64,000 bases of DNA from Verrucomicrobiia bacterium (lineage in GTDB: Bacteria; Verrucomicrobiota; Verrucomicrobiia; Verrucomicrobiales; Akkermansiaceae). Position numbers and translations under genes: made by a program. The notes beneath the pieces are model-generated. The model was not told where the DNA came from, made no database searches, and saw only the letters and a list, made by a program, of their open reading frames with translations. How positions within the stretch are numbered: position 1 is the stretch's first letter; each line of letters opens with the position of its first letter. Shown here one piece after another: positions 1 to 64,000 of this stretch. The stretch is taken from contig JAUIGV010000016.1 in assembly GCA_030432565.1 (NCBI GenBank), positions 62,001 through 126,000 of the forward strand, read 5' to 3'.

Positions 1-3000
1 ATTTGGAACGCCTCCGCCCGGGAAGGCTGATCCTCCGTTGCCACTTCCTCCGCATCCTCCGCCGCTGCTGGAGATTCCGGCTCCGCTCCTGATGTAGGTG
101 TCTCCGCATTCGTAGTTCCATCGGATTCTACCGCCGGGGCATCCCGAGGCCCGTCCGGAAGTCCGAGATCCGTTATAGTTTAGGTCAACGACGGTGACTG
201 GAATGGTGATCGAGCTTTTGGCGGGGAGGGTGCCGAGATCTTCGGCGATAGACAACATTTGCCAGTCGGTGGTCGAGTCGAAGGAGGCACTCAGGCCTTC
301 CACGCCAATGAGGCCGTGGTTTGTGATGGTGATGTCAATATTGGTGACTTCCTGTGTGATTGCGGAGAGGTCAATGTTGGCGGGTTCAATGGTGACAACC
401 GGAACGGGGACATTGGTTTCGAATACGGTTTCAATGACGATGCGGTATTCGTCCTCGATGCTGGTGGGGACAACATTCCAAACGTATTCCACGGTGGTGC
501 GTTGAAGGAAAGCGCGTAAGGAATTGTTTTCTCCCGGGTCGATAAAGATGATTTCGCGAAAGGAGGAGTGCTTCTCCGCGCTCACGATAACCTCGTAGTA
601 TCCTTCGGTAAGATCGGCGAAGCTTGCCTGGCCGGCGGCATCGCTGGTTCCTTCTGCAACGACCGAGTTGCTCAGCGTGTCAATGACCTTGACGGTGGCG
701 CCGGCAAGCGGAGGTTGTCCTTGTGCAAAGTAGGTGTATTCGTCCTCGCAATTCACAGTGAGGTCTCCTTTTGCCAGGGAGAGATTGCGGATTTCGTAAG
801 GAACGGCGAGCGAGGAATCATCGGCCCGGAGGACGAGCGATCCGGTGTAGGTCCCCAGGGCGAGATCGTTGGCGGGGCAAAGTTGCAGCGAGATTGTTGC
901 CCGCTCGTCCGGAGCCAGCGATGGGAGCGGTGATTGGACCGCACTCGAGAGCCAGGGTACGTTTGGAAGGACGAGGTGAAGGGGGCCGGTGGGTGCTCCT
1001 CCGGTGTTGGTGACGGTGAAGTTGATGAAGGATTGCTCGCCCGCCACCATGCCCCGGAGAATTGGCAGGCTGTTGACGCGAAGCTCGGAAGTGTTTTTGC
1101 AAACGGTGAGGTCGAGAGCGACTTGGCGGATGCCGCCTTCGCTTGATTCGATGCGGAGGTTGGCGTTGTAAATTCCGGCGGTGACATCCGGTGAGGCTGA
1201 CAGAGTGAAGGAGACTTCCGTCCCGGCAAGCGGGGCGAGCGACGACCCGCCGGCTGGAAGGAAATTCCCGGTGACCCCGGCTGGGGCGTTGAGGATGGTG
1301 AAAGTCAATCCGGATTGGGGGACATCGGCGAGGTTTGCGAGGGTAAAGGATCCCGCGAATTGCGAGCCGTCCGAGGTGAGTTTTGCATTGAGGGAAGCCG
1401 GGTCGGTTTTGAAACCAAGGAGAGTGAAGGAGTCTTGCACCGTAGCGACCGGGTTGCCGGGGTGGGTGGCTCCGATCGTGTAGGCTCCGGCCTCTCCGGG
1501 AAGCGGATTAAAGGTGGTGGCGAAGTTTCCGTTCGAATCGGTGAGGGCCGAGATGATGCGCTTGGTGCCACGGAGGTTGATGTGAAGATTGACGATCTCA
1601 AAGGCCGCGGGCGAACTGTCGAGCCTGGTGGCATTTCCTGAAAGAGGGATTGGAGTGCCGGAAGATTCGACGTTGATCGGGGTGGAAACGGTTGCGGTGT
1701 AGGCGGTGACCACGTTGATGAGGTTGCTGACCGAGGTATTATTGTTCTCAATAATCTCCTCAATGGTGTCAGGGGGATCGACGCGCGAGATGATGAAGTA
1801 GGGGCCACCTTGCAAGGGGGCGATGAATGATCCCGAGCGTTCGAAATAGAGTCCTGCGTTGATGGTCCCTTCGAAGACGTAGTCGTCGATGAGTTTGTCG
1901 CCTTCACCAATGGTTTGGTCACGGGAGAGGAAAGTTTGGATTTCGATCGGGTTGCTTGTAGTCCGCCCGCCAAGGTTTGAAATGCGGTAGCTGAAGGTGC
2001 CGGTTTCGTTGGTGTTGACTTCCGGGATGGCATCGAGTCGTGAAATCAGGAGCTCGGGAAGGGTCTCGTCCGAGATGGTGAGCGAGGCGCTGCCGGAAGC
2101 ATATCCGGTGGCTGAAGCGATAATTTCAAGATCTTCCGTTCCGTCGGGTTGGGCATTGTCAGCGAGGGTCAGGATGGTTGAAGTGGAGGCCTGATTGGCG
2201 GGGATGGTGATCGCCGGGGTCAGGGATACGCGGGAGTCGCCACCGTGGCTGAGCGTGAGAGTCAGGGCGGTGGCATCGACGATATTACGGGTGATGACCA
2301 CAGAGGCCGTGTTACCCTCAAGGAGGATCTTTTTAGCGATGCTGATCGAGAGGGCGGGACCATCGTCATCATTGATCTCCAGCGGGATGATGGGGCTTTC
2401 GGTGAGCAGGTTGCCGGTGGTTGCTTCGAAGGATCGTGCCCAGAGAGTGACACTGCGGAGGCCCTCGACAGTGTCGTTGTCGACAGGCGTGAGCGGGATG
2501 GTGACGCTGGTTTGGTTGGCGGGAATAAAGCTGGTGCCGATGGTTTCGAATGAAGAAGGAGAAGAACCGGTAAGATCCACAAGAAGGGCTTCCGAGGTGG
2601 CGGTGTCGCGGGTGATGGTGGCAAGAAGTTCCCCGGGGCCGGCTGCCTCGGAGATGGCAGAGCGATTGAGGGCCAAGGTGAGATTGGGTTGGTCGTTGTC
2701 GATGATGGTGAGGTCGGTGGAGTCGCCCAGGTATCCCGAAGCGGCGGCTACGATGCGGAGGAGGGCATCTTGCTCGGCGGTGTCGTCGTCGATGATACTC
2801 AACGTGGTCGAGACAGCCGCTTCTCCGTCGAGGAAGGTCAGGGTGCCGGTGAAGGTGGCTTGATTGGATTGCGAGGTGGAGATGGTGGTGGCGAGAGCGC
2901 CCGCGGTTTTGTTGCGGGTGATGGTTAGGGTAACGGTTTCGCCTTCGGTCGGGGCAGGGTTGTCAACGCTGACCTCGAGGGCAGGAACGGAACCGTCCAG

Positions 3001-6000
3001 AATAAGAAGCGAATCCTGGCCGCTGGCGAAACCTGCCGCCTGGGCGGTGACGGTGACCAACGAATCGCCATCGGGAATTTGGTCATTGATGGGTGTGATG
3101 GAAAAGGAGCGGGTGTTTTGACCTGCGTTGAAGGTGATGTCGGCAGGAAGGTTAATTTGATTGGTGGGTGATGCCGAGAGGGCGACAGTGAGGGGGGCGG
3201 AGGTGTCGCCGTTCCGGGAAAGAGAGCAACCTGCGGTGCCGTCGTTGACCTCGCTGATTTCGTCTCGATTGATCTTTAGCGTCAGGGTGGGTGGAAGAGT
3301 GAGTGCGGCGGTGGCTCCATCGTTGTTGGTCTCGTTTGGTTCGACGAATTGGAGTGACTCATCCACACGGACGATGAGGTAGACGGTGCCATTGTAGCCT
3401 GTGGTTGGGATGGTGACTTCATGGGTAATGGACTCGGAGGCGGTGGGAATGAGGAGGGAGTTGATATTAAAGTTTGCAAGGCGAATGGCATCGGTGCCTT
3501 CAGGGTTGCTTGAAAGGAAGATGGAATCGCGCCGGGTTCCATTGAAGTCGACTCCACCGGAGTTTTGCACGGTCCAGGTGAGGCTCACGATGGTGCCGGG
3601 AGTGACACTCGTCAGGGACGAGCTGAGAGCAAGAACTTCGAGATCGGGTAGGTTTGAGCTGTCGAGGCCGGGGGTGAAAATCACCCCGCCGTTCGTTTCG
3701 AAAAACTGAGCGTCACTTGGGTCGATGGTGGTGACAGATGACAAATCGATGCGGGAGTCGGCGCCGTCGGCGCTAAACTGGAGCAGTGAGGCGTTGGTGG
3801 TTGGGTTGTTGATCAGGTTGACGGAAGGAAGATTGATTTGGCCTCCGTTCCACGCTTCGAAGAAGAGGCGGCGCGTGCTGCTATTGCCGGAAGTGATTCC
3901 AGTGAGATTGGGAAGGTTCAGTTGTGATGCGGCTCCATCTGCCCGGAAGTAATTTCGGTTGTTATCATCTTGAAGGTAGCTGGTCACGAGAGGGAGGTTG
4001 AGAACGGCGCCGTTGCTGACATAGAGGGATGCGCCATCGATATCACTGAGCATGGTCATGACGGGAACATCGGGGCCGGAGACATAGAGGCTCCCTTTCA
4101 TGGTCACGAGTGAAGTGAGGTCATGCACTCCGCCGGTGAGGGTGATTTTACCGTCTCCGGTAATGGAGGTGACCAGAGAGAGGTCGATGCTGGTGGGGGC
4201 ATCAGCGGTGATCTCACCGCTACTGATCGAAGTGAGGGCCGGGGTCAGGATAACTCCAGTGTTGGTGGCTCGAAACCCGGAAGCGGTGGTGAAAAGATTC
4301 CCATTGAATGTTTCCAGCAGGGTGAGGTCAAGGAGGCTATTGGGTCCGTCCGAGGTGATCAGAACGGCTCCGGAAGTGACCTCGGTCACTTTCGGAAAAT
4401 CGATGCGGCCTCCGTCGAGGGCGCGGATAAAGAGTTCCCTGCCGTTTGCGGTGGGTCCCAGAATGGTGGTGACATTGGGGAATGAGATCCGGCTTCCGGC
4501 TCCTTCCGCCTCGACGAATTTGTCCGCCGAGGCAGTCTGACTCAGGGTAGTGATGAGCGGGAAGGACAGATGGGCACCATTGGTGGCGAAGGCGCGGCCT
4601 GTGAAGTCGGCAAGCGCGGCCAGGTTGTAGTTGCCCCCGGAAAGATTCAGCCCGCCGGATCCGCTGTAGGATTCGAGCTGGGCAAAATCGAGATTACCCG
4701 GAGCATCCGAGGTGAATTCACCTTCCGTAATATTGGTGAGCGAGGAGGTGATGATGCGCCCTCCGTTGGAGGCGCGGAATCCGGACGCGGTGGTGAAGAG
4801 ATTCCCGCTGAAGCTCTGGAGCGAGCTCAGGTCGATGAGGCTGTTGGCTCCGTCGGCGGTGAAGAGAACCGCACCCGAAAGAACTTCGTTGGCGTTTGCG
4901 ATTTCCACTCGCCCGCCGTTGGTAGCGCGGATGAAGAGTTCGTCACTGTTCCCGTTTGGTCCGGTGATGGTCGTGACATTGGGAAAGGTGAGCACCGAAC
5001 CAGCGCCATCCGCGCTGAAGGTATTATCGCGGTTTTCATCATGACTGAGCGAAGTGACGAGGGGTAGGTTGAGAACGGCACCGCCGGTGAGAAAGATGGA
5101 GGCGTTCTCAAGGCTGGCGAGGTTTGTCAGGGTGGGAACAGAACCATTGGCGATGGTCATACGGGCTTTGAATGTCGTAAGCGCGGAGAGGTTGTGAACC
5201 CCACCGGTGAGAGTCACCATCCCATTACCAAGAATGGTGTTGAGTTGGGTGAAATCGAAGTTGCCAGGTGTGTCTGAAGTGATCTCGCCGTCGGTCACGG
5301 TAAGGAGTGAGGGGGTTGCTATGCTGCCTCCGTTGCTCGTTCGAAAACCGGAGACCGTGGTGGAGAGATTTCCTGTAAATGATTCAAGGTCGTTGAGATC
5401 AATGGTGCTGCCGGCTCCGTCCGCACTGAAAAGAACCGCGCCCGAAGTGACCTCGGTGGCAGCGCTTAGTTCAAGCTGTCCTCCGTTGGTGACCCGGAAA
5501 AAGAACTCATCACTAATGCCGCCAGAGCCAACGATGGTGGTGACATTTGGCAGGGAAAGCCGGGTGCCGGCACCGTCGCAACTGAAGGTATTATCGCGAT
5601 TCTCATTGTGGCCGAGATCTGTCACGAGAGGGAGTTCCAGGTCGGCTCCGGCGCTCAGAGTGAAGGAGGAGTTTTGAAGGGTGGCGAGATTGGTCAGCAA
5701 AGGAACAGACCCCCCGGTGATAATAAAATCAGCGCCGAATGTGCTGAGTGATGAGAGATCGTGAACGCCTCCGGTGAGATTGACGTTGCCCGAGCCGTCG
5801 ATGGATTCGACAGAGCTCAAATCGATGACACCGGGGAGATCTGCGGTGATTTCCCCGGAGATGACCGAAGTCAGCGCGGGGCTCATAATTTCGCCTCCGT
5901 TGATCGCGCGAAAACCCGAGAGAGTGGTAAACAGGTTGCCGGTGAAGTTCTCAAGCGATGTGATATTGATCAGGCTGTCCGCTCCGTCGGAGATGAAGAT

Positions 6001-6528
6001 GACCGCTCCTGAGCTCACCTCGGTTGCAAGCGGGAATTCAAGTCTGCCTCCATCGGTGGCGCGGAGAAAGAAGTCGTCGGAGATGCCACCCGAGCCGCTG
6101 ATGGAGAGTGCGGCGGGAAAGACAAGGCGGCTGCCAGCACCATCCGCTTGAAGAGTGGCATCACGATTGGAGGGATGCGCCAAGGTCGTCAGGTTGGGAA
6201 ATTGTACCACGGCTCCGCCGGATACGAAAATCGAACGATCACTGAAGGTTGAGGTTTTAATGGTCGAGTTGCCGCCGGTGAGGGTGAGATTGCCGCCGAA
6301 GGTGATTTCCTCTTCGCAGTTCAAGCTGCGGACGGTGAGATTGTTTGCAACGGTGATGATGGGGTCGGCCGCGCTGTCGATGGTGACGTCATCGCCCACT
6401 GCGGGAACGGTATCGCCATTCCAGTTTGCGGGATCTTCCCACGATGTTCCATCGCCACCTCCGTCCCAGGAAATGTTTGCGGCGTGCAGGGCGGCTAAAA
6501 AGAATGGCAACATGAGAAGTCTTTTCAT
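1..6528 (-). CDS. Giant secreted repeat protein (beta-repeat, CARDB and Calx-beta-like domains), 3' end outside window
   Basis: The frame opens at ATG 6528 and stays open to the left edge, giving 2176 residues without a stop. Residues 1-18 (MKRLLMLPFFLAALHAA) form a signal peptide. The mature N-terminus (ISWDGGGDGTSW) is typical of autotransporter-like beta proteins. Residues about 80-800 carry tandem units of about 170-190 residues that share the phrases GGVHDL, NGGxI, SGFRA and ADGAxS. A CARDB-like domain follows near 960-1065. Then come about four Calx-beta-like domains (about 1075-1490, each ending near an IxDxD or ISDE motif), a second CARDB-like segment (about 1495-1605) and further Ig-like segments. 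The last visible stretch is Gly/Ser/Cys-rich. It is probably a cell-surface or secreted adhesin or scaffold. No enzymatic motif was seen, and the C-terminal anchor is not visible. The domain names are judged from sequence pattern only. Confidence 0.85.
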   Translation of the reverse strand, partial: MKRLLMLPFFLAALHAANISWDGGGDGTSWEDPANWNGDTVPAVGDDVTIDSAADPIITVANNLTVRSLNCEEEITFGGNLTLTGGNSTIKTSTFSDRSIFVSGGAVVQFPNLTTLAHPSNRDATLQADGAGSRLVFPAALSISGSGGISDDFFLRATDGGRLEFPLATEVSSGAVIFISDGADSLINITSLENFTGNLFTTLSGFRAINGGEIMSPALTSVISGEITADLPGVIDLSSVESIDGSGNVNLTGGVHDLSSLSTFGADFIITGGSVPLLTNLATLQNSSFTLSAGADLELPLVTDLGHNENRDNTFSCDGAGTRLSLPNVTTIVGSGGISDEFFFRVTNGGQLELSAATEVTSGAVLFSADGAGSTIDLNDLESFTGNLSTTVSGFRTSNGGSIATPSLLTVTDGEITSDTPGNFDFTQLNTILGNGMVTLTGGVHNLSALTTFKARMTIANGSVPTLTNLASLENASIFLTGGAVLNLPLVTSLSHDENRDNTFSADGAGSVLTFPNVTTITGPNGNSDELFIRATNGGRVEIANANEVLSGAVLFTADGANSLIDLSSLQSFSGNLFTTASGFRASNGGRIITSSLTNITEGEFTSDAPGNLDFAQLESYSGSGGLNLSGGNYNLAALADFTGRAFATNGAHLSFPLITTLSQTASADKFVEAEGAGSRISFPNVTTILGPTANGRELFIRALDGGRIDFPKVTEVTSGAVLITSDGPNSLLDLTLLETFNGNLFTTASGFRATNTGVILTPALTSISSGEITADAPTSIDLSLVTSITGDGKITLTGGVHDLTSLVTMKGSLYVSGPDVPVMTMLSDIDGASLYVSNGAVLNLPLVTSYLQDDNNRNYFRADGAASQLNLPNLTGITSGNSSTRRLFFEAWNGGQINLPSVNLINNPTTNASLLQFSADGADSRIDLSSVTTIDPSDAQFFETNGGVIFTPGLDSSNLPDLEVLALSSSLTSVTPGTIVSLTWTVQNSGGVDFNGTRRDSIFLSSNPEGTDAIRLANFNINSLLIPTASESITHEVTIPTTGYNGTVYLIVRVDESLQFVEPNETNNDGATAALTLPPTLTLKINRDEISEVNDGTAGCSLSRNGDTSAPLTVALSASPTNQINLPADITFNAGQNTRSFSITPINDQIPDGDSLVTVTAQAAGFASGQDSLLILDGSVPALEVSVDNPAPTEGETVTLTITRNKTAGALATTISTSQSNQATFTGTLTFLDGEAAVSTTLSIIDDDTAEQDALLRIVAAASGYLGDSTDLTIIDNDQPNLTLALNRSAISEAAGPGELLATITRDTATSEALLVDLTGSSPSSFETIGTSFIPANQTSVTIPLTPVDNDTVEGLRSVTLWARSFEATTGNLLTESPIIPLEINDDDGPALSISIAKKILLEGNTASVVITRNIVDATALTLTLSHGGDSRVSLTPAITIPANQASTSTILTLADNAQPDGTEDLEIIASATGYASGSASLTISDETLPELLISRLDAIPEVNTNETGTFSYRISNLGGRTTSNPIEIQTFLSRDQTIGEGDKLIDDYVFEGTINAGLYFERSGSFIAPLQGGPYFIISRVDPPDTIEEIIENNNTSVSNLINVVTAYTATVSTPINVESSGTPIPLSGNATRLDSSPAAFEIVNLHINLRGTKRIISALTDSNGNFATTFNPLPGEAGAYTIGATHPGNPVATVQDSFTLLGFKTDPASLNAKLTSDGSQFAGSFTLANLADVPQSGLTFTILNAPAGVTGNFLPAGGSSLAPLAGTEVSFTLSASPDVTAGIYNANLRIESSEGGIRQVALDLTVCKNTSELRVNSLPILRGMVAGEQSFINFTVTNTGGAPTGPLHLVLPNVPWLSSAVQSPLPSLAPDERATISLQLCPANDLALGTYTGSLVLRADDSSLAVPYEIRNLSLAKGDLTVNCEDEYTYFAQGQPPLAGATVKVIDTLSNSVVAEGTSDAAGQASFADLTEGYYEVIVSAEKHSSFREIIFIDPGENNSLRAFLQRTTVEYVWNVVPTSIEDEYRIVIETVFETNVPVPVVTIEPANIDLSAITQEVTNIDITITNHGLIGVEGLSASFDSTTDWQMLSIAEDLGTLPAKSSITIPVTVVDLNYNGSRTSGRASGCPGGRIRWNYECGDTYIRSGAGISSSGGGCGGSGNGGSAFPGGGVPN
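4120..6290 (-). repeat. Tandem coding repeats of about 0.5-0.57 kb inside the giant protein gene
   Basis: The translated phrase GGVHDL or GGVHNL and its variant GGNYNL recur near 5765, 5205, 4630 and 4130, a period of roughly 562, 570 and 507 bases. Between them, NGGxI, SGFRA, EITAD and ADGAGS recur in the same order. Flanking partial units extend to about 6290 and about 3660. The nucleotide copies have diverged but are clearly homologous. Confidence 0.75.
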
Positions 6529-6667
6529 AGCAATAAAGTTGTAACTGTTTGGGCGTTGGAAGTCGAGAATCCCTTCTGCAAGGGGGATCCCCGGTTTGAT
6601 CCCGATTGAACGAACTTTTTGATTTTTGCTTGTGGGCTGGCGGGGGTGGTGCGAGGAGTCAACCTTG

Positions 6668-7894
6668 ATGAAAGTGGTGATCGGGCTCTTTTTCGTGGCG
6701 GTGGCCGGAGCTTCTGGAGTGACCTTGAGATTGGGGTTGGAGTCTGATGCGGGTGAAATTCTTGCGAAGGGAATCGACTTCGCCGGGGTGGTGAAAGTGG
6801 AATCCCAAAGCGGAAACCTCGGGTCGGGCGTATTTTTAAATGGTGACTGGGTGCTCACCGCTGGGCATGTCGTGGAGGGAAGCAACGGGGCGGTCGTCCG
6901 GGTTGGAGGAAGTGAATACCAAGTCTCTGAGATTGTGCAGAACCCGGGTTGGAGAGCGAACCCTTCGGTGGGTTTGGAGCAGGGGCATGACTTGGCCCTG
7001 CTCCGTTTGGAATCGGCAGTGGGAGGGGTTCCGGAAATTCCACTTTGGAGAGGCGGCGGAGGAGTTCCCTTTCTTGGAATGATGGCGGGATACGGTTCCG
7101 GAGGGAATGGCCTTCTTGGGTCCTATCTGCCGCAGGGCAATTTGAGAGCCGGCTTGAACGTCGTGGACCGGTTTCTGCGGGTCGGGACGGGAGGGTTATG
7201 GGTGACTGATTTTGACAGTGGAGCGAGCCGCCATAATTCGCTCAATGAGGCGACGGTTGATCAACGTTATTTCGATATTTCGGGGCCACCTTTGCTGAGT
7301 GAGGCCGTTTTTGGAAATGGCATGATGGCGAGCTCGGCTGGATTCGATGGTCTTTCGCTACAGTTCGGAGCGCCCTTCCCGGAGGGCACAACCGCAAGAG
7401 GCGACAGCGGCGGCCCGCTTTTTATCTACAGCGGGGAACGGGCCCGCTGGGAGCTCGCCGGCGTAACCAGCTTTGGTGAAAATCCGCTTTACCCGGCGGG
7501 CTTCAATCGATTCGACAGTCGCTATGGTGACTTGTCCTTCTATACGGATGTGAGCGGCCAACAAGATTGGCTCGATTCCGTGATGGTGCCGGAGCCATCG
7601 ACTTCGGTTCTGATGTTTATTGGACTTCTGTTTCTGATGAGACGCAGGACGTCAGGGTGTTACCGGGCCGTTGGTGAAAGCGGCGCGGGTTCTAGCTTGA
7701 AACAATATCCACCAGTTCATCCCGAAACTGCGGGCGATTCCGCCCTCGAGATCGGTCGTTTTGAGATTGAAAATGACCGGGCCGATGGCATCCACTATCC
7801 ACGAGCGGAACCGATTTGCTTTAAAAAGCCTGGGAGAAGAGCACAGGGTTGGCCCCCCGCGCTTCATCCTAGTCTCCCGACTTCAGCACCTTGA
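6668..7894 (+). CDS. Trypsin-like serine protease with PEP-CTERM anchor and extra C-terminal tail
   Basis: This secreted S1-family protease has 408 residues. I chose ATG 6668 because it starts a clean signal peptide (MKVVIGLFFVAVAGASG); the frame extends upstream to 6626 without coding character. The catalytic triad is visible: His67 in TAGHVV, Asp108 in HDLALLRLE and Ser247 in GDSGGP. Residues 307-332 form a PEP-CTERM sorting signal: VPEPS, a hydrophobic helix and RRR. Such signals are usually recognised by an exosortase and removed. Normally the protein ends a few residues after the arginines. Here about 75 low-hydrophobicity residues follow, and the stop lies inside the 3' end of the convergent lepA (26-base overlap). 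The tail may be spurious, through a lost stop or a frameshift, or it may be a real appendage. Confidence 0.85.
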   Translation: MKVVIGLFFVAVAGASGVTLRLGLESDAGEILAKGIDFAGVVKVESQSGNLGSGVFLNGDWVLTAGHVVEGSNGAVVRVGGSEYQVSEIVQNPGWRANPSVGLEQGHDLALLRLESAVGGVPEIPLWRGGGGVPFLGMMAGYGSGGNGLLGSYLPQGNLRAGLNVVDRFLRVGTGGLWVTDFDSGASRHNSLNEATVDQRYFDISGPPLLSEAVFGNGMMASSAGFDGLSLQFGAPFPEGTTARGDSGGPLFIYSGERARWELAGVTSFGENPLYPAGFNRFDSRYGDLSFYTDVSGQQDWLDSVMVPEPSTSVLMFIGLLFLMRRRTSGCYRAVGESGAGSSLKQYPPVHPETAGDSALEIGRFEIENDRADGIHYPRAEPICFKKPGRRAQGWPPALHPSLPTSAP

Positions 7895-9668
7895 TAAAGG
7901 CATCCTGGGGGATGTTGACTTTGCCGAAGGCTTTCATTTTTGCTTTCCCTTTTTTCTGCTTCTCGAGGAGCTTGCGCTTTCGGGAAATATCGCCGCCGTA
8001 GCATTTAGCGGTCACGTTTTTGCGCATCGCCGAAATGGTTTCGCGGGCGATGATGTTGCCGCCGATGGCGGCCTGGATGGCGACGACGAACATCTGGGTC
8101 GGGATCACTTCCTTGAGCTTGGCCGCGAGTTCGCGGCCGCGGGCCTGGGCCTTGTCGCGGTGCACGATGGTGCTGAAGGCTTCAACGGGGTCGCCGGCAA
8201 TGAGCATGTCCATTTTGACCATGTTGGCGGCGCGGTAACCGCAGTGTTCGTAGTCCATCGAGCCGTAGCCTTTGGTCATGGATTTGAGGCGATCGTTGAA
8301 GTCGACGAGGATGTCGGCAAGAGGGACCGTGGCAGTTAGGAGAACGCGGAATTCATCGATGGTTTCGGTGTTTTCCAACTCACCACGCTTCTCCATGATA
8401 AGTTGCATGGCGTCGCCAATGTATTCGCCGGGAAGCATGATGAAGATGCGGACCATGGGCTCGCGGATTTCCTGAATTTCCTGCTGCTCGGGAAGGTAGG
8501 AAGGGTTGTCGATGATCAATTCCTCGCCGTCGGTTTTGGTAACCTCGTAGATCACGGACGGGTAAGTCGAGATGACATCCATGTCGAACTCCCGGCGGAG
8601 TCGTTCCTGGATGATTTCCATGTGGAGAAGGCCGAGGAAACCGCAGCGAAACCCGAAGCCGAGGGCGGTGGAGGACTCGGTGGTAAAGGTGAAGGCGGCG
8701 TCGTTGATCTGGAGTTTGCCCATGGCGACCTTGAGCGCTTCGTAGTCCGAGGTATCGATGGGGTAGATGCCGGAGAAGACCATGGGGCGGATCTCCTTGA
8801 ATCCGGGCAGGGGCTCCGGGCAGGGCTTGTCCTTGTGGGTGATGGTATCGCCGATTTTGACTTCGGCGGAGGACTTCATGTTGGCGATGATGTAGCCGAC
8901 GTCTCCGGTCTGAAGTTTGTCGGTCTTGGTCATCTTGGGAGTAAAGATGCCGGTCTCCTTAATTTCGTAATTGTTGGGGGTGTGGAAGAGTTTAATTTTG
9001 TCACCTTTTTTCATCTCGCCGGAGACGACGCGAACGTAGGAGATGACGCCGCGGTAGGCATCGTAGATGGAGTCGAAGACCGAGGCGCGCAAGAGGCCAT
9101 CAGGGTTTTCGTCGGGAGGGGGAACGAGTTCGACGACCGCTTCGAGGATGTCCTGGATGCCGATGCCCATTTTTGCGGAGGCGGGGATGCCGTGTTCGCC
9201 GGGGATGGCAAGGATTTCCTCGAGTTGCTGGCGGCAGCGGTCGACATCGGCGGCCGGGAGGTCGATTTTGTTCAGGACGGGGACTATGGCGAGGTCCTGC
9301 TCCATGGCGAGGTTGACGTTTGCCATGGTTTGGGCCTCGACGCCTTGGGCGGCGTCGATGATGAGAATGGCGCCTTCGCAGGCGGCGAGTGAACGGGAGA
9401 CCTCGTAGGAAAAATCAACGTGTCCGGGGGTGTCGAGAAGGTTGAGCTTGTAGGTTTTACCGTCCCTGGATTTGAAGGCGAGAGTGACGGGGTGTGATTT
9501 GATGGTAATGCCTTTTTCCCGCTCGAGGTCCATGGAGTCGAGATGTTGGGCCTGGGCCTCGCGCTGGGTGATGGTTTGGCAGGTCTCCATGAGGCGATCA
9601 GACAGGGTCGTTTTGCCATGATCGATGTGGGCGATGATGGAGAAATTACGGGTGAGTTCGACGGACAT
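7869..9668 (-). CDS. lepA: Elongation factor 4 (LepA), ribosome back-translocating GTPase
   Basis: This is a 599-residue translational GTPase, the usual LepA length. I chose ATG 9668 (MSVELTRNFSIIAHIDHGKT); the frame continues upstream to 10076 but that part is non-coding in character. Visible motifs are the P-loop HIDHGKTT, the G2/G3 region with DTPGHVDF, the NKID motif, and the family's Lys-rich C-terminal domain (KVNIPQDAFIKVLKS). LepA acts on stalled or mis-translocated ribosomes and in ribosome assembly. The coding strand is C-rich at third positions, as in other well-expressed genes here. There is no obvious Shine-Dalgarno sequence. The 3' end overlaps the convergent protease gene by 26 bases. 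Confidence 0.97.
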   Translation of the reverse strand: MSVELTRNFSIIAHIDHGKTTLSDRLMETCQTITQREAQAQHLDSMDLEREKGITIKSHPVTLAFKSRDGKTYKLNLLDTPGHVDFSYEVSRSLAACEGAILIIDAAQGVEAQTMANVNLAMEQDLAIVPVLNKIDLPAADVDRCRQQLEEILAIPGEHGIPASAKMGIGIQDILEAVVELVPPPDENPDGLLRASVFDSIYDAYRGVISYVRVVSGEMKKGDKIKLFHTPNNYEIKETGIFTPKMTKTDKLQTGDVGYIIANMKSSAEVKIGDTITHKDKPCPEPLPGFKEIRPMVFSGIYPIDTSDYEALKVAMGKLQINDAAFTFTTESSTALGFGFRCGFLGLLHMEIIQERLRREFDMDVISTYPSVIYEVTKTDGEELIIDNPSYLPEQQEIQEIREPMVRIFIMLPGEYIGDAMQLIMEKRGELENTETIDEFRVLLTATVPLADILVDFNDRLKSMTKGYGSMDYEHCGYRAANMVKMDMLIAGDPVEAFSTIVHRDKAQARGRELAAKLKEVIPTQMFVVAIQAAIGGNIIARETISAMRKNVTAKCYGGDISRKRKLLEKQKKGKAKMKAFGKVNIPQDAFIKVLKSGD

Positions 9669-9689
9669 GGTGGCTGGGTGGCGAGATGT

Positions 9690-9720
9690 TAACCGCAAAG
9701 GCGCGAAGACGCGAAGGGTT
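9690..9720 (+). repeat. Purine-rich 'cgcaaaggcgcgaagacgcgaag' intergenic element
   Basis: Just upstream of the lepA start is a GAAG/CGAAG-iterated stretch (aaccgcaaaggcgcgaaga at 9691-9709, then cgcgaaggg). From general knowledge, similar short iterations occur between genes in many environmental genomes and give spurious 'FAPLRL' peptides on the other strand. I saw only this copy in the window. Confidence 0.4.
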
Positions 9721-9827
9721 TTGAGGTCGCTGGTGCGCAGGAGATAGGGGGATTTTTGGAAAAAGGAAAGAGTGGAGTGGGGAAAGGAAGTCGTGACGGG
9801 GTGCGTGCGTGAAGTAGGATTCAGGCG

Positions 9828-10667
9828 ATGAAAGTTTTTGGATGTCTTCTTTTGATGGCGGGATTTGCAGGGGCGCAGCTCAAGGTCCCGGATGAGGGGT
9901 GGAAGTTGCTGGAGAAAGGAGAGGGCAAAACGGAGGGGAAGAGTGCTCTGGGCGTCTGGCAAAATGAGGAAAAAACGGTGATCGTGGGAGCTTCCCGGGA
10001 TGAGAAATTGCCAGGGTCTGCGACGCTTTATGGTCTGGATCTGCGACAAGATCCGGGGCTTTATGATCCGGACCATTTGCCGGATAAAGTGGAGTTGCTT
10101 GAGAAGCCCCGCCTGGGGGTAAAAATTATGTTTTTAGCGAACGATGAGGAGCGAACGGGGCGCTTGGAGCACTACTGGGTTTACGGGGAAAAAGGCGGGG
10201 TGTTGTTCAAGGTTTCTCTGAAAGGTGAGGCTGAATTTTCGCTCGAGGATTGGACGGTGGATGGGGAAGTGGAGGATCACGACGGAGAAAAACACAAGGA
10301 GCTTGAGGCTTTTGTGAAAAAATCCGTGGGGCTGTTTCCGCCGACGATACGCTTGAATGCGGAGTTGAGCCGAGAGAGGGCGATGAGGGCGAAAGCGGAG
10401 GAAGTGAAGATTGAGGTGGTGGTGCGGAAGGACGGGGGATTTGAGTTTGGGGGGAAGGCTCTGGACGAGGAGGCTTTGAGGAAGGTCTTGAAAAAGGAGG
10501 GCGCGAAGAACGGTGAGAAGGGGGTTCTTCACGTCAAGGCGGAGAAAGAGGTGGAATTCAAGTATGTGCTCCGGGTGATTAAAGCCGCCGCGGCGGCGGG
10601 AGTGACGAAAGTCGCTTACGCGTCTTTTGCGAAGGATGAGAAGGATGAGCGCGATGGGAAAAAATGA
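9828..10667 (+). CDS. Secreted protein with C-terminal ExbD/TolR-like domain
   Basis: The protein has 279 residues and an N-terminal signal peptide (MKVFGCLLLMAGFAGAQ). The middle (about 20-185) is charged and unrecognised. Residues about 195-265 follow the ExbD/TolR periplasmic-domain pattern: a short strand with a DG turn (VVVRKDGGFEFGGKAL), a helix with LRKVLKKEG, a strand with VLHVKAEKEVEF, then a helix and strand with VIKAAAAAGVTKVAYAS. Canonical ExbD has an N-terminal membrane helix and works with ExbB or TonB in proton-driven energy transduction. Here the domain sits at the end of an exported protein, with no ExbB nearby. A small membrane-protein gene overlaps its 3' end. The domain assignment is moderate and the role unknown. 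Confidence 0.75.
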   Translation: MKVFGCLLLMAGFAGAQLKVPDEGWKLLEKGEGKTEGKSALGVWQNEEKTVIVGASRDEKLPGSATLYGLDLRQDPGLYDPDHLPDKVELLEKPRLGVKIMFLANDEERTGRLEHYWVYGEKGGVLFKVSLKGEAEFSLEDWTVDGEVEDHDGEKHKELEAFVKKSVGLFPPTIRLNAELSRERAMRAKAEEVKIEVVVRKDGGFEFGGKALDEEALRKVLKKEGAKNGEKGVLHVKAEKEVEFKYVLRVIKAAAAAGVTKVAYASFAKDEKDERDGKK

Positions 10668-10893
10668 GCTGATCGAAAGCCTGCGCAAGCTGCCACGGGA
10701 GGAGCAACTTTCGGTGATCGATGAGGTGATTGGTTGGAGCCATCCCGGGCGGGCAATTCAACGGGTGATCGCGGCGATTCTTTTTTCCACAGGAATAGTC
10801 TGGGCGTATGGCTGGATGTTTGATGGTTCCGGCCCGGGGTCTGTTTCGTGGAATGCGTCGACCGGGATGTTCCTTGAGAGTGGCTTGGCGTGA
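10654..10893 (+). CDS. Small membrane protein, unknown
   Basis: The product has 79 residues. I chose ATG 10654 because AGAAGGA (10639-10645) sits 8 bases upstream, one of the few good Shine-Dalgarno sites in the window. The first 28 residues are a charged amphipathic helix (GKNELIESLRKLPREEQ), followed by one hydrophobic segment (AIQRVIAAILFSTGIVWAYG) and a short Gly/Ser-rich tail. The start lies 14 bases inside the preceding gene, so the two are probably translated together. No family recognised. Confidence 0.55.
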   Translation: MGKNELIESLRKLPREEQLSVIDEVIGWSHPGRAIQRVIAAILFSTGIVWAYGWMFDGSGPGSVSWNASTGMFLESGLA

Positions 10894-10959
10894 TGGATCC
10901 CGCTTGGCGGATCGGTGATCGCGTTGTGTTGTGAATTTTGGGCGCTGCGGGCGATGAGG

Positions 10960-10973
10960 GCCCGCAAGCGGGC
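10960..10973. other. Short perfect inverted repeat in the 268-base gap before the LamG gene
   Basis: gcccgc-aa-gcgggc forms a 6-bp GC hairpin without a following T-tract, so it is at best a weak terminator for the genes upstream. The rest of 10894-11161 holds no convincing gene. Confidence 0.35.
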
Positions 10974-11042
10974 CGCCGGCGCTGCTTGGTAAGACGTAAA
11001 AGTCGTTAAGGAAGGTAGATGGAGCTGTCTTTACCTTCTCCA

Positions 11043-11071
11043 TTGACGGATTTTTTCTGGCCATCTACCCT
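11043..11071 (+). promoter_or_regulatory. Possible sigma-70-like promoter for the LamG/TSP3 protein gene
   Basis: TTGACG (11043-11048), a 17-base spacer and TACCCT (11066-11071) lie about 90 bases upstream of the ATG at 11162. The -35 match is good and the -10 match is poor. The start has no Shine-Dalgarno sequence; the leader just before it is a CA-repeat (cacacaacacacacaatg). Confidence 0.25.
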
Positions 11072-11161
11072 CTATCGGATCCGGGGAAAGAAGCGTTTGT
11101 TTTTTCTCTCGATCCTATTCCGGCGGCTGTTGGTCGCCGGATTTTTCACACAACACACACA

Positions 11162-14100
11162 ATGAAAAAATCAATCTTCCACACCGCAGCGGTGGCTCCG
11201 ATGGTGCTTACTTTTACTTTTCCGGCAATGGCCGATGACGCGATCGATTTGCCGGAGGTGCCAACTTTGGTTTTGTCCACGGTTGGAGCCCACCCAACTT
11301 TCGATGGGCGAAATGATGGCTTTGGGACGACTTCCGATCGATTGGATGCGACCTTTTTAATAGACGTCGACTTCACGGACAAGGCAGGAGGAGAACGCGA
11401 GACGATTTTTGAGACCGGGGCGGGAACGATTGGGACTTCTTTTGTTTATGAAGCTCCGAATACCTTGGTGGTGAGAAGTGTCGGCAATGCCGGCCTTGCT
11501 TTGGTGACCGTCAGCCATGTCCTGCCTCAACCGGTGGTGGATGGAGGTGAGGTCGAAGTGGGTTTCACGGTGGACGTTGATGATGGCAGTGGAGAGCAGG
11601 TTTTATCGATCATCGTCGATGGTGGTGTGGTGGCAACACAGGGCGGCACAACGGGTGGCGATTGGTCCGGGGGAGACGGGGCACGTCTGGGCGCGGCGGG
11701 AGGAGTGACCGGGAGTGGCTCGAACGGAACGATACCATCGGAGGCGTTTACCTCCGGCACCCTGAATCTGGTGAAGGGACTTCGTTTTTATGCAAATACC
11801 CGTTGGGTGCCGGTGGGCAACGACAGTGACAACGACGGTTTGCCGGATTTTTGGGAGGAACTCTATGCTCCGGGCGATCTTGATGAATTATCGACTGGTG
11901 GTGACGCGGATGGTGACGGGTTGAATGATGAAGCGGAATTTGCAGCAGAGACAAACCCGATCTTGAATGATACGGATGATGATGGTTTGAGCGATGGGGT
12001 CGAGGCGGATCCCACCGAGGCGGGATATTCAGGAACCAGTCCTCTTCTGGCGGATACCGACGGCGATGGACGAAGCGATGGAGCGGAGGTTAATGATGTT
12101 CCGTCGAGTGATCCGCTGGACCGGGATTCGGACGACGACGGGGTCGTGGACGGAGTGGAAGTCGCGATGGGGACCGACCCCAATAGTGCGGCGAGCCGTG
12201 CCGATTTGGGCGAGTTTCTGGTGGCGTATTTTCCTCTGGATCGTCTCGGCGCGGGAGTGGAAGCTCCGGATGCTTTTGGGTTTCACCATTTGATCGGGAC
12301 GAACCTCGACCAATCGGCCCTCGTGCCGGGGCAGGATGGCAATGCGGTGAGTTTTGATGCAGCAGAGAAGACGATGCTTTCCCGGACGAGCGGTGCAGCG
12401 GGTGATCTTCTCCCTGTCTCACGTAATCCCGAGCACTCGATAGTGATGTGGGTGAAAGTGAAGGGGACAGGACAAAATGACCGACGGATTTTTTCGGAAG
12501 GCTCGCTGAGTGAGAATACGAGTTTGTATAATATTGGGACGCACAACGCCGGAGCGAATGATAGCTTGGATCTCTACCTGCGGTCCTCAACCGGGACGAC
12601 TCCAAATCATCAGTATTCCACCGCGAATCCGCTCGATGGAACGTGGCATCACATTGCGTGGGTGGTGGCCGGTGATCAGGCGACGCTCTATGTCGATGGC
12701 GTGGTTGATCCGACTGGTTTCACGTGGGTGGACCTCTATTCGCCGAGCGTGACAACCACGTCGCTTGGGGGAATCCAGCGCGCGCTGAGATCGCACTGGG
12801 TGACGGGTGAGATTGATGAAGTGTCCCTTTGGAATCTTGCCCTGACGGCGACAGATGTGGCGGCTCTGGCCTCCGCTGATAATGCGCTCGACGTCATCGA
12901 TGATGCTGACAGCGACGGCTTGCCCGATGCCTGGGAAAGGAAATTTGGTCTGAGTCCTGGTGATGCGGGAGATGCTGCGCTCGATGGAGATGGTGACCTA
13001 TTGAGCAACTTGCAGGAATTCGCAGCAGGAACCAACCCGACCCTGGAGGACACTGACGGTGATGGCTTAAGCGATGGAGTTGAGACAGACGATGGAGTGT
13101 GGGTTTCTGCGACTGCGACAGGCACGAGTCCGCGCAGTGCGGATACCGATCGTGACGGGTTGAATGATTCAGTTGAGATTCCCAATCTGGCCTTTGATCC
13201 GGACAATCCGTTTGGCCAACCGGGCAGTAGTCCTTTTTCATCCGACAGTGATGGTGATGGTGTTTCGGATGCATCGGAGGCGCTCGCGGGAAGTGATCCT
13301 ACGGATGCCGGCTCTTCTCCGCAGGCTGAAGCTTTGGGTGTTTGGTGTGCCGATGACGAGCCGCTGGGCACAGGCTTTGGTGGAGACGGCTGGGCGATGG
13401 GGACGGATGGAGCACCTGCGGGGGCCATTCTTGATCCTGTCAATGCACCGGTGGTCGTCGAAATCTCGGCAGCAGGTGGAGCGCAGACCGGCTTGACCCA
13501 AACGGTTGACTTTACGGCCAACGCCCAGTTCGGGGTGGCGACCCCGCCGGATGCACTTTTCGAGCTTTTTGGAGGCGCGACAACGACGGGCAATGCAACG
13601 ATTGAGATTATCTTTAGCCCTGACTCTGATTTCGGTGGTCATCAGTATCTCTGGGAATCGGGAGGAACAGGGGACGGGCAAGGAATCGTCTTGATTGATA
13701 GCATGCTTTATTTGGGGGTGAATGATGGAAATGGAGCTCCTTACGGAGGTGCGGTAGTCGGAGTTGACTTGGCACCGCTCTATGGGCCGGCCGGATTTAG
13801 TGCGGATGATTATCTGACGCTTCGAGCTGTCTTTGAGCCGGGCCGGCAGGTGACGCTGGGAGTGACTCATCTTGGGACGGGGCTCTCTGCCGAGGCGTCC
13901 GATGAATGGAATGGAAACAGTTGGGACGGTGGTGACACCCTTGGTTTGGGACGTTGGTCTGCGGGGCGCGGTGGTGACCGGAACAATCAACTCTCCAGTC
14001 TGCCCGGAGCGACTACAACCTGGCCGGGGTTTGAAGGACAAATCGCAAAGTTAAGTCTCTATCCGGTTCCGCTTGCAGCAACGACCGTGCAGGCAGGAAC

Positions 14101-14332
14101 TCAGGCTTTGGAGATCACCGGGTTTGTTTACGATCGTGAATTGGACAGAGTCACGCTGACCTGGAATACCCGACCGGGAAGCGTCTATGGCGTTTATGCT
14201 TCTCCAGATGGAGAAGAATGGACGTTTGAAGTCGATGATAGTGTGGAATCGGAAGGTGACGAGGTGACGTATTCGTTCCCCAATCCTGTTCCGGGGCTTG
14301 GTCGCCAGTTCTTCCGGGTGGTGGAGTTTTAG
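11162..14332 (+). CDS. Secreted calcium-binding thrombospondin type 3 repeat and LamG-domain protein
   Basis: This 1056-residue protein is probably surface-located. Residues 1-24 are a signal peptide (MKKSIFHTAAVAPMVLTFTF, cleavage near AMA). A beta-rich region follows. Residues about 221-345 carry five Asp-rich TSP3-like calcium loops (DSDNDGLPD, DADGDGLND, DTDDDGLSD, DTDGDGRSD, DSDDDGVVD). Residues about 355-560 form a LamG/concanavalin-like domain (YFPLD, VMWVKVKG, GTWHHIAWVV, LYVDG, GEIDEVSLWN). A second block of about five TSP3 loops spans about 575-720, followed by another beta domain (about 730-970) and a C-terminal Fn3-like segment ending GRQFFRVVEF. TSP3 repeats bind Ca2+, and LamG domains often bind carbohydrate. 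It stands alone, and no catalytic motif was seen. Confidence 0.85.
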   Translation: MKKSIFHTAAVAPMVLTFTFPAMADDAIDLPEVPTLVLSTVGAHPTFDGRNDGFGTTSDRLDATFLIDVDFTDKAGGERETIFETGAGTIGTSFVYEAPNTLVVRSVGNAGLALVTVSHVLPQPVVDGGEVEVGFTVDVDDGSGEQVLSIIVDGGVVATQGGTTGGDWSGGDGARLGAAGGVTGSGSNGTIPSEAFTSGTLNLVKGLRFYANTRWVPVGNDSDNDGLPDFWEELYAPGDLDELSTGGDADGDGLNDEAEFAAETNPILNDTDDDGLSDGVEADPTEAGYSGTSPLLADTDGDGRSDGAEVNDVPSSDPLDRDSDDDGVVDGVEVAMGTDPNSAASRADLGEFLVAYFPLDRLGAGVEAPDAFGFHHLIGTNLDQSALVPGQDGNAVSFDAAEKTMLSRTSGAAGDLLPVSRNPEHSIVMWVKVKGTGQNDRRIFSEGSLSENTSLYNIGTHNAGANDSLDLYLRSSTGTTPNHQYSTANPLDGTWHHIAWVVAGDQATLYVDGVVDPTGFTWVDLYSPSVTTTSLGGIQRALRSHWVTGEIDEVSLWNLALTATDVAALASADNALDVIDDADSDGLPDAWERKFGLSPGDAGDAALDGDGDLLSNLQEFAAGTNPTLEDTDGDGLSDGVETDDGVWVSATATGTSPRSADTDRDGLNDSVEIPNLAFDPDNPFGQPGSSPFSSDSDGDGVSDASEALAGSDPTDAGSSPQAEALGVWCADDEPLGTGFGGDGWAMGTDGAPAGAILDPVNAPVVVEISAAGGAQTGLTQTVDFTANAQFGVATPPDALFELFGGATTTGNATIEIIFSPDSDFGGHQYLWESGGTGDGQGIVLIDSMLYLGVNDGNGAPYGGAVVGVDLAPLYGPAGFSADDYLTLRAVFEPGRQVTLGVTHLGTGLSAEASDEWNGNSWDGGDTLGLGRWSAGRGGDRNNQLSSLPGATTTWPGFEGQIAKLSLYPVPLAATTVQAGTQALEITGFVYDRELDRVTLTWNTRPGSVYGVYASPDGEEWTFEVDDSVESEGDEVTYSFPNPVPGLGRQFFRVVEF

Positions 14333-14368
14333 AAGGCGGGCAAGTCTTCACGTTTTTCCGCAGGCCGG

Positions 14369-15052
14369 TCAGTTGATGATCTTCAGTTTTTCGTGAAGAT
14401 CATCACGGTAGGATTTTCCGATGGGGAGTTTGGTCATACCAAGGTCGAGTTGGTTGCCTTCGATCTGGCGGATGGCACGGAGGTTGACGATATAGGACCG
14501 GTGGGTGCGGACGAAGTTCTCGGGCAGAAGGGTGATGAGCTTTGACAAGGTCATGAGGGTCATGACGGGCTTTTCGGCTTCGAAGATGAAGGAGGCATAG
14601 TTGCCCTGCGATTCGATGTAGAGAAGGCGGGCGAGGTCGATGCGGTGGATGGTGGCGTTGTCCTTGAGGAAGAGTGCTTCTTCTTGCGGAGCGGCTTCGT
14701 CAGGTGCGCGGTTTTTGAGCTTAAGGACGGCTTTGGCGAAGCGACTGAACTCGAGCGGTTTGATCAGATAATCGACGACGTCGAACTGGTAGCTTTCGGC
14801 ACCAAAGTCGGCATTTGCACTGACGATGACGACCGATGTGTTTCGAGGGAGTGCTTTGAGGAGGGAGACTCCGTCAATACCGGGAAGTTGAAGGTCGAGA
14901 AAGACCGCGTCGAATGTCTCGGCGGCGAGGAGGTGAAGGGCGGTGGAGCCGTCATTGACTTTGAGGCAGTAGTCGATGCCCCCGATTTGGTTGAGGTAGT
15001 TTTCAACCAAGTCGCAGGTGAGTGGATCATCGTCGACTACAAGACATTTCAT
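14369..15052 (-). CDS. LytTR-family response regulator
   Basis: This 227-residue two-domain DNA-binding regulator starts at ATG 15052 (MKCLVVDDDP); the longer frame to 15340 is non-coding. The receiver domain (1-115) has the acidic pocket Asp7-Asp9, phospho-acceptor Asp53 in VFLDLQLPG and Lys98 in YLIKPL. Residues about 125-225 form a LytTR DNA-binding domain (LLYIESQGNYASF, FVRTHRSYIVNL, IGKSYRD). No histidine kinase is adjacent in the same direction; the nearest kinase is the hybrid at 16.8 kb. LytTR regulators commonly control surface polysaccharide, attachment or secreted factors. The target here is unknown. Confidence 0.92.
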   Translation of the reverse strand: MKCLVVDDDPLTCDLVENYLNQIGGIDYCLKVNDGSTALHLLAAETFDAVFLDLQLPGIDGVSLLKALPRNTSVVIVSANADFGAESYQFDVVDYLIKPLEFSRFAKAVLKLKNRAPDEAAPQEEALFLKDNATIHRIDLARLLYIESQGNYASFIFEAEKPVMTLMTLSKLITLLPENFVRTHRSYIVNLRAIRQIEGNQLDLGMTKLPIGKSYRDDLHEKLKIIN

Positions 15053-15096
15053 CCTCGGGAGATTCTGAGGGCTGAAGACTGAATGATGAAGGCAAA

Positions 15097-15134
15097 AAAA
15101 TCCCCGCATCGTCTTGCGACGATGCGGGGATTTT
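15097..15134 (-). terminator. Strong intrinsic terminator, 17-bp perfect stem
   Basis: aaaatccccgcatcgtc (15097-15113) and its exact complement (15118-15134) flank a 4-base loop. Read on the minus strand, the stem lies just after the haloperoxidase-like gene (stop at 15147) and ends in a run of seven T. It separates that gene from the response regulator downstream. The other strand ends in only four T before cgg. Confidence 0.92.
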
Positions 15135-15146
15135 CGGTCCGGGAGG

Positions 15147-16691
15147 TTATTTGGCGGTGCCGTTGATATATTTCTGAACCTTGGGCCAGAGGTAGTCGGC
15201 GACGTTGCGTCCCATTTTGAGGCCTTCGATATTGTCTGCCTGGATGTGGTATCCACCGAGGACACGGGAGATGCCGGCGAGCTCGGAGACCTCGGTGAAG
15301 GTGGGAAGTTGCAAGGTGATCTCGCATGATTTGTGGGCATCGCCGCCGATCATCTCGGCGAGGGACTTGCCGTGCAGTTGCTGCATTTTTTCGCAGTCAA
15401 ACCCTTGCTCGGTGATTTCACCGGCCTTGCGGGGCTCGATGAGGCCGCAGCGGTCGGAACCGGTGAAGTGCTTCAACATACGCGCGCAGGCACCGCTGAC
15501 GGCCGAGTGACCGGAGACGTATCCGGGGAAGGGTGGGGTGACGAAGTTGGCAGGTGAGTAGGGATGCCATTTCTCGCCGGGGATGTTGATGACCCCTTTG
15601 CCGGGGCCGGCCCAGCCTTGGATGGTTTTACCGGAGAAATAGTAGCGGACGAGAGTCCAAGGGCGGGAGCTGTCGTAGTAGCGTTTGGAATCCCACGCGG
15701 CGATGAAGGCATCGAGGGCAGTGTTGCCGACGGCGAAGAAGAGCTTTACGTCGCGATCGAGATCATTCTTGTCGCGCTGTGAAACGGCCATTGCGAAGCG
15801 GAGCCAGTGACCGGACTGGCCGGTGGAGCGGGGGCCGTCGCGCATGAATTCGACAATCGCCTTTTGCTCGGGTGTGAGTGAGGCGTTCATGTCGATGCAC
15901 TCGAGAACTTCCTTGAGAAGTTGGTTTTCACCAACGAGGGGAGGCGGGCCGGGGCGGAATTGTTCGGCGGCCTTGAGACCGAAGGGTTTGACCCGATACC
16001 AGTGGGGAGTCAGAAAGCCGGGGGCGAAGGTGGTGCCGTCGTCATTGACAAAGGGAATGGGCTGCCAGCGGTCGGGGTCGGTAATTTTGTCGGGAGTGTT
16101 GACCGGACGATACATGGTGTAGTCGGAGTAAGGCTGGCCGTCCGAGCCCGATTCGTTGCCGAGTTGGTTTGCGCCATCTTGGTGGCGGTTCTTGAGAAGA
16201 ACCCTGGCGACGGTGTTGCCGATGCCGACGGGGGTTTTGCGATCCATGGACATGTCCATGGGGTCGTAGCCCATCTTCTTCATTTCGCCGGTGAGGTAGT
16301 CTTTGAAGTGGGGGAGTTGATCCACGGCCGTGCGGTAGACGGCGTAGGCGATGGCGGTTTCCTTGTTCTTCAAGGTGCGCTCGTCAGCGGGGCGACGGAG
16401 TTTTCCGCCGAGTTCGGTGCCAACGGCTTTGTCATCGTAAGCAGCCCAGGCATTGAACATGGCGGTGCAGGGGATGGCCATCTGGCGGGAGAGGATGGTG
16501 GGCATGGCACCGACGCGCTCGACGTCCCGCGCTGAAGCTTCGAGGACGATATCGAGCCATTTGTAAGCGGCGGAAGGTTTGTGGTCACCCGGCTTGAGAT
16601 CGGGGACTTGTTGGGCCGGTGCGGACGCCCCCAGAAAAACGGAGGCGGCGCAGAAAAGACTGATTGTGTGTGATTTGAATGGGAACTCCAT
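15147..16691 (-). CDS. Vanadium-dependent haloperoxidase-like protein (PAP2 superfamily)
   Basis: This exported protein has 514 residues. Residues 1-26 are a signal peptide (ISLFCAASVFLGASAPAQ). The vanadate/phosphate pocket motifs are present in order: Lys and Arg-Pro in KRYYDSSRPWTLVRYY (about 345), PGYVSGHSAVSGA (about 395) and SRVLGGYHIQADNIEG (about 475) with the expected His and Asp. These are shared by vanadium haloperoxidases and class A acid phosphatases. The length and all-helical layout resemble bacterial haloperoxidase-like proteins. Whether it oxidises halide or hydrolyses phosphate cannot be read from sequence alone. It is monocistronic, with a strong terminator directly after the stop. 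Confidence 0.88.
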   Translation of the reverse strand: MEFPFKSHTISLFCAASVFLGASAPAQQVPDLKPGDHKPSAAYKWLDIVLEASARDVERVGAMPTILSRQMAIPCTAMFNAWAAYDDKAVGTELGGKLRRPADERTLKNKETAIAYAVYRTAVDQLPHFKDYLTGEMKKMGYDPMDMSMDRKTPVGIGNTVARVLLKNRHQDGANQLGNESGSDGQPYSDYTMYRPVNTPDKITDPDRWQPIPFVNDDGTTFAPGFLTPHWYRVKPFGLKAAEQFRPGPPPLVGENQLLKEVLECIDMNASLTPEQKAIVEFMRDGPRSTGQSGHWLRFAMAVSQRDKNDLDRDVKLFFAVGNTALDAFIAAWDSKRYYDSSRPWTLVRYYFSGKTIQGWAGPGKGVINIPGEKWHPYSPANFVTPPFPGYVSGHSAVSGACARMLKHFTGSDRCGLIEPRKAGEITEQGFDCEKMQQLHGKSLAEMIGGDAHKSCEITLQLPTFTEVSELAGISRVLGGYHIQADNIEGLKMGRNVADYLWPKVQKYINGTAK

Positions 16692-16817
16692 AGCGCCCCA
16701 TGATTACCCTGATTTGGTGGTCGAGGGCACGCTTCGATGGATGGATGTTCCCTTTGAGCGGATGAATGGGTTTCTTGGGAGGATGAATCGTTCCAACGAT
16801 CTGAAAATTGCCAGACG

Positions 16818-19439
16818 GTGGGGAAGTGTGCAGGATGGGCTGCGGTGGAAGAGAAATCAGTCGATCAGCTCAAAGTTAATTGGAGGAAGTCGTTTGCGGT
16901 GCGATTTGCGGCCGTCCTTTCGATTGTGCTGGGCGCTGCAGTTGGGGTGTCGGGTTGGTTGTCCTACCGGGATACCCGGCATCAGCTGGTGGGAGCCTTG
17001 CAGGATAGGGTTTCGCAGGACGCCGGGGTGATTGAGATCCGTCTCGAGACATGGTTTGAGACACTGGGGCAGGACACCCGTTCGATTTCGCAATCCCCGG
17101 TTCTCGATGAGTTTCTTAAGACGCGGGGCACGATTGATGAGCGCAGATGGCGTGGGCTTGTGGAGGAGAGTTTCCGCGCGGTTTTTGCGGGCAAGCCAAC
17201 CTATACGCAGATGCGATTGCTGGAGATTGGCGGGCCGGGAGAGGGTCGTGAGATTGTCCGGCTCGATCGCCGGGACGGGATGGTTGTCGTCACGCCGGGA
17301 GATCAACTCCAGGAGAAGGGCGGGCGAGATTATTTTAAGGAGGCGATGAAGATGCCCGGAGAAGGGGTTTATCTTTCGGAAATCAATTTGAACCGTGAGT
17401 TTGGCAGGTTGACCGATCCACAGCTTCCGACGGTGCGATCGGCGATCGGGATCGGGCCTGAAGGTGGTCCCCGCGTGATGTTAATTATTAATGCCGACAT
17501 GCGCTTGTTGTTTTCGGAGTTGAGGAATTTGGCCTCTCCTGATGCGAATATTTATCTTTCGGATGGCAAGGGGGATTTTCTCATGAATCCAAATGATGAG
17601 TCTGTTTTTGCTTCTGATCTGGGACACGACGTGACGGTGAATACGGGACATTGGCGTGGGGAAATTTATGCAACCCGGGAAGTTTCCACGGGGCTGTGGC
17701 CCGGGAGGCAGTTGGATCTTCGGGTTGTGTTGGCGGATGAAACCTGGCGGCCGGTGTTGGAAAAGGCGGGAGTGCGCGGTTTGTGGACGACCGTTCTGGC
17801 GGTCTTGGGCGGAGCAATTGTAGCCTTGGTAATTGCCTGGTTTTTTTCACGCAGGCTTGGGCGTTTGACAAAAGCGTTGAGGCGTTTTGACGGACGCGAC
17901 GATGGGGTCGTGATTATGAGTGACACTCATCGCGATGAGATCGGCGTGGCGATCAGGCGTTTTGAAGAAATGGCAACGAAGGTTCGCCAGCATGTCGAAG
18001 AACTGCATCGCGCGCGCGAGAGCGCCGAGGAGGCGGAGGCGGCAAAGGAGCATTTTTTGGCGGTGATGAGTCACGAAATCCGGACGCCCATGAATGCGGT
18101 CGTCGGTCTTGTCCGGGCACTTGAAGCGAACGACCCCACACCCAGGCAGAAGCCTATTTTGGCGTCTCTTCAGTCATCGACAAGCAACTTGATGACTCTT
18201 TTGAATACCGCGTTGGACTACACCCGGTTGCATGAAGGTGCAGTGCGCTATGAAGTGTCTGAGTTTGATGCGGCGGAGTTGGCGAGGGAGGTGACCGACG
18301 CCCTGAAGCCTCTGGCGATGAGCAAAAATCTAAAAATGGTCGTTGAAATTCCCGGGGTATTACGGGTGCGGGGTGACGCCGTTCGTTTGCGACAGGTTCT
18401 GAACAATCTTTTGAACAACGCCCTCAAATTTACGGAGGAAGGCTTTGTAAAGCTTGTGTTGAAGTATGCCCGCGGGACTTTGGAAGGAACAGTTTCCGAT
18501 TCTGGCCCGGGAATTGCTGGGAGCGAGTGTGATGATATTTTCGAGCCGTTTTACAGTCGGGGTGATGGAAGTGGTGGAGGTGCCGGGCTTGGACTCTCAG
18601 TTTCGCGTGAAATGATCGAACAACAGAAGGGCACCCTGACTTTGGAATGTCCTCCCGAAGGAGGCGCGGTTTTTCGGTTCCGCTTGCCCTATGAATTGGC
18701 TGACGATCAAGGGAGGAAAGAGGCGACGGCTGCGGGAGATGGCGGGGGTTTTGGGAAAGGTCGCAAAATTCTCTACGTTGAGGATACCATTTCGAATCAG
18801 GAGGTGATGGAGTTTACTCTCGACGGAACGGGGTTTGAGATGAGCTATGCCGGGACGGGGGCGGAAGCGATGGAGCTTTCCCGTAGTGAGAGTTTCGATT
18901 TGATCATGCTCGATTTACAGTTGCCCGATATCACGGGTACGGCCTTGGCCAGAAAATTACAGGAAGAGATGCCGGGGGTTCCGATGGTTTTGGTGACCGC
19001 CCAGGTTTCGGCAGCACATGACGGTCGCGCGCAGGAGGCGGGGATCGGGAGTGTGCTTCTTAAGCCGTATACTAGGGAGGCCGTCCTTACGATTTTGAAG
19101 AGGAGTCTTGAACCTGATTTTTCATCGGAGTTGAAGAGTGTTCACCCCGGTAGTCCTGAAAAAGCGGCGAGATTGGCCAAGTCGATGGCAAAGGAATTTC
19201 GGGAGGCGGCGGCCGAACTCACTTCCGCCCACAGCGCCCAAATCGAAGAAGTGTCTGCAAAGCTGAGGCATCGGCTCACCACCGCCTTGTCGTGCTTTCC
19301 GCTGCCCAAGGTCGAGGCTGCTTTTGATCGCCTGGGGACGCGGAATTTTGATTCCCAAAATGAAGTGGCCGAGTTGGTTGACTCCCTCAACGCAGCTGCA
19401 GAAGCCCTGGAGAGATCAGTCCCGGTCCGGGGAGTTTGA
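16818..19439 (+). CDS. Hybrid sensor histidine kinase (extracytoplasmic sensor, HAMP, HisKA, HATPase, receiver)
   Basis: The protein has up to 873 residues, starting at GTG 16818. An alternative GTG at 16899, 12 bases after GGAGG, would begin just before the first membrane helix (RFAAVLSIVLGAAVGVSG). The sensor region (about 50-320) looks like a double-Cache domain (RLDRRDGMVVVTP, GRDYFKEA, YLSEINLNREFG). A second membrane helix lies at about 322-345, followed by HAMP. The phospho-acceptor is His419 in MSHEIRTPMNAV. ATPase boxes are N-box NNLLNNALKF, G1 DSGPGIAG and G2 GAGLGLSVS. The receiver domain (about 660-775) has phospho-acceptor Asp699 in IMLDLQLPD and Lys in LLKPY. The last 90 residues are a helical domain with no canonical HPt motif. 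No output regulator is adjacent. Confidence 0.93.
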   Translation: MGKCAGWAAVEEKSVDQLKVNWRKSFAVRFAAVLSIVLGAAVGVSGWLSYRDTRHQLVGALQDRVSQDAGVIEIRLETWFETLGQDTRSISQSPVLDEFLKTRGTIDERRWRGLVEESFRAVFAGKPTYTQMRLLEIGGPGEGREIVRLDRRDGMVVVTPGDQLQEKGGRDYFKEAMKMPGEGVYLSEINLNREFGRLTDPQLPTVRSAIGIGPEGGPRVMLIINADMRLLFSELRNLASPDANIYLSDGKGDFLMNPNDESVFASDLGHDVTVNTGHWRGEIYATREVSTGLWPGRQLDLRVVLADETWRPVLEKAGVRGLWTTVLAVLGGAIVALVIAWFFSRRLGRLTKALRRFDGRDDGVVIMSDTHRDEIGVAIRRFEEMATKVRQHVEELHRARESAEEAEAAKEHFLAVMSHEIRTPMNAVVGLVRALEANDPTPRQKPILASLQSSTSNLMTLLNTALDYTRLHEGAVRYEVSEFDAAELAREVTDALKPLAMSKNLKMVVEIPGVLRVRGDAVRLRQVLNNLLNNALKFTEEGFVKLVLKYARGTLEGTVSDSGPGIAGSECDDIFEPFYSRGDGSGGGAGLGLSVSREMIEQQKGTLTLECPPEGGAVFRFRLPYELADDQGRKEATAAGDGGGFGKGRKILYVEDTISNQEVMEFTLDGTGFEMSYAGTGAEAMELSRSESFDLIMLDLQLPDITGTALARKLQEEMPGVPMVLVTAQVSAAHDGRAQEAGIGSVLLKPYTREAVLTILKRSLEPDFSSELKSVHPGSPEKAARLAKSMAKEFREAAAELTSAHSAQIEEVSAKLRHRLTTALSCFPLPKVEAAFDRLGTRNFDSQNEVAELVDSLNAAAEALERSVPVRGV

Positions 19440-19464
19440 GAGGCCGTCTGTTGCGTGGCCCGGT

Positions 19465-20664
19465 TTACCAGCGACGTCGGTCGCGGGAGGTGACGCGCTT
19501 TTGTTGTGCTTCGTTGAGGCCGCTGTTGGAGAGCCATTGTTTGGCGGCCTCAGGGTCCTTGCGGAAGTAGGCCCGCCCGGTTTCCACAAGGGCGTTGGCG
19601 CGGGTACCTTCATCGGAAATGGTATTGGCCCACTCGACTGCCGCGGCGGGATTTTCCCAGGCGACGCGGGTGGCATAGCCATAAGTGGCGGAGTCGCGTT
19701 CAGGTGATGCGCTCATCGAGCCAAGTCGATCAGCGGCGGCTTGTGGATTAGCACGTGCCCATTCGGAAAAGGATTCACGCATGGCCCGGTTTTTGCCGTT
19801 TCCTTGCGGAAGGGTGTTGGCCCAATCGAGCGCGGCAACCGGATCATCTTCGGCGTATTCCTCGGCAACCCGGCGGATGGCGGCATCCTGCATTTCTCCG
19901 GAGGGCAGGGCGGTGGCCCAGTTGGCCGCTTCGGCGGGATTTCCACTCTTAATGACCTGGCGGGTGACGAGATCCATGAGACGGGAAGCTTCGCGGTCGC
20001 CTGCTTCCTGTCGGTCCATGGCGAAGCGAACGGCAAGATTGGGATCGGCATCGATCAATCCGTAGACGGCTCCCCACTTCATCCCGCTGCCGTTTTGAGC
20101 ATCGGGCTCAAGGCTGTTGAAGTAGGCAAGCGCGGCGTCGGGGTCCGAAGCCGTCCAACCCGCGAGGGTGGTCGCCATGTCCCGCTCGGGAGTTTCAGCT
20201 CCATTGAGGACAGCTTCCTTGCCGGCGATGGCGCCCCACTGATAATGGAAGTCACGGAACTCGGAGCTGTTCGAGTCGAGATGAATGATTTGCTCGCGCA
20301 TGAGCTTGGCATTCTCGGGCGTCAGGTTGGCGAGGATTTGGTTGAAAAGCTCCCGGCGTTCGAGGGGCGTTTTGGCTGCTTTGAGCTCGATTCCGATTTG
20401 GCGGATTTCGTTTTCGGAGAGTTCGGCGCTTCCGGTTTCTCCTGTCGCGGTGATGTCACGACTCCGGCTGACGGAGCGCGAATTTCCGGGGCGGCTGGAA
20501 TTGGTGCGGTCTGATCGGCTGGAAAGGCTGCTGCCCGAGGCGCTTCCTCCCTCTGCGCTTGCCGATTCATCATTGGTCGCCGGGCCGGCTTTTTGGGAAC
20601 CGATGGCAAAGGCAGCAACAGCAACCAGAGCCCATAACAGGTGAACAAGGTAAGATTTTTTCAT
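19465..20664 (-). CDS. Signal-bearing helical-repeat protein ('DPxAAxxWA' family), copy A
   Basis: The protein has 399 residues. The N-terminus MKKSYLVHLLWALVAVAAFAIGS is a signal peptide or membrane anchor, followed by a Ser/Arg/Gly-rich linker (about 25-75). The rest is alpha-helical, with irregular units of about 30-35 residues centred on DPDAALAYFNSL, NPAEAANWATALP, DPVAALDWANTLP, NPAAAVEWANTI and DPEAAKQWL. The pattern resembles TPR/HEAT-like solenoids for protein binding. It is closely similar to the gene at 21147-22325, sharing MREQI, SEFRxFHYxWGAIAG, RDMAxxLAGW and ATYGYAT. The two flank a small lipoprotein gene. No enzymatic motif was seen. The C-terminus (RVTSRDRRRW) differs from its sibling. 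Confidence 0.8.
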   Translation of the reverse strand: MKKSYLVHLLWALVAVAAFAIGSQKAGPATNDESASAEGGSASGSSLSSRSDRTNSSRPGNSRSVSRSRDITATGETGSAELSENEIRQIGIELKAAKTPLERRELFNQILANLTPENAKLMREQIIHLDSNSSEFRDFHYQWGAIAGKEAVLNGAETPERDMATTLAGWTASDPDAALAYFNSLEPDAQNGSGMKWGAVYGLIDADPNLAVRFAMDRQEAGDREASRLMDLVTRQVIKSGNPAEAANWATALPSGEMQDAAIRRVAEEYAEDDPVAALDWANTLPQGNGKNRAMRESFSEWARANPQAAADRLGSMSASPERDSATYGYATRVAWENPAAAVEWANTISDEGTRANALVETGRAYFRKDPEAAKQWLSNSGLNEAQQKRVTSRDRRRW

Positions 20665-20724
20665 GGTAAAAAGAAACGGATCCGGCTTCTAAACGTGGAA
20701 CCCGGCTTCTTTCTTTCGTCAGGC

Positions 20725-20750
20725 GAATAAGAGCGACTGGGCTCTTATTC
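20725..20750. other. Perfect 10-bp inverted repeat between lipoprotein and copy A
   Basis: gaataagagc-gactgg-gctcttattc lies in the 105-base gap between the lipoprotein stop (20770) and the start of copy A (20664). There is no T-run on the minus strand, so it is not a standard terminator. It could act as an attenuator, an mRNA-stability hairpin or a protein site. Confidence 0.45.
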
Positions 20751-20769
20751 CTTATCAGCTTTTGTCGAA

Positions 20770-21099
20770 TTAGCGCTGCAACTTGTCCTCCACGGCGCGG
20801 CGCCACTCGTCGGATTTGATGTCGGGTCCGTGTCCCTGGCTGTCTGAAATTCCGAGTTGGGTGCCGAGAGCGTAGGCCCATTCATCCGAGCCAACATCCG
20901 GGCCATGTCCCTGGCCATCGCCGGTGGAATGCTTCTCGTCAGCCCACATGGCCCATGCCTCCCATTCTTTAGGGGGCGTCTTGTTTGTCGCACTTTGGTT
21001 TGGAACAGAGGCTTGGGGGACCGATGTGGATTGTGGTTGGTCACACGAAGCGAGGATGAAGCCCGCGAAAAGGGTGGGAACAAAAATTTTCACTTTCAT
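20770..21099 (-). CDS. Small lipoprotein with two GHGPD-SDEW repeats
   Basis: The protein has 109 residues. A lipobox (FAGFILASC, Cys19) follows a short signal peptide, so the mature protein should be lipid-anchored. After a Ser/Pro/Gln-rich linker, two near-identical units occur: DGQGHGPDVGSDEWAYALG (about 60-80) and DSQGHGPDIKSDEWRRAVE (about 85-103). A preceding WEAWAMWADEKHSTG looks like a degenerate third unit. The gene begins 47 bases after copy B (21147) and is followed by copy A, so all three may be one transcript. No named family recognised. Confidence 0.75.
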   Translation of the reverse strand: MKVKIFVPTLFAGFILASCDQPQSTSVPQASVPNQSATNKTPPKEWEAWAMWADEKHSTGDGQGHGPDVGSDEWAYALGTQLGISDSQGHGPDIKSDEWRRAVEDKLQR

Positions 21100-21146
21100 G
21101 GTGGGACTTTAGCTCAAATGTGATGTGCGTGGAAGCCTTGGAGGAT

Positions 21147-22325
21147 CTACTTTCCGCCGGTGATTCGCTGGATTGCTTCTTCCGGAAGGTTGGAGTTTGC
21201 AAGCCATTCCTGCGCGGCTTCGCGGTCTCTGCGGTAAAAGACGCGGCCCGTATCGACCATGGCATTGGTGCGATCTTTCGGGTCCTTGATGTTGGCGGCC
21301 CACTGGACTCCGGCAGCAGGCTCCTTGTGGACGACGCTGGTGGCGTAACCATAAGTCGCGGCATCCTGCTGATTGATGGGGAGTGAATTGATGGCACTGG
21401 CCGCCTCCCTGGGGTCGCGGTTGGCCCAGTGGTGGAAAGAAGTTCCAACGGCGTGATTTTTACCTTCGCCTTCGGGAAGGCTGGTGGCCCAATCGACCGC
21501 CTCGGCTGGATTCTCCTTGGCGAAGTCTCCGGCAATTTTTTGAAAGGCGGTGTTCTGCAGGTCTCCCTCGGGGATGTTGGCTGCCCATTGAGTGACCTCT
21601 TCGCGGTCTCCTGATTTCATCGCGGCAGCGGCGGCAATGTGGATCATTTTACCGGCGTCCTTGTCACCGTTTTGTGAACGTTCGATGGCGAATTCGGCGG
21701 CGAGTTGCGGGTCGGCGTCGGCGAGTCCGAAGGCGGCTCCCCACTTCATAAGGGCGCCGTTGTTTTGTTCCCCGGGTGTCAGGCTTTCGAAGTAGGCCAT
21801 GGCTGATTGAGGATCTTCGGAAGCCCAGCCCGCGAGGGCGGCGGCCATATCGCGTTTGGGAGTGTCCTTCCCGTGTATGATGGCTTCATCTCCGGCAATG
21901 GCCCCCCAGGCATAATGGAACTCGCGGAATTCGGCAGAGTCTTGTGGCATGTGGGCGATCTGCTCGCGCATCTGCCGGGCATTTTCCGGAGTGAGTTGCT
22001 TCAGCATTTCCGCAAAGGCGAGCCTACGCTCGATGAGGTTGCCTTCTTTGAAGATGGCTCCAAGTTCGGCAATGCCTTCTTCAGTGAGAGGGGCATTCTC
22101 TTTCGTTTCAGATGTGGTTCGAGATTTGGAACGGGTTGACTTCGCTCGTCGGGTTGAGCCGTCTTCGCCCGAAGTCTCGGCTCGACGATTGCCCGGGCTG
22201 TTTATCCCGCCCTCTTTTGCTCCGGCGGATTGCTCAGGATTGGAGGAATTGATTTTTGAACCCACCACAAAAGTGGTGACGGCCACGAGTGCCCAAATGA
22301 GGTGGTGAAGCATGTTTTTTTTCAC
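21147..22325 (-). CDS. Signal-bearing helical-repeat protein ('DPxAAxxWA' family), copy B
   Basis: The protein has 392 residues, with the N-terminus MKKNMLHHLIWALVAVTTFVVGS as anchor or signal, then a low-complexity Ser/Thr/Lys/Arg linker. The helical repeats include DPQSAMAYFESL, DPQLAAEFAIE, NPAEAVDWATSLPEG, DPREAASAINSLP and EPAAGVQWAANI. The body aligns with copy A without large gaps. It probably heads the minus-strand set copy B - lipoprotein - copy A. Local duplication is the simplest explanation. The function is unknown; a solenoid scaffold is inferred. Confidence 0.8.
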   Translation of the reverse strand: MKKNMLHHLIWALVAVTTFVVGSKINSSNPEQSAGAKEGGINSPGNRRAETSGEDGSTRRAKSTRSKSRTTSETKENAPLTEEGIAELGAIFKEGNLIERRLAFAEMLKQLTPENARQMREQIAHMPQDSAEFREFHYAWGAIAGDEAIIHGKDTPKRDMAAALAGWASEDPQSAMAYFESLTPGEQNNGALMKWGAAFGLADADPQLAAEFAIERSQNGDKDAGKMIHIAAAAAMKSGDREEVTQWAANIPEGDLQNTAFQKIAGDFAKENPAEAVDWATSLPEGEGKNHAVGTSFHHWANRDPREAASAINSLPINQQDAATYGYATSVVHKEPAAGVQWAANIKDPKDRTNAMVDTGRVFYRRDREAAQEWLANSNLPEEAIQRITGGK

Positions 22326-22365
22326 GGTTTCGGAGAGATGGGATTTTGAGCTGAAGAGCGGAGGG

Positions 22366-25300
22366 CTACTCTTCTGAAAGATTACGAAGTTGGGTGGTCA
22401 TCTCTTTCCGTTGGGCGGGTAATTCCTCGAGCTTGGTTTTGTTGGTGACGAAGGTATTTAGGAAGCGATAGAGGTCACCAAGAGATTTACTCCAGTCCCC
22501 GGAGACGACATCGATTGGCAATTCACGCCGATGGTTGCGCAGGGTGGTGGGGGCTCCGTTTTCGAGAAGAGTTTTGACGATTCCGCTGCGACACATGAAG
22601 GCGGCGGTGTGGAGGGCGGTGTTACCATCGCGGTTGGGCTTTTTGATGTCTGCCTTGTGCTCGAGAAGAAGGCTAACAATTTTCGGATGTCCGTGAAGAG
22701 CGGCGCTCGCGAGGGGCGTCATGCCATTTTCCTGATGGAGTCGATTGACGGGAGCGCCGAGTTTGAGGTGCCTTTTGACCCGGGCGATGCTGCCGCTGGC
22801 GATGGATCTTTCGAGAAGGTTGCGGAGCTGGTTGGGATCGTTATCGGGAGTCGTTCTGACGTCTTCTGCTTTTTCGGCAACGTGGAAAATGAAGTCGTTA
22901 CTGAAGAGTCCCTGGGCGTTCTGGATTTGAAGAAAGTGAAGGCCATTGGGGGGAAGTGAGTCGAGGGTGATGGCAATGGTTTGAGCCGTGCCTTTCTTGA
23001 TCGAAGCTTGGGCGCGGCGACCGTCGATGATGACATGGGCGTCTTCGGTGACGTGCCGGGCATTCACGGTCATGGTTTGGTTTCCGTCTGCGAGAATCGG
23101 GAATTGCTGTCGGCCGCTTTGCTCGTGAATGGGGCTGAGGGTCCAGAGGGCGGGTTGAGGGATGAAGAAACCGGAGTGGGCTCCGTGGCGGGCGGTGAAG
23201 GTTCCGAGGAATTTTCCCTCTTGTGCGAGAGAGATTAATTGGTCGCGAGTGAATTCCTGACGGGTCCCGTCGATTTGGATGTAGCGACTGTTTTGAAATT
23301 GCAGGGTGAGGCCTTGTCCATCGAGGAGGGCATCGACTTGCAGGACGACAGCTTCCTCGGAGGCGGAGGCCTCGAGGGCGGGGAGGAGGTCCCGGGTGAG
23401 GTCTTGCCTGGCGGTTTTCCGGTTGAGGGTGAGTTGTCTGGCGAAGGTGCCGGAGTAGCCGGTGCTGCCTTCCAGGACCATTTCCCAGACGGGGTCGAAG
23501 CGGGGTTTGCTTCGCCAGGAAAAGCGCCAGAGGTCCTTCTCGGGAATCCCTTTTTCGGCGATGTTACGGTAAAAATCGAAGTCGATGATGTTGAGCCGAC
23601 CTTGTGGAAGGATGAGGAAGCGATCGTAGGCTCCCCGCCAGGTTGGTGCATCCATTCCGGTGCCCGGGGTGTTGGTTGAAACGAGGAAAGGCATGCGGTG
23701 GCAGTCGCCGCACACGTTGGGTTGCGGTTTGCCTTCGTGGTTACCTTTGATGTGGAAAAGTTTGAACCCGTCTTCGGCGCGCTTTGAGAGGACGTTGGTG
23801 TAGGCTCGCTTTTGGGCAGGAGGATAGGGGATGGCGAGGAGAAAGCGTGTCATGTAGTAGCGCTCGTTCCGGTCGAGCAGGTCGCCCCTTCCGGTGGCGG
23901 TATCGCCAAGGGCCATGGTGGATTTTAGAGCGCCGTCGACGACATGGCGAAGGGCGTTATCGGGGCTGGAGCCGTCGACATTTGGTGGGATGTGACCGCG
24001 GACATTGGCACTGTTGTTTCCGCCATAGGGATCGCCGGGAATGCCGTCCCAGTGGAAGGGCTCGGTATCACGAAGTCCGCGAAGCGGCATGGTGGAGCGA
24101 GGCTGGATTTGGTTGCCACCGGAAACAATGGGTGTTTTGAGAACCCAGAGAAGTTGGTCGGTGTGTCCATCCGGGTGGCAGCTGGCACAGGAGAAGGTTC
24201 GGGTGCTGGAGGCGTTGGCGTTATTGAAGGCGATGCGGCCGCGCTTGAAGGGGGCGGGGGTGGGGTCGTCGAGCCGGGTGGTGGATTTCACGACAGGTTT
24301 TTGCAGATTGGAGAGATCGACGAGTGACACGGAGTTTTCCACGGCATTGAGAATCCAGGCTTGAGAGGGTGTGCCGTTTTCGCTGGATCGGAGGGCGATG
24401 CCCCGGGGGACGGAACCCACTCTGACGTGACCCATGACTTTGCCGCTGGCGGTGTCGACGGTAAAAACCTTGTCCGAGCTGGCGGCGGTGGCGATGAGAG
24501 TTTTGTCGTCGGGACTAACCTCGATGGCGAAGGGCGTGGCGAAGGCTTCCTGTGGAATAATCCTTTCGGAGGGAAGGGGTTCGAGGTTGATGATGCTCGA
24601 ATCCTTGGCGGCATCTTTTTCAAAATCGACCCGGGTGATTTGGTTGAGAAAGGCACGGTTTTGGAGTTGGGCGAGTCCGTGTTTTTTCGTTCCGGAGCGT
24701 CCATTGATGTGATTGCGTGCGTCGGTCTGGGCGACGAAGACGGAGCCTTTTGAGTCGACGGCGAGGCCGTAAAGAAGCGTGCCAAGGGTCTCGACGGTTT
24801 CGATGAGTTGATCGGTTTCGGTGTCGAAAACGAAGAGGTCTTTGTCGGGGACGTCGGGGTGTTTGACGATGTCGACGACGTGTCCAAGTGAGAGGACGTT
24901 GTTATGGGCGATAGAGTGTTCGTGGGCGTTGAAGGTGACGAGGTCGCCATCAATTTTAGACCCGCCGGAGAGCTGGGACTTGTTGTTGGATTCGAAGGGG
25001 ACAACGTAGAGTTTTCCATTTCGGACGGTGATGGCGCGGGGATCCTGGGCGGGGATGGAGAGGTGCCTGGTGACCTTGCGGGAGGCGACGTCGATGACGG
25101 CGATTTTGTTTTCTGACGAGAGGGCGACGTAGGCTTTTTGATTGCTGCCAAAGGCGATGCCGACGGGCTCGTCGAAATTGGTGGAACGTTTTTCGAGATC
25201 CATGTCTTGCACGGTGTCGATGACGTGGAGATGCGTTGGGCTCCCGGGATCGGTGTCGATGACGCTGATGGAATCCGAGATGTGGTTACTGACCCAGGCC

Positions 25301-25605
25301 TCGAGGCCGTCGGGTCGGATCGCGATGCTGACGGGGTCGATGCCAACGGGGATTCGTTTGATCAGGCTGTTCGAGTTGGCGTCAAAGACATCAACAGTAT
25401 CGGCTGGGGTGTTGGCGACGAAGAGGCGGTCGTGGTGGAGGACGATAGGCTTGAAGTGAGGGCTGAGGAAGGAGGGGTGGCCCACTTTGGCGGGGGGAGG
25501 AGGCGACTGGTCACCGGAGGTGTTCTTTCGATCGCGGGCGGGAAGAAGCCAGACCCCCAGAATGGAAAAAGTGATGAGGATGAATCCGGCAAGAAGGCGT
25601 TTCAT
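22366..25605 (-). CDS. YVTN-type beta-propeller / c-type cytochrome / ankyrin-repeat fusion protein
   Basis: The protein has 1079 residues. I chose ATG 25605 because MKRLLAGFILITFSILGVWL is a signal/anchor; the frame upstream to 25752 is non-coding. Residues about 45-440 carry YVTN-like propeller blades (LFVANTPADTVDVFD, EAWVSNHISDSISVID, KAYVALSSENKIAVID). Haem-binding CASCH (about residue 472) and CGDCH (about 632) motifs place two c-type haem sites in a peroxidase-like electron-transfer region. A beta-rich segment follows, then C-terminal ankyrin repeats (about 935-1055: NGMTPLASAALHGHPKIVSL, DGNTALHTAAFMCRSGIV, GAPTTLRNHRRELPIDV). It should act outside the cytoplasmic membrane. The electron partners and substrate are unknown. 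Confidence 0.87.
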   Translation of the reverse strand: MKRLLAGFILITFSILGVWLLPARDRKNTSGDQSPPPPAKVGHPSFLSPHFKPIVLHHDRLFVANTPADTVDVFDANSNSLIKRIPVGIDPVSIAIRPDGLEAWVSNHISDSISVIDTDPGSPTHLHVIDTVQDMDLEKRSTNFDEPVGIAFGSNQKAYVALSSENKIAVIDVASRKVTRHLSIPAQDPRAITVRNGKLYVVPFESNNKSQLSGGSKIDGDLVTFNAHEHSIAHNNVLSLGHVVDIVKHPDVPDKDLFVFDTETDQLIETVETLGTLLYGLAVDSKGSVFVAQTDARNHINGRSGTKKHGLAQLQNRAFLNQITRVDFEKDAAKDSSIINLEPLPSERIIPQEAFATPFAIEVSPDDKTLIATAASSDKVFTVDTASGKVMGHVRVGSVPRGIALRSSENGTPSQAWILNAVENSVSLVDLSNLQKPVVKSTTRLDDPTPAPFKRGRIAFNNANASSTRTFSCASCHPDGHTDQLLWVLKTPIVSGGNQIQPRSTMPLRGLRDTEPFHWDGIPGDPYGGNNSANVRGHIPPNVDGSSPDNALRHVVDGALKSTMALGDTATGRGDLLDRNERYYMTRFLLAIPYPPAQKRAYTNVLSKRAEDGFKLFHIKGNHEGKPQPNVCGDCHRMPFLVSTNTPGTGMDAPTWRGAYDRFLILPQGRLNIIDFDFYRNIAEKGIPEKDLWRFSWRSKPRFDPVWEMVLEGSTGYSGTFARQLTLNRKTARQDLTRDLLPALEASASEEAVVLQVDALLDGQGLTLQFQNSRYIQIDGTRQEFTRDQLISLAQEGKFLGTFTARHGAHSGFFIPQPALWTLSPIHEQSGRQQFPILADGNQTMTVNARHVTEDAHVIIDGRRAQASIKKGTAQTIAITLDSLPPNGLHFLQIQNAQGLFSNDFIFHVAEKAEDVRTTPDNDPNQLRNLLERSIASGSIARVKRHLKLGAPVNRLHQENGMTPLASAALHGHPKIVSLLLEHKADIKKPNRDGNTALHTAAFMCRSGIVKTLLENGAPTTLRNHRRELPIDVVSGDWSKSLGDLYRFLNTFVTNKTKLEELPAQRKEMTTQLRNLSEE

Positions 25606-25982
25606 GGCGTAATCGTGGCTTATTTGTTGAGGGGAAATTGATTTTCGTCCGCCCATCGACGGGCTGTTTAGGGATCGCGGCGATTCCAGCTTTCGAAGGT
25701 GTCTCGGGAGATTTCGCTGCGAGATGATGGAGAGGTGATCTTTAGCGATCATTCGACGACACTGCGAGGATCGAATTCAATGGCGGTGTCGGCGATGACT
25801 CCAGAAAGAATGGGGATGACGGAAAGGGGGTGGGAGCGAGTATTGGATTGGGGGTGCGACGCTTGGCGTTGGGTTAGTTTTCATTAAAATGTAGAACGAA
25901 GCCTTTTGAGAGACATTTCCTGTTTTATACACCCGGGGAGGCATCCTCGACAAGGTCTCGATTCCCCTGTTAGTTTTCAGCT

Positions 25983-26310
25983 ATGGAATCACCACAGAAC
26001 CCGTATCAAACACCGGCGAACCCATCAGCGGGTGCTCCCCGGATGCCTCCTCAGCAATCATCGATTGTTCCAAAGTTTTTTTGAATCATTCACATTATTT
26101 TCGCTGCGCTTGGCGGTATTGCAGGTCTTCTTGGTCTGGGTGCAGGTGCCTTGATGACTGCTGCCTTTGGCCATGTCACGGACGAGGAAAAAAATGAATG
26201 GCCAGGATGTCGGGTCGATAAGTGCGGTCGATCGCATTCTTTCCCTGAACTCTTTATCGGGGGGCTTGGAAGGGTTTTTCAAAGAGGGGGAACTGGTATT
26301 TTATGAGTGA
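25983..26310 (+). pseudogene. Broken small membrane-protein gene (in-frame TGA plus poly-A frameshift)
   Basis: From ATG 25983 the frame reads MESPQNPYQTPANPSAG and continues to VPKFF, then meets TGA at 26082-26084. Directly after it the same frame continues as a convincing membrane segment (IIHIIFAALGGIAGLLGLGA). A one-base shift at the A7 run near 26188-26194 then restores another coding stretch (NGQDVGSISAVDRILSLNS) that ends in TGA at 26308-26310, overlapping the next gene's ATG at 26303. TGG to TGA plus a homopolymer indel explains both lesions. Sequencing error or recoding are alternatives. The rest of the gap 25606-25982 holds nothing I can support. Confidence 0.65.
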
Positions 26311-27889
26311 ACAGAGATATCATTTTTTAGACGGGCTTCGTGGGGGAGCGATGTTGCTGGGACTTTTGCTGCACGGGGTGCTTTCCTTTGCAGGCATCGG
26401 GGCCTGGCTGGCAGCCGATGTGAAGTCGGTTCCGGAGATCATCCTGCCGTTTATTGATTGGATCCACGGCTTTCGGATGCCGCTCTTTTTTATGGTGAGT
26501 GGGTTCTTCACGACGATGGTGTGGCGGAAGCGGGGAACAGGTGGTGTGGTCAAGCAGCGGCTTTTACGCATTGGGGTGCCGCTGGTCCTTGGGGTGATTG
26601 TTATTTTTCCATTGATGACCGGGTTGTGGGTGTGGGGTGAGCAGGTGAAGAAGGAGCGTCGTGAGCTTGCGGGGCCTGGGAGGGGTGATTTGCCGTCGGC
26701 GGTTTTGCGCGGGGAGATTGAGGAGGTTCGCGAGCTGCTTCGAAATGGCGGTGATTCCAACAGCAGGGATGGGAATGGCACCCCTTTGCTTCATCTCGCG
26801 GCAATCATTGATGATGGCGAAATGGTAGAGTTCTTGTTGGAGCAGGGAGCCGATTTGGAGGGACGGGGGATGGACGGCGGGACCGCATTGATGACAGCTT
26901 GTTTTTTCGGAAGAGAGGAAGCGGCCCTGGCTTTGCTTGAGGCCGGAGCCGATGTTTCGGCGAAGGATTCCAAGGGAGCAACGGCGATGCAGGCCGCAAA
27001 AGCGGACTTTGAGTTTGTAAAAGCAGTAGCGGGCCAATTTCAGATTGAAGTGACTGCGGAGCACGAAAGTGCGCGGGAAAGATTGATTGGGGCGCTGGAG
27101 GATGCCGGTGCGGAGGGAAGCGGGGAGAGTGATACCTCCTGGTATTGGGCGGGAGTGTTTTGGCCGGTCTTCCATCACCTTTGGTTTCTCTATGATCTTT
27201 TGTGGCTCCTGTTGTTTTTTGTTCCGGCTGCCTTGATTGCGAAACGCCTTGGCAGACGCCTGCCTGATTTTATGATTGGCGTGCCGGGATGTTTGCTTTG
27301 GCTGATTCCGCTGACGTGGTGGCTGCAGAATTTGATGCCCGGCCAGTTTGGTCCTGGAACCTCGACGGGAATCTTTCCGTGGCCGGTCAAGCTGGCCTAC
27401 TATGGCGTTTTCTTTTTCTTTGGCGCCCTGTGTTTTGGTCGCGGCTTTTGGGAGGAGAGTGTTGGAGCCAGGTGGTGGGTCTGGCTTTTGGCGTCTCTCC
27501 CTTTTTGGTGGTGGGGGCGGGAGTGGGTGAAGAACGATCCGCTTTGGGGCTCTCTCATGGCGTCGTGCTTCGCCTGGTTGACGATCGTTGGGATGATGGG
27601 CTTGTTCCGTCGCTTTCTGAATGAGGGACGTCCCAAAGTGAGGTATCTTTCAGACTCCTCTTATTGGCTTTATCTGGCTCACCTCCCTGTGATGATTACA
27701 GTGCAGATTTGGATCAGTGATTGGGAGATTCCGGTCATCTTAAAAATGGTGATTGTCATCGGCGGAGTAACCGGTCTGCTCTTGTTGATTTACGAATTTG
27801 CGGTTCGTTACACTTGGATTGGAGCTCTTCTCAATGGTCGAAAAAGCAGGCCGGTGACGCCACCACCCCAGCCCGGCGCGTCTCAATAG
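26303..27889 (+). CDS. Membrane acyltransferase (acyltransferase 3 family) with an internal ankyrin-repeat block
   Basis: The protein has 528 residues. The N-terminus RYHFLDGLRGGAMLLGLLLH matches the family's first-helix motif, with the catalytic-type His in helix 1. Next come IHGFRMPLFFMVSGFF and RLLRIGVPL, both family hallmarks. Residues about 130-240 are a soluble insert with ankyrin repeats (GTPLLHLAAIIDDGEMVEFL, GGTALMTACFFGREEAALAL, DSKGATAMQAAKADFEFV) between early membrane helices. At least six further helices follow, ending with SYWLYLAHLPVMI, another family signature. These enzymes O-acylate sugars or envelope glycans. The start overlaps the end of the broken upstream gene (ATGAGTGA), suggesting former coupling. 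Confidence 0.88.
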   Translation: MSEQRYHFLDGLRGGAMLLGLLLHGVLSFAGIGAWLAADVKSVPEIILPFIDWIHGFRMPLFFMVSGFFTTMVWRKRGTGGVVKQRLLRIGVPLVLGVIVIFPLMTGLWVWGEQVKKERRELAGPGRGDLPSAVLRGEIEEVRELLRNGGDSNSRDGNGTPLLHLAAIIDDGEMVEFLLEQGADLEGRGMDGGTALMTACFFGREEAALALLEAGADVSAKDSKGATAMQAAKADFEFVKAVAGQFQIEVTAEHESARERLIGALEDAGAEGSGESDTSWYWAGVFWPVFHHLWFLYDLLWLLLFFVPAALIAKRLGRRLPDFMIGVPGCLLWLIPLTWWLQNLMPGQFGPGTSTGIFPWPVKLAYYGVFFFFGALCFGRGFWEESVGARWWVWLLASLPFWWWGREWVKNDPLWGSLMASCFAWLTIVGMMGLFRRFLNEGRPKVRYLSDSSYWLYLAHLPVMITVQIWISDWEIPVILKMVIVIGGVTGLLLLIYEFAVRYTWIGALLNGRKSRPVTPPPQPGASQ

Positions 27890-27925
27890 AGTTCTCTTTG
27901 AAATATTCCAGGTCTGTCAGGCAGT

Positions 27926-28825
27926 ATGACAACCATGGTAAAAACACTTTTGACATCGGCTTGTTTTGCAATGCCTGTTTTGGGCGCGCTTGAAATCAAG
28001 GACACCGAAGGAAAGCACCTTGATGTGCTTTCGGATGGCAAGGTCGTCGTGCGCTACATGTATGAGCATGATACTTCAACGCCGGAGAAACATCATGCCA
28101 CTTACAAGCCGTATCTCCACGTCTTTGATGCCGAGGGAAAGATGCCGATCACCAAGGGGCCGGGGGGACAATTTACGCACCACCGGGGAATTTTCATCGG
28201 TTGGAGCAAGATCAAGGCGAACGGCAAGAGCTATGACCGTTGGCACATGAAAGGAGGTGACATTGTTCACCAAAAGTTTTCAAAGCAGGAGGTGAATGAC
28301 GGGTCTGCAACCTTCACTTCGGTGACCCATTGGATGGATGAAAAAGAGAAGCCGTTTTTGGAAGAGGCCCGGACATTTACCGTGACCGAAGGTTTGCACG
28401 GCGGGCGGGTGATGATCGACTTTCATACGAAGCTGACGCCTGTTGATGGAGATGTCTTTTTGAAGGGTGATCCCGAACACGCCGGTGTGCAGTACCGCCC
28501 GGCAAACGAGGTTGATAAGAAGAAGACCAAGTATCTCTTTCCGAACGGCGTGACCAAGGTGAAGGGCGTGAAGGATCTTCCCTGGGCGGCCGAAAATTAC
28601 ACCCTTGCCGGGAAGCAGTATGGTGTCGTGCACATGAATGCTCCGACCAATCCGAAGGGAACCGTGCACTCCGCCTACCGCGACTACGGTCGCTTCGGAG
28701 CTTTCTTTGAGAAGGAGATCAAGAAGGGTGGGTCGCTTGAACTCTACTATGGATTCCTGATCCTCGACGGAGAGCTGCCATCGGTTGAGAAGATCGACGG
28801 CGTTTGGGAAAAGTGGTCGAAGTAG
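27926..28825 (+). CDS. DUF6807 (PmoA-like) exported protein
   Basis: The protein has 299 residues with a signal peptide (VKTLLTSACFAMPVLGA; ATG 27935 is an alternative start). The body matches the PmoA-like/DUF6807 pattern common in Planctomycetes and Verrucomicrobia: VRYMYEHDTSTP, YKPYLHVFDAEG, FTHHRGIFIGWSK, DRWHMKGGDIVHQ, a GVQYRPANEV segment, WAAENYTLAGKQYGV and a DYGRFGAFFE segment. Despite the historical name, these are not methane monooxygenase subunits. They are thought to belong to sugar or glycan utilisation loci. It stands alone, converging on the lipoprotein gene downstream. Confidence 0.87.
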   Translation: MTTMVKTLLTSACFAMPVLGALEIKDTEGKHLDVLSDGKVVVRYMYEHDTSTPEKHHATYKPYLHVFDAEGKMPITKGPGGQFTHHRGIFIGWSKIKANGKSYDRWHMKGGDIVHQKFSKQEVNDGSATFTSVTHWMDEKEKPFLEEARTFTVTEGLHGGRVMIDFHTKLTPVDGDVFLKGDPEHAGVQYRPANEVDKKKTKYLFPNGVTKVKGVKDLPWAAENYTLAGKQYGVVHMNAPTNPKGTVHSAYRDYGRFGAFFEKEIKKGGSLELYYGFLILDGELPSVEKIDGVWEKWSK

Positions 28826-28843
28826 TGATAGAAGAGCAGTCTT

Positions 28844-29692
28844 CTAGCGTTTCCGCAGGGCGAGGTAGTTCCTCGCCTTTTTTCTGAAGAAGGAGTTCTT
28901 GTTGAAGCCTCCGCCGGGGACGGATTCCGAGACCCACAGGTCACACGATGTTCCGCCATCGAGGTTCACGGCGTATTTGATTTCGAAGCCGGGAAGTGGC
29001 TGTGACTTGAGGTTGTTTGAAAGGCCTTTGAGGGTGGCGGTGTCGGCGTGGACGAGTCCGAAATGGTTATTGCCGTCCCAGATCATAAGCGATCGCGGAC
29101 GCTCGTTGGTGGAGGTCAGTCCGGTGAGGGTTTCTCCGGCCCAGACCAGGCGGGGGCCGGTTTGGAGGAGCTCGGTGGAGGGTTGGTAGTTCTCGCGGGT
29201 TGCGAGCATGACATTTTTTCCATCGAGAATCCCGGTGCCAAGGAAGGAGGCCGAGTTGAAGGAACCTCGTGCTTCTCCTCCACTGATGACGAGTCCGAGA
29301 GGGGATCCGTCCGGGTTAAAAAATCCTCCGTTGATGGCTGCAACACCTCCCGAACCCGCTGCCTGCGCACTGTCGAATTGCGAGCCGGGACCGTTTTTTT
29401 GATCAATGACTTTGAGGAAGTAGTCGCGTCGATCAAAGGTGACTGCGGTAAATTTGGTTCCGTTCAGCGAGGCCGTGCGAACTTTGAGCGGGTGCCTGGG
29501 TGTGACTGTTGGAGTCGGTTGAGAGGGGGCTACCTTGGGCGCGATTGCCGGGTTTGGAGGTATTTGGGGAATCGGGGGCAGCGGGGCGGCAACGACAGGT
29601 GGAGCGGGTGCGGGGGGCGGTTCTGTCCGTGGTTGGGTGCACCCGCTGAAGGCGAGGGCCAGGACGAGGCAGGTGTGTTTCAGCAGATTCAT
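28844..29692 (-). CDS. Phosphodiester glycosidase (NAGPA/DUF2233) family lipoprotein
   Basis: The protein has 282 residues. The lipobox LALAFSGC (Cys18) is followed by a Pro-rich spacer (about 22-65), as expected for a lipid-anchored periplasmic or surface enzyme. The domain shows family motifs: VAAINGGFFNPDGSPLGLVI, FLGTGILDGKN, TGPRLVWAGE, ERPRSLMIWDGNN and the C-terminal YAVNLDGGTSCDLWV. Relatives remove GlcNAc-type caps from phosphodiesters or act on exopolysaccharide. Its ATG overlaps the stop of the upstream sahR-like gene by four bases, so the two are probably co-translated. Confidence 0.85.
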   Translation of the reverse strand: MNLLKHTCLVLALAFSGCTQPRTEPPPAPAPPVVAAPLPPIPQIPPNPAIAPKVAPSQPTPTVTPRHPLKVRTASLNGTKFTAVTFDRRDYFLKVIDQKNGPGSQFDSAQAAGSGGVAAINGGFFNPDGSPLGLVISGGEARGSFNSASFLGTGILDGKNVMLATRENYQPSTELLQTGPRLVWAGETLTGLTSTNERPRSLMIWDGNNHFGLVHADTATLKGLSNNLKSQPLPGFEIKYAVNLDGGTSCDLWVSESVPGGGFNKNSFFRKKARNYLALRKR

Positions 29693-30603
29693 TTGGCGGC
29701 ACTGGCAAGCAGGGTTTGAAAGTTCGGTGGTATTTCCTCGCGGTCAACTATGGCGGTTTCAACATCTTCAAAACCGGCCGAGGTGATCATTTCGGCAAGC
29801 TCGACTTCGGAAAACCCCAGCCAGGTGTCGTAGTAAAGGTCGCGTGCCTTCTCGAAGGAGTGTTGCAGAAGGTCGAGAACAATGAGGCGTCCGCCGGGTT
29901 TGAGAATGCGGTGTGCTTCGGCGAGGGCTTTGGCCGGTTGCTCGGCGTGGTGGAGGGCTTGCGAAAGAATGGCAAGATCAACCGACGAGTCGTCGATGGG
30001 CGGGGATTCGATATCGCCAAGACGGTATTCAAGATTTGGGAGCTTGTTTTCCTTGGCGAGCTTTTGGCCGAACTCGACCATTTTTTCGGAATTATCGACG
30101 GCGATGACTTTTTTGGCGCGCTGGGCGATGAGTTGGGAAAGAGTGCCTTCGCCCGCGCCCAGGTCGGCGACGACATCATAATTGAGGATTTTGAGCATGG
30201 CCTCGGCGAGGCCTTTCCAGGAGCGGCCGGGGACGTATTCACGCCCGAATCGGCCGGCGAGTTCATCAAAGTAGGCTCGGACCTGGTCCTTGCGTTTGCG
30301 GAGAATATGGCGGAGCGAGGAGCGGTCTTTCTCGCATTCGGGAAGTTCCTGGCCGGCTTCTCGGACGATTTGATCGAGGCCGGCCGGAATGAGCGCGGAG
30401 TAAATGTTGTTTTTGCCCGAACGCTGGTCGGTGACCAGGCCTTCCTTCTTGAGTTGGGAAAGTTGGGTCGAGATCCGCGACTGGCCCATGCCAAGGATTT
30501 GCTGGAGTTCGGCGACCGAGAGTGATTCGTCTCCGAGCAGCAGTAGAATGCGCAACCGCGTGGGGTCGGAGATCATTTTGAGGGAATTGAGAATTGACGG
30601 CAT
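29689..30603 (-). CDS. sahR: SahR-like transcriptional regulator: ArsR-type HTH fused to a SAM-methyltransferase domain
   Basis: The protein has 304 residues. Residues 1-90 are an ArsR-family winged helix (SDPTRLRILLLLGDESLSV, MGQSRISTQLSQLKKEGLV). Residues about 140-300 are a class I methyltransferase fold (VVADLGAGEGTLSQLI, VIAVDNSEKMVEF, LSQALHHAEQPAKAL, ILKPGGRLIVLD). The same architecture is known for SahR regulators of methionine/SAM-cycle genes, where the methyltransferase-like domain is thought to sense S-adenosylhomocysteine. The gene is divergent from metK-ahcY across 60 bases containing a perfect palindrome. The assignment rests on architecture plus context. Confidence 0.82.
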   Translation of the reverse strand: MPSILNSLKMISDPTRLRILLLLGDESLSVAELQQILGMGQSRISTQLSQLKKEGLVTDQRSGKNNIYSALIPAGLDQIVREAGQELPECEKDRSSLRHILRKRKDQVRAYFDELAGRFGREYVPGRSWKGLAEAMLKILNYDVVADLGAGEGTLSQLIAQRAKKVIAVDNSEKMVEFGQKLAKENKLPNLEYRLGDIESPPIDDSSVDLAILSQALHHAEQPAKALAEAHRILKPGGRLIVLDLLQHSFEKARDLYYDTWLGFSEVELAEMITSAGFEDVETAIVDREEIPPNFQTLLASAAK

Positions 30604-30629
30604 GAGAATGGGTGATTACTTCGCATCAA

Positions 30630-30643
30630 CGAATCGCGATTCG
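30630..30643. promoter_or_regulatory. Perfect 14-bp palindrome, likely SahR operator
   Basis: cgaatcgcgattcg is self-complementary. With a two-base gap on each side, the flanks ATC (30625-30627) and GAT (30646-30648) are also symmetric. It is 27 bases from the sahR start and 21 from the metK start, so one bound dimer could control both directions. Binding by the divergent ArsR-type regulator is inferred. Confidence 0.7.
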
Positions 30644-30663
30644 ACGATATCAAAAACAGACCC

Positions 30664-31860
30664 ATGAGCAAAAGCTTCATTTTCTCCTCAGAATCCGTCA
30701 CCGAAGGGCATCCAGATAAAGTCTGTGATACCGTGTCCGACGCTATCCTCGACGCCTGCCTTGAGCAAGACCCCAAGTCCCGTGTGGCTTGTGAAACGCT
30801 TGTGAAGGACAACGTTCTTGCCCTGGCCGGTGAGATCACCACGGGTGCCAAGTTCAATTACGAAGAGGTGGCCCGCGAGGCTGTCCGCAAGATTGGCTAC
30901 GACAAATCCTACGCCGACAACACCAGCTATAGCTACACTTCGAAGTTTGATGCCGACAGTCTGTTCTTTATGAATCTTCTCGGGAAGCAGTCGCAAGACA
31001 TCGCTCAAGGGGTGGACGCCGATGCTGCCGATCACAAGGACACTGCCGAGCAGGGGGCCGGGGATCAAGGGATCATGTTTGGCTACGCGGCCGATGACAC
31101 CGAGGAACTCATGCCGGCGCCGGTGGCCTACGCGCACCGCCTTGGCGAAGCCTTGACCAACCTTCGAAAGGATCGCGTTCACACCTGGCTCCGTCCGGAT
31201 TCCAAGACCCAGGTCTCGATGCAATATCAGGATGGCAAGCCTGTCAGCGTCACTGCAGTGGTCGTTTCCACAATGCATGCCGCTGAAATCGATACGCCGG
31301 AGATGCGCGAGATTCTGAAGCGCGACCTCATTGAAAAAGTCATCCCTGGTGAGCTCTTACGGGACGACACCCAGTATCTCATCAACCCAACCGGACGTTT
31401 TGTCATCGGCGGACCCGAGGGCGACGCCGGACTCACCGGGCGTAAGATCATCGTGGATACCTATGGTGGCATGGGCCGTCACGGCGGCGGTGCATTCTCA
31501 GGAAAAGATCCTTCCAAGGTCGATCGCTCCGCTGCTTACATGGCGCGCTGGGTAGCCAAGAATATCGTGGCTGCCGGTCTCGCGACCGAGTGCGAGCTCC
31601 AGCTCGCCTACGCCATCGGTTATCCCGATCCTGTGAGCATTAACGTCAATACTTTCGGCACCAACGAGGTTGACGAGGAAAAGATCGTGAAGGCGGTGAA
31701 GGAAGTCTTCAGCTTTAAGGCTGCCGACATCGTCGCGCAACTTGATCTCCTCCGTCCAATCTATGGTCAGTCCACCAACTACGGACACTTTGGGTATTCC
31801 TCCGCTTCGCTTCCATGGGAACAAAACGACAAGGTCGATGCTCTCAAGGCCGCACTCTAA
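30664..31860 (+). CDS. metK: S-adenosylmethionine synthetase
   Basis: This 398-residue cytoplasmic enzyme makes SAM from methionine and ATP. Family signatures are [20 protein letters not shown] (N-terminal His), [12 protein letters not shown], the [20 protein letters not shown]-loop-like motif and [18 protein letters not shown]. The length is typical. It is followed 23 bases later by ahcY, so production and recycling are on one transcript. Codons strongly favour C at third positions, unlike neighbouring low-expression genes. There is no Shine-Dalgarno sequence before the ATG. Confidence 0.98.
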
Positions 31861-31883
31861 AACCCTCTTAACAACAAATCATT

Positions 31884-33302
31884 ATGTCAGATTATAAAGT
31901 CAAAGATATCGGCCTCGCCGGTTTCGGTCGCAAAGAACTCGATGTTGCCGAGCATGAAATGCCCGGCCTCATGGCCACTCGCGAAAAGTATGGCCCCAGC
32001 AAGCCGCTCGATGGTGTGCGCGTGATGGGGTCGCTTCACATGACCATCCAGACCGCAGTCCTCATGGAGACTCTCCGTGAAGTTGGTGCTGATGTTCGCT
32101 GGTGTTCCTGTAACATTTTTTCCACCCAGGATCACGCCGCCGCTGCCATGGCGGAGGCCGGATATCCTGTCTTTGCCTGGAAGGGCGAGACTCTCGAAGA
32201 ATACTGGTGGTGCACCTGGCAGGCGCTGCAGTTCCCCAATCCTGATGGAGGCCTTCCGCTTGGTCCCCAGTTGATTGTCGATGATGGTGGTGATGCCACT
32301 CTCCTCATCCACAAGGGATACGAGCTCGAGGATGGATCCGATTGGGTCAACGAGCCTGCTTCTTCGACCGAGGAAGCCGTGATCAAAGCTCTTCTCAAAG
32401 ACATTCATGCCAAGCAGCCCGGCATTTTTCACGCTTGGGTTCCCGAGCTGAAAGGAGTCTCCGAGGAGACCACAACCGGCGTTCACCGCCTCTATCAGAT
32501 GCAGCGGGACGGGAAGCTTCTCTTCCCCGCGATCAACGTGAATGACTCGGTGACCAAATCGAAGTTCGACAACCTGTACGGTTGCCGTGAGTCCCTCATT
32601 GATGGGATCAAGCGTGCCACCGATGTGATGATCTCCGGTAAGGTCGGGGTTGTTTGTGGATACGGTGATGTCGGCAAGGGGTGTGCCCAGGCTCTTCGCG
32701 CCCAGGGTGCCCAGGTTGTTGTGACCGAGGTCGATCCAATTTGTGCTTTGCAGGCTGCCATGGAAGGCTTCCGTGTCCTCACCGTTGAAGACACCCTTGG
32801 CTGGGGTGACATCTATGTGACCACCACCGGAAACTTCAACATTATCCGCGCCGAGCACATGGAAAAGATGAAGGATCAGGCCATCGTTTGTAATATCGGT
32901 CACTTCGATAATGAGATTCAAATCGATAAGCTCGAGGCTCTTGAGGGAGTCCAGAAGCTCAACATCAAGCCGCAGGTTGATAAATACACCTTCAAAGAGG
33001 GCAACAGCATCTACATGCTCGCCGAAGGTCGCCTCGTGAACCTCGGGTGTGCCACCGGTCACCCAAGCTTCGTGATGAGCAACAGCTTCACCAACCAAAC
33101 TCTCGCACAAATTGCACTTTGGGAGACCAAGGACTCACGAGAGATTGGCGTGGAAGTGCTTCCGAAGGAGCTGGATGAGGAAGTGGCAAAGCTTCACCTC
33201 GAAAAAATTGGTGCCAAGCTGACCAAGCTGACCCAGGAGCAGGCCGACTACATTGATGTGCCGGTTGAAGGGCCTTACAAGCCCGCGCACTACCGCTATT
33301 AA
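31884..33302 (+). CDS. ahcY: Adenosylhomocysteinase (SAH hydrolase)
   Basis: The protein has 472 residues. It reversibly splits S-adenosylhomocysteine into adenosine and homocysteine using bound NAD. Visible motifs are the substrate-domain [13 protein letters not shown] and [14 protein letters not shown], the NAD Rossmann motif [20 protein letters not shown], the loop [28 protein letters not shown] and the diagnostic C-terminus KPAHYRY. It lies in an operon with metK and is followed by an intrinsic terminator. It relieves SAH inhibition of methyltransferases, consistent with control by the SahR-like regulator. Confidence 0.98.
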
Positions 33303-33342
33303 ATTGTGTGCAGAAGGAGACGATCGCTCTCCCTGTTTTGAT

Positions 33343-33374
33343 AGCCCGCGCTCCCCGGAGTGCGGGCTTTTTTT
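33343..33374 (+). terminator. Intrinsic terminator after metK-ahcY
   Basis: agcccgcgctcc and ggagtgcgggct pair around a two-base loop (one G-T pair), followed by a T-run to 33374. It lies 40 bases after the ahcY stop. Confidence 0.9.
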
Positions 33375-33500
33375 GCGGGGCGCCGCCGGATCCATCGCAG
33401 GCTGCGATCCACGCCTTCTTCTTATGCCTGAAAGGGTTTGGATTTCGGACCGGTGAGGTTTCTCCTTCACTCTGCGGCACCGGGAGTTATCGTCTTTTCC

Positions 33501-34013
33501 ATGTTTGTAAAAATGATCCAAATTCGACGCTCAATTTTGGCCCTTACCGGAATCGCAGCTTTTGCGGTGACAGGGATTTCCCAACCCGCGCAAGGAGCGG
33601 ATCTAGCGGAGGCTCTCGATCAAGTGAAATGGAAGGGGATCGTGGGAACCTGGGTGGATTCAGAAACCAAAGGAGAGCGGGTCAAGATCGTCTATGCCTG
33701 GAAATATGAGAACAAGCTCATCGAGGTGAACTCCAAGATGGGGGACACCGAAAGTGTTTCCCTGATGGGCTTCAATCCGGAGACCGAAGAGGTCTTTATG
33801 ATGGGTGGAAATAACAAGGGCGCCGCAAGTCTTGGTAAGTGGACCATGGATGGCGACGACGCAGTACTCACCGTTTCCTACGTTGATGGTGAGGGAGAAA
33901 AGGGAACAATGATTTTCAAGCACCACCGTGTAGACGACGATACCATCGAAATTTCCGGGTCCACCGGAGAGGCCGGGCAATCGTTCACCCTGACCGTGGA
34001 GCGCTCAAAATAG
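33501..34013 (+). CDS. Exported protein of unknown function (lipocalin-like or DUF1579-like pattern)
   Basis: The protein has 170 residues. I chose ATG 33501 because it starts a signal peptide (IQIRRSILALTGIAAFAVTG, cleavage near QGA); ATG 33513 is possible. The mature part is beta-rich: GIVGTWVDSETKGERVKIVY, YENKLIEVNSKMG, VSLMGFNPETEEVFMMGG, GKWTMDGDDAVLTVSY and IEISGSTGEAGQSFTLTV. This resembles small beta-barrel proteins that follow sugar or lipid metabolism. No catalytic residues are evident. It is monogenic, between the ahcY terminator and the ligase gene. Confidence 0.7.
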   Translation: MFVKMIQIRRSILALTGIAAFAVTGISQPAQGADLAEALDQVKWKGIVGTWVDSETKGERVKIVYAWKYENKLIEVNSKMGDTESVSLMGFNPETEEVFMMGGNNKGAASLGKWTMDGDDAVLTVSYVDGEGEKGTMIFKHHRVDDDTIEISGSTGEAGQSFTLTVERSK

Positions 34014-34163
34014 CCCGCGAATTCTTCAAAAGTCCTTCTTCCCTGCTGGGCGAGGGTTTTTTGATACTCCCGCAGCGACTGCTGGAAATATTGATAGGAA
34101 TGATGGTAACTTAAAATCTATCGATTGGTAAGAAGACCGATTTAGGGCTAGGGTCCTCCGGTA

Positions 34164-35702
34164 ATGAGCGAAACCACTTTGCAGGAGAGACTGATCCGGA
34201 CTTGCCGGGAGAACGGCGACCACCAGGCCCTCGCCGATTCGAGCGGTGCCAGGGTCACCTTTGGCGAGGCTCTTGCCAAGGCGCTCTTTCTTACCGGGAG
34301 GCTGCAATCGATCTGGGCGAATCAGTCGAAGGTTGGTATTTTGGTTCCACCTTCCGTCGGTGGAACGTTGGTCAATTGGGCGGCTTTGTTGATGGGGAAA
34401 ATTCCGGTGAATTTGAACTACACTTTGTCGCAGGAAGGAATTGTCTCTTGTCTCGAACAATGCGGAATCACCGATGTGGTGGTATCGGGAAAGTTGATGA
34501 AGCGGCTCAAACTCGAACTCCCTGTCCGCGTTCATGTCATTGAGGATCTCGTCACCGAACCGCGATTGATGGAAAGATTACGGGCAGGGTTTCTGGCCAA
34601 GTGCACTTCGGTAAAAGGCTTGCTCAAACGATTGGGAGGTTCGCAGGCCAAGCCGGATGATCTTGCCACGATCATTTTTAGCAGTGGAAGCACGGGTCAG
34701 CCCAAAGGTGTGATGTTGAGTCATCGCAATATCATCAGCAATGTGGAGCAGGTGGGTGAGGTTTATTCATTCGTGTCGCAGGATCGCATGCTGGGTGTGC
34801 TGCCATTTTTTCACTCCTTCGGATTCATGGCCACGATCGCCGGGCCCGCTATTGCTGGTTTTGGGTGTGTCTATCATTTTAATCCCATGGAGTCCAAAGT
34901 GATTGGGCCTCTGGCGGAGGAGAATGGAGTGACGATCATGATTGCCACTCCGACCTTTCTTCAGTTCTACCTTCGTGGATTGACGCCGGAGCAGCTCGGG
35001 AAGCTGAGACTCGTTGTCGTCGGAGCCGAGAAGCTTCCCCCGAAAGTGGCCCACGCTTTTGAGAAGAAATTCGGGTGTCTGCCGGTGGAGGCTTATGGCG
35101 CGACCGAGTGCTCACCCGGCATCGCCGTGAATGACACGCAAACCAATCAGCCGGGTTCGATCGGGCGGTTGCTGAGGAACCTGGAGGCCCGGATTGTGAA
35201 CCCGGATACGGGGGAAGAACTATCCCGGGGAGAACCTGGTTTGCTCAAAGTCAGAGGACCGAACGTGATGATGGGCTATCTTGGTATGCCGGACAAGACC
35301 GCGGAAGTGCTCAAAGACGGTTGGTATGACACGGGTGACATTGTCCGCCTTGATGAAGATGGATACTTGTGGATCGAAGGCCGATTGAGTCGATTCAGCA
35401 AGATTGGTGGTGAAATGGTTCCTCATGGGAATGTTGAAGAAACCCTGAACGATTTGGCCGATCGAAACGAACAGATCTTCGCCGTGACCGGCCTTCCTGA
35501 TGAGAAAAAAGGAGAGCGGCTCGTGGTCGTGCATACCGCGGATGAAGGGCTGCTTGAGCAGGTTCTCAAGAAGCTTGCTGATGCGACCATCCCCAATTTA
35601 TGGAAGCCCAGGCCGGGTCAATTTTTGAGAGTAGATCAACTTCCCTACCTCGGAACAGGGAAGCTCGATTTGAAAGGACTTCAAAGATTAGCGGAGGGAT
35701 AG
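34164..35702 (+). CDS. AMP-forming acyl-CoA/acyl-ACP synthetase (Aas ligase-domain-like)
   Basis: This 512-residue protein belongs to the ANL superfamily and activates fatty acids as acyl-adenylates. Motifs are the P-loop TIIFSSGSTGQPKGVMLSH, the aromatic PFFHSFGF, YGATECSPG, WYDTGDIVRLDEDGYLWIEG and the hinge RLSRFSKIGGEMV. The catalytic Lys is in the C-terminal GTGKLDLKGL. PFFHSFGF and GRLSRFSKIGGEMV resemble the ligase half of Aas, which reacylates lysophospholipids. The acyltransferase half is absent. The facing gene encodes an LplT-like transporter, the usual partner of Aas. Confidence 0.9.
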   Translation: MSETTLQERLIRTCRENGDHQALADSSGARVTFGEALAKALFLTGRLQSIWANQSKVGILVPPSVGGTLVNWAALLMGKIPVNLNYTLSQEGIVSCLEQCGITDVVVSGKLMKRLKLELPVRVHVIEDLVTEPRLMERLRAGFLAKCTSVKGLLKRLGGSQAKPDDLATIIFSSGSTGQPKGVMLSHRNIISNVEQVGEVYSFVSQDRMLGVLPFFHSFGFMATIAGPAIAGFGCVYHFNPMESKVIGPLAEENGVTIMIATPTFLQFYLRGLTPEQLGKLRLVVVGAEKLPPKVAHAFEKKFGCLPVEAYGATECSPGIAVNDTQTNQPGSIGRLLRNLEARIVNPDTGEELSRGEPGLLKVRGPNVMMGYLGMPDKTAEVLKDGWYDTGDIVRLDEDGYLWIEGRLSRFSKIGGEMVPHGNVEETLNDLADRNEQIFAVTGLPDEKKGERLVVVHTADEGLLEQVLKKLADATIPNLWKPRPGQFLRVDQLPYLGTGKLDLKGLQRLAEG

Positions 35703-35972
35703 GGGCGCCAGCCGGGTTCCATCGAGTAACGCGTTGCCAAGTGAATCCCTTCCCTTGTTGACGGGGTTTTTGGTGTGAGCATTGACTGTTCACGCTGGTG
35801 AACGGATGACGCAGACAAATTTTTCAGAATCTCCAAACTGTGGGGAATTGAACCCGCAAACCAAGTCCGGGAACCCCTCGTTGTCGATTATTTCACTTAC
35901 GCCATCCGAAGAAAAATGCGGCACGATGAGACAAAGCAAGCGATGGTCCGGGAGTTCGCCGGGTTGAAATCT
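35703..35972. other. 270-base gap with a possible gene remnant
   Basis: Between the convergent ligase and transporter genes, the plus frame from about 35805 to 36050 reads a plausible helical peptide (FFRISKLWGIEPANQV, VVDYFTYAIRRKM, ETKQAMVREFAGL). It has no good start and ends inside the antisense of the transporter gene. It may be a decayed gene fragment. No clear terminator was found. Confidence 0.25.
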
Positions 35973-37277
35973 CTAGCTATTGCCCGCAGCCGTGTTTTTC
36001 CGCAGAGAGGGATCGACCAGAAGCCCCCGGATTTTCCACAAAAGAACGCCTGATCCCAGAATCGCAAGGGCGCCGATGACAAGAAAGACTCTGTTGGCAG
36101 GCATTTCCAAATCATTGCGGAGAAGTCGTACCAACAAGGCCCCGATTGTGCTGAAAACGAAGGACAGGGCATTGGCGGTTCCGAGGAATCGTCCTCTTTC
36201 ATCGGGAGGCGAGAGGTGCTGCAGCAAGGACTGCAGGGGCACGATGTAGAATCCGGCAAAAAGTCCTGCTGCACCCAGAAGTAGGGCCACTGTCCAGAAA
36301 CTCAGCGGGACCAGGCCGAGAAGGACAAAAAAAACGGTCATCCCAACGGCTCCAACGGGAATGAGTCGGGGCTCGATGTGCTTTCCTGAGATCAAACCCG
36401 CGACAACACTGCCAATTCCGATGGTGATGCCGAGAACCCCAAGAAGATTGTTGTTCATCTCCGGACTGATTTGCAAGAGCCCGCTAAAATCAGAAAGAAC
36501 AAGCAGGGCCATCATTCCGAGGAGGTAGAAAAAAGACCACGCCATGGCGACCAGAAGGAGGTGGGACTGAGCCATGTCTTTGATGGCCTGCACGTAGGGA
36601 CGGAAGGGATTGAAGTCGATGGGCAGGGACTGGTCGAAGGACTTGAGTTTTGGAATCAAGAGGGAAGGCAAGAGACCGACAATTGCAATTGAGACCAGGA
36701 CTATTCCGGGAACCCAGAGCATGGCCGGATCGACTGTTGTGCCTGATTCACCACCCGGGAATCCCGATGAGTAACTGGTGTAAACTTTTCCCGCCGCCAG
36801 GGTTCCGCCGATCACGGCGAGATTGGTGAACATGTTGATCGAGCCGTTGGCCTGACTGAGGTGCCTCTCGTTTACCAGCTCGGGGATCATGCCATACTTG
36901 GCCGGGCCAAAAAATGCACTCTGCGTGGCCAAAAGAACCATCGCGCCAAGACACGCCCAAAGATTGCCTGCAAAAAATGCTCCAAGTGCCAGGGCGGCGA
37001 TACCGACTTCGGCGATTTTTGCGATAACCGTGATCCGGCTTTTACTGATGCGATCCGCAACCTGCCCCGCAATTCCTGAGAGCAGGATAAAGGGCACGGT
37101 CAAACAGAGTGCGACATAGGCCTGGCCGCCATCGCCCAATTGGTTGGCCCAGATTCCTCCGGAGGCCACTGCCAGAATGATGACCTGCTTGAGCACGCTA
37201 TCGTTGACTGCTCCAAATAATTGCGTGATTAGAAGGGCGGAAAACCCTTTGTTGAAAAGTCGGTTGGATTGGGACAC
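35973..37277 (-). CDS. MFS transporter, LplT-like (lysophospholipid transporter family)
   Basis: This 434-residue protein has about 12 membrane segments. The N-terminal half has FSALLITQLFGAVNDSVLKQ, IAGQVADRISKSRI, and FFGPAKYGMIPELV with SQANGSINM, all typical of the LplT/Aas-associated MFS branch. The C-terminal half includes GFYIVPLQSLLQHLSPPDER and RGRFLGTANALSF, matching the same branch. It faces the Aas-like ligase tail to tail. The inferred role is flipping lysophospholipids inward for reacylation. Confidence 0.88.
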   Translation of the reverse strand: MSQSNRLFNKGFSALLITQLFGAVNDSVLKQVIILAVASGGIWANQLGDGGQAYVALCLTVPFILLSGIAGQVADRISKSRITVIAKIAEVGIAALALGAFFAGNLWACLGAMVLLATQSAFFGPAKYGMIPELVNERHLSQANGSINMFTNLAVIGGTLAAGKVYTSYSSGFPGGESGTTVDPAMLWVPGIVLVSIAIVGLLPSLLIPKLKSFDQSLPIDFNPFRPYVQAIKDMAQSHLLLVAMAWSFFYLLGMMALLVLSDFSGLLQISPEMNNNLLGVLGITIGIGSVVAGLISGKHIEPRLIPVGAVGMTVFFVLLGLVPLSFWTVALLLGAAGLFAGFYIVPLQSLLQHLSPPDERGRFLGTANALSFVFSTIGALLVRLLRNDLEMPANRVFLVIGALAILGSGVLLWKIRGLLVDPSLRKNTAAGNS

Positions 37278-37392
37278 GAATGTGAAGAGGGCAAAAATGT
37301 TCTCGTGAGCTTCTCAGGGTTTCCGCCCTGCACCAGTATAAACGGAATTCCTCGCCATTCGGCGCGGCGATTTGCAAATTCATCAACGCATC

Positions 37393-38529
37393 ATGAAACT
37401 ACCCTTCCTTCTCATCCCATGCCTTCTTTTCCTTGGCCCGGTTCTTCGGGCCCAGACGATCGAAATCGAAAAACTCGACCCCAACATGACCTTGGAAAAA
37501 GCGGACTCAAAAGGGATCGCTTGGTTCGACCCCCGCGCCGCGCCATTCCGCCTCGCCGGGTTCCCGTGGATCGCCGAAGACAAGGTTTACCGCAGACTGC
37601 CGGTGGAGCCAAAGTGGCCGATTCGGGCGGCAGTCGACAGTCTCGCCAATTCAACCGCGGGCGGTCAGATTCAATTTCAGTCGGACAGTGCCAGAATTCT
37701 TCTTAGGGTGAAGTTGCGCCAAGCCTCGGGAATGTATCACATGCCCGCGACAGGACAGAGCGGGTTTGATCTCTATGTTGGCGGTCCCTTGAAGCAACGC
37801 TATCTCAGCACCTCAAGATTTAGTGCGAATGCAAAGGACTACGAGGTGACCCTCTTCAATGGTCAGAAAGGCAAGCATCACTTCACCTTAAATTTCCCTC
37901 TCTACAACGGCATCGAATCGGTTGAGATTGGAGTGGTGGCAGGCTCAACGATCGCCCCGCCAATGCCTTTCGCGAGTGACGGCCGGGTCGTCGTTTATGG
38001 CACCTCGATTACCCAGGGGGGCTGCGCCGCTCGTCCCGGCATGGCTTACCCAAATATTCTCAGTCGACGATTCAACATGGAGTTCATCAACCTTGGTTTT
38101 TCCGGTAATGGAAAAGGTGAGCCCGCTCTTGCCAAACTCATTAACCAAATCGAGCGCAAGAAGTTGGTCGTTCTCGATTACGAAGCGAATGCGGGCGGGT
38201 CGATCCGCGAGACGCTAGGCCCCTTCGTTGAAATTCTTCGCTCCCAGGATAAAGACGTTCCTATTCTCATTATCTCCAAGATTCGCTACGCGGGGGAGTT
38301 GTTCGAACGCTCCCAACTTGAGAAGGCCCGGGCCCGGGCGAAGTTTCAGGCGGACTTTGTGAGCGAGCGTCAAGCCGCTGGCGACACCAAGATCTACTTC
38401 CTCGATGGCGGGTCCCTCCTTGGAGAGCACGCGCACGAATGCACCGTCGATGGCGTCCACCCGACTGATCTCGGCTTCCTGAAAATGGCCGATGGGATCG
38501 AGCCCGTGATCCGCGAAATACTCAAGTAG
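37393..38529 (+). CDS. Secreted GxDLY/SGNH-type hydrolase (GDSL-like esterase)
   Basis: The protein has 378 residues. I chose ATG 37393 (MKLPFLLIPCLLFLGPVLRA signal) over the in-frame ATG 37372. The N-terminal beta domain (about 25-190) includes TGQSGFDLYVGGPL, the GxDLY motif that names the accessory domain. The catalytic domain shows block I VVYGTSITQGGCAARPGMAY (nucleophile Ser), an NLGFSGNGKGE oxyanion region and block V DGVHPTDLGF with Asp and His. Family members are probable carbohydrate esterases in Planctomycetes, Verrucomicrobia and Bacteroidetes. It is monocistronic, in the opposite direction to the MFS gene upstream. Confidence 0.9.
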   Translation: MKLPFLLIPCLLFLGPVLRAQTIEIEKLDPNMTLEKADSKGIAWFDPRAAPFRLAGFPWIAEDKVYRRLPVEPKWPIRAAVDSLANSTAGGQIQFQSDSARILLRVKLRQASGMYHMPATGQSGFDLYVGGPLKQRYLSTSRFSANAKDYEVTLFNGQKGKHHFTLNFPLYNGIESVEIGVVAGSTIAPPMPFASDGRVVVYGTSITQGGCAARPGMAYPNILSRRFNMEFINLGFSGNGKGEPALAKLINQIERKKLVVLDYEANAGGSIRETLGPFVEILRSQDKDVPILIISKIRYAGELFERSQLEKARARAKFQADFVSERQAAGDTKIYFLDGGSLLGEHAHECTVDGVHPTDLGFLKMADGIEPVIREILK

Positions 38530-38629
38530 CCACCCTGCCTCGCGAAATCTGGATGATCGATGGGAAGTGCCATGGAGCCGGCCGGAGAGAGATTTCCGCG
38601 GTCTTCCGGGGAAGCGGGCCTCGTGAGAT

Positions 38630-39403
38630 GTGTCACCAAAGGATAATATCACAGGCGGTCGGCAGCAGAAATATGAGCTCGCCGGTGATGGCGTTTTGCA
38701 GGCCCGGTGGATTGAAGACCAGTCAGGTCAGGTGTTGGAAATTTCATCTTTGCTTCATCATGACTTCATGGAGGGCGGAAAACATGTGGTCATGTATTTC
38801 TTGGTGGGCTTGATCCTGATTGCGTGCTGGGTTCTTGGTGGAATTGTATGTCTCTGGGTTACGGGGATTCTGGGCTTCAAGTGGCAGAAGCGTTCCTGGG
38901 TCATCGCTGTGATCTTTTTTGTGGGGCCAATCTTGCTTGTTCTGGTTTTCTCTTTCGTGGGTTGGATGAACTCGAAGGTGCGACCTTCGCGCGCAGATAT
39001 CCTTGGTGACTACAAAGTGGACCGCGGATTTTGCCCGGGCAAGCAGGCCGATTGGCAGCATGAAATCTACTCGCTGAAGATCACGGAGAAGTGGATCGAG
39101 ATCAGGGATGTAAGGACGGAAAAGATTTGGCGGGAGGAGATCGATTGGGTGACCTGGTCGGAGTATCGCTGGAGATTCAAAGTGGCACCCGCCCACCACA
39201 TGATAAGGGGCGGACCGGCAATTGTTCGCGAGAAGCTGGGCTATTACTACATTTTTGAAAGCCCGCTTTACGGGGTTGTTCGCTTTAGAAAGGAGGGGGT
39301 GACGATGAAATTAAAGCTTCTGACAGGAGTTGGTTTTCTCTTGGTGGTGTTGATGTGCTGGTGGTTGGCAAAAATCTTTCAGAAGAAATGCATCCGGCAA
39401 TAG
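38630..39403 (+). CDS. Membrane protein of unknown function
   Basis: The protein has up to 257 residues from GTG 38630; starts at 38768 or 38792 would begin just before the first helix and are equally possible. There are two adjacent membrane helices (YFLVGLILIACWVLGGIVCL and WVIAVIFFVGPILLVLVFSF). A soluble Trp/Lys-rich middle follows (DILGDYKVDRGFCPGKQ, LKITEKWIEIRDV, YYYIFESPLYGVV), then a C-terminal helix (LLTGVGFLLVVLMCWWL). No family recognised. Confidence 0.55.
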   Translation: MSPKDNITGGRQQKYELAGDGVLQARWIEDQSGQVLEISSLLHHDFMEGGKHVVMYFLVGLILIACWVLGGIVCLWVTGILGFKWQKRSWVIAVIFFVGPILLVLVFSFVGWMNSKVRPSRADILGDYKVDRGFCPGKQADWQHEIYSLKITEKWIEIRDVRTEKIWREEIDWVTWSEYRWRFKVAPAHHMIRGGPAIVREKLGYYYIFESPLYGVVRFRKEGVTMKLKLLTGVGFLLVVLMCWWLAKIFQKKCIRQ

Positions 39404-39439
39404 CCGCGGAGCGTTGTCACTTTTGCAATCGATCCCGCG

Positions 39440-41107
39440 ATGAGATCGAAAACCACAAAAGTGATGAAAATGCCCAAAAAAAATCCAACCATGACTGCCT
39501 TTTTGGTGGTTGTTGCCACCACCCTGGTATCGCCGGGGTCCAGTCACCGGGAAGCTCCCGGAATTACCAAATCGCCCAAGGTCGATGCCACTGACTTCTA
39601 CATGTTCAACAGCTATGAAGAGGGCCGTGAGGATTATGTGACGATCATTGCGAACTACGTGCCTCTGCAGGATGCCTATGGTGGTCCCAACTACTTCACC
39701 ATGGATGAGGATGCGGTTTATTCCATCCACGTGAGCAATGACGGGGGCTCCACCCCCGATTTAACTTTTGAGTTTCGATTTACCAATCACTACCAGGTTC
39801 CCGAGCTGGAAATCGGCGGACAGATGGTGGCGATCCCCCTTTTGGCGACCGGACCGGTGACCGCTGGCAACGATGCCACTTTGCACCTGGAACAGAGTTA
39901 CGGAATCTCGCTGGTCAGTCAGGGCGGGACGGTTTCGTTGACTCAAGCTGGAGGTGAAAATGCCAAGTTTATCAAGCCGCAGGACAATGTTGGAAACAAA
40001 ACCTTCCCCGATTACGACACTTATGCAGATCAGTATATTTACGAGCTGAATCTTCCCGGCTCTGATCAAAAGGGACGGGTCTTTGTGGGGCAGCGCAAAG
40101 ATCCTTTTGTCGTAAATCTCGGGGAGGTTTTTGACCTCGTGAATTTCAATCCCCTGGGACCGGTTGATGGCCGTGATAACGATCTCAAGGATGCCAACGT
40201 GACCTCGATTATTATCGAACTCCCCAAGGATGTCCTCACGAATATGCCGCTGACAGACCCGGTTTCGGATGGCTACGAGCCGGTTATTGGAGCGTGGACG
40301 ACTGCCAGCCTTCCCGACGGTGCGGGTGGGATGGAGCAGGTATCAAGGTTGGGCCATCCTCTTGTGAACGAGGTAGTGATTGGAGTGCCTGACAAGGATT
40401 CCTTTAACGCGAGTGAGCCGATGAACGATGGAGCGGATTTTTTGAAGTATGTGCAATATCCCACGCTTCCGGCACTCCTCAATGTGCTCTTTGGAGTGAC
40501 CCCGCCACAGACTCCGCGTGCGGATTTGGTGAGTGTTTTCCTCACGGGCGTGGACGGATTGAACAAGCCTGCAAATATAGCCGCTTCCGAGATGCTTCGT
40601 TTGAATACCTTGATCGCGCCAGTGATCGCCGGAGAGCAAAATAATCTAGGCGTGATCGGTGGTGATTTGGCTGGTTTTCCGAACGGGAGACGTCCCGGTG
40701 ATGATGTCGTAGACATTGCCTTGCGCGCCGCGATGGGAGTCCTTCTTTATGACGAGGAGGATCCGGAAGGAAATCCCGCCCCAAGTGGCAATCTGCCATA
40801 CACAGACGGTGCCACCTTGAGTGCCTCTGATTTTTCGGATTCCTTTCCCTATCTTGGAAGCCCGATCGCCGGATCTCCCAATGATCCGAGCTTCAAGGTG
40901 ACCCTGCAGGCCAGCGATGATTTGATGAATTTCCTTGCGATTGGAAATGCCAACTACGACGACACTGACAAAATGTTGACGATTCCGCGGGTCGCTGGAA
41001 TGCCGCGCGAATTTTATCGCCTCAAAGGAGAGGTCGACGGGATTGAAGTGGCGGTTGAGTCAGTGACAGCCGGGGCCACGATTTTGAACCTTCGCGTGAT
41101 CGAGTGA
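39440..41107 (+). CDS. DUF4331 exported protein
   Basis: The protein has up to 555 residues. The likely start is one of the in-frame ATGs at 39464 or 39470, which give a signal peptide (PTMTAFLVVVATTLVSPG). The mature N-terminus SSHREAPGITKSPKVDATDF is the DUF4331 hallmark. Further family features are DFYMFNSYE, YVTIIANYVPLQD and GRPGDDVVDIALRAAM near the C-terminus. The end (REFYRLKGEV) resembles the Fn3-like tail of other Verrucomicrobial exported proteins. Its stop overlaps the ATG of the TPR gene (TGATG). The biochemical function is not established for the family. Confidence 0.87.
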   Translation: MRSKTTKVMKMPKKNPTMTAFLVVVATTLVSPGSSHREAPGITKSPKVDATDFYMFNSYEEGREDYVTIIANYVPLQDAYGGPNYFTMDEDAVYSIHVSNDGGSTPDLTFEFRFTNHYQVPELEIGGQMVAIPLLATGPVTAGNDATLHLEQSYGISLVSQGGTVSLTQAGGENAKFIKPQDNVGNKTFPDYDTYADQYIYELNLPGSDQKGRVFVGQRKDPFVVNLGEVFDLVNFNPLGPVDGRDNDLKDANVTSIIIELPKDVLTNMPLTDPVSDGYEPVIGAWTTASLPDGAGGMEQVSRLGHPLVNEVVIGVPDKDSFNASEPMNDGADFLKYVQYPTLPALLNVLFGVTPPQTPRADLVSVFLTGVDGLNKPANIAASEMLRLNTLIAPVIAGEQNNLGVIGGDLAGFPNGRRPGDDVVDIALRAAMGVLLYDEEDPEGNPAPSGNLPYTDGATLSASDFSDSFPYLGSPIAGSPNDPSFKVTLQASDDLMNFLAIGNANYDDTDKMLTIPRVAGMPREFYRLKGEVDGIEVAVESVTAGATILNLRVIE

Positions 41108-42165
41108 TGCTACGTTTGTGTTTATCACTGATTTGCGTCGCCCTCCCGCTGGGACCCCTCTTTGCAGCGGGCCCCAATTGGCAAAAGGCCGCGAAAGAAG
41201 CCGGGGTGCTTATCGCCAAGTCCCGGAGGTTGGGCGGCGAAGTCCATGCCCGGAAGGCCCGTGAGATTTTGGAGCCCTGGTGGGACCTCGAAGGGGTGCC
41301 GCAAAAAATCCGCCTTCAGCGTGCGATGCTTCTTCAGCGTGATCATCATTTTGAGGAAGCCTTGGCCGATCTCAACCAGGTGCTGGTGCACGATCCCAAG
41401 GTGACCGAAGCCTGGCTAATGAAGACAACGATTCTTTGCGTTTCGGGTCGGTATGACGAGGCCAGGAAATCGGCGGTGCCGCTCTTTGCACTGGCGACTC
41501 CGCTGCTCGCGGTTACGGCGGGAACGGCTCCAACCAGTTGTAACGGGAGTTTGGCTGAGAGCTATCAGGTTCTAAATCGAACGGTGAAAAACCATCCTGG
41601 TGAAGATCAGGGAGTCATTTATTGGGCGCACACGGCCTTGGCCGAAATGGCGGTGAGGATGGGAAAGAAAATGGTGGCGGACGAGCATTTCCGGACCGCG
41701 CTTTATCTTGATCCATCCTCACCGTATCTGCTCAAAAACTATGCGAATTTTCTGATCGATGCCGGTGATCCTTCGAAAGCCGCTTCTCTTCTGCGGGAAT
41801 GGCGGGACTACTTTCCGGTGGTTTGGATGAGGGCCCGAAAGGCTCTTGATGCTGATCAGAAAGAGATGCATCTGCTCATGGCCAAGTACGAAGAAAACTT
41901 GAGATCAAAAAGTGATGAGCACGGGCACAGCCACGGGCGTGACGAGGCGGTGTATTTCCTCGAAATCAAAGGGGATGTCCGGGAGGCCATTCACCAGTCT
42001 TCGGCGAATTGGGAATCACAACGCGAAGCGGCCGACCTCTTGATTTTCCTAAAGGCGGCCATTGCCGCCGGGGATGAGGTGGGCCTTGCCAACATTCGCA
42101 AATGGGTGGCAGAGCGGAGCTTCGAAGATGTCAGGGTGCAGGAGCTTCTCAAGACGGCCGGATAA
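41107..42165 (+). CDS. Exported TPR-repeat protein, partner of the DUF4331 gene
   Basis: The protein has 352 residues. I chose ATG 41107, which overlaps the upstream stop as TGATG. The signal peptide is LCLSLICVALPLGPLFA. TPR-like helices follow (HFEEALADLNQVLVHDPKVT, RYDEARKSAVPLF, KMVADEHFRTALYLDPSSPY, DAGDPSKAASLLREWRDYFP). A His-rich DEHGHSHGRDEAVY stretch (about 272-285) could bind metal. The tight overlap predicts coupled translation, and DUF4331 with TPR neighbours suggests a joint envelope function. No catalytic motif was seen. Confidence 0.82.
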   Translation: MLRLCLSLICVALPLGPLFAAGPNWQKAAKEAGVLIAKSRRLGGEVHARKAREILEPWWDLEGVPQKIRLQRAMLLQRDHHFEEALADLNQVLVHDPKVTEAWLMKTTILCVSGRYDEARKSAVPLFALATPLLAVTAGTAPTSCNGSLAESYQVLNRTVKNHPGEDQGVIYWAHTALAEMAVRMGKKMVADEHFRTALYLDPSSPYLLKNYANFLIDAGDPSKAASLLREWRDYFPVVWMRARKALDADQKEMHLLMAKYEENLRSKSDEHGHSHGRDEAVYFLEIKGDVREAIHQSSANWESQREAADLLIFLKAAIAAGDEVGLANIRKWVAERSFEDVRVQELLKTAG

Positions 42166-42267
42166 TTTCCCGGAGATTTCGCAGGTAATCCAACCCGATC
42201 CATGGACATTACGCTCTGTGGGTCGGGTCCGTTTTTTTGACCTGGTGAGATTGAGTGATGAGAAACC

Positions 42268-43554
42268 TCACTGGGTGAGGTTATGTTTTGCAGCGAGGGC
42301 TTGTGCAGCTACAGGGTCTTTTTTCTTAAGGTTGGAGTGGATGGTCTGAAGCAGGTTGGTGCGGTCGTCACCGGCGGGAAGGGTCTCGGCCCACTGGGCG
42401 GCGGCAGCCGGTTCATAAGGAGCGAGAGTGTCGGCATAGGAGTGGACGGCTGTCTCCTTTGTTGGGCCGGGCTTCTGGTTTTGAAGCCACTGGCCTGCCG
42501 AGATGTAGTCGGCACGGGCCCATCCGCTGAGGATGTTGGTGGTGGCATCACTTGATCCGGTCTCGTCCTTCGCGACCCAGTCAAGCCACTCGCCGGGGTT
42601 CTCCTTAACTGTCTGATAACTTAGCGAATCAATGATGGTCTTGCGATCCGCCTCGCCAAGCTGGGGGCTGTCGAGCCATTCGGTTGCGGCCGAAAAGTCT
42701 TTCATGAGCGGGCTGTGGGCGAGGCCTGAGATGGCAGTCTTGCGCTGCTCTTCGTCGAAATTCCTATCTTCAATTGCCTTTAGAAAAGCCCCTTGGTCAC
42801 CCGGGTTCACGCCTACTCCGAGTTGGCCCAGGGTTTGGGTGGGGTTTTCAAAGCCAAGGGTGTCGATCATGGAGAGAGCACTCTTGAGATTACTTCGGGC
42901 TGACATCGATAGGATGGCGGCTTTCATCTGTTCCGATTTTTCACTCCCCAGTTTTTCTTCATTTTCGAGAAGCCAGCCAGCGGCGCCGTTGAGGTCTTTG
43001 GCGGCGTATTGGGAAAGGATCATGGGGAGCATGTATTCGATCTGATCGCTCTCGCCAAATTCCTTCCCGGTGGCGGAGGCGAGGCTGAGGGCGGTTTCGG
43101 GGTGCTCCGAGGAGATCATCATGATGGACATCATAATCAGATCCCGTTTGGCCTCTTTGTCGATGGAGGTGTCCTGTTGCAGAGTTGCGATGAGTAGCTC
43201 AAAGTCAGATGGCTGAAGGCTGACCAGCTTGTCGATAAAGCCGAGGGCTTCTTTTTCCACTTCCGAACGGGTGCCATCGTCGTTTTCTCTGGCAGCTTTC
43301 ATTCTCACCGCGAAATCGATGATCTCCTTGGCGAAGTCTTTAACGGCGTCTTCACGTGCCATTCGCCTGGCATCGGTGATGACTCGTTTGGAGTTAAAGG
43401 TGGCCTCGGGGTCAGTGGAAACATCTTTGGAGATGGCAGTCTCCTTGAGCTCGTTCCACTCGGTGGTGAGTTTTTGAATTTTGCTCCGTTGCTGAAGTCC
43501 GAAGGCGGCGGCGATTGCGATGATGACGGCGGTGGCCAGAAGAGAGATTTTCAT
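42268..43554 (-). CDS. Signal-bearing helical-repeat protein, copy C
   Basis: The protein has 428 residues. Membrane anchor ISLLATAVIIAIAAAFGLQQ is followed by a coiled-coil-like stretch (SKIQKLTTEWNELKETA). A long helical body carries the same kind of units as copies A and B but more diverged: DLNGAAGWLLENEE, DFSAATEWLDSPQLG, NPGEWLDWVAKDE, DYISAGQWLQNQK, EPAAAAQWAETLPAGDDRTN and DPVAAQALAAKH. The stop of the preceding copy D is two bases upstream, so the pair is one operon. The function is unknown. Confidence 0.78.
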   Translation of the reverse strand: MKISLLATAVIIAIAAAFGLQQRSKIQKLTTEWNELKETAISKDVSTDPEATFNSKRVITDARRMAREDAVKDFAKEIIDFAVRMKAARENDDGTRSEVEKEALGFIDKLVSLQPSDFELLIATLQQDTSIDKEAKRDLIMMSIMMISSEHPETALSLASATGKEFGESDQIEYMLPMILSQYAAKDLNGAAGWLLENEEKLGSEKSEQMKAAILSMSARSNLKSALSMIDTLGFENPTQTLGQLGVGVNPGDQGAFLKAIEDRNFDEEQRKTAISGLAHSPLMKDFSAATEWLDSPQLGEADRKTIIDSLSYQTVKENPGEWLDWVAKDETGSSDATTNILSGWARADYISAGQWLQNQKPGPTKETAVHSYADTLAPYEPAAAAQWAETLPAGDDRTNLLQTIHSNLKKKDPVAAQALAAKHNLTQ

Positions 43555-43556
43555 AC

Positions 43557-44831
43557 TTATTGGGCGTCGGTTGAAGGTTTCGGAAGAGCATCGTGAAGGG
43601 TCCGGAATTGCTCGGCGAGTTGCGGGTTCTCGAATTTGGACATCAGGTTTTCGACTGAATTGACTTCGGTCATTTCTGCGATAAACTGCTGCGCGATTTC
43701 GGGATCATTCAACGTGGAGGAAAGGTCCAAAGCTTTTTCAAAATTCTCCTGAACCTTTTCTTGGGAGGAGCGTCCCCGTACGAGAGCGTTGGCCACGACG
43801 GCAGCTTCACTACCGGGCGATTCTGTTCTGGACCATTCATAGATGTCGTTGAACTTGGTGTCCGTGTTGCTCGAGCGGGTGTAGTTCTGCGCCATTTTTT
43901 CCACGACCTTTGACTTCTCCTGGTCGGTAAGCCCGGCAGTGGCGAGAGACTCGGAAGCCTTTGAAAGATCCTCAAAATGAGTTTGGCCCCACTTGTTGGT
44001 GATTACGGAGGAGGCTTTGTCGGGGGGGAGGAGCTCACGGGCCAGTTCATTGAATTCCGTCCCAGATTTGTCGGCCAGGATGTCCGATGAATCCAGGAGG
44101 TATTCGACCTTTTCCGGCTCGTAGTTCTTCAAACGTGCTTTGGCTGCATTGATGTCAGATGAGATCAGTCCACCAAGGATGGCTGACTCCAGGCTGAGGC
44201 GTACATCGTTGTGTAGTTCCAGGGAGCTTGAGACAACCTTGCCGTCGGCAATCATTTGATCGAGCCATTTGGTTGCGGCAGCAGGGTCCTCTTTGGCGAG
44301 TCTCGTGAGAAGGCTTTGCTGGGTCCAGTAGAGAGAGCTGTCTTGTTTCGAGACGGGGTTGCCGATGCCTTTCAGAGCGGCCAGAGGGTCTGTTTCGGCA
44401 AGCCGCTGGAGAAGGCCTTGCTTCAGTTGGGAGGTGACTTCGGGATCCAGATCGAGCGCCGCAATGGCCGCGAGACCATCGACCAACTCGCTCTCGGAGA
44501 GCTCCATGATTTTCTTCTGCAGCCTAAGCATGGCCTTGATGTCCGTGGGCATGCCTATGCCGTTTGGTCCTTGTATCTCGGCTATCATTTTGGCGACAGC
44601 GTCCCAGTCGAGGCTCCCGTCTTCGAGCGTGAATTCATCTGCTTCGTTCGGGTCTGTGGCCCCGAGGACAACAACCGGAGCAGAGGCTGCGGCTTTTTCG
44701 ACGACCACCAGTCTCTCTTGAATGATTTTGGTCTTCTCAGAGAGTTCGCTGATGGTGTTGTTTTGGGAAAGTAACCAGTAGGCCGAACCGAGAATGGCAA
44801 GGCCCGGAGAGATAAAGTGAAGGGGTTTCAT
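43557..44831 (-). CDS. Signal-bearing helical-repeat protein, copy D
   Basis: The protein has 424 residues. The N-terminal hydrophobic segment LHFISPGLAILGSAYWLLS is followed by a coiled coil (ISELSEKTKIIQERLVVVEK) and an alpha-solenoid body with DPLAALKGIGNP, DPAAATKWLDQMIADGK, DINAAKARLKNY, ESPGSEAAVVANAL and NDPEIAQQFIAEM. It has the same overall architecture as copy C (anchor, coiled coil, solenoid) and is separated from it by two bases. This is the most diverged of the four copies. Confidence 0.76.
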   Translation of the reverse strand: MKPLHFISPGLAILGSAYWLLSQNNTISELSEKTKIIQERLVVVEKAAASAPVVVLGATDPNEADEFTLEDGSLDWDAVAKMIAEIQGPNGIGMPTDIKAMLRLQKKIMELSESELVDGLAAIAALDLDPEVTSQLKQGLLQRLAETDPLAALKGIGNPVSKQDSSLYWTQQSLLTRLAKEDPAAATKWLDQMIADGKVVSSSLELHNDVRLSLESAILGGLISSDINAAKARLKNYEPEKVEYLLDSSDILADKSGTEFNELARELLPPDKASSVITNKWGQTHFEDLSKASESLATAGLTDQEKSKVVEKMAQNYTRSSNTDTKFNDIYEWSRTESPGSEAAVVANALVRGRSSQEKVQENFEKALDLSSTLNDPEIAQQFIAEMTEVNSVENLMSKFENPQLAEQFRTLHDALPKPSTDAQ

Positions 44832-44933
44832 GGCTTTAGGGAGTGATGTTAGAGAACGGCTGACGTCTTGGCTCTGAGAAAATGACCGAAATTTTGGAAT
44901 GCAGGGGAGCGCTGCTTCTTTTACAGTCCAGTC

Positions 44934-46184
44934 ATGAAAATGTTGTGTGCAGTCATTCTACCCATCCTTGCGGTCGGAAAGGAGTTAAAGGTGGAGCCGC
45001 TTCCGGTTTCCGATCCGGCGAAGGCGGGGATGTCGGCGGAGGAACTGGGCAAGGTGGGCCCGATTGTGGAAGGTTTCCTTCGTAAAAAGCAGCTGGCTGG
45101 TGCGAACGTTCTCGTTTTGCGCAAGGGTGAGATCGTTTATCAGGAGAGCTTTGGTCTGCGTGATCTGGAGACTAAGGCGCCGATGGAGAATGACACGCTT
45201 TTCCGTATCTATTCGATGACCAAGGCGCTCACTTCGGCGGCGGCATTGATGCTTTGTGAAGAGGGGAAGTTGAGCCTTGATGATCCGGTTGAAAAGTATC
45301 TTCCGGAGTTGGCGAAGCCGGAGGTTTTGGTGACCGAGGGGCATGCGGTTCCTGCGGAGAGGAAGCCGACGGTGCGGGATCTTCTGCGTCATACCGGAGG
45401 CTTCGCGAACTTGCGTTCGGGCAGTCTGGTGAGCCGGTTCTATCGTGAGGGATTGCCGGGGCCGGATCAACGGACCTTGAATGATCTTGTCGTCAATGTT
45501 GGAAAATCGGCGCTGATGTATCAACCCGGGACGCGCTGGGTTTATGGAGTGAGCAGCGATTTGCTGGCCGCAGTGGTGGCAAAGGCGGCGGGGAAGCCGT
45601 TCGAGGAAGTGATCACCACGCGACTCATCAAACCACTCGGGATGGTGGACACTGCTTACTCGGTCCCGGAGGAAAAGGCGGGCAGGCTTTCCTCGAGTTA
45701 TCGTACCCGGAAGCTGGGTGGACTTGGAATCGTGGATCCGGCGGCCCGAAGTCGCGCTTTGAAAGATCCCTCGTTGAAAGGGGGAGGGAGCGGATTGATT
45801 TCGACCATCACGGATTATGCACGCTTCCTGCAGATGATTGCAAATGGCGGGGAGTTTCAGGGAAAGCGCTATTTGAGAGAGGATACTGTTAATTTGATGC
45901 GGACCAACCAGCTGCCGAGGCCATTGAAAGCGATATCTTTTGGCGATGAAGAACGCCACGGGACGGGATTTGGTTTGGGTTTTTGCGTCCGCTACACTCA
46001 TGACGATCGTTGGGACAAGGATGCGGCAATTGGCGAGTACGGTTGGGGTGGAGCGGCCAGCACGCATTACTGGATCTCACCGAAGCACGATCTGGTCGTG
46101 GTTACAATGGAGCAAACGATGCCCTATAACTGGAATCTGGAGCATTCCTTGAAGCCGATCATTTATGGTGCGGTCTTGAAATAG
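44934..46184 (+). CDS. Serine hydrolase, class C beta-lactamase / penicillin-binding-like family
   Basis: The protein has 416 residues with a short N-terminal export-type segment (MKMLCAVILPILAVG). The nucleophile motif SxxK is in FRIYSMTKALTSAAAL (about residues 92-107). A YGVSSDLLAA segment supplies the family's Tyr-x-Ser/Asn motif. PTVRDLLRHTGGFANL and KPLGMVDTAYSVPEEKAGRL are typical of esterase-type members (EstB-like), and GWGGAASTHYWISPKHDLVV holds the final-motif region. Likely activities are esterase or D-amino-acid peptidase. Antibiotic resistance is not implied by sequence. It is monocistronic. Confidence 0.9.
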   Translation: MKMLCAVILPILAVGKELKVEPLPVSDPAKAGMSAEELGKVGPIVEGFLRKKQLAGANVLVLRKGEIVYQESFGLRDLETKAPMENDTLFRIYSMTKALTSAAALMLCEEGKLSLDDPVEKYLPELAKPEVLVTEGHAVPAERKPTVRDLLRHTGGFANLRSGSLVSRFYREGLPGPDQRTLNDLVVNVGKSALMYQPGTRWVYGVSSDLLAAVVAKAAGKPFEEVITTRLIKPLGMVDTAYSVPEEKAGRLSSSYRTRKLGGLGIVDPAARSRALKDPSLKGGGSGLISTITDYARFLQMIANGGEFQGKRYLREDTVNLMRTNQLPRPLKAISFGDEERHGTGFGLGFCVRYTHDDRWDKDAAIGEYGWGGAASTHYWISPKHDLVVVTMEQTMPYNWNLEHSLKPIIYGAVLK

Positions 46185-46234
46185 TTTGTTTTCGAGTGAA
46201 TTTAGAAAATTAAACCAACGTTTTACTTAGTGTT

Positions 46235-47110
46235 ATGAAGAAGATTTTACTCCTCGCATCCGCTGTGGCGCTGCCATTTTTGGCAACTTCTTGCGCTGAT
46301 TATGCCACCTACGGGTATGGGACGGTGGGTGCCCCTATTGGTGGCTTTGGAAATCCCGGGTTTGTGGGAGGGGGCCTCGCTCCGCTTCAGGTGGGATTTG
46401 TGGCCACGTCCTTTGATCGATGGGCTTGGGATCCCTATCGCCGCCACTATTTCGACCGGAGTTGCGGACGTTACTGGGATCCGCGAATCCGCACTTACTG
46501 TGCCGTTGCTCCCCGTCGTTTCTCAGCGCCAATTTACCCGACCGGATTCCGACGCGGACACCGTTTGGCCTGCCCGACTTATCTTCCGCGTCACACAGTG
46601 GTGGCCGGTAATCGCGGGCATGTCCGTGGTCCGGTTGGAGTGACTTCAAATCGCGGACGCTATGCGCCGGTGATTCATGGGCAGTCCCGTGGGGTGGCCT
46701 CTATCCGACCCTCGAGCTACTCTGGTTCGAACCGCTCACGAGAATCAGTGAGCAACCGTTCCTACGGCAGCACTCGTTCTTCAGGTTATTCCACGCCGAC
46801 CCGCTCGAGTTCGAGCCGCAGTGACAGCTACCGCTCTTCAAATTATGCCACGCCGACGCGCCGTTCCTCAAGCCAGTCGACCCAGCGGTCCAGCGGCTCG
46901 AGCCGATACCAGACGGTGAGTGCAAGCCCGGGCAGGACCAGGTCGACTCCGGTCGTTCGTTCCTCCTCCTACACTCCGAGAAGTTCTCCTTCCCGTGTGT
47001 CTTCATCAGGAAGCTCCTCAAGCCGCAGCACGCCGACACGAAGCGCCCCCTCACGGAGCACCTCTTCGCCAAGTCGCTCGATCAGCCAGGCCCGACAGCG
47101 GACGCGTTAA
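46235..47110 (+). CDS. Ser/Arg-rich low-complexity lipoprotein
   Basis: The protein has 291 residues. The signal peptide ends in the lipobox LATSC (Cys20), so it should be lipid-anchored. Residues 21-60 are Gly/Tyr-rich. Residues about 60-110 contain a compact aromatic/Cys motif (WAWDPYRRHYFDRSCGRYWD). From about 160 to the end the sequence is almost only Ser, Arg, Thr, Tyr, Pro and Gly, with the phrase RSSxYxTPTRxSSS repeated. The tail is strongly basic and probably disordered. Possible roles are binding acidic surface polysaccharide or DNA. An intrinsic terminator follows. Confidence 0.78.
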   Translation: MKKILLLASAVALPFLATSCADYATYGYGTVGAPIGGFGNPGFVGGGLAPLQVGFVATSFDRWAWDPYRRHYFDRSCGRYWDPRIRTYCAVAPRRFSAPIYPTGFRRGHRLACPTYLPRHTVVAGNRGHVRGPVGVTSNRGRYAPVIHGQSRGVASIRPSSYSGSNRSRESVSNRSYGSTRSSGYSTPTRSSSSRSDSYRSSNYATPTRRSSSQSTQRSSGSSRYQTVSASPGRTRSTPVVRSSSYTPRSSPSRVSSSGSSSSRSTPTRSAPSRSTSSPSRSISQARQRTR

Positions 47111-47134
47111 AAAAATCTTCCTGTTACGATCAAA

Positions 47135-47170
47135 AAGCCTCGTGGAGAAATCCACGGGGCTTCTTCTTTT
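47135..47170 (+). terminator. Intrinsic terminator after the Ser/Arg-rich lipoprotein
   Basis: aagcctcgtgga and tccacggggctt form a 12-bp stem (one G-T pair) around a GAAA loop, followed by a T-rich tail. It starts 25 bases after the stop codon. Confidence 0.8.
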
Positions 47171-47211
47171 CGCAATTGCTACTTCTTTCCCAGTTTGTCC
47201 TTTTGGTGGAC

Positions 47212-47925
47212 TTACTTTCCGAGGGAATAGATTTTAAGATCGTCAATAATAGCTTTCCCTGGCACGGCGACCCGGAGGGTGCGTTTTGTCGGGTGGGCGA
47301 TTCCTTCGGAAGTGAATGAGCCGACTTCCTTGTCATTGATGACGACGGTCAGAGTCTCTCCCTTGATCGTGACGGACAGGCTGTGCCATTTGGCGGCTTC
47401 GAGCTTGTTTGCAAACTGTTTGGTTTTGGTTTTGAGCATCTTCTGCTGTTCCGGTGTGATTGTCTTGTCCTGACGGGCCTTTCGAATCGCCAGCTTCATA
47501 TTGCCGGTTTTGAGATCATTGATTTGGACGTTTTTCGTGGTGATCTTGGTCATGCAGAGATGGCCGGCGTGAACTTCCTTGAATTTGAGATCAGCGAAGT
47601 TCAACCCGAGGCTGTCTTTTTCAGTCGGGAGTTTGAAGCGGAGGGTGATCCGGCCATCTCGAAATTCCGCCGGGTGAACCACGGAAACGGCGTGATCGGC
47701 TACAGGGTGGAAGGTGATGTGCATCGCGCCGTCTTTTAAGTCGACCTGTTTGTTGCCCTTCGCCCGTTTTTTGCTGTTCGAGGACCACCCCTTGCCAATC
47801 TCCTCTTTCGAATCATCGCTCTCCGTGCGTTCGAAGTCGTCTTCGAAGATCAAGGTGGCCTTTTCTTCCCCGAGGGAAGCCAGTGGGAAGAGCAGGAAGG
47901 CAAAGAGGCAGATTGTGTGTTTCAT
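47212..47925 (-). CDS. Exported LamG/DUF1080-like beta-sandwich protein
   Basis: The protein has 237 residues with a signal peptide (CLFAFLLFPLASLG). The mature part starts TLIFEDDFERTESDD, a usual opening of concanavalin-like domains, and continues with VDLKDGAMHITFHP, DGRITLRFKLPTEKDSLGLN, KWHSLSVTIKGETLTVVIND and IDDLKIYSLGK at the end. These strands match DUF1080/LamG-type sandwiches that bind or cleave glycans. It is divergent from leuS and shares a 146-base intergenic region with it. No catalytic pair identified. Confidence 0.72.
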   Translation of the reverse strand: MKHTICLFAFLLFPLASLGEEKATLIFEDDFERTESDDSKEEIGKGWSSNSKKRAKGNKQVDLKDGAMHITFHPVADHAVSVVHPAEFRDGRITLRFKLPTEKDSLGLNFADLKFKEVHAGHLCMTKITTKNVQINDLKTGNMKLAIRKARQDKTITPEQQKMLKTKTKQFANKLEAAKWHSLSVTIKGETLTVVINDKEVGSFTSEGIAHPTKRTLRVAVPGKAIIDDLKIYSLGK

Positions 47926-48071
47926 ATGATTGGCGATTACGCGCTGAGCGGACGGTTGCCTGCAAGAAAGAATCTTTTTCGTAAACCGGCAATCCCCGGC
48001 ATTTGAAGCCCGCTTGTGTCATTTTTTGCGTGTTTTTCCTGCCGCCAGCGGTTTCCCTCCCGACCAACATC

Positions 48072-50603
48072 ATGTCTGAGAAACGCAAGCCTTATCCCTT
48101 CGATCAATTCGAACCCAAGTGGCAATCCCATTGGGCCGAGAATAAAACCTACCGCACCCCCGGTCCGGGTGAGGAGGGCTTCGATGCGTCGAAGCCCAAA
48201 TACTACATTCTCGACATGTTCCCTTATCCCTCCGGAGCCGGACTCCACGTCGGACACCCCGAGGGATACACCGCCACCGATATCGTAGGCCGCTACAAGC
48301 GGATGAACGGCTACAACGTCCTCCACCCGATGGGCTGGGATGCTTTTGGTCTGCCGGCCGAGCAGTATGCCATCAAGACCGGCCAGCACCCCCGTGTCAC
48401 CACCGAGGCCAATATCAATAATTTTCGCCGCCAGCTTCAGGAACTTGGATTTGCTTATGATTGGGATCGCGAGGTCAATACCACCGATCCCAAGTATGTC
48501 CGCTGGACCCAGTGGATCTTCCTCCAGCTCTATAACTCCTACTTCTGCGACGAAGATCAGAAGGCCAAGCCGGTTTCCGAATTGGAGGAAAAAGGTTGGA
48601 CCCAGGAGCAGATCGACGAAGTCCGCCTCGCCTTCATTCATGAGGCGCCCGTGAATTGGTCTCCGTCCATGGGGACCGTGCTCGCCAACGAGGAAGTTGA
48701 GGAATGGAAAGCGAAAGGCGAAACCGTCGAACGCCGTCCGCTTCGTCAGTGGATGCTTCGCATCACGAAATACGCCCAGCGACTCATCGATGAGCTCGAG
48801 CCGCTCGATTGGCCTGAGTCGATCAAGGCTCTCCAGCGCAACTGGATCGGTCGCAGCGAAGGCGCGGAAGTCACCTTCGATGTCGAAGGGAATGACATTA
48901 CCGTTTTCACGACCCGTCCCGATACTCTCTTTGGAGCCACCTACATGGTCCTCGCGCCCGAGCATTCGCTCGTTCCCAAGATCACCACTCCTGAAAACAA
49001 GGAAGCCGTCGAAGCCTATGTTGCCAATTGTGCGAGCAAGTCGGACATGGAGCGCGGTCTTGACAAGGATAAGACCGGCGTTCCCACCGGAGCCTTCGCC
49101 ACCAATCCCGTGAATGGCGAAAAGATCCCCGTGTGGATCGCCGACTATGTCATGATGGGATACGGCAGCGGGGCAATCATGGCCGTGCCGGCGCATGACA
49201 CCCGCGACTTCGAGTTCGCGGAGAAGTTTGATCTGCCCATCCTCCAGGTTGTGCAACCGAATGGCGGGCAGGATTGGCAGGGATACACTGATCCCGGGAC
49301 TGCCATTAATTCGGGATTTCTTGACGGTCTCAAAACCAAAGAAGCCAAGAAAAAGATCATTCACTGGCTGGTCGAAAATGGAAGAGGCGAGAAGAAGATC
49401 CAGTTCAAGCTTCGCGACTGGCTCTTTTCCCGCCAGCGCTACTGGGGTGAGCCTTTCCCGCTTCTCTGGGACAAGGAAACCGGACAACACTCCGGTCTCC
49501 CCGAATCCGAGCTGCCTCTTCTTCAACCCGAGATGGAGGACTTCAAGCCCACCGGCGACCCCCGTGGACCACTCATCAATTGCACCGACTGGATCAATTA
49601 CAGTGACAAGCTGCAACGCGAGACCAACACGATGCCGCAGTGGGCCGGCTCCTGCTGGTACTACCTTCGCTATTGCGATCCCAACAATACCGACCACTTT
49701 ATCAGCCCTGATGCCGAGGGCTACTGGGGGAACGACGACGCCTTCGTCGACTTCTATGTCGGTGGTAAGGAGCACGCCGTACTTCACCTTCTTTATTCCC
49801 GCTTCTGGCACAAGGTTCTCAACGACCTCGGCCACCTGAAGTCCCGGGAGCCTTTCAAAAAATACTTTGCTCCCGGACTCATCATGGGCGAGGACGCGCG
49901 TAAGATGTCGAAGTCTTTTGGTAACGTCGTCAACCCGGATGATGTTGTTGAAAACTACGGCGCTGATGCTCTCCGCCTCTACGAAATGTTCATGGGACCG
50001 CTCGATCAGGACAAGCCATGGGCGATGAAAGGCGTGGAGGGGGTTCACCGCTTCCTCGCGAAAGTCTGGCGCGTCGCTTTTTCGGAGGAAGCCGATGGCG
50101 GTTGGATTTCCAGTGGGAAGATTGTCGAAGGTCAAAATGAGGAGCTTGCCAAAATCACCCATCTGACCATCAAGAAGGTTCAGGAAGCGATCGAGTCCTT
50201 GCGCTTTAACACCGCTATTTCATCGATGATGGAATGTAGCAATGCCTACACCTCTGCCGGTGAAGTCCCACGCGACCTTTTCCTGACTTTCCTCAAGTTG
50301 CTCAATCCCTTCGCACCGCATCTTTCTGAAGAGATTAATGCGGCCTTGGGTGAAACCGAACTCCTCAGCGAACAAGCCTGGCCGGAACTCGACGAGTCCC
50401 TACTCGTGGAATCCGAGATCCAGCTCATCGTTCAAGTCAATGGCAAGCTCCGCGCCCGCATCATGGTTCCGGCTGACGTCTCGAAGGAAGATGCCGAAAA
50501 AGCTGCTCTCGCCGACGAAAATGTTACCACCCACACCGATGGGAAAACCGTCCGAAAAGTCATCGTAGTTCCCGGCAAGCTGGTAAACATCGTGGCGAAT
50601 TAA
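48072..50603 (+). CDS. leuS: Leucyl-tRNA synthetase
   Basis: This 843-residue class I synthetase is of full length. I chose ATG 48072 ([20 protein letters not shown]); the frame extends to 48003 without support. The HIGH-type motif is in [18 protein letters not shown] and KMSKS is in [18 protein letters not shown]. The editing-domain region holds [19 protein letters not shown] and [15 protein letters not shown], and the tryptophan-rich [12 protein letters not shown] region is typical. Third positions strongly favour C, marking high expression. The very long minus-strand frame opposite it is a codon-bias shadow. No Shine-Dalgarno sequence. Confidence 0.98.
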
Positions 50604-50743
50604 GCCGCGTGGCCCACTCTCTTGCTCTGCCTCATCATGGTGGTATCGTCCCTCCGGAAAGTTTTTTTGTGCTGATCCTCTTGGGCTTTCTACCTTCCTG
50701 CTTATTTGGCAGAATTTTTGGACTCGTCTGAGAGAGGCCACCG

Positions 50744-51015
50744 GTAATGCGCTGAACCTTTATATCCCCCGTGTCACCGATTTATCGCCTGGTGACGAAG
50801 GTGTCTTTTTCGAATTTGAGTATTATCGAGAGATCCGCGATTTCACGGACTTTGTTTTTGAAGCCGCCAGTGCACTTTCCGGACCATAGACAAGTGTTGA
50901 AGGCAAAAGGATTCGATCTGCCGCTATCAGTGATGTGGATGGTTCGGAGACCTGGCAACTGTTCCCTGAACACGGGCAACAGTTTTTCAGGGTGCGAACC
51001 GTCCCGGAGAGCTGA
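50744..51015 (+). pseudogene. C-terminal fragment of a Verrucomicrobial exported protein, interrupted by TAG
   Basis: In the 495-base gap between leuS and the isomerase-like gene, one frame reads NALNLYIPRVTDLSPGDEGV, FFEFEYYREIRDFTDFVFEA and ASALSGP, then TAG at 50887-50889. It continues as TSVEGKRIRSAAISDVDGSE and WQLFPEHGQQFFRVRTVPES to TGA at 51013-51015. Such QFFRVR endings close several exported proteins in this window. TAG probably replaces a Trp codon. No start codon or signal peptide is visible, so this is a decayed 3' remnant. Confidence 0.5.
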
Positions 51016-51098
51016 GGGCTCGTTTCAATCTTCTCTTGCGGAGAAATCGTTTCATTTCTCGACAAAGAACCCGTTCTTGACGTGTATTAATCCCAGTT

Positions 51099-51983
51099 AT
51101 GAATCGAAGAGAATCACTCACTGCCCTTTCCGGTGGCGCCGCCACAGCCGCTCTTTTTTCCGCTCTAGGAACCCAGATTAAAGCTGCCGAGGAAGACGCG
51201 GCCGCGGTGGGGGGCAAGTTCAAGCACTCGGTTTGCCATTGGTGCTTTGGGAATATCCCCCTTGAGCAATTTTGCGTGGAGGTGAAGAAGATCGGGATCG
51301 AATCGATTGAGATTCTCTTCCCGGAGCAATGGGCCACCGTGGCCAAGCACGGGTTGACCTGTGCGATGGGCCGTCCCAGACCTATTAAGGGAATTGGGGG
51401 AATTGGGACCTCATTTGAGAAGAAGGAAAATCATGACACTCTGGTGAAGATCTACGAGGAGATCATTCCTCTTGCTGCCAAGGCCGGCAATGTGCCACAG
51501 ATCATTGCTTTCTCTGGAAATCGTCGTGGACTTACGGACGAAGAAGGCCTGAAAAACTGTGCCGAGGGTGTGAAGCGCATCATGCCGATTGCCGAAAAAC
51601 ACAATATCACCATTTCGATGGAGCTGCTCAACTCGAAGAAGGATCACAAGGACTACCTTTGCGACCGAACGCAGTGGGGCGCTGATCTTGTCAAGGAAGT
51701 GGGTTCGGATCGCTTCAAGCTCCTCTATGATATCTACCACATGCAGATCATGGAGGGTGACTGCATCGCGACTTTTTCCAAACATAAGGATGCCATTTCG
51801 CATTATCATACCGCAGGTGTTCCGGGCCGTAATGAGATCGACGATACCCAGGAGCTGAACTACAAGGGCATCTGCAAAGCTCTCGCCGCGATTGGATACG
51901 AGGGATACCTCGGTCAGGAATTCAGACCGAAGAATGATCCCCTGACCTCTCTCAAGCAGGCCATCGACATTTGCACTGTCTAG
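51099..51983 (+). CDS. Hydroxypyruvate isomerase-like TIM-barrel protein with Tat-type signal
   Basis: The protein has 294 residues. The N-terminus NRRESLTALSGGAATAALFS has the twin-Arg pattern of exported oxidoreductases and isomerases in this phylum. The barrel belongs to the AP endonuclease 2/xylose isomerase-like superfamily: VCHWCFGNIPLEQFC, IGIESIEILFPEQW, ITISMELLNSKKDH (metal-binding Glu), FKLLYDIYHMQIMEGD, ISHYHTAGVPGRNEID and YEGYLGQEFRP. These features match Hyi-type isomerases. The substrate is not determinable from sequence. It is monocistronic with a strong terminator. Confidence 0.88.
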   Translation: MNRRESLTALSGGAATAALFSALGTQIKAAEEDAAAVGGKFKHSVCHWCFGNIPLEQFCVEVKKIGIESIEILFPEQWATVAKHGLTCAMGRPRPIKGIGGIGTSFEKKENHDTLVKIYEEIIPLAAKAGNVPQIIAFSGNRRGLTDEEGLKNCAEGVKRIMPIAEKHNITISMELLNSKKDHKDYLCDRTQWGADLVKEVGSDRFKLLYDIYHMQIMEGDCIATFSKHKDAISHYHTAGVPGRNEIDDTQELNYKGICKALAAIGYEGYLGQEFRPKNDPLTSLKQAIDICTV

Positions 51984-52003
51984 AGAATCAAGAATCACCA
52001 AGG

Positions 52004-52035
52004 GCCTCCGGGAGATTGTCCCGGGGGCTTTTTTT
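52004..52035 (+). terminator. Intrinsic terminator after the isomerase-like gene
   Basis: gcctccggga and tcccgggggc pair (one G-T) around a 5-base loop, followed by seven T (52029-52035). It lies 20 bases after the stop at 51983. Confidence 0.92.
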
Positions 52036-52064
52036 GTAGAGATAAATCGCGGAACCCTATCTTT

Positions 52065-52421
52065 CTAGGTCCACTCGATTTTGCCAAAGCCGCCGGATTC
52101 CTTGCTGGGAGTTTTGTAGGTGAAGGAGGCATTGAGTTTTCCATCAACGACTCCGTCCTCGGAATCGACTTCCTGAATGAATTCGTTGAGTTCTTGTTCA
52201 GAGATTAGATTTTTTGCGATGAGGAAGCGCGTGAGGGCCTGTGTGGCAAGTCGTTGCTCGGCCAGTTCGCAGGTCAATTGATCGATTTTTTCTTCTTTGT
52301 GACGAAGGCGGTTTGCTGTGTTTCGGTTCTGCTGTTTTACCCTGTCGATTTCGACTTCAGTGTCGGCAATATCCAACCGGTTCCCAATATCTCCCAGTAG
52401 TAGTGTTCTCATCCATCCCAT
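52065..52421 (-). CDS. Small coiled-coil protein, unknown
   Basis: The protein has 118 residues; ATG 52412 is an alternative start. A predicted coiled coil spans about 15-65 (IADTEVEIDRVKQQNRNTAN, RHKEEKIDQLTCELAEQ), followed by a short helix (LIAKNLISEQELNEFIQEV) and a Gly/Ser-containing tail (SKESGGFGKIEWT). There is no signal peptide. It is the last gene of a possible minus-strand set (esterase, EamA, DUF1080, membrane protein, this gene), 78 bases after its neighbour. No family recognised. Confidence 0.6.
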   Translation of the reverse strand: MGWMRTLLLGDIGNRLDIADTEVEIDRVKQQNRNTANRLRHKEEKIDQLTCELAEQRLATQALTRFLIAKNLISEQELNEFIQEVDSEDGVVDGKLNASFTYKTPSKESGGFGKIEWT

Positions 52422-52499
52422 GGAGCGAAACTATGGCGGTTTCTGGAAGTTGGCTGTGATAAAATTGGACCGGATTTATCATGGCTCGTGTCGAAGGTG

Positions 52500-53027
52500 C
52501 TATTTCACTTCCGGAGAGGGTGGAGCGGGAAAGAGAGGCTCGTTCTCATTAATTTCGTGCCAAGCCTGCAGCCAAAAGCTGACAGGTTTTTCTTTGGCTT
52601 TCTGGGACGGCCATAAGACACCTCTTGTCGAGTCGAAGATGGCAACAATGGGGATGTCGTGCAGATCATTTCGGTAATTGTTGAACACTCCATCCGCCGC
52701 GATTCCGTGAAACCTTCCACTTTTTGAAGTAGCGGTGATGGAGTTTTCACCGCCGTTTAGAGACCAGCCGACCCTGGCCCATTCAAAATTTCCGGTTTTG
52801 GCCCAAAGAATGTATCCAAACTCGTCATCGTTGGTTTGCCCGAGTTGGAAGTTCCCGTGATCCGGGACAACGGTCCTGCCCAGGATCTCGATTCGGTCCC
52901 CGCTCAAGTAGTAGAAAAGAAGCCAGGGCAGACCAATGGTCAGTGCGGTTGGAACCAGGATGCACCAGATCAGAGGGACATCCTTGCTCCAGACGAGTCG
53001 CCGCAGGATTGATGGCATGATTTCCAA
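52500..53027 (-). CDS. Membrane-anchored protein of unknown function
   Basis: The protein has 175 residues; an ATG at 53018 (MPSILRRLVW) is an alternative start. There is one N-terminal membrane helix (VPLIWCILVPTALTIGLPWLLFYY, residues about 18-41), then a soluble beta-rich domain (DRIEILGRTVVPDHGNF, DDEFGYILWAKTGNFEWARV, IAADGVFNNYRNDL). The tail is Pro-rich. It follows the DUF1080 gene by 23 bases. No family recognised. Confidence 0.6.
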   Translation of the reverse strand: MEIMPSILRRLVWSKDVPLIWCILVPTALTIGLPWLLFYYLSGDRIEILGRTVVPDHGNFQLGQTNDDEFGYILWAKTGNFEWARVGWSLNGGENSITATSKSGRFHGIAADGVFNNYRNDLHDIPIVAIFDSTRGVLWPSQKAKEKPVSFWLQAWHEINENEPLFPAPPSPEVK

Positions 53028-53050
53028 CTAAAAAAGCCAGGCTGCCTTTT

Positions 53051-53626
53051 CTATTTGTGCTCGGTAATCTCAATCTTGCGGAAGGAGATCGCCATGTTCT
53101 TTCCAGCATGGAGTTGAAGGCCGAGTGGTCCCTTGTCTATGGCGGTTTTTGACTCGTAGGTGATTCCTTCGACTCCGTTGAGCCAGGTTTTGTAGGTGTT
53201 CCCTTTGACTTCGATCTTGAGAACATTCCAGTCCTTCGGTTTGACGGCGGCGATGGCTTCCTTGCCTTCGACCGGATATCCTTTTCCGGGAATGTAGGGA
53301 GAAGCGGTAAGGTCGCGCTTCAGGGATCCGGAAATCCCAATCTGGATTTGATCGTGGGCCTTTTTCAACATGACGCCTGAGTCGATGGTGCCTTCGCCGT
53401 TCTTGAATTCGAGCGTGAGGGTGAAGTCGGTGAACTCCCTGGTGGTCCAGAGGATGGAGCCTTTTTTCTTGGGGCCGGACTGGCAGTGAAGTTCTCCATC
53501 CTTGGCAGTCCAGTAGGGGAAGTCGCCCTTGGCATCGGACTTCCACCCGGTGAGATCTTTGCCATTGAACAGGGACTCACCGGCGAATGTGGTAAAAGGA
53601 AGAAGAAGGAGGATGAGATATTTCAT
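53051..53626 (-). CDS. DUF1080 (3-keto-disaccharide hydrolase-like) exported protein
   Basis: The protein has 191 residues with signal peptide KYLILLLLPFTTFAGE. Family hallmarks are SLFNGKDLTGWKSDAKG, DGELHCQSGPKKKGSILWTT, FTLTLEFKNGEGTIDSGVML, AVKPKDWNVLKIEVKGNTYK and GPLGLQLHAGKNMAISFRKI. The domain has a concanavalin-like fold; members hydrolyse 3-keto-glucosides or bind glycans. It begins 18 bases after the EamA transporter gene, within a minus-strand cluster headed by an esterase. Confidence 0.92.
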   Translation of the reverse strand: MKYLILLLLPFTTFAGESLFNGKDLTGWKSDAKGDFPYWTAKDGELHCQSGPKKKGSILWTTREFTDFTLTLEFKNGEGTIDSGVMLKKAHDQIQIGISGSLKRDLTASPYIPGKGYPVEGKEAIAAVKPKDWNVLKIEVKGNTYKTWLNGVEGITYESKTAIDKGPLGLQLHAGKNMAISFRKIEITEHK

Positions 53627-53644
53627 GAAATAGGAATACGTGGC

Positions 53645-54523
53645 TCAGGAAATGGCCTTTCGTCTTCCGACGATCCCAGTGATTAGCCCGGTCCCGAGAA
53701 GGGTGACGGCGAGACCGGCGATCATTTGGCCGGTAACAATTTCATCGAGGACAAGCCATCCCCAAAAAATACCGAAAAAGGGAATGAGAAAGGTCACCGA
53801 GGTGGCAACGGTGGCTCCCGAGCGCTGGATGAGCTTAAAAAATAGGACAAAAGCGAGGGCGGTGCAGACGAGGGCGAGAGCGATGGCGCTGAACCAGCTG
53901 GTCATTCCCGGAGAGCTGCCCGGCAGTTTGGTGAGGGCGAAAGGTAAGAGGACAAGCCCGGCCCCGAGAAGGCTGCCGGAAGAGGCGACAAGCGGGCGAA
54001 CCCCTTGCAGGTGGCGTTTCATCCAGCTGGCCCCGAATCCGTAGCAGAGGCAGGAGATAACGCAGGCCACGATGGGCCAGCCGCGTCCGTTTTGGTGAAA
54101 TTCCAGTTTTCCCCAAACGAGGATAAGGACGCCAAGGATTCCCAGTGCAAGGCCAACGAATTGCGCGGGGCGGAGTCGCTCGCCCAACCAAAGCGCGGCA
54201 ATGAGGGCGCTGAAGACGGGGACGCTGGAATTCATGAGCGAGGTGAAGCCGGCGCTAAGTGTGAGGCTGGCCCATGAAAGGAGAATAAAGGAAATGGCCG
54301 AACCGACGACTCCGCTGACGAGCAGCTGCCACCAATGCTCCCGCAGAAGAGCCCGGGCTTCACGGCCAAAAAAAACCGGCGTCAACGCAAGACCGGCAAT
54401 TCCCATGCGGAACGCGACAAGGGGTATGGGGCCAAATTCGGGGGTCGCCACTCTCATGAAAAGAAAGGACGCTCCCCAGATCGCGGCGAGAGTGAGGAGG
54501 AGCAGGACGTCGGCGATGCGCAC
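53645..54523 (-). CDS. EamA/DMT-family membrane transporter
   Basis: The protein has 292 residues with ten hydrophobic segments in two five-helix EamA repeats. Recognisable pieces are LAAIWGASFLFMRVATPEFG and PLVAFRMGIAGLAL in repeat 1, LMNSSVPVFSALIAALWLGE at the end of repeat 1, and FLIPFFGIFWGWLVLDEIVT in repeat 2. Such proteins export amino acids, nucleosides or other metabolites; the substrate cannot be inferred. It is separated from the upstream esterase gene by 31 bases. Confidence 0.9.
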   Translation of the reverse strand: MRIADVLLLLTLAAIWGASFLFMRVATPEFGPIPLVAFRMGIAGLALTPVFFGREARALLREHWWQLLVSGVVGSAISFILLSWASLTLSAGFTSLMNSSVPVFSALIAALWLGERLRPAQFVGLALGILGVLILVWGKLEFHQNGRGWPIVACVISCLCYGFGASWMKRHLQGVRPLVASSGSLLGAGLVLLPFALTKLPGSSPGMTSWFSAIALALVCTALAFVLFFKLIQRSGATVATSVTFLIPFFGIFWGWLVLDEIVTGQMIAGLAVTLLGTGLITGIVGRRKAIS

Positions 54524-54554
54524 GGTGATGAGGTCGTCGCCGTCTCCCGAAAAG

Positions 54555-55325
54555 TCAAGACGATGCTTTGAGGTGCTCGTTGCAGAAGTTCAGCTGGAGG
54601 TCGAGCCAGTCCTTGCCCGGTTTCACTTTTGGGAGTTTGTTGCGTTCCCCGCCATAGGCTTCCACGGGGATGCCCAGTGATTTTGCCTTGTCACGAATGA
54701 GTTCGACCTGTGCGGGGGGATGGATTCGATCGGTGGGCCTTGCGTTCGAGTAGAGAAAAAGCGGAGCTTCCCCCTCGTCCATGTAGCGGAGGGCAAACTC
54801 CCTGGTTCCGATGGGTTGCATGATGCCTATGACCACGGCGGGGCGCGAACTAAGCTTATCGACAGGATCTTTTGCTTTCGGGTCGGCAAGGTCGTCGTGA
54901 TAGCCGAGGAATTGACTGATAAGAGCCCCGGCGGAAACGCCCCCGCAGGCGAGGCGTTGTGGGTCGATATTCCAGTCCTTTGATTTGGAGCGGACGAATT
55001 TTACGGCCCGACCGCAGTGATCCACAATGTCGCGGTATTCCATGCCCTTGCCAAGAAAGGGATAGTTGCAGCTCACGACGGCATATCCGGCCTTGCGATA
55101 TTTTTCCAGGGTTGAACGTCCGTGCTTTTCGATCTGATTTTTGTCGCCGTTGCGAAAGCCACCTCCGTGGAACCAGACGAAGACGGGAGCAGGTTTTTCG
55201 GATTTCTTCAGGGCGGGATAGAAATCGAGGACGTTGCGCTCGTGTTTCGAGTCGTATTTGAGATCCCGGATTGTTTCGGCCTGCAGGGAGACGATCATGA
55301 GGGCGAAAACGGCAACAATTTTCAT
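54555..55325 (-). CDS. Exported alpha/beta-hydrolase (esterase, BD-FAE-like)
   Basis: The protein has 256 residues with signal peptide KIVAVFALMIVSLQAE. The oxyanion-hole motif is VFVWFHGGGFRNG, the nucleophile elbow GGVSAGALISQFLGY (Ser). PPAQVELIRDKAKSLGIPVE and the following Tyr-Gly region are typical of the esterase/feruloyl-esterase-like branch. The catalytic Asp and His are not evident with certainty. It probably cleaves acyl groups from glycans. It is the first gene of the minus-strand cluster and divergent from the DUF1592 gene. Confidence 0.85.
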   Translation of the reverse strand: MKIVAVFALMIVSLQAETIRDLKYDSKHERNVLDFYPALKKSEKPAPVFVWFHGGGFRNGDKNQIEKHGRSTLEKYRKAGYAVVSCNYPFLGKGMEYRDIVDHCGRAVKFVRSKSKDWNIDPQRLACGGVSAGALISQFLGYHDDLADPKAKDPVDKLSSRPAVVIGIMQPIGTREFALRYMDEGEAPLFLYSNARPTDRIHPPAQVELIRDKAKSLGIPVEAYGGERNKLPKVKPGKDWLDLQLNFCNEHLKASS

Positions 55326-55480
55326 GACACTATCTTCCAGTGGATTGGTCTCTTGACAAGAGAAAGGTCGCTGAAAGCGACCGCTTTTGGTCCCGGATGG
55401 CGATGTTTCAAAAGGCGGAGATTTCGACGACTGGTTTTCTTCGCTGCAAGTCGGAACGATTTTCGGTAGTATGTTTTGCG

Positions 55481-57490
55481 ATGCGATTGCTGGCTTTGAT
55501 GATACTGATGACTCCGGGGGTTCTGCCTGGCGCCGAGGTACTTGAGGTATTTCAGAAGACTTGCGTCCGGTGTCACGGGAAGGATGGCAAGGTGAAGGGA
55601 AAGGTGAATTTGCTGGAGATCGAAGATTTGAATCATCTCAAAGGTGATCCCGGGCTTTTGCAGGAGATCATTGATGCCATCGATTTTGAGGAGATGCCGC
55701 CGGAGGATGAGCCTCAACTCGAGGCGGGTGAGAGGAAACAGCTTTTGGCTGATTTGGAAGCTTTGCGGTTGGAGGCGGTTTCGAAGGATAAGTCGTTTTC
55801 GCCGACTCCAATCCGGAGGATGAATCGTTTTCAGTATCACAATGCGGTGCAGGATCTCTTTGATCTCAATTGCACGGTTTACAGCCTGCCGGAAAGGATG
55901 ATCCGGGATCACAAGGGATATTTCAAGCCGGCTTCGGGGAAGATGGATGATCTGGTGCGGGTGGGGAGTCGCCCGCTCGGGAAGTCCCAATTGATCGAAC
56001 CAAGATTGGCGGGGGTCGCGGCTTTTCCACAGGACCTCCGGGCGGAGCATGGTTTTGACACCCAGGCGGACCATCTTTCGATGTCGCCCTTGTTGATGGA
56101 TTCGTTTTTGAAACTGGGGCAGTCGATCACGGGGAGTCCGGATTTTGGCCCGAAGCGAGTGGGGATTTGGAAGGAGTTTTTTATCCTGGATCCGCGTGAT
56201 CAGACGGAGGTCAAGGAGCTGGTGCGCGAGCGGCTGCAGAAGTTTTTGCGAAAGGCTTTTAGAGGACGGCTTGAGAACGCCGTGGTGGAGCGTTATGCGG
56301 GCTTTGTTGATGGCCAGCTTGCCCGGGGTGTTGCTTTTACCGATGCGATGAAGTCGGTGGCGGCTGCCATCATATCGTCTCCCAGATTCCTATATCTTTA
56401 CGATGGATCAGGTGGCGAAGGAAAGGTTGATGGGCTTGAGCTGGCTTCCCGCTTGTCATTTTTTCTGTGGGGGAGCCTGCCGGACGAGGAGCTTTTGAAT
56501 ACGGCGGAGTCAGGCCGCTTGTTAGAGGAAGAGGTGCTTCAAAAGCAGTTCGAGCGGATGTTGAAAGACCGGAAGCTGAAGCGTTTCTGCGATTCTTTCC
56601 CGGCACAATGGTTGCAACTGGACCGTATCATCTCCTCGGTGCCCGACCCGAAGAAGTTCCCGGAGTTCTACTTTGTGGCCTACCGCGACAGCATGCACAT
56701 GATGATGGAGCCCTTGTTGCTTTTTGAAACGGTGCTGATTGAGAATCACCCGGTCGTAGAGTTGATCGATTCAAGTTTCACCTATCGTTCCGGTCATCTT
56801 GAGGAAGCCTATGGCGAACTCGGGTCACCGGGTAAGAAGCGACGTGGTCAGGTGGGTGTGCTGGATTTTTACCGGGTGCCGGTGAAGGATCGGCGGGTCG
56901 GTGGTGTGATCACGAATGCTGCGGTGATGACGATGACTTCCGGACCCGAGCGCACCCAGCCGATTACCCGTGGTGCCTGGCTTGCGGGAGTGATTTTCAA
57001 TAATCCACCCGAGCCTCCTCCCGCGGATGTGCCCACGCTCGGCGAGAAGCCCAAGGAAGGTGAAGAGCATCTGACCTTGAGGGAGAGACTTGCGATGCAC
57101 CGGGAACGTGCGGATTGTCGTGGTTGTCACGAACAGATCGATCCGCTCGGTTTCGCGTTGGAGAATTTTGATGCCATCGGGAAGTGGCGCGAGAAATACG
57201 AGAATGAGCGGAAAGTTGATATGGAGGGTGTGCTTTTTCGAAAGCACAAGTTCACCAACGTGATCGAGTTTAAAGATGCCATCCTGATCGAAAAAGAGCG
57301 GTTTGTGCGGGGATTGGCGGGGCATTTGATGGCCTTCTCGCTGGGGCGGGAACTGGGACCGGCCGATCAAATTGCACTCGATAAAATTGTGCAGAGAGCC
57401 GGTGCCAGGGAGTATCGAATGAAGGCTCTTTTAAGAGAGGTGATCTTTAGCGAACCCTTCCTGGCCAAGGCCAGCGGACCAAAGAAATAG
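55481..57490 (+). CDS. DUF1587/DUF1592/DUF1588/DUF1585 planctomycete-type cytochrome protein
   Basis: The protein has 669 residues. I chose ATG 55481 (signal RLLALMILMTPGVLPGAE); the longer frame from 55340 is not supported. A haem-c motif (CVRCHG) opens the mature protein. DUF1587 follows (MNRFQYHNAVQDLFDLN), then the DUF1592 core (ISSPRFLYLYDG, ELASRLSFFLWGSLPDEELL). DUF1588 holds a second haem-like motif in RADCRGCHEQIDPLGFALEN, and DUF1585 lies at the end (FVRGLAGHLMAFSLGREL, LLREVIFSEPFLAK). It is always paired with a DUF1552 gene, here 12 bases downstream. It is thought to act in extracytoplasmic redox or polysaccharide metabolism. Confidence 0.93.
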   Translation: MRLLALMILMTPGVLPGAEVLEVFQKTCVRCHGKDGKVKGKVNLLEIEDLNHLKGDPGLLQEIIDAIDFEEMPPEDEPQLEAGERKQLLADLEALRLEAVSKDKSFSPTPIRRMNRFQYHNAVQDLFDLNCTVYSLPERMIRDHKGYFKPASGKMDDLVRVGSRPLGKSQLIEPRLAGVAAFPQDLRAEHGFDTQADHLSMSPLLMDSFLKLGQSITGSPDFGPKRVGIWKEFFILDPRDQTEVKELVRERLQKFLRKAFRGRLENAVVERYAGFVDGQLARGVAFTDAMKSVAAAIISSPRFLYLYDGSGGEGKVDGLELASRLSFFLWGSLPDEELLNTAESGRLLEEEVLQKQFERMLKDRKLKRFCDSFPAQWLQLDRIISSVPDPKKFPEFYFVAYRDSMHMMMEPLLLFETVLIENHPVVELIDSSFTYRSGHLEEAYGELGSPGKKRRGQVGVLDFYRVPVKDRRVGGVITNAAVMTMTSGPERTQPITRGAWLAGVIFNNPPEPPPADVPTLGEKPKEGEEHLTLRERLAMHRERADCRGCHEQIDPLGFALENFDAIGKWREKYENERKVDMEGVLFRKHKFTNVIEFKDAILIEKERFVRGLAGHLMAFSLGRELGPADQIALDKIVQRAGAREYRMKALLREVIFSEPFLAKASGPKK

Positions 57491-57501
57491 AATTTAAAAC
57501 G

Positions 57502-58842
57502 ATGACGACACGACGAGGATTTTTAAGAGGCCTGGGCGGAGCCGCGCTGGCTTTGCCATGGATGGAGAGTTACGGGTCGAAGACTCTGGCCAGCGGTGTG
57601 GCGAAGCGGATGGCCCATTTTTACGTGCCCATCGGAGTGGTGAGACGCGGGTTCTTTCCAGGTGAGGCGGGAGCGACGATTCCCAAAGGGAACCTCGGTA
57701 ATCTGAGGCGGTCCCTCGATAAGCAGGATCCAAATTTCAGTGTGAGAAGCCTCGACAAGCTAACTCCGACGATGGAGCCGTTGGCGGGAGTGAAAGACAA
57801 AATTAATCTGATCACAGGGATGGATCGCACCTTTCAGCAAGGGACGGATGTGCATGCGCAGTGTGCGTCCTGCTACCTGAGCAGTGCACCACCGTATACG
57901 ATTGAGGGAACGGCCTGGCCGCTCGACCGGACGCTGGATCATTTGGTGGCGGATGTGGCAGGGAAGGAAACGCCATTTTCGACGCTGGAGTTCAGCTGCA
58001 ACAGTCATAAGGACAATAAGGAGTCGATTTACTTTGATAACATCTCCTGGTATGGCACGGGACATTTGGCTCCCTCAATACGCGATCCGAGGAAAATGTA
58101 TCGGCGCTTGTTTTCGACGAAGGAAATTGACCGCTATCGGGATGTCACCGACTTGGTTTTGGAGGACGCCCGCTCGATGGAGAAGGATTTGGGATATGCC
58201 GACGGACAGAAGTTTGCGGAGTATTTTGATTCCATTCGCGCGATCGAAACCCAGATGGATCGACTGGAGGCGATGAAGGGAGAACTGGCCAAGGTGTCTT
58301 TTGATGAACCGGCGGAGGCTTACCTTCCGAGGGGGGAATATATTCGGCTGATGGGCGATTTGATGGTGGTGGCGCTCCAGTCGGGGTTGACGAATGTGGC
58401 GACCTTCATGGTTGGGCCTGAACGATGGGACACGCCGTATTTGTTTGATGGGCTGTTTGATAAACCGATGAGCCATCACGGGATGTCGCACAATCAGACC
58501 AAGATGATCAACCAGCTGCTCAAGGTCGACCGCTTCCACATGGAGCAATACGTCTATCTCCTCGAGAAGATGGAAAGTGTGAAGGAGGCCGATGGCACCA
58601 CCTTGCTGGACAACACACTCTTCACCTATGGCTCGGGCCTTGGTGACGGCTCGACCCACCAATATAATGACCTCCCGATCATCATGGCGGGCGGTGGCAG
58701 GCGGGTAAAGACCGGGCAGCATATCAACATGCCGGAAGGAACACCTCTCGCGAATCTTTGGCTGACACAGGCCCGCATGATGGGAGTGAAGATGAAACGG
58801 TTTGCTGACAGTACCGGAGAGATCGGTGCGGTGAAAGCCTAG
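57502..58842 (+). CDS. DUF1552 exported protein, partner of the DUF1592 cytochrome
   Basis: The protein has 446 residues. A Tat-type signal TRRGFLRGLGGAALALPWME precedes the family pattern: MAHFYVPIGVVRRGFFPGEA, DKINLITGMDRTF, CASCYLSSAPPYTIEG, TPFSTLEFSCNSHKDNKES, FMVGPERWDTPYLF, MSHHGMSHNQTKMINQLLKV and SGLGDGSTHQYNDLPIIMAG. The last is reminiscent of sulfatase/alkaline phosphatase-fold DUF1501/1552 proteins. The genes lie 11 bases apart, suggesting one transcript and a shared export-dependent function. The role is not established. Confidence 0.92.
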   Translation: MTTRRGFLRGLGGAALALPWMESYGSKTLASGVAKRMAHFYVPIGVVRRGFFPGEAGATIPKGNLGNLRRSLDKQDPNFSVRSLDKLTPTMEPLAGVKDKINLITGMDRTFQQGTDVHAQCASCYLSSAPPYTIEGTAWPLDRTLDHLVADVAGKETPFSTLEFSCNSHKDNKESIYFDNISWYGTGHLAPSIRDPRKMYRRLFSTKEIDRYRDVTDLVLEDARSMEKDLGYADGQKFAEYFDSIRAIETQMDRLEAMKGELAKVSFDEPAEAYLPRGEYIRLMGDLMVVALQSGLTNVATFMVGPERWDTPYLFDGLFDKPMSHHGMSHNQTKMINQLLKVDRFHMEQYVYLLEKMESVKEADGTTLLDNTLFTYGSGLGDGSTHQYNDLPIIMAGGGRRVKTGQHINMPEGTPLANLWLTQARMMGVKMKRFADSTGEIGAVKA

Positions 58843-58889
58843 TTGTCCGGGACGGGTGGCGTCCGCTGGCAAAAATAAAAGGCGGTGCG

Positions 58890-58918
58890 TGCATCCGATT
58901 CCCAATTGAGTTCGTTTA
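58890..58918 (+). promoter_or_regulatory. Possible ECF-type promoter before the sigma factor gene
   Basis: TGCATCC (58890-58896), a 16-base spacer and CGTTTA (58913-58918) sit about 50 bases before ATG 58969. ECF sigma factors often drive their own operon from such GATCC/CATCC-type -35 boxes. Low confidence: no second copy was identified for comparison. Confidence 0.3.
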
Positions 58919-58968
58919 ACAAGTAGAGACCGGACAGCCGGATCTGAGAATTCACCAATTAAACGAGC

Positions 58969-59541
58969 ATGACGGAAGACGATGCCAATAGGATCAAAGA
59001 CCTCTTGAGGCGGGTCGCGGAACGCGATGCCAGCGCTCTGGAGAGTCTGCATGGCTTTATGGCAGATCGCCTCTTTGGCTTGGTTCTGGGCATTTTGAAG
59101 GATCGTCATGAATCCGAGGATGTTCTTCAGGAGAGTTTCGTGAAGATTTGGAAGAAGGCCGGAAGCTATCATGAAAATCAGGGCTCGCCTCTCGGTTGGC
59201 TGCTGACGATCACTCGAAATACCGCTTATGATCGTTACCGAAAGCGTGTTCGGCAGGCTGAACAATTGGACAATATGCAAGGCGAAATGAAAGAGCAGGC
59301 GGGCCAAATCGAGGCGCAGGCGGCAGATGATCAACTGGTCGGAGTCGAGCGGAAAAAGCAGATTCGCACGGCGCTCGCCAACTTGGCGGGCGAGCAGCGT
59401 GAGGCCATTGAGCTGGCCTTTTTCTCAGGGCACACCCAGGTGGAAGTGTCCGAAAAACTGGGTGTCCCCCTGGGCACCATCAAAGCCCGCATTCGGCGTG
59501 GAATGCAGAGCCTCAAACCTTATCTTACCCCCATTTCATGA
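58969..59541 (+). CDS. ECF-type RNA polymerase sigma factor (SigK-like group)
   Basis: The protein has 190 residues. Region 2 (about 20-90) has LHGFMADRLFGLVLGILKDR, ESEDVLQESFVKIWKKA and PLGWLLTITRNTAYDRYRKR. Region 4 (about 125-185) has TALANLAGEQREAIELAFFS, TQVEVSEKLGVPLGTIKARI and RRGMQSLKPYL. The linker is Glu/Gln-rich. Its stop overlaps the start of the cupin anti-sigma gene by four bases (ATGA), indicating 1:1 co-translation. It probably directs a stress regulon including its own operon. Confidence 0.95.
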   Translation: MTEDDANRIKDLLRRVAERDASALESLHGFMADRLFGLVLGILKDRHESEDVLQESFVKIWKKAGSYHENQGSPLGWLLTITRNTAYDRYRKRVRQAEQLDNMQGEMKEQAGQIEAQAADDQLVGVERKKQIRTALANLAGEQREAIELAFFSGHTQVEVSEKLGVPLGTIKARIRRGMQSLKPYLTPIS

Positions 59542-60191
59542 AGTCGAATCGACAGAATTTTAAACCTCCCGGCAGCGATGATGAGATTCGCGAGTTGGCT
59601 CACCTCCATGCGACCGAAGGAGTGCTGGACGAAGGGGCCTTGCTGGATTGGCTGGATCATGCCTCGGAACAGGAGCAGGAAATTTTTACCGAGGAAGTGA
59701 ATGCGGTTGGCATGTTGTCGCTGGCATTGACTCCACCCTCGAAGGCTCCGGCTTTGAAACTCGATGATATCGTTGCGCCTGCTGAGAAGAGCTTTCCGCC
59801 CGGGTTTACCTACCTCGCAAATGGTTCGGGTGAGTGGCGCGAGCTGCCGGTGAAAGGTGCCAGGGTAAAGGAGCTCTCAGATGATCGGTCCGATGGCTTC
59901 ACCACGATGTTGCTGGAGATGGATGCAGGGGCTCGTTTCCCCGGGCACCATCATCATGGTGCGGAGCAGGTTTATCTTCTCGATGGAGATCTTTACAGCG
60001 ATGGCGAAGAGCTTTCGCCCGGAGACTTTCTGCGGGCTGCTGCGGACACCCATCATGGCGGACTCTATTCAAAGAACGGCTGCCATGCCCTGATCATCAC
60101 GGCGGGTGAGAATTATCCCCGGAGGTCGATCCATCTCTATGATCGCGTCGCCAAGAAGGTGCGCCGCGTGAAGGAAAAGATCTTTGGTTAG
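59538..60191 (+). CDS. Cupin-containing anti-sigma factor (ChrR-like C-domain, zinc-less N-domain)
   Basis: The protein has 217 residues. The N-terminal helical domain (about 15-75: IRELAHLHATEGVLDEGALL, LLDWLDHASEQEQEIFTEEV) resembles RskA/ZAS sigma-binding domains but has no Cys, so the HxxxCxxC zinc site of ChrR is missing. Residues about 100-200 form a ChrR-type cupin: FPGHHHHGAEQVYLLDGD, LSPGDFLRAAADTHHGGLYS and KNGCHALIITAGEN, with His/Glu metal ligands. In ChrR this domain is needed to respond to singlet oxygen or organic peroxide. There is no membrane helix, so it is cytoplasmic. Its end overlaps the convergent FadL gene by four bases. Confidence 0.88.
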   Translation: MKSNRQNFKPPGSDDEIRELAHLHATEGVLDEGALLDWLDHASEQEQEIFTEEVNAVGMLSLALTPPSKAPALKLDDIVAPAEKSFPPGFTYLANGSGEWRELPVKGARVKELSDDRSDGFTTMLLEMDAGARFPGHHHHGAEQVYLLDGDLYSDGEELSPGDFLRAAADTHHGGLYSKNGCHALIITAGENYPRRSIHLYDRVAKKVRRVKEKIFG

Positions 60192-61501
60192 AAGCTTTTG
60201 CCGACCGAAACGCTGAAGTGGCCGATCGAGGTGTCGAGAGAACTGTTGGAATACTCGCCGGCGTTGTAGCCGCTTTGGCCGACCTTTGAGGTCTCCGCAA
60301 ATTCGTGGGCGTAGGCAAGATCGAGTGTCCAATCGCCTCGTTGCCAGCTCACGCCCAGGGAAAGGGTGTGCTCTAAGGTGGCCCCATTGAGTGGCGTGAC
60401 GAGCTCGTCCGGGATGGGGGATTTTCCGTAACGGTATCCTCCGCGCACGGTCCAATCTTCCGAGACTTGATAGGATGTGCCGATTGAGAAAACGAAGCGA
60501 TCTCTCCAATTCAGCGGGATGCGATCAGTGGGGCCGGAGCCGATGGCGCCATTGATCTGAGCGTTCGAGCCGCCGGAGAGGCCGACCTTGAAGGTGTCAT
60601 AGGAATTCGACCACTGGTGCCAATCGACCCAAAGCCCGAAGTTCCATTTTGAAGCTGGTTTCCAACTGACGCCGGTACCAATAGTGAGAGGAAGTTCGAC
60701 TCGCGCGCGGGCATCGTATTCGGCCAGCGGTGATGTCGGCGCAAGGCCGAGCGGTGGCAATTGCGCACTGAAATCGACGCCGGCCCTGCCATCGTTGTCG
60801 AGCGAGACCGGGAGCTTCAGGCGCGCGCCAAAGGTCCACTCGGCGCTTGGTTGGTAGAGTGCTCCGAATTCGAAAGAGGGATTCCAGCCGTCGGTCTCCA
60901 TGTCGAGGTTGACCTTGGCATTGGCGAGCGCGGGATTGGTTTGAAAAATGAAAGGAGCATTGAAATCAACTTCACTGTAAACGGCGCCCGCACTCATCCC
61001 GAGAGCCCACTGATCGTTGATCTGCCAGGAGGCAGCGAGGGCGAGGCGGATGGCGACAAAGCGGCTTTCGTGATCGACGGTTCCGAATGAAATGCCGCCG
61101 ATCCCGCCAGCGGCATCGAGGTAGTTCCAGTTGGCTTCGAGAGCGGAAACGGGAGAGACGCCGAAGCCGAAGGTGAAGTCTGAATTCTTCGGTCGCCAGG
61201 CGAGGGCAAAGTCAGGATAAGCTCCCTCGCCATCTTGGAGTGAGGAGGCGCTACCGCCGCGATTGAAGGTCGAGTTTCCACGGAGGTAGCGGGAGGAAAG
61301 CGTCCACTGTCGGTCGGGGAGAGTGGCGAGAAGTGCCGGATTCACGTGGATGGCAGTGATGGCATCCCCATCGGTCCCGCCAAAGGCACCGGCCGATCCG
61401 GTGTCGCGTGCACCAACCCCCCAGCGAAGGACGCCGTTGGCCGACACAAAATGGGTCACTGAGACAGCAGTCAGGACAATCAACAAGAGATGCTTCGTCA
61501 C
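60188..61501 (-). CDS. FadL/OMPP1-family outer-membrane transport protein
   Basis: The protein has 437 residues from GTG 61501, chosen because it starts a signal peptide (TKHLLLIVLTAVSVTHFVSA); the frame also opens at GTG 61570. The N-terminal NG-containing hatch (NGVLRWGVGARDTGSAGAFG, AITAIHVNPALLATLPDRQW) is characteristic of FadL/TodX porins for hydrophobic compounds. The body is rich in alternating beta strands (LALAASWQINDQWALGMSAG, WTFGARLKLPVSLDND, NFGLWVDWHQWSNSY) and ends in an aromatic Phe (VSVGKSF), as required for outer-membrane insertion. Convergent with the anti-sigma gene. Confidence 0.9.
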   Translation of the reverse strand: MTKHLLLIVLTAVSVTHFVSANGVLRWGVGARDTGSAGAFGGTDGDAITAIHVNPALLATLPDRQWTLSSRYLRGNSTFNRGGSASSLQDGEGAYPDFALAWRPKNSDFTFGFGVSPVSALEANWNYLDAAGGIGGISFGTVDHESRFVAIRLALAASWQINDQWALGMSAGAVYSEVDFNAPFIFQTNPALANAKVNLDMETDGWNPSFEFGALYQPSAEWTFGARLKLPVSLDNDGRAGVDFSAQLPPLGLAPTSPLAEYDARARVELPLTIGTGVSWKPASKWNFGLWVDWHQWSNSYDTFKVGLSGGSNAQINGAIGSGPTDRIPLNWRDRFVFSIGTSYQVSEDWTVRGGYRYGKSPIPDELVTPLNGATLEHTLSLGVSWQRGDWTLDLAYAHEFAETSKVGQSGYNAGEYSNSSLDTSIGHFSVSVGKSF

Positions 61502-61633
61502 CCGGCGATTAGAGTCGGCCAGGAATCTTGAGGCAATCGGAAAGAGGTTCCGGGGAATCCGGAAGAGCACGGAGATTGGTTGACGGTGCTCTTCTGGTCC
61601 AATGTGCTGGCGGAATTTAAGGATGCGTAGTAG

Positions 61634-62188
61634 GTGTGTCCTACTTTGTTGGGTTCTTTTAGAAAACTGGGCGTTCTTGTGGAGCGTTTCTTTGGTCTCT
61701 CGTTTTTTTACGGGGTAGTATTGCTGTGTTTTGGCTACTGGTTATTCCAGTGGCAGAAATTTCGAGGTGTCGAAAATTGGCCGAAGGTAGAGGCGCGGAT
61801 CATAACGCATGACAGTTATTCAATTCCCTATCGTTTGGAAACGCGTATTGGATCCAGATCAGGGGCCACCAGTGGAGGGTATGTCACTTTCGAGTATCTT
61901 GTGAACGGCAGGACCTACCAAAGCAGTTTTGGATCGCCAAACGGCGGAGGATTGCCGGCCCCTGCGATCAGAATAGAAGGCTTTAGAGCGATCCCGGACA
62001 ACTCGTGGCACGCTTACTACAAACCGGGGGAGCCGGGTTTGGCGGTCTTGTCTCCGGAGCCCTACAAGGGCACTGTCTGGCTGGCGATTGGAACAACCTG
62101 TGCCTTTCCCGTGATTCTGCATCTGTTCTTCCTACTCACTGGAAAAATCAGGAAGGTATGGGCTGGAGAGATGCCGGGAACCTTGTGA
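61634..62188 (+). CDS. DUF3592 membrane protein
   Basis: The protein has 184 residues. An N-terminal membrane helix (FFYGVVLLCFGYWLFQW), an extracytoplasmic beta domain (VEARIITHDSYSIPYRLETR, GYVTFEYLVNGRTYQSSFGS, WHAYYKPGEPGLAVLSPEPY) and a C-terminal helix (WLAIGTTCAFPVILHLFFLL) match DUF3592. Function unknown for the family. It ends three bases before the convergent ppk gene. Confidence 0.82.
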   Translation: MCPTLLGSFRKLGVLVERFFGLSFFYGVVLLCFGYWLFQWQKFRGVENWPKVEARIITHDSYSIPYRLETRIGSRSGATSGGYVTFEYLVNGRTYQSSFGSPNGGGLPAPAIRIEGFRAIPDNSWHAYYKPGEPGLAVLSPEPYKGTVWLAIGTTCAFPVILHLFFLLTGKIRKVWAGEMPGTL

Positions 62189-62191
62189 GTT

Positions 62192-64000
62192 TTAGTCTTT
62201 CGGGAGGTGGGGCTCGAGTGAGCTCGAGCGGGCCTGGTGGGCGGCGGCGGCTTGGCGGGCGAAGAGCTGGGTGAGGTGATCCTGCATGCGGAAACGGCGT
62301 TCGCCTTTTTCGCGCTCGATTCGTTTTGAGGTGCCGTCGGTCTGGATGAGGTAGGCGTTTTGGTTGTCACGGAAGCAACTTTCGAGAATGCCGATGAGGA
62401 GGTTTTTTGAGGCCCGATCGATGATGGGTGTCATGAGCTCGACGCGCTTCTCAAGGTTGCGGGTCATCCAGTCGGCCGAGGAAATGTAGACTTCGTTATC
62501 GCCGCCATGATGGAAGTGGAAGATGCGCATGTGCTCCAGTTGCTGGTCGATGATGGAAACGACTTCGATGTTTTTGGCTTCCTTGCGCTCGCCGGGTTTT
62601 AAGCAGCAGATTCCGCGGATGTTGAGTTTGATTTCGACCCCTGCTTTGGAGGCGGCATAGAGGGCGTCGATCATTTCCTTGTCTTGCAAGGAGTTCATCT
62701 TGGCCATGATTCGGGCTTCTTCTCCTTCGAGGGCGCGGGCTGTTTCTTCTTCGATCAAGTTGATGAGGGTGCGCTTGATTTGAGTGGGGGCCGGAACGAG
62801 GACGCGGAAGTTTTCGAGCTTGGTGCGACCGGTAACGGCGTTGAAGAAGATGGAAGCATCGGTTCCGTATTCGGGACGGCAGGTGAGGTAGGAGATGTCG
62901 GTGTAAAAGCGCGCGGTCATCTCGTTGTAGTTGCCGGTTCCGAGATGGACGTAGCGTTTGAGATTCCCGTCCTCATTGCGAATAACGAGAGCGACCTTGG
63001 CGTGTGTTTTAAGGCCTTTGACCCCGTAAAGAACCTGGGCCCCGGCCCGGCGGAGTTCTTCCGCACGATCAAGGTTGTGCGCTTCATCGAAGCGGGCTTT
63101 GAGTTCGACGAGCGCGGTGACTTGCTTGCCTGACTTGGCGGCATGAATGAGAGCGTCGACGATTTGTGAATTTTTTGCGGTTCGATAGAGGGTTTGCTTG
63201 ATGGCGAGCACGTGCGGGTCGCGGGCGGCTTCCTCGATAAAGCGGACGACGGGGCGATAGCTTTGGTAAGGATGGACGAGGGTGATGTCTTTTTCCTGCT
63301 CCAGGATTTCGAAGATGCTCCGAGTGGGGTCAATTTGAGGCGATTCGGCTCCGGAAATCGGAGCGGTGCGGAGGTGGTTGTAACCATCGGCCATCGCAAG
63401 GGAAAAGAGGTCGGCAAGGGCCAGAGGGGCATTTTGGGTGAGGAAGACTTTGTGAAGGTCAAGTCCGAGCAGATCGATGAGCTGGTGGGTGAGGGCGTTG
63501 TCCTGCGAGGTTTGAAGACGGACGGGAAACGATTGCCCGCGGGCCGTGACGACCTGGTGGATTTCTTCGGCGAAATCATGGGCTTCGTCTTCGTTTGCGG
63601 GGATATCGGTGTTGCGGGTGAGGCGGAAGGCGGTGTGGGCTTCGATTTCCTCGCCGGGGAAAAGGGATGAGCAGAAGTGGGCGACGAGGTCCTCAAGAAG
63701 GACAAAGCCCCCTTCGTTGACGAGAGCGGTGCGGGGCACGGTGCCGGGGAGAGGAAGAATGACGATGCGCGATTCCGAGGTATTGGGGTCGCGGACCGAG
63801 AGGGCAAGGCAGACGCTAAGGGAGGGGATGATCTGACGTGAGTTTTCCTCGGTGAGGAGGAGCGGGGAGAGGAGGGGGGCGATGCTGGATTCGAAGTAGT
63901 ACGAAAGATGTTCGACTTGCTCCGGGTTGAGGCCGGTCATGGTGTGAAGTTGGAGGCCTTCCCGGGCGAGCGAAGGAAGGAGTTCTTTTTGGAAAAGCCG
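62192..64000 (-). CDS. ppk1: Polyphosphate kinase 1, 5' end outside window
   Basis: 602 residues are visible and the frame is open to the right edge (RLFQKELLPSLAREGLQL at the boundary), so the N-terminal domain is incomplete. The enzyme makes polyphosphate from ATP through a phosphohistidine. Visible features are PTRSIFEILEQEKDITLVHP, AIKQTLYRTAKNSQIVDALI, KQVTALVELKARFDEAHNLD and the catalytic-His region GVKGLKTHAKVALVIRN. FFNAVTGRTKLENFRVLVPA and ISSADWMTRNLEKRVELMTP complete the two PLD-like domains. The C-terminus carries a short Arg/Ser/Ala tail. Confidence 0.95.
   Translation of the reverse strand, partial: RLFQKELLPSLAREGLQLHTMTGLNPEQVEHLSYYFESSIAPLLSPLLLTEENSRQIIPSLSVCLALSVRDPNTSESRIVILPLPGTVPRTALVNEGGFVLLEDLVAHFCSSLFPGEEIEAHTAFRLTRNTDIPANEDEAHDFAEEIHQVVTARGQSFPVRLQTSQDNALTHQLIDLLGLDLHKVFLTQNAPLALADLFSLAMADGYNHLRTAPISGAESPQIDPTRSIFEILEQEKDITLVHPYQSYRPVVRFIEEAARDPHVLAIKQTLYRTAKNSQIVDALIHAAKSGKQVTALVELKARFDEAHNLDRAEELRRAGAQVLYGVKGLKTHAKVALVIRNEDGNLKRYVHLGTGNYNEMTARFYTDISYLTCRPEYGTDASIFFNAVTGRTKLENFRVLVPAPTQIKRTLINLIEEETARALEGEEARIMAKMNSLQDKEMIDALYAASKAGVEIKLNIRGICCLKPGERKEAKNIEVVSIIDQQLEHMRIFHFHHGGDNEVYISSADWMTRNLEKRVELMTPIIDRASKNLLIGILESCFRDNQNAYLIQTDGTSKRIEREKGERRFRMQDHLTQLFARQAAAAHQARSSSLEPHLPKD

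Follow-up and report, generated by a model that had tools for sequence, protein, structure and literature searches.

The genes and features at the locus are listed in Table 1; by the window we mean the whole stretch of DNA that was analysed, 64,000 nucleotides of a genome called G000 here. The original prediction was that one gene in this stretch encodes an acyltransferase 3 (AT3) with a block of ankyrin repeats inserted between its membrane helices. The Pfam search confirmed this, both domains scoring over their curated cut-offs. That is, Acyl_transf_3 (PF01757) matched the protein in two stretches with 96.3 bits (cut-off 31), and Ank_2 (PF12796) matched residues 133-222 with 55.5 bits (cut-off 27.3). 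At E <= 0.01, the Pfam matches of the window protein did not include the SGNH domain (PF19040). The best NCBIfam match was MdoC (NF003014) with 121.4 bits, which is below the equivalog cut-off of 338. MdoC was also the best NCBIfam match of the ankyrin-less relative L021, with 160 bits against the same cut-off.

Table 1. Positions of the AT3-ankyrin gene, its parts and its neighbours in the window
Feature	Position	Strand	Description and basis
AT3-ankyrin gene, ATG start, 528 aa	26303..27889	+	MdoC/OpgC-like acyltransferase-3 with internal ankyrin domain; ORF limits, Pfam, NCBIfam
TM1-TM3, aa 1-116	26303..26650	+	Holds D10xxR13-x10-H24, F62xxxxG67 and R86xxR89; 19-row alignment A1
Ankyrin domain in the TM3-TM4 loop, aa 128-273	26684..27121	+	Reads as three canonical repeats plus a degenerate fourth/cap; Pfam, AlphaFold2, structure alignment, residue conservation
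TM4-TM10, aa 278-515	27134..27847	+	G374 in TM6, S450xxxY454 in TM9; Pfam, alignment A1, AlphaFold2
Island divergent from the nearest genome, G003	25787..27920		Gene at 70-82% nucleotide identity (250-bp intervals) within a 96% block; the 0.5 kb or so upstream of it did not align
DUF6807 (PF14100) gene, starting 36 bp 3' of the AT3-ankyrin gene	27926..28825	+	Pfam
Protein with beta-propeller, two CxxCH motifs and C-terminal ankyrin, 1128 aa, divergently oriented neighbour	22366..25752	-	

The helix-1 and terminal AT3 signatures had been noted as intact, and the alignment agrees with an intact-looking core. Ten residues, D10, R13, H24, F62, G67, R86, R89, G374, S450 and Y454, were each invariant in 19/19 rows of alignment A1. 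They are the residues of the motif list given for the TmAT superfamily in the motif description of PMC12423673 (DxxRx10H in TMH1, FxxxxG in TMH2, RxxR at TMH3, Gly in TMH6 and SxxxY in TMH9), where they are assigned to a conserved acyl-CoA site; G374 was matched to the Gly of TMH6 by its place in TM6. Alignment A1 was made from 19 of the 31 gathered AT3 ORFs. Of the others, four bear the insert (L015, L019, L023 and L037) and eight lack an internal one (L033, L034, two of L035, L036, L038, L040 and L041); the fragments L016 and L025 lay outside the 31. Judged from these residues, the AT3 core looks intact.

The whole window protein was modelled with AlphaFold2 on the 19-row family alignment, with a mean pLDDT of 82 and a pTM of 0.69, which leaves the orientation of the ankyrin domain to the pore loose. 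When the window protein itself was used for the structure search, the match list was filled by the ankyrin part. The fold of the core was judged on L021, which is 54% identical to the window protein and gave a model with a pTM of 0.87. Foldseek ranked human HGSNAT first for this model (E 0.064), and no match reached E <= 0.001. The fold match stands on a second structure aligner, which aligned the model to HGSNAT with Z 14.0 over 285 residues at 5.2 A and to GWT1 with Z 11.0, the remaining, unrelated structures scoring 3.4 or less. In its predicted model, this ankyrin-less relative thus has the ten-helix fold of the TmAT superfamily.

Structure prediction also agreed with the proposed nature of the insert, which is modelled as an ankyrin fold. 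The model of the window protein shows helix pairs over about residues 128-273, and the best PDB alignments of this part are ankyrins and DARPins (Z 19.7, rmsd 1.7 A, 125 residues). By ten-residue block, the pLDDT is 70-95 over the ankyrin stretch 131-270, 56 in the linker before it and 54-55 in the linker after it. The three units placed originally at about residues 130-240 can be recognized as three canonical repeats; the span is longer than was first thought, and in the model the domain reads as these three repeats followed by a degenerate fourth with a long loop between its helices. Conservation was counted over 47 of the 48 insert-bearing rows, the doubled-block L090 being dropped and inserts longer than 260 aa being cut at 220. 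The weighted values were 79% for F201 and 97% for R258. These two positions lie beyond the usual ankyrin repeat pattern and are candidates for a contact surface or a cap. Across divergent relatives, the identity was 60-77% in the ankyrin part vs 72-82% in the AT3 part. The ankyrin part therefore evolves only moderately faster, so that no positive selection is shown. Ankyrin repeats are common in G000, with 19 Ank_2 matches on 5 contigs.

In order to express the site of the insert in numbers, we used the spacing between TM3 and TM4. It was 166-209 aa in 45/48 insert-bearing ORFs, the exceptions being L090 with 333 (the doubled block) and L037 and L148 with 408 each (the C match starts late). 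In 17/19 ankyrin-less AT3 ORFs it was 15-39 aa; the other two, L041 and L100, gave 106 and 295, and in these the C domain was matched only partly. The AT3-ankyrin proteins L037:890-3352, L148:637-2982, L039 and L134 have a longer C-terminal half, as if it held further inserts, and reach up to 821 aa in total. According to a published computational model (PMC9833829), the TM3-TM4 loop of OafB is a mobile re-entrant plug that closes the acyl-CoA pore on the extracytoplasmic side. The position of the insert would thus suit the proposal that it might gate the active site.

We then considered the side of the membrane. In the loops of the window protein, the ankyrin domain excluded and the loop limits set by hand from the AlphaFold2 helices, there are 21 Lys and Arg residues on the expected inside vs 7 on the outside. 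The inside count was the larger in 19/19 rows, the narrowest being 17:15 in L039. According to the topology description in PMC12423673, the DxxR of TMH1 faces the cytosol in the TmAT superfamily, which would leave the TM3-TM4 loop outside. Because of the charge bias and this published topology, the ankyrin insert is most likely, as a prediction, on the periplasmic side of the inner membrane.

The architecture is not confined to one genome. Of the 386 genomes searched in the order, at least 47 had a single profile match that ran through the insert, from model position 10 or lower to 463 or higher. The same insert is therefore present in homologues, as a homologue search had been expected to decide, and there was no frameshift signal. 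Since one match spans the insert in so many genomes, the architecture is no artefact, and a frameshift or an assembly chimera is rejected; that is, AT3-ankyrin is a standing subfamily of the order and not a one-off oddity. In an even sample of the phylum, such a match was found in 2/387 genomes, the window genome and G310, which belongs to another order of the same class. In both counts, at most 3 candidates were scored per genome. A wider scan of contigs, whose sensitivity was low, gave one full-length relative, L001, whose contig is identical with G003:C34, and one match to the ankyrin part alone, L002.

A tree was built, with the insert removed, from 73 distinct AT3 ORFs with matches to both halves and a length of 200 aa or more; before this selection, the N half was matched by 74 ORFs and the C half by 76. 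The set contains several long branches, and the groups were named after the tree had been seen. All 48 insert-bearing ORFs fell into one group with support 93/90, under the tool's star. Two ankyrin-less ORFs, L087 of G008 and L136 of G852, are nested in the same group; L087:6595-7815 is the same gene as L021. An internal-ankyrin clade that shuts out these two was rejected with a p-AU of 4.8e-33, and therefore the insert was probably lost twice. The nested position of the two also means that the enzyme can probably do without the ankyrin domain. L087 and L136 would be useful as natural ankyrin-less controls. The ankyrin block is doubled in one member, L015, which is identical with the gene L090.

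A second type of ankyrin-bearing AT3 was found in 6 ORFs, in which the repeats follow an extra helix beyond the AT3 domain. The extra helix would place these C-terminal ankyrins outside as well, by a helix count that is crude: at the threshold used, hydropathy gave ten helices, not eleven, before the ankyrins in 4/6 of the ORFs. L035, which is of this type, has MdoC as its best NCBIfam match (111 bits), and G310 has both types. The internal and the C-terminal types occupy separate places in the tree. Tree proof of two ankyrin gains was not obtained, since one joint clade is not rejected (p-AU 0.448). Thus it is the difference in insertion site, and not the tree, that speaks for separate events or a relocation. 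The other AT3 genes found in G000 itself are an AT3-SGNH gene on C74 (L098), an AT3-only gene on C54 (L099) and a related AT3 without ankyrin on C37 (L033/L100).

In order to see how the gene has changed among close relatives, we compared the window with the nearest genome, G003. In the block at 11025-37538, 102 intervals of 250 bp were comparable, with a median identity of 96%. Only 7 of the 102 were below 85%, and all of these lie within the AT3-ankyrin gene. Four intervals of the block were not comparable: two lie near 33.5-34.0 kb and two just upstream of the AT3-ankyrin gene, where an ECF-sigma-like gene is present in G003 but not at this place in the window. Outside the block, the 64-kb window had no colinear match on the G003 contig. 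The dS value of the AT3-ankyrin gene was 1.55, vs 0.07-0.17 for six neighbour genes, and dN/dS over the window gene was low at 0.08. Comparison of the nucleotides thus points to a whole-gene swap inside a block that is otherwise 96% identical.

A second comparison, of G005 with G002, gave a different pattern. The two ends of the gene and its flanks, 4 kb to the left and 2.2 kb to the right, are 85-100% identical, and about 700 bp over TM3 and the ankyrin domain drop to 53-79%. These 7 intervals of 100 bp each are the only ones below 80% in the alignment. Against G002, G009 and G018, the dS of G005 was 1.26-1.44 in the loop and ankyrin; it was 0.14-0.19 for the C part and, for the N part with TM3 included, 0.43-0.52. 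The edges of the replaced segment are near aa 80 and aa 300. As read from these alignments, the TM3-ankyrin segment alone was replaced in G005 within an otherwise near-identical gene. The exchange is thus seen twice at the sequence level, once as a module swap and once as a whole-gene swap. Comparison with the 73 AT3 ORFs revealed no donor for the segment in G005. Close pairs were compared from 76% identity upward, several being too diverged to judge, and flanks were compared for window/G003 and for the set G002/G005/G009/G018. In the trio G002/G009/G018 and in the pairs L147/L150, L120/L122, L037/L148 and L118/L121 there was no module swap; in L120/L122, it is the ankyrin that is better conserved.

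From these data the ankyrin module appears exchangeable, having been swapped once by recombination, doubled once and probably lost twice. The fact that it was swapped at least once between related bacteria suggests that the ankyrin helps to choose the target of the enzyme. We propose the following scheme. Acyl-CoA would enter the AT3-ankyrin enzyme from the cytosol, and the acyl group would be handed over to an acceptor that lies outside the cytoplasmic membrane. The TM3-TM4 plug loop would carry the four-unit ankyrin domain, held in the periplasm, and this domain would dock a periplasmic partner or the carrier of the acceptor directly above the pore. In this way the ankyrin may set the acceptor specificity, the occupied ankyrin may move the pore plug, and swapping of the module may change what is acylated. 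We consider it somewhat probable that the ankyrin is a periplasmic, exchangeable module on the gate loop, which would dock the acceptor or a partner and so would act on specificity and gating. The earlier suggestion that the insert tethers a partner agrees with the module exchange in G005, and the docking is the part of it that we infer. A bolder form of the scheme can be put forward only tentatively: the periplasmic ankyrin in the plug loop would read the acceptor or its carrier and open the plug, and the bacteria would swap the TM3-ankyrin cassette and so alter the acylation of their surface, in possible analogy to the swapping of target-recognition domains elsewhere.

Other explanations of the ankyrin domain should be weighed against this scheme. 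On the periplasmic face it might serve as a structural spacer or for self-association, that is, as an oligomer contact or a stabiliser, with no say in the choice of acceptor. The ankyrin fold is common, two nested relatives do without it, and the divergence is moderate, not strong, in most pairs, all of which would suit a spacer. However, a spacer would not call for replacement of the entire module, as seen in G005, nor does it require conserved residues such as F201 and R258, and the second ankyrin-AT3 type places the block elsewhere; we therefore regard this explanation as rather doubtful. It is also conceivable, and in our judgement unlikely, that the ankyrin docks a separate periplasmic SGNH-like transferase which finishes the reaction, like the fused SGNH domain of OafB. 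In AT3-SGNH proteins the last step is done with a periplasmic domain, according to the account of these fusions in PMC9558356, and the AT3-SGNH protein encoded on C74 is in the same genome. On the other hand, none of the 8 window proteins scanned with Pfam was an SGNH protein, and MdoC and OpgC are described in the same account as stand-alone AT3 proteins (PMC9558356).

The two remaining alternatives concern the location of the domain and the reality of the swaps. Most known ankyrin domains are cytosolic, and the region just before the repeats contains 3.4 Lys and Arg residues on average, as would suit an ankyrin that lies in the cytosol and regulates the entry of acyl-CoA or binds a cytosolic source of it. 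The 21:7 charge bias and the cytosolic DxxR of TMH1, which leaves the TM3-TM4 loop outside, oppose this, and a cytosolic ankyrin is thought very unlikely. As to the swaps, the linker and the tail evolve fast, and the apparent exchanges might reflect fast or relaxed evolution of the gene and not recombination. But in G005 the dS in the middle of the gene exceeds that of its C part seven- to nine-fold, and in window/G003 the dS of the gene is at least nine-fold that of its six neighbours while dN/dS stays low. We think that fast evolution is a highly improbable cause of these patterns.

The exchangeable docking module proposed above can be compared with known systems. The window protein resembles MdoC/OpgC, the succinyltransferase of osmoregulated periplasmic glucans, in its best NCBIfam match and in the stand-alone AT3 layout with 10 TM helices. 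Unlike MdoC/OpgC, it is far below the equivalog cut-off, has an internal ankyrin and comes from a genome without an mdoG match. The search for the glucan backbone genes was made for mdoG/opgG: MdoG (PF04349) had 0 matches in G000, which is 97% complete, and among 14 control genomes only E. coli matched. The classical osmoregulated periplasmic glucans are therefore unlikely as the acceptor, and their succinylation is unsupported as the function. With the AT3-SGNH proteins OafA, OafB and OatA, the window protein shares an AT3 core joined to an extracytoplasmic accessory domain, and the C-terminal-ankyrin AT3s seem to share their eleventh-helix arrangement. In contrast to these proteins, the accessory domain is an ankyrin and not a hydrolase, and it lies inside the TM3-TM4 loop and not at the C-terminus.

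HGSNAT and the TmAT superfamily share with the ankyrin-less relative the predicted fold described above and with the window protein the acyl-CoA site residues. HGSNAT is not known to have an ankyrin. It carries other extra parts, as stated in the domain description of PMC12423673. AnkB of Pseudomonas aeruginosa, an ankyrin-like protein of the periplasm, is required for full catalase activity, according to the review PMC10294975. It differs in being a separate protein and not a loop insert, and in serving catalase and not acyl transfer; by analogy, it may be taken as a precedent for a periplasmic ankyrin that supports an enzyme.

Searches of the open-licence PMC literature yielded no paper on ankyrin-bearing AT3s; the papers listed that contain the word ankyrin deal, judged from their titles, with docking, peptide binding and drug or molecule design. 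In a review of AT3 proteins (PMC9558356), SGNH is given as the most frequent fusion and alanine racemase as a further one, the word 'ankyrin' does not occur, and it is posed as an open question how AT3s without SGNH work and whether they need a partner. What should be new to a specialist is the site of the insert and its exchange, and not the presence of ankyrin. A familiar binding fold sits exactly on the loop that is thought to plug the pore. The ankyrin-less, doubled and swapped natural versions are ready variants for probing acceptor recognition and gating, and if the cassette reading is true, it would give a simple route to changing the acylation of the envelope.

Several observations were made on the other genes of the neighbourhood. 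The DUF6807 gene is the next gene after the AT3-ankyrin gene in 8/13 other ankyrin-bearing loci of the same genus, and its product is a possible partner. The gene for the beta-propeller/CxxCH/ankyrin protein, which is likely exported, was found near the AT3-ankyrin gene in 8/13 other ankyrin-bearing loci of the same genus, two of the five misses being on contigs shorter than 9 kb, and in 0/8 loci of other genera. This link is confined to the genus and may therefore be plain synteny. Between the two divergent genes, beyond its first part, the stretch 25787-26302 had no nucleotide match among the compared loci; one of its frames resembles pieces of a small membrane protein, and it may be a gene remnant. 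The window also encodes, at 19465-20664 (-) and 21147-22325 (-), repeat-rich, helical-looking proteins of a kind found in L042, L045, L046, L052, L089 and L094 as well. These proteins had no Pfam or NCBIfam match. They appear as several diverged copies around the locus, and in L001:3892-5841 a related stretch is joined to an ECF sigma factor.
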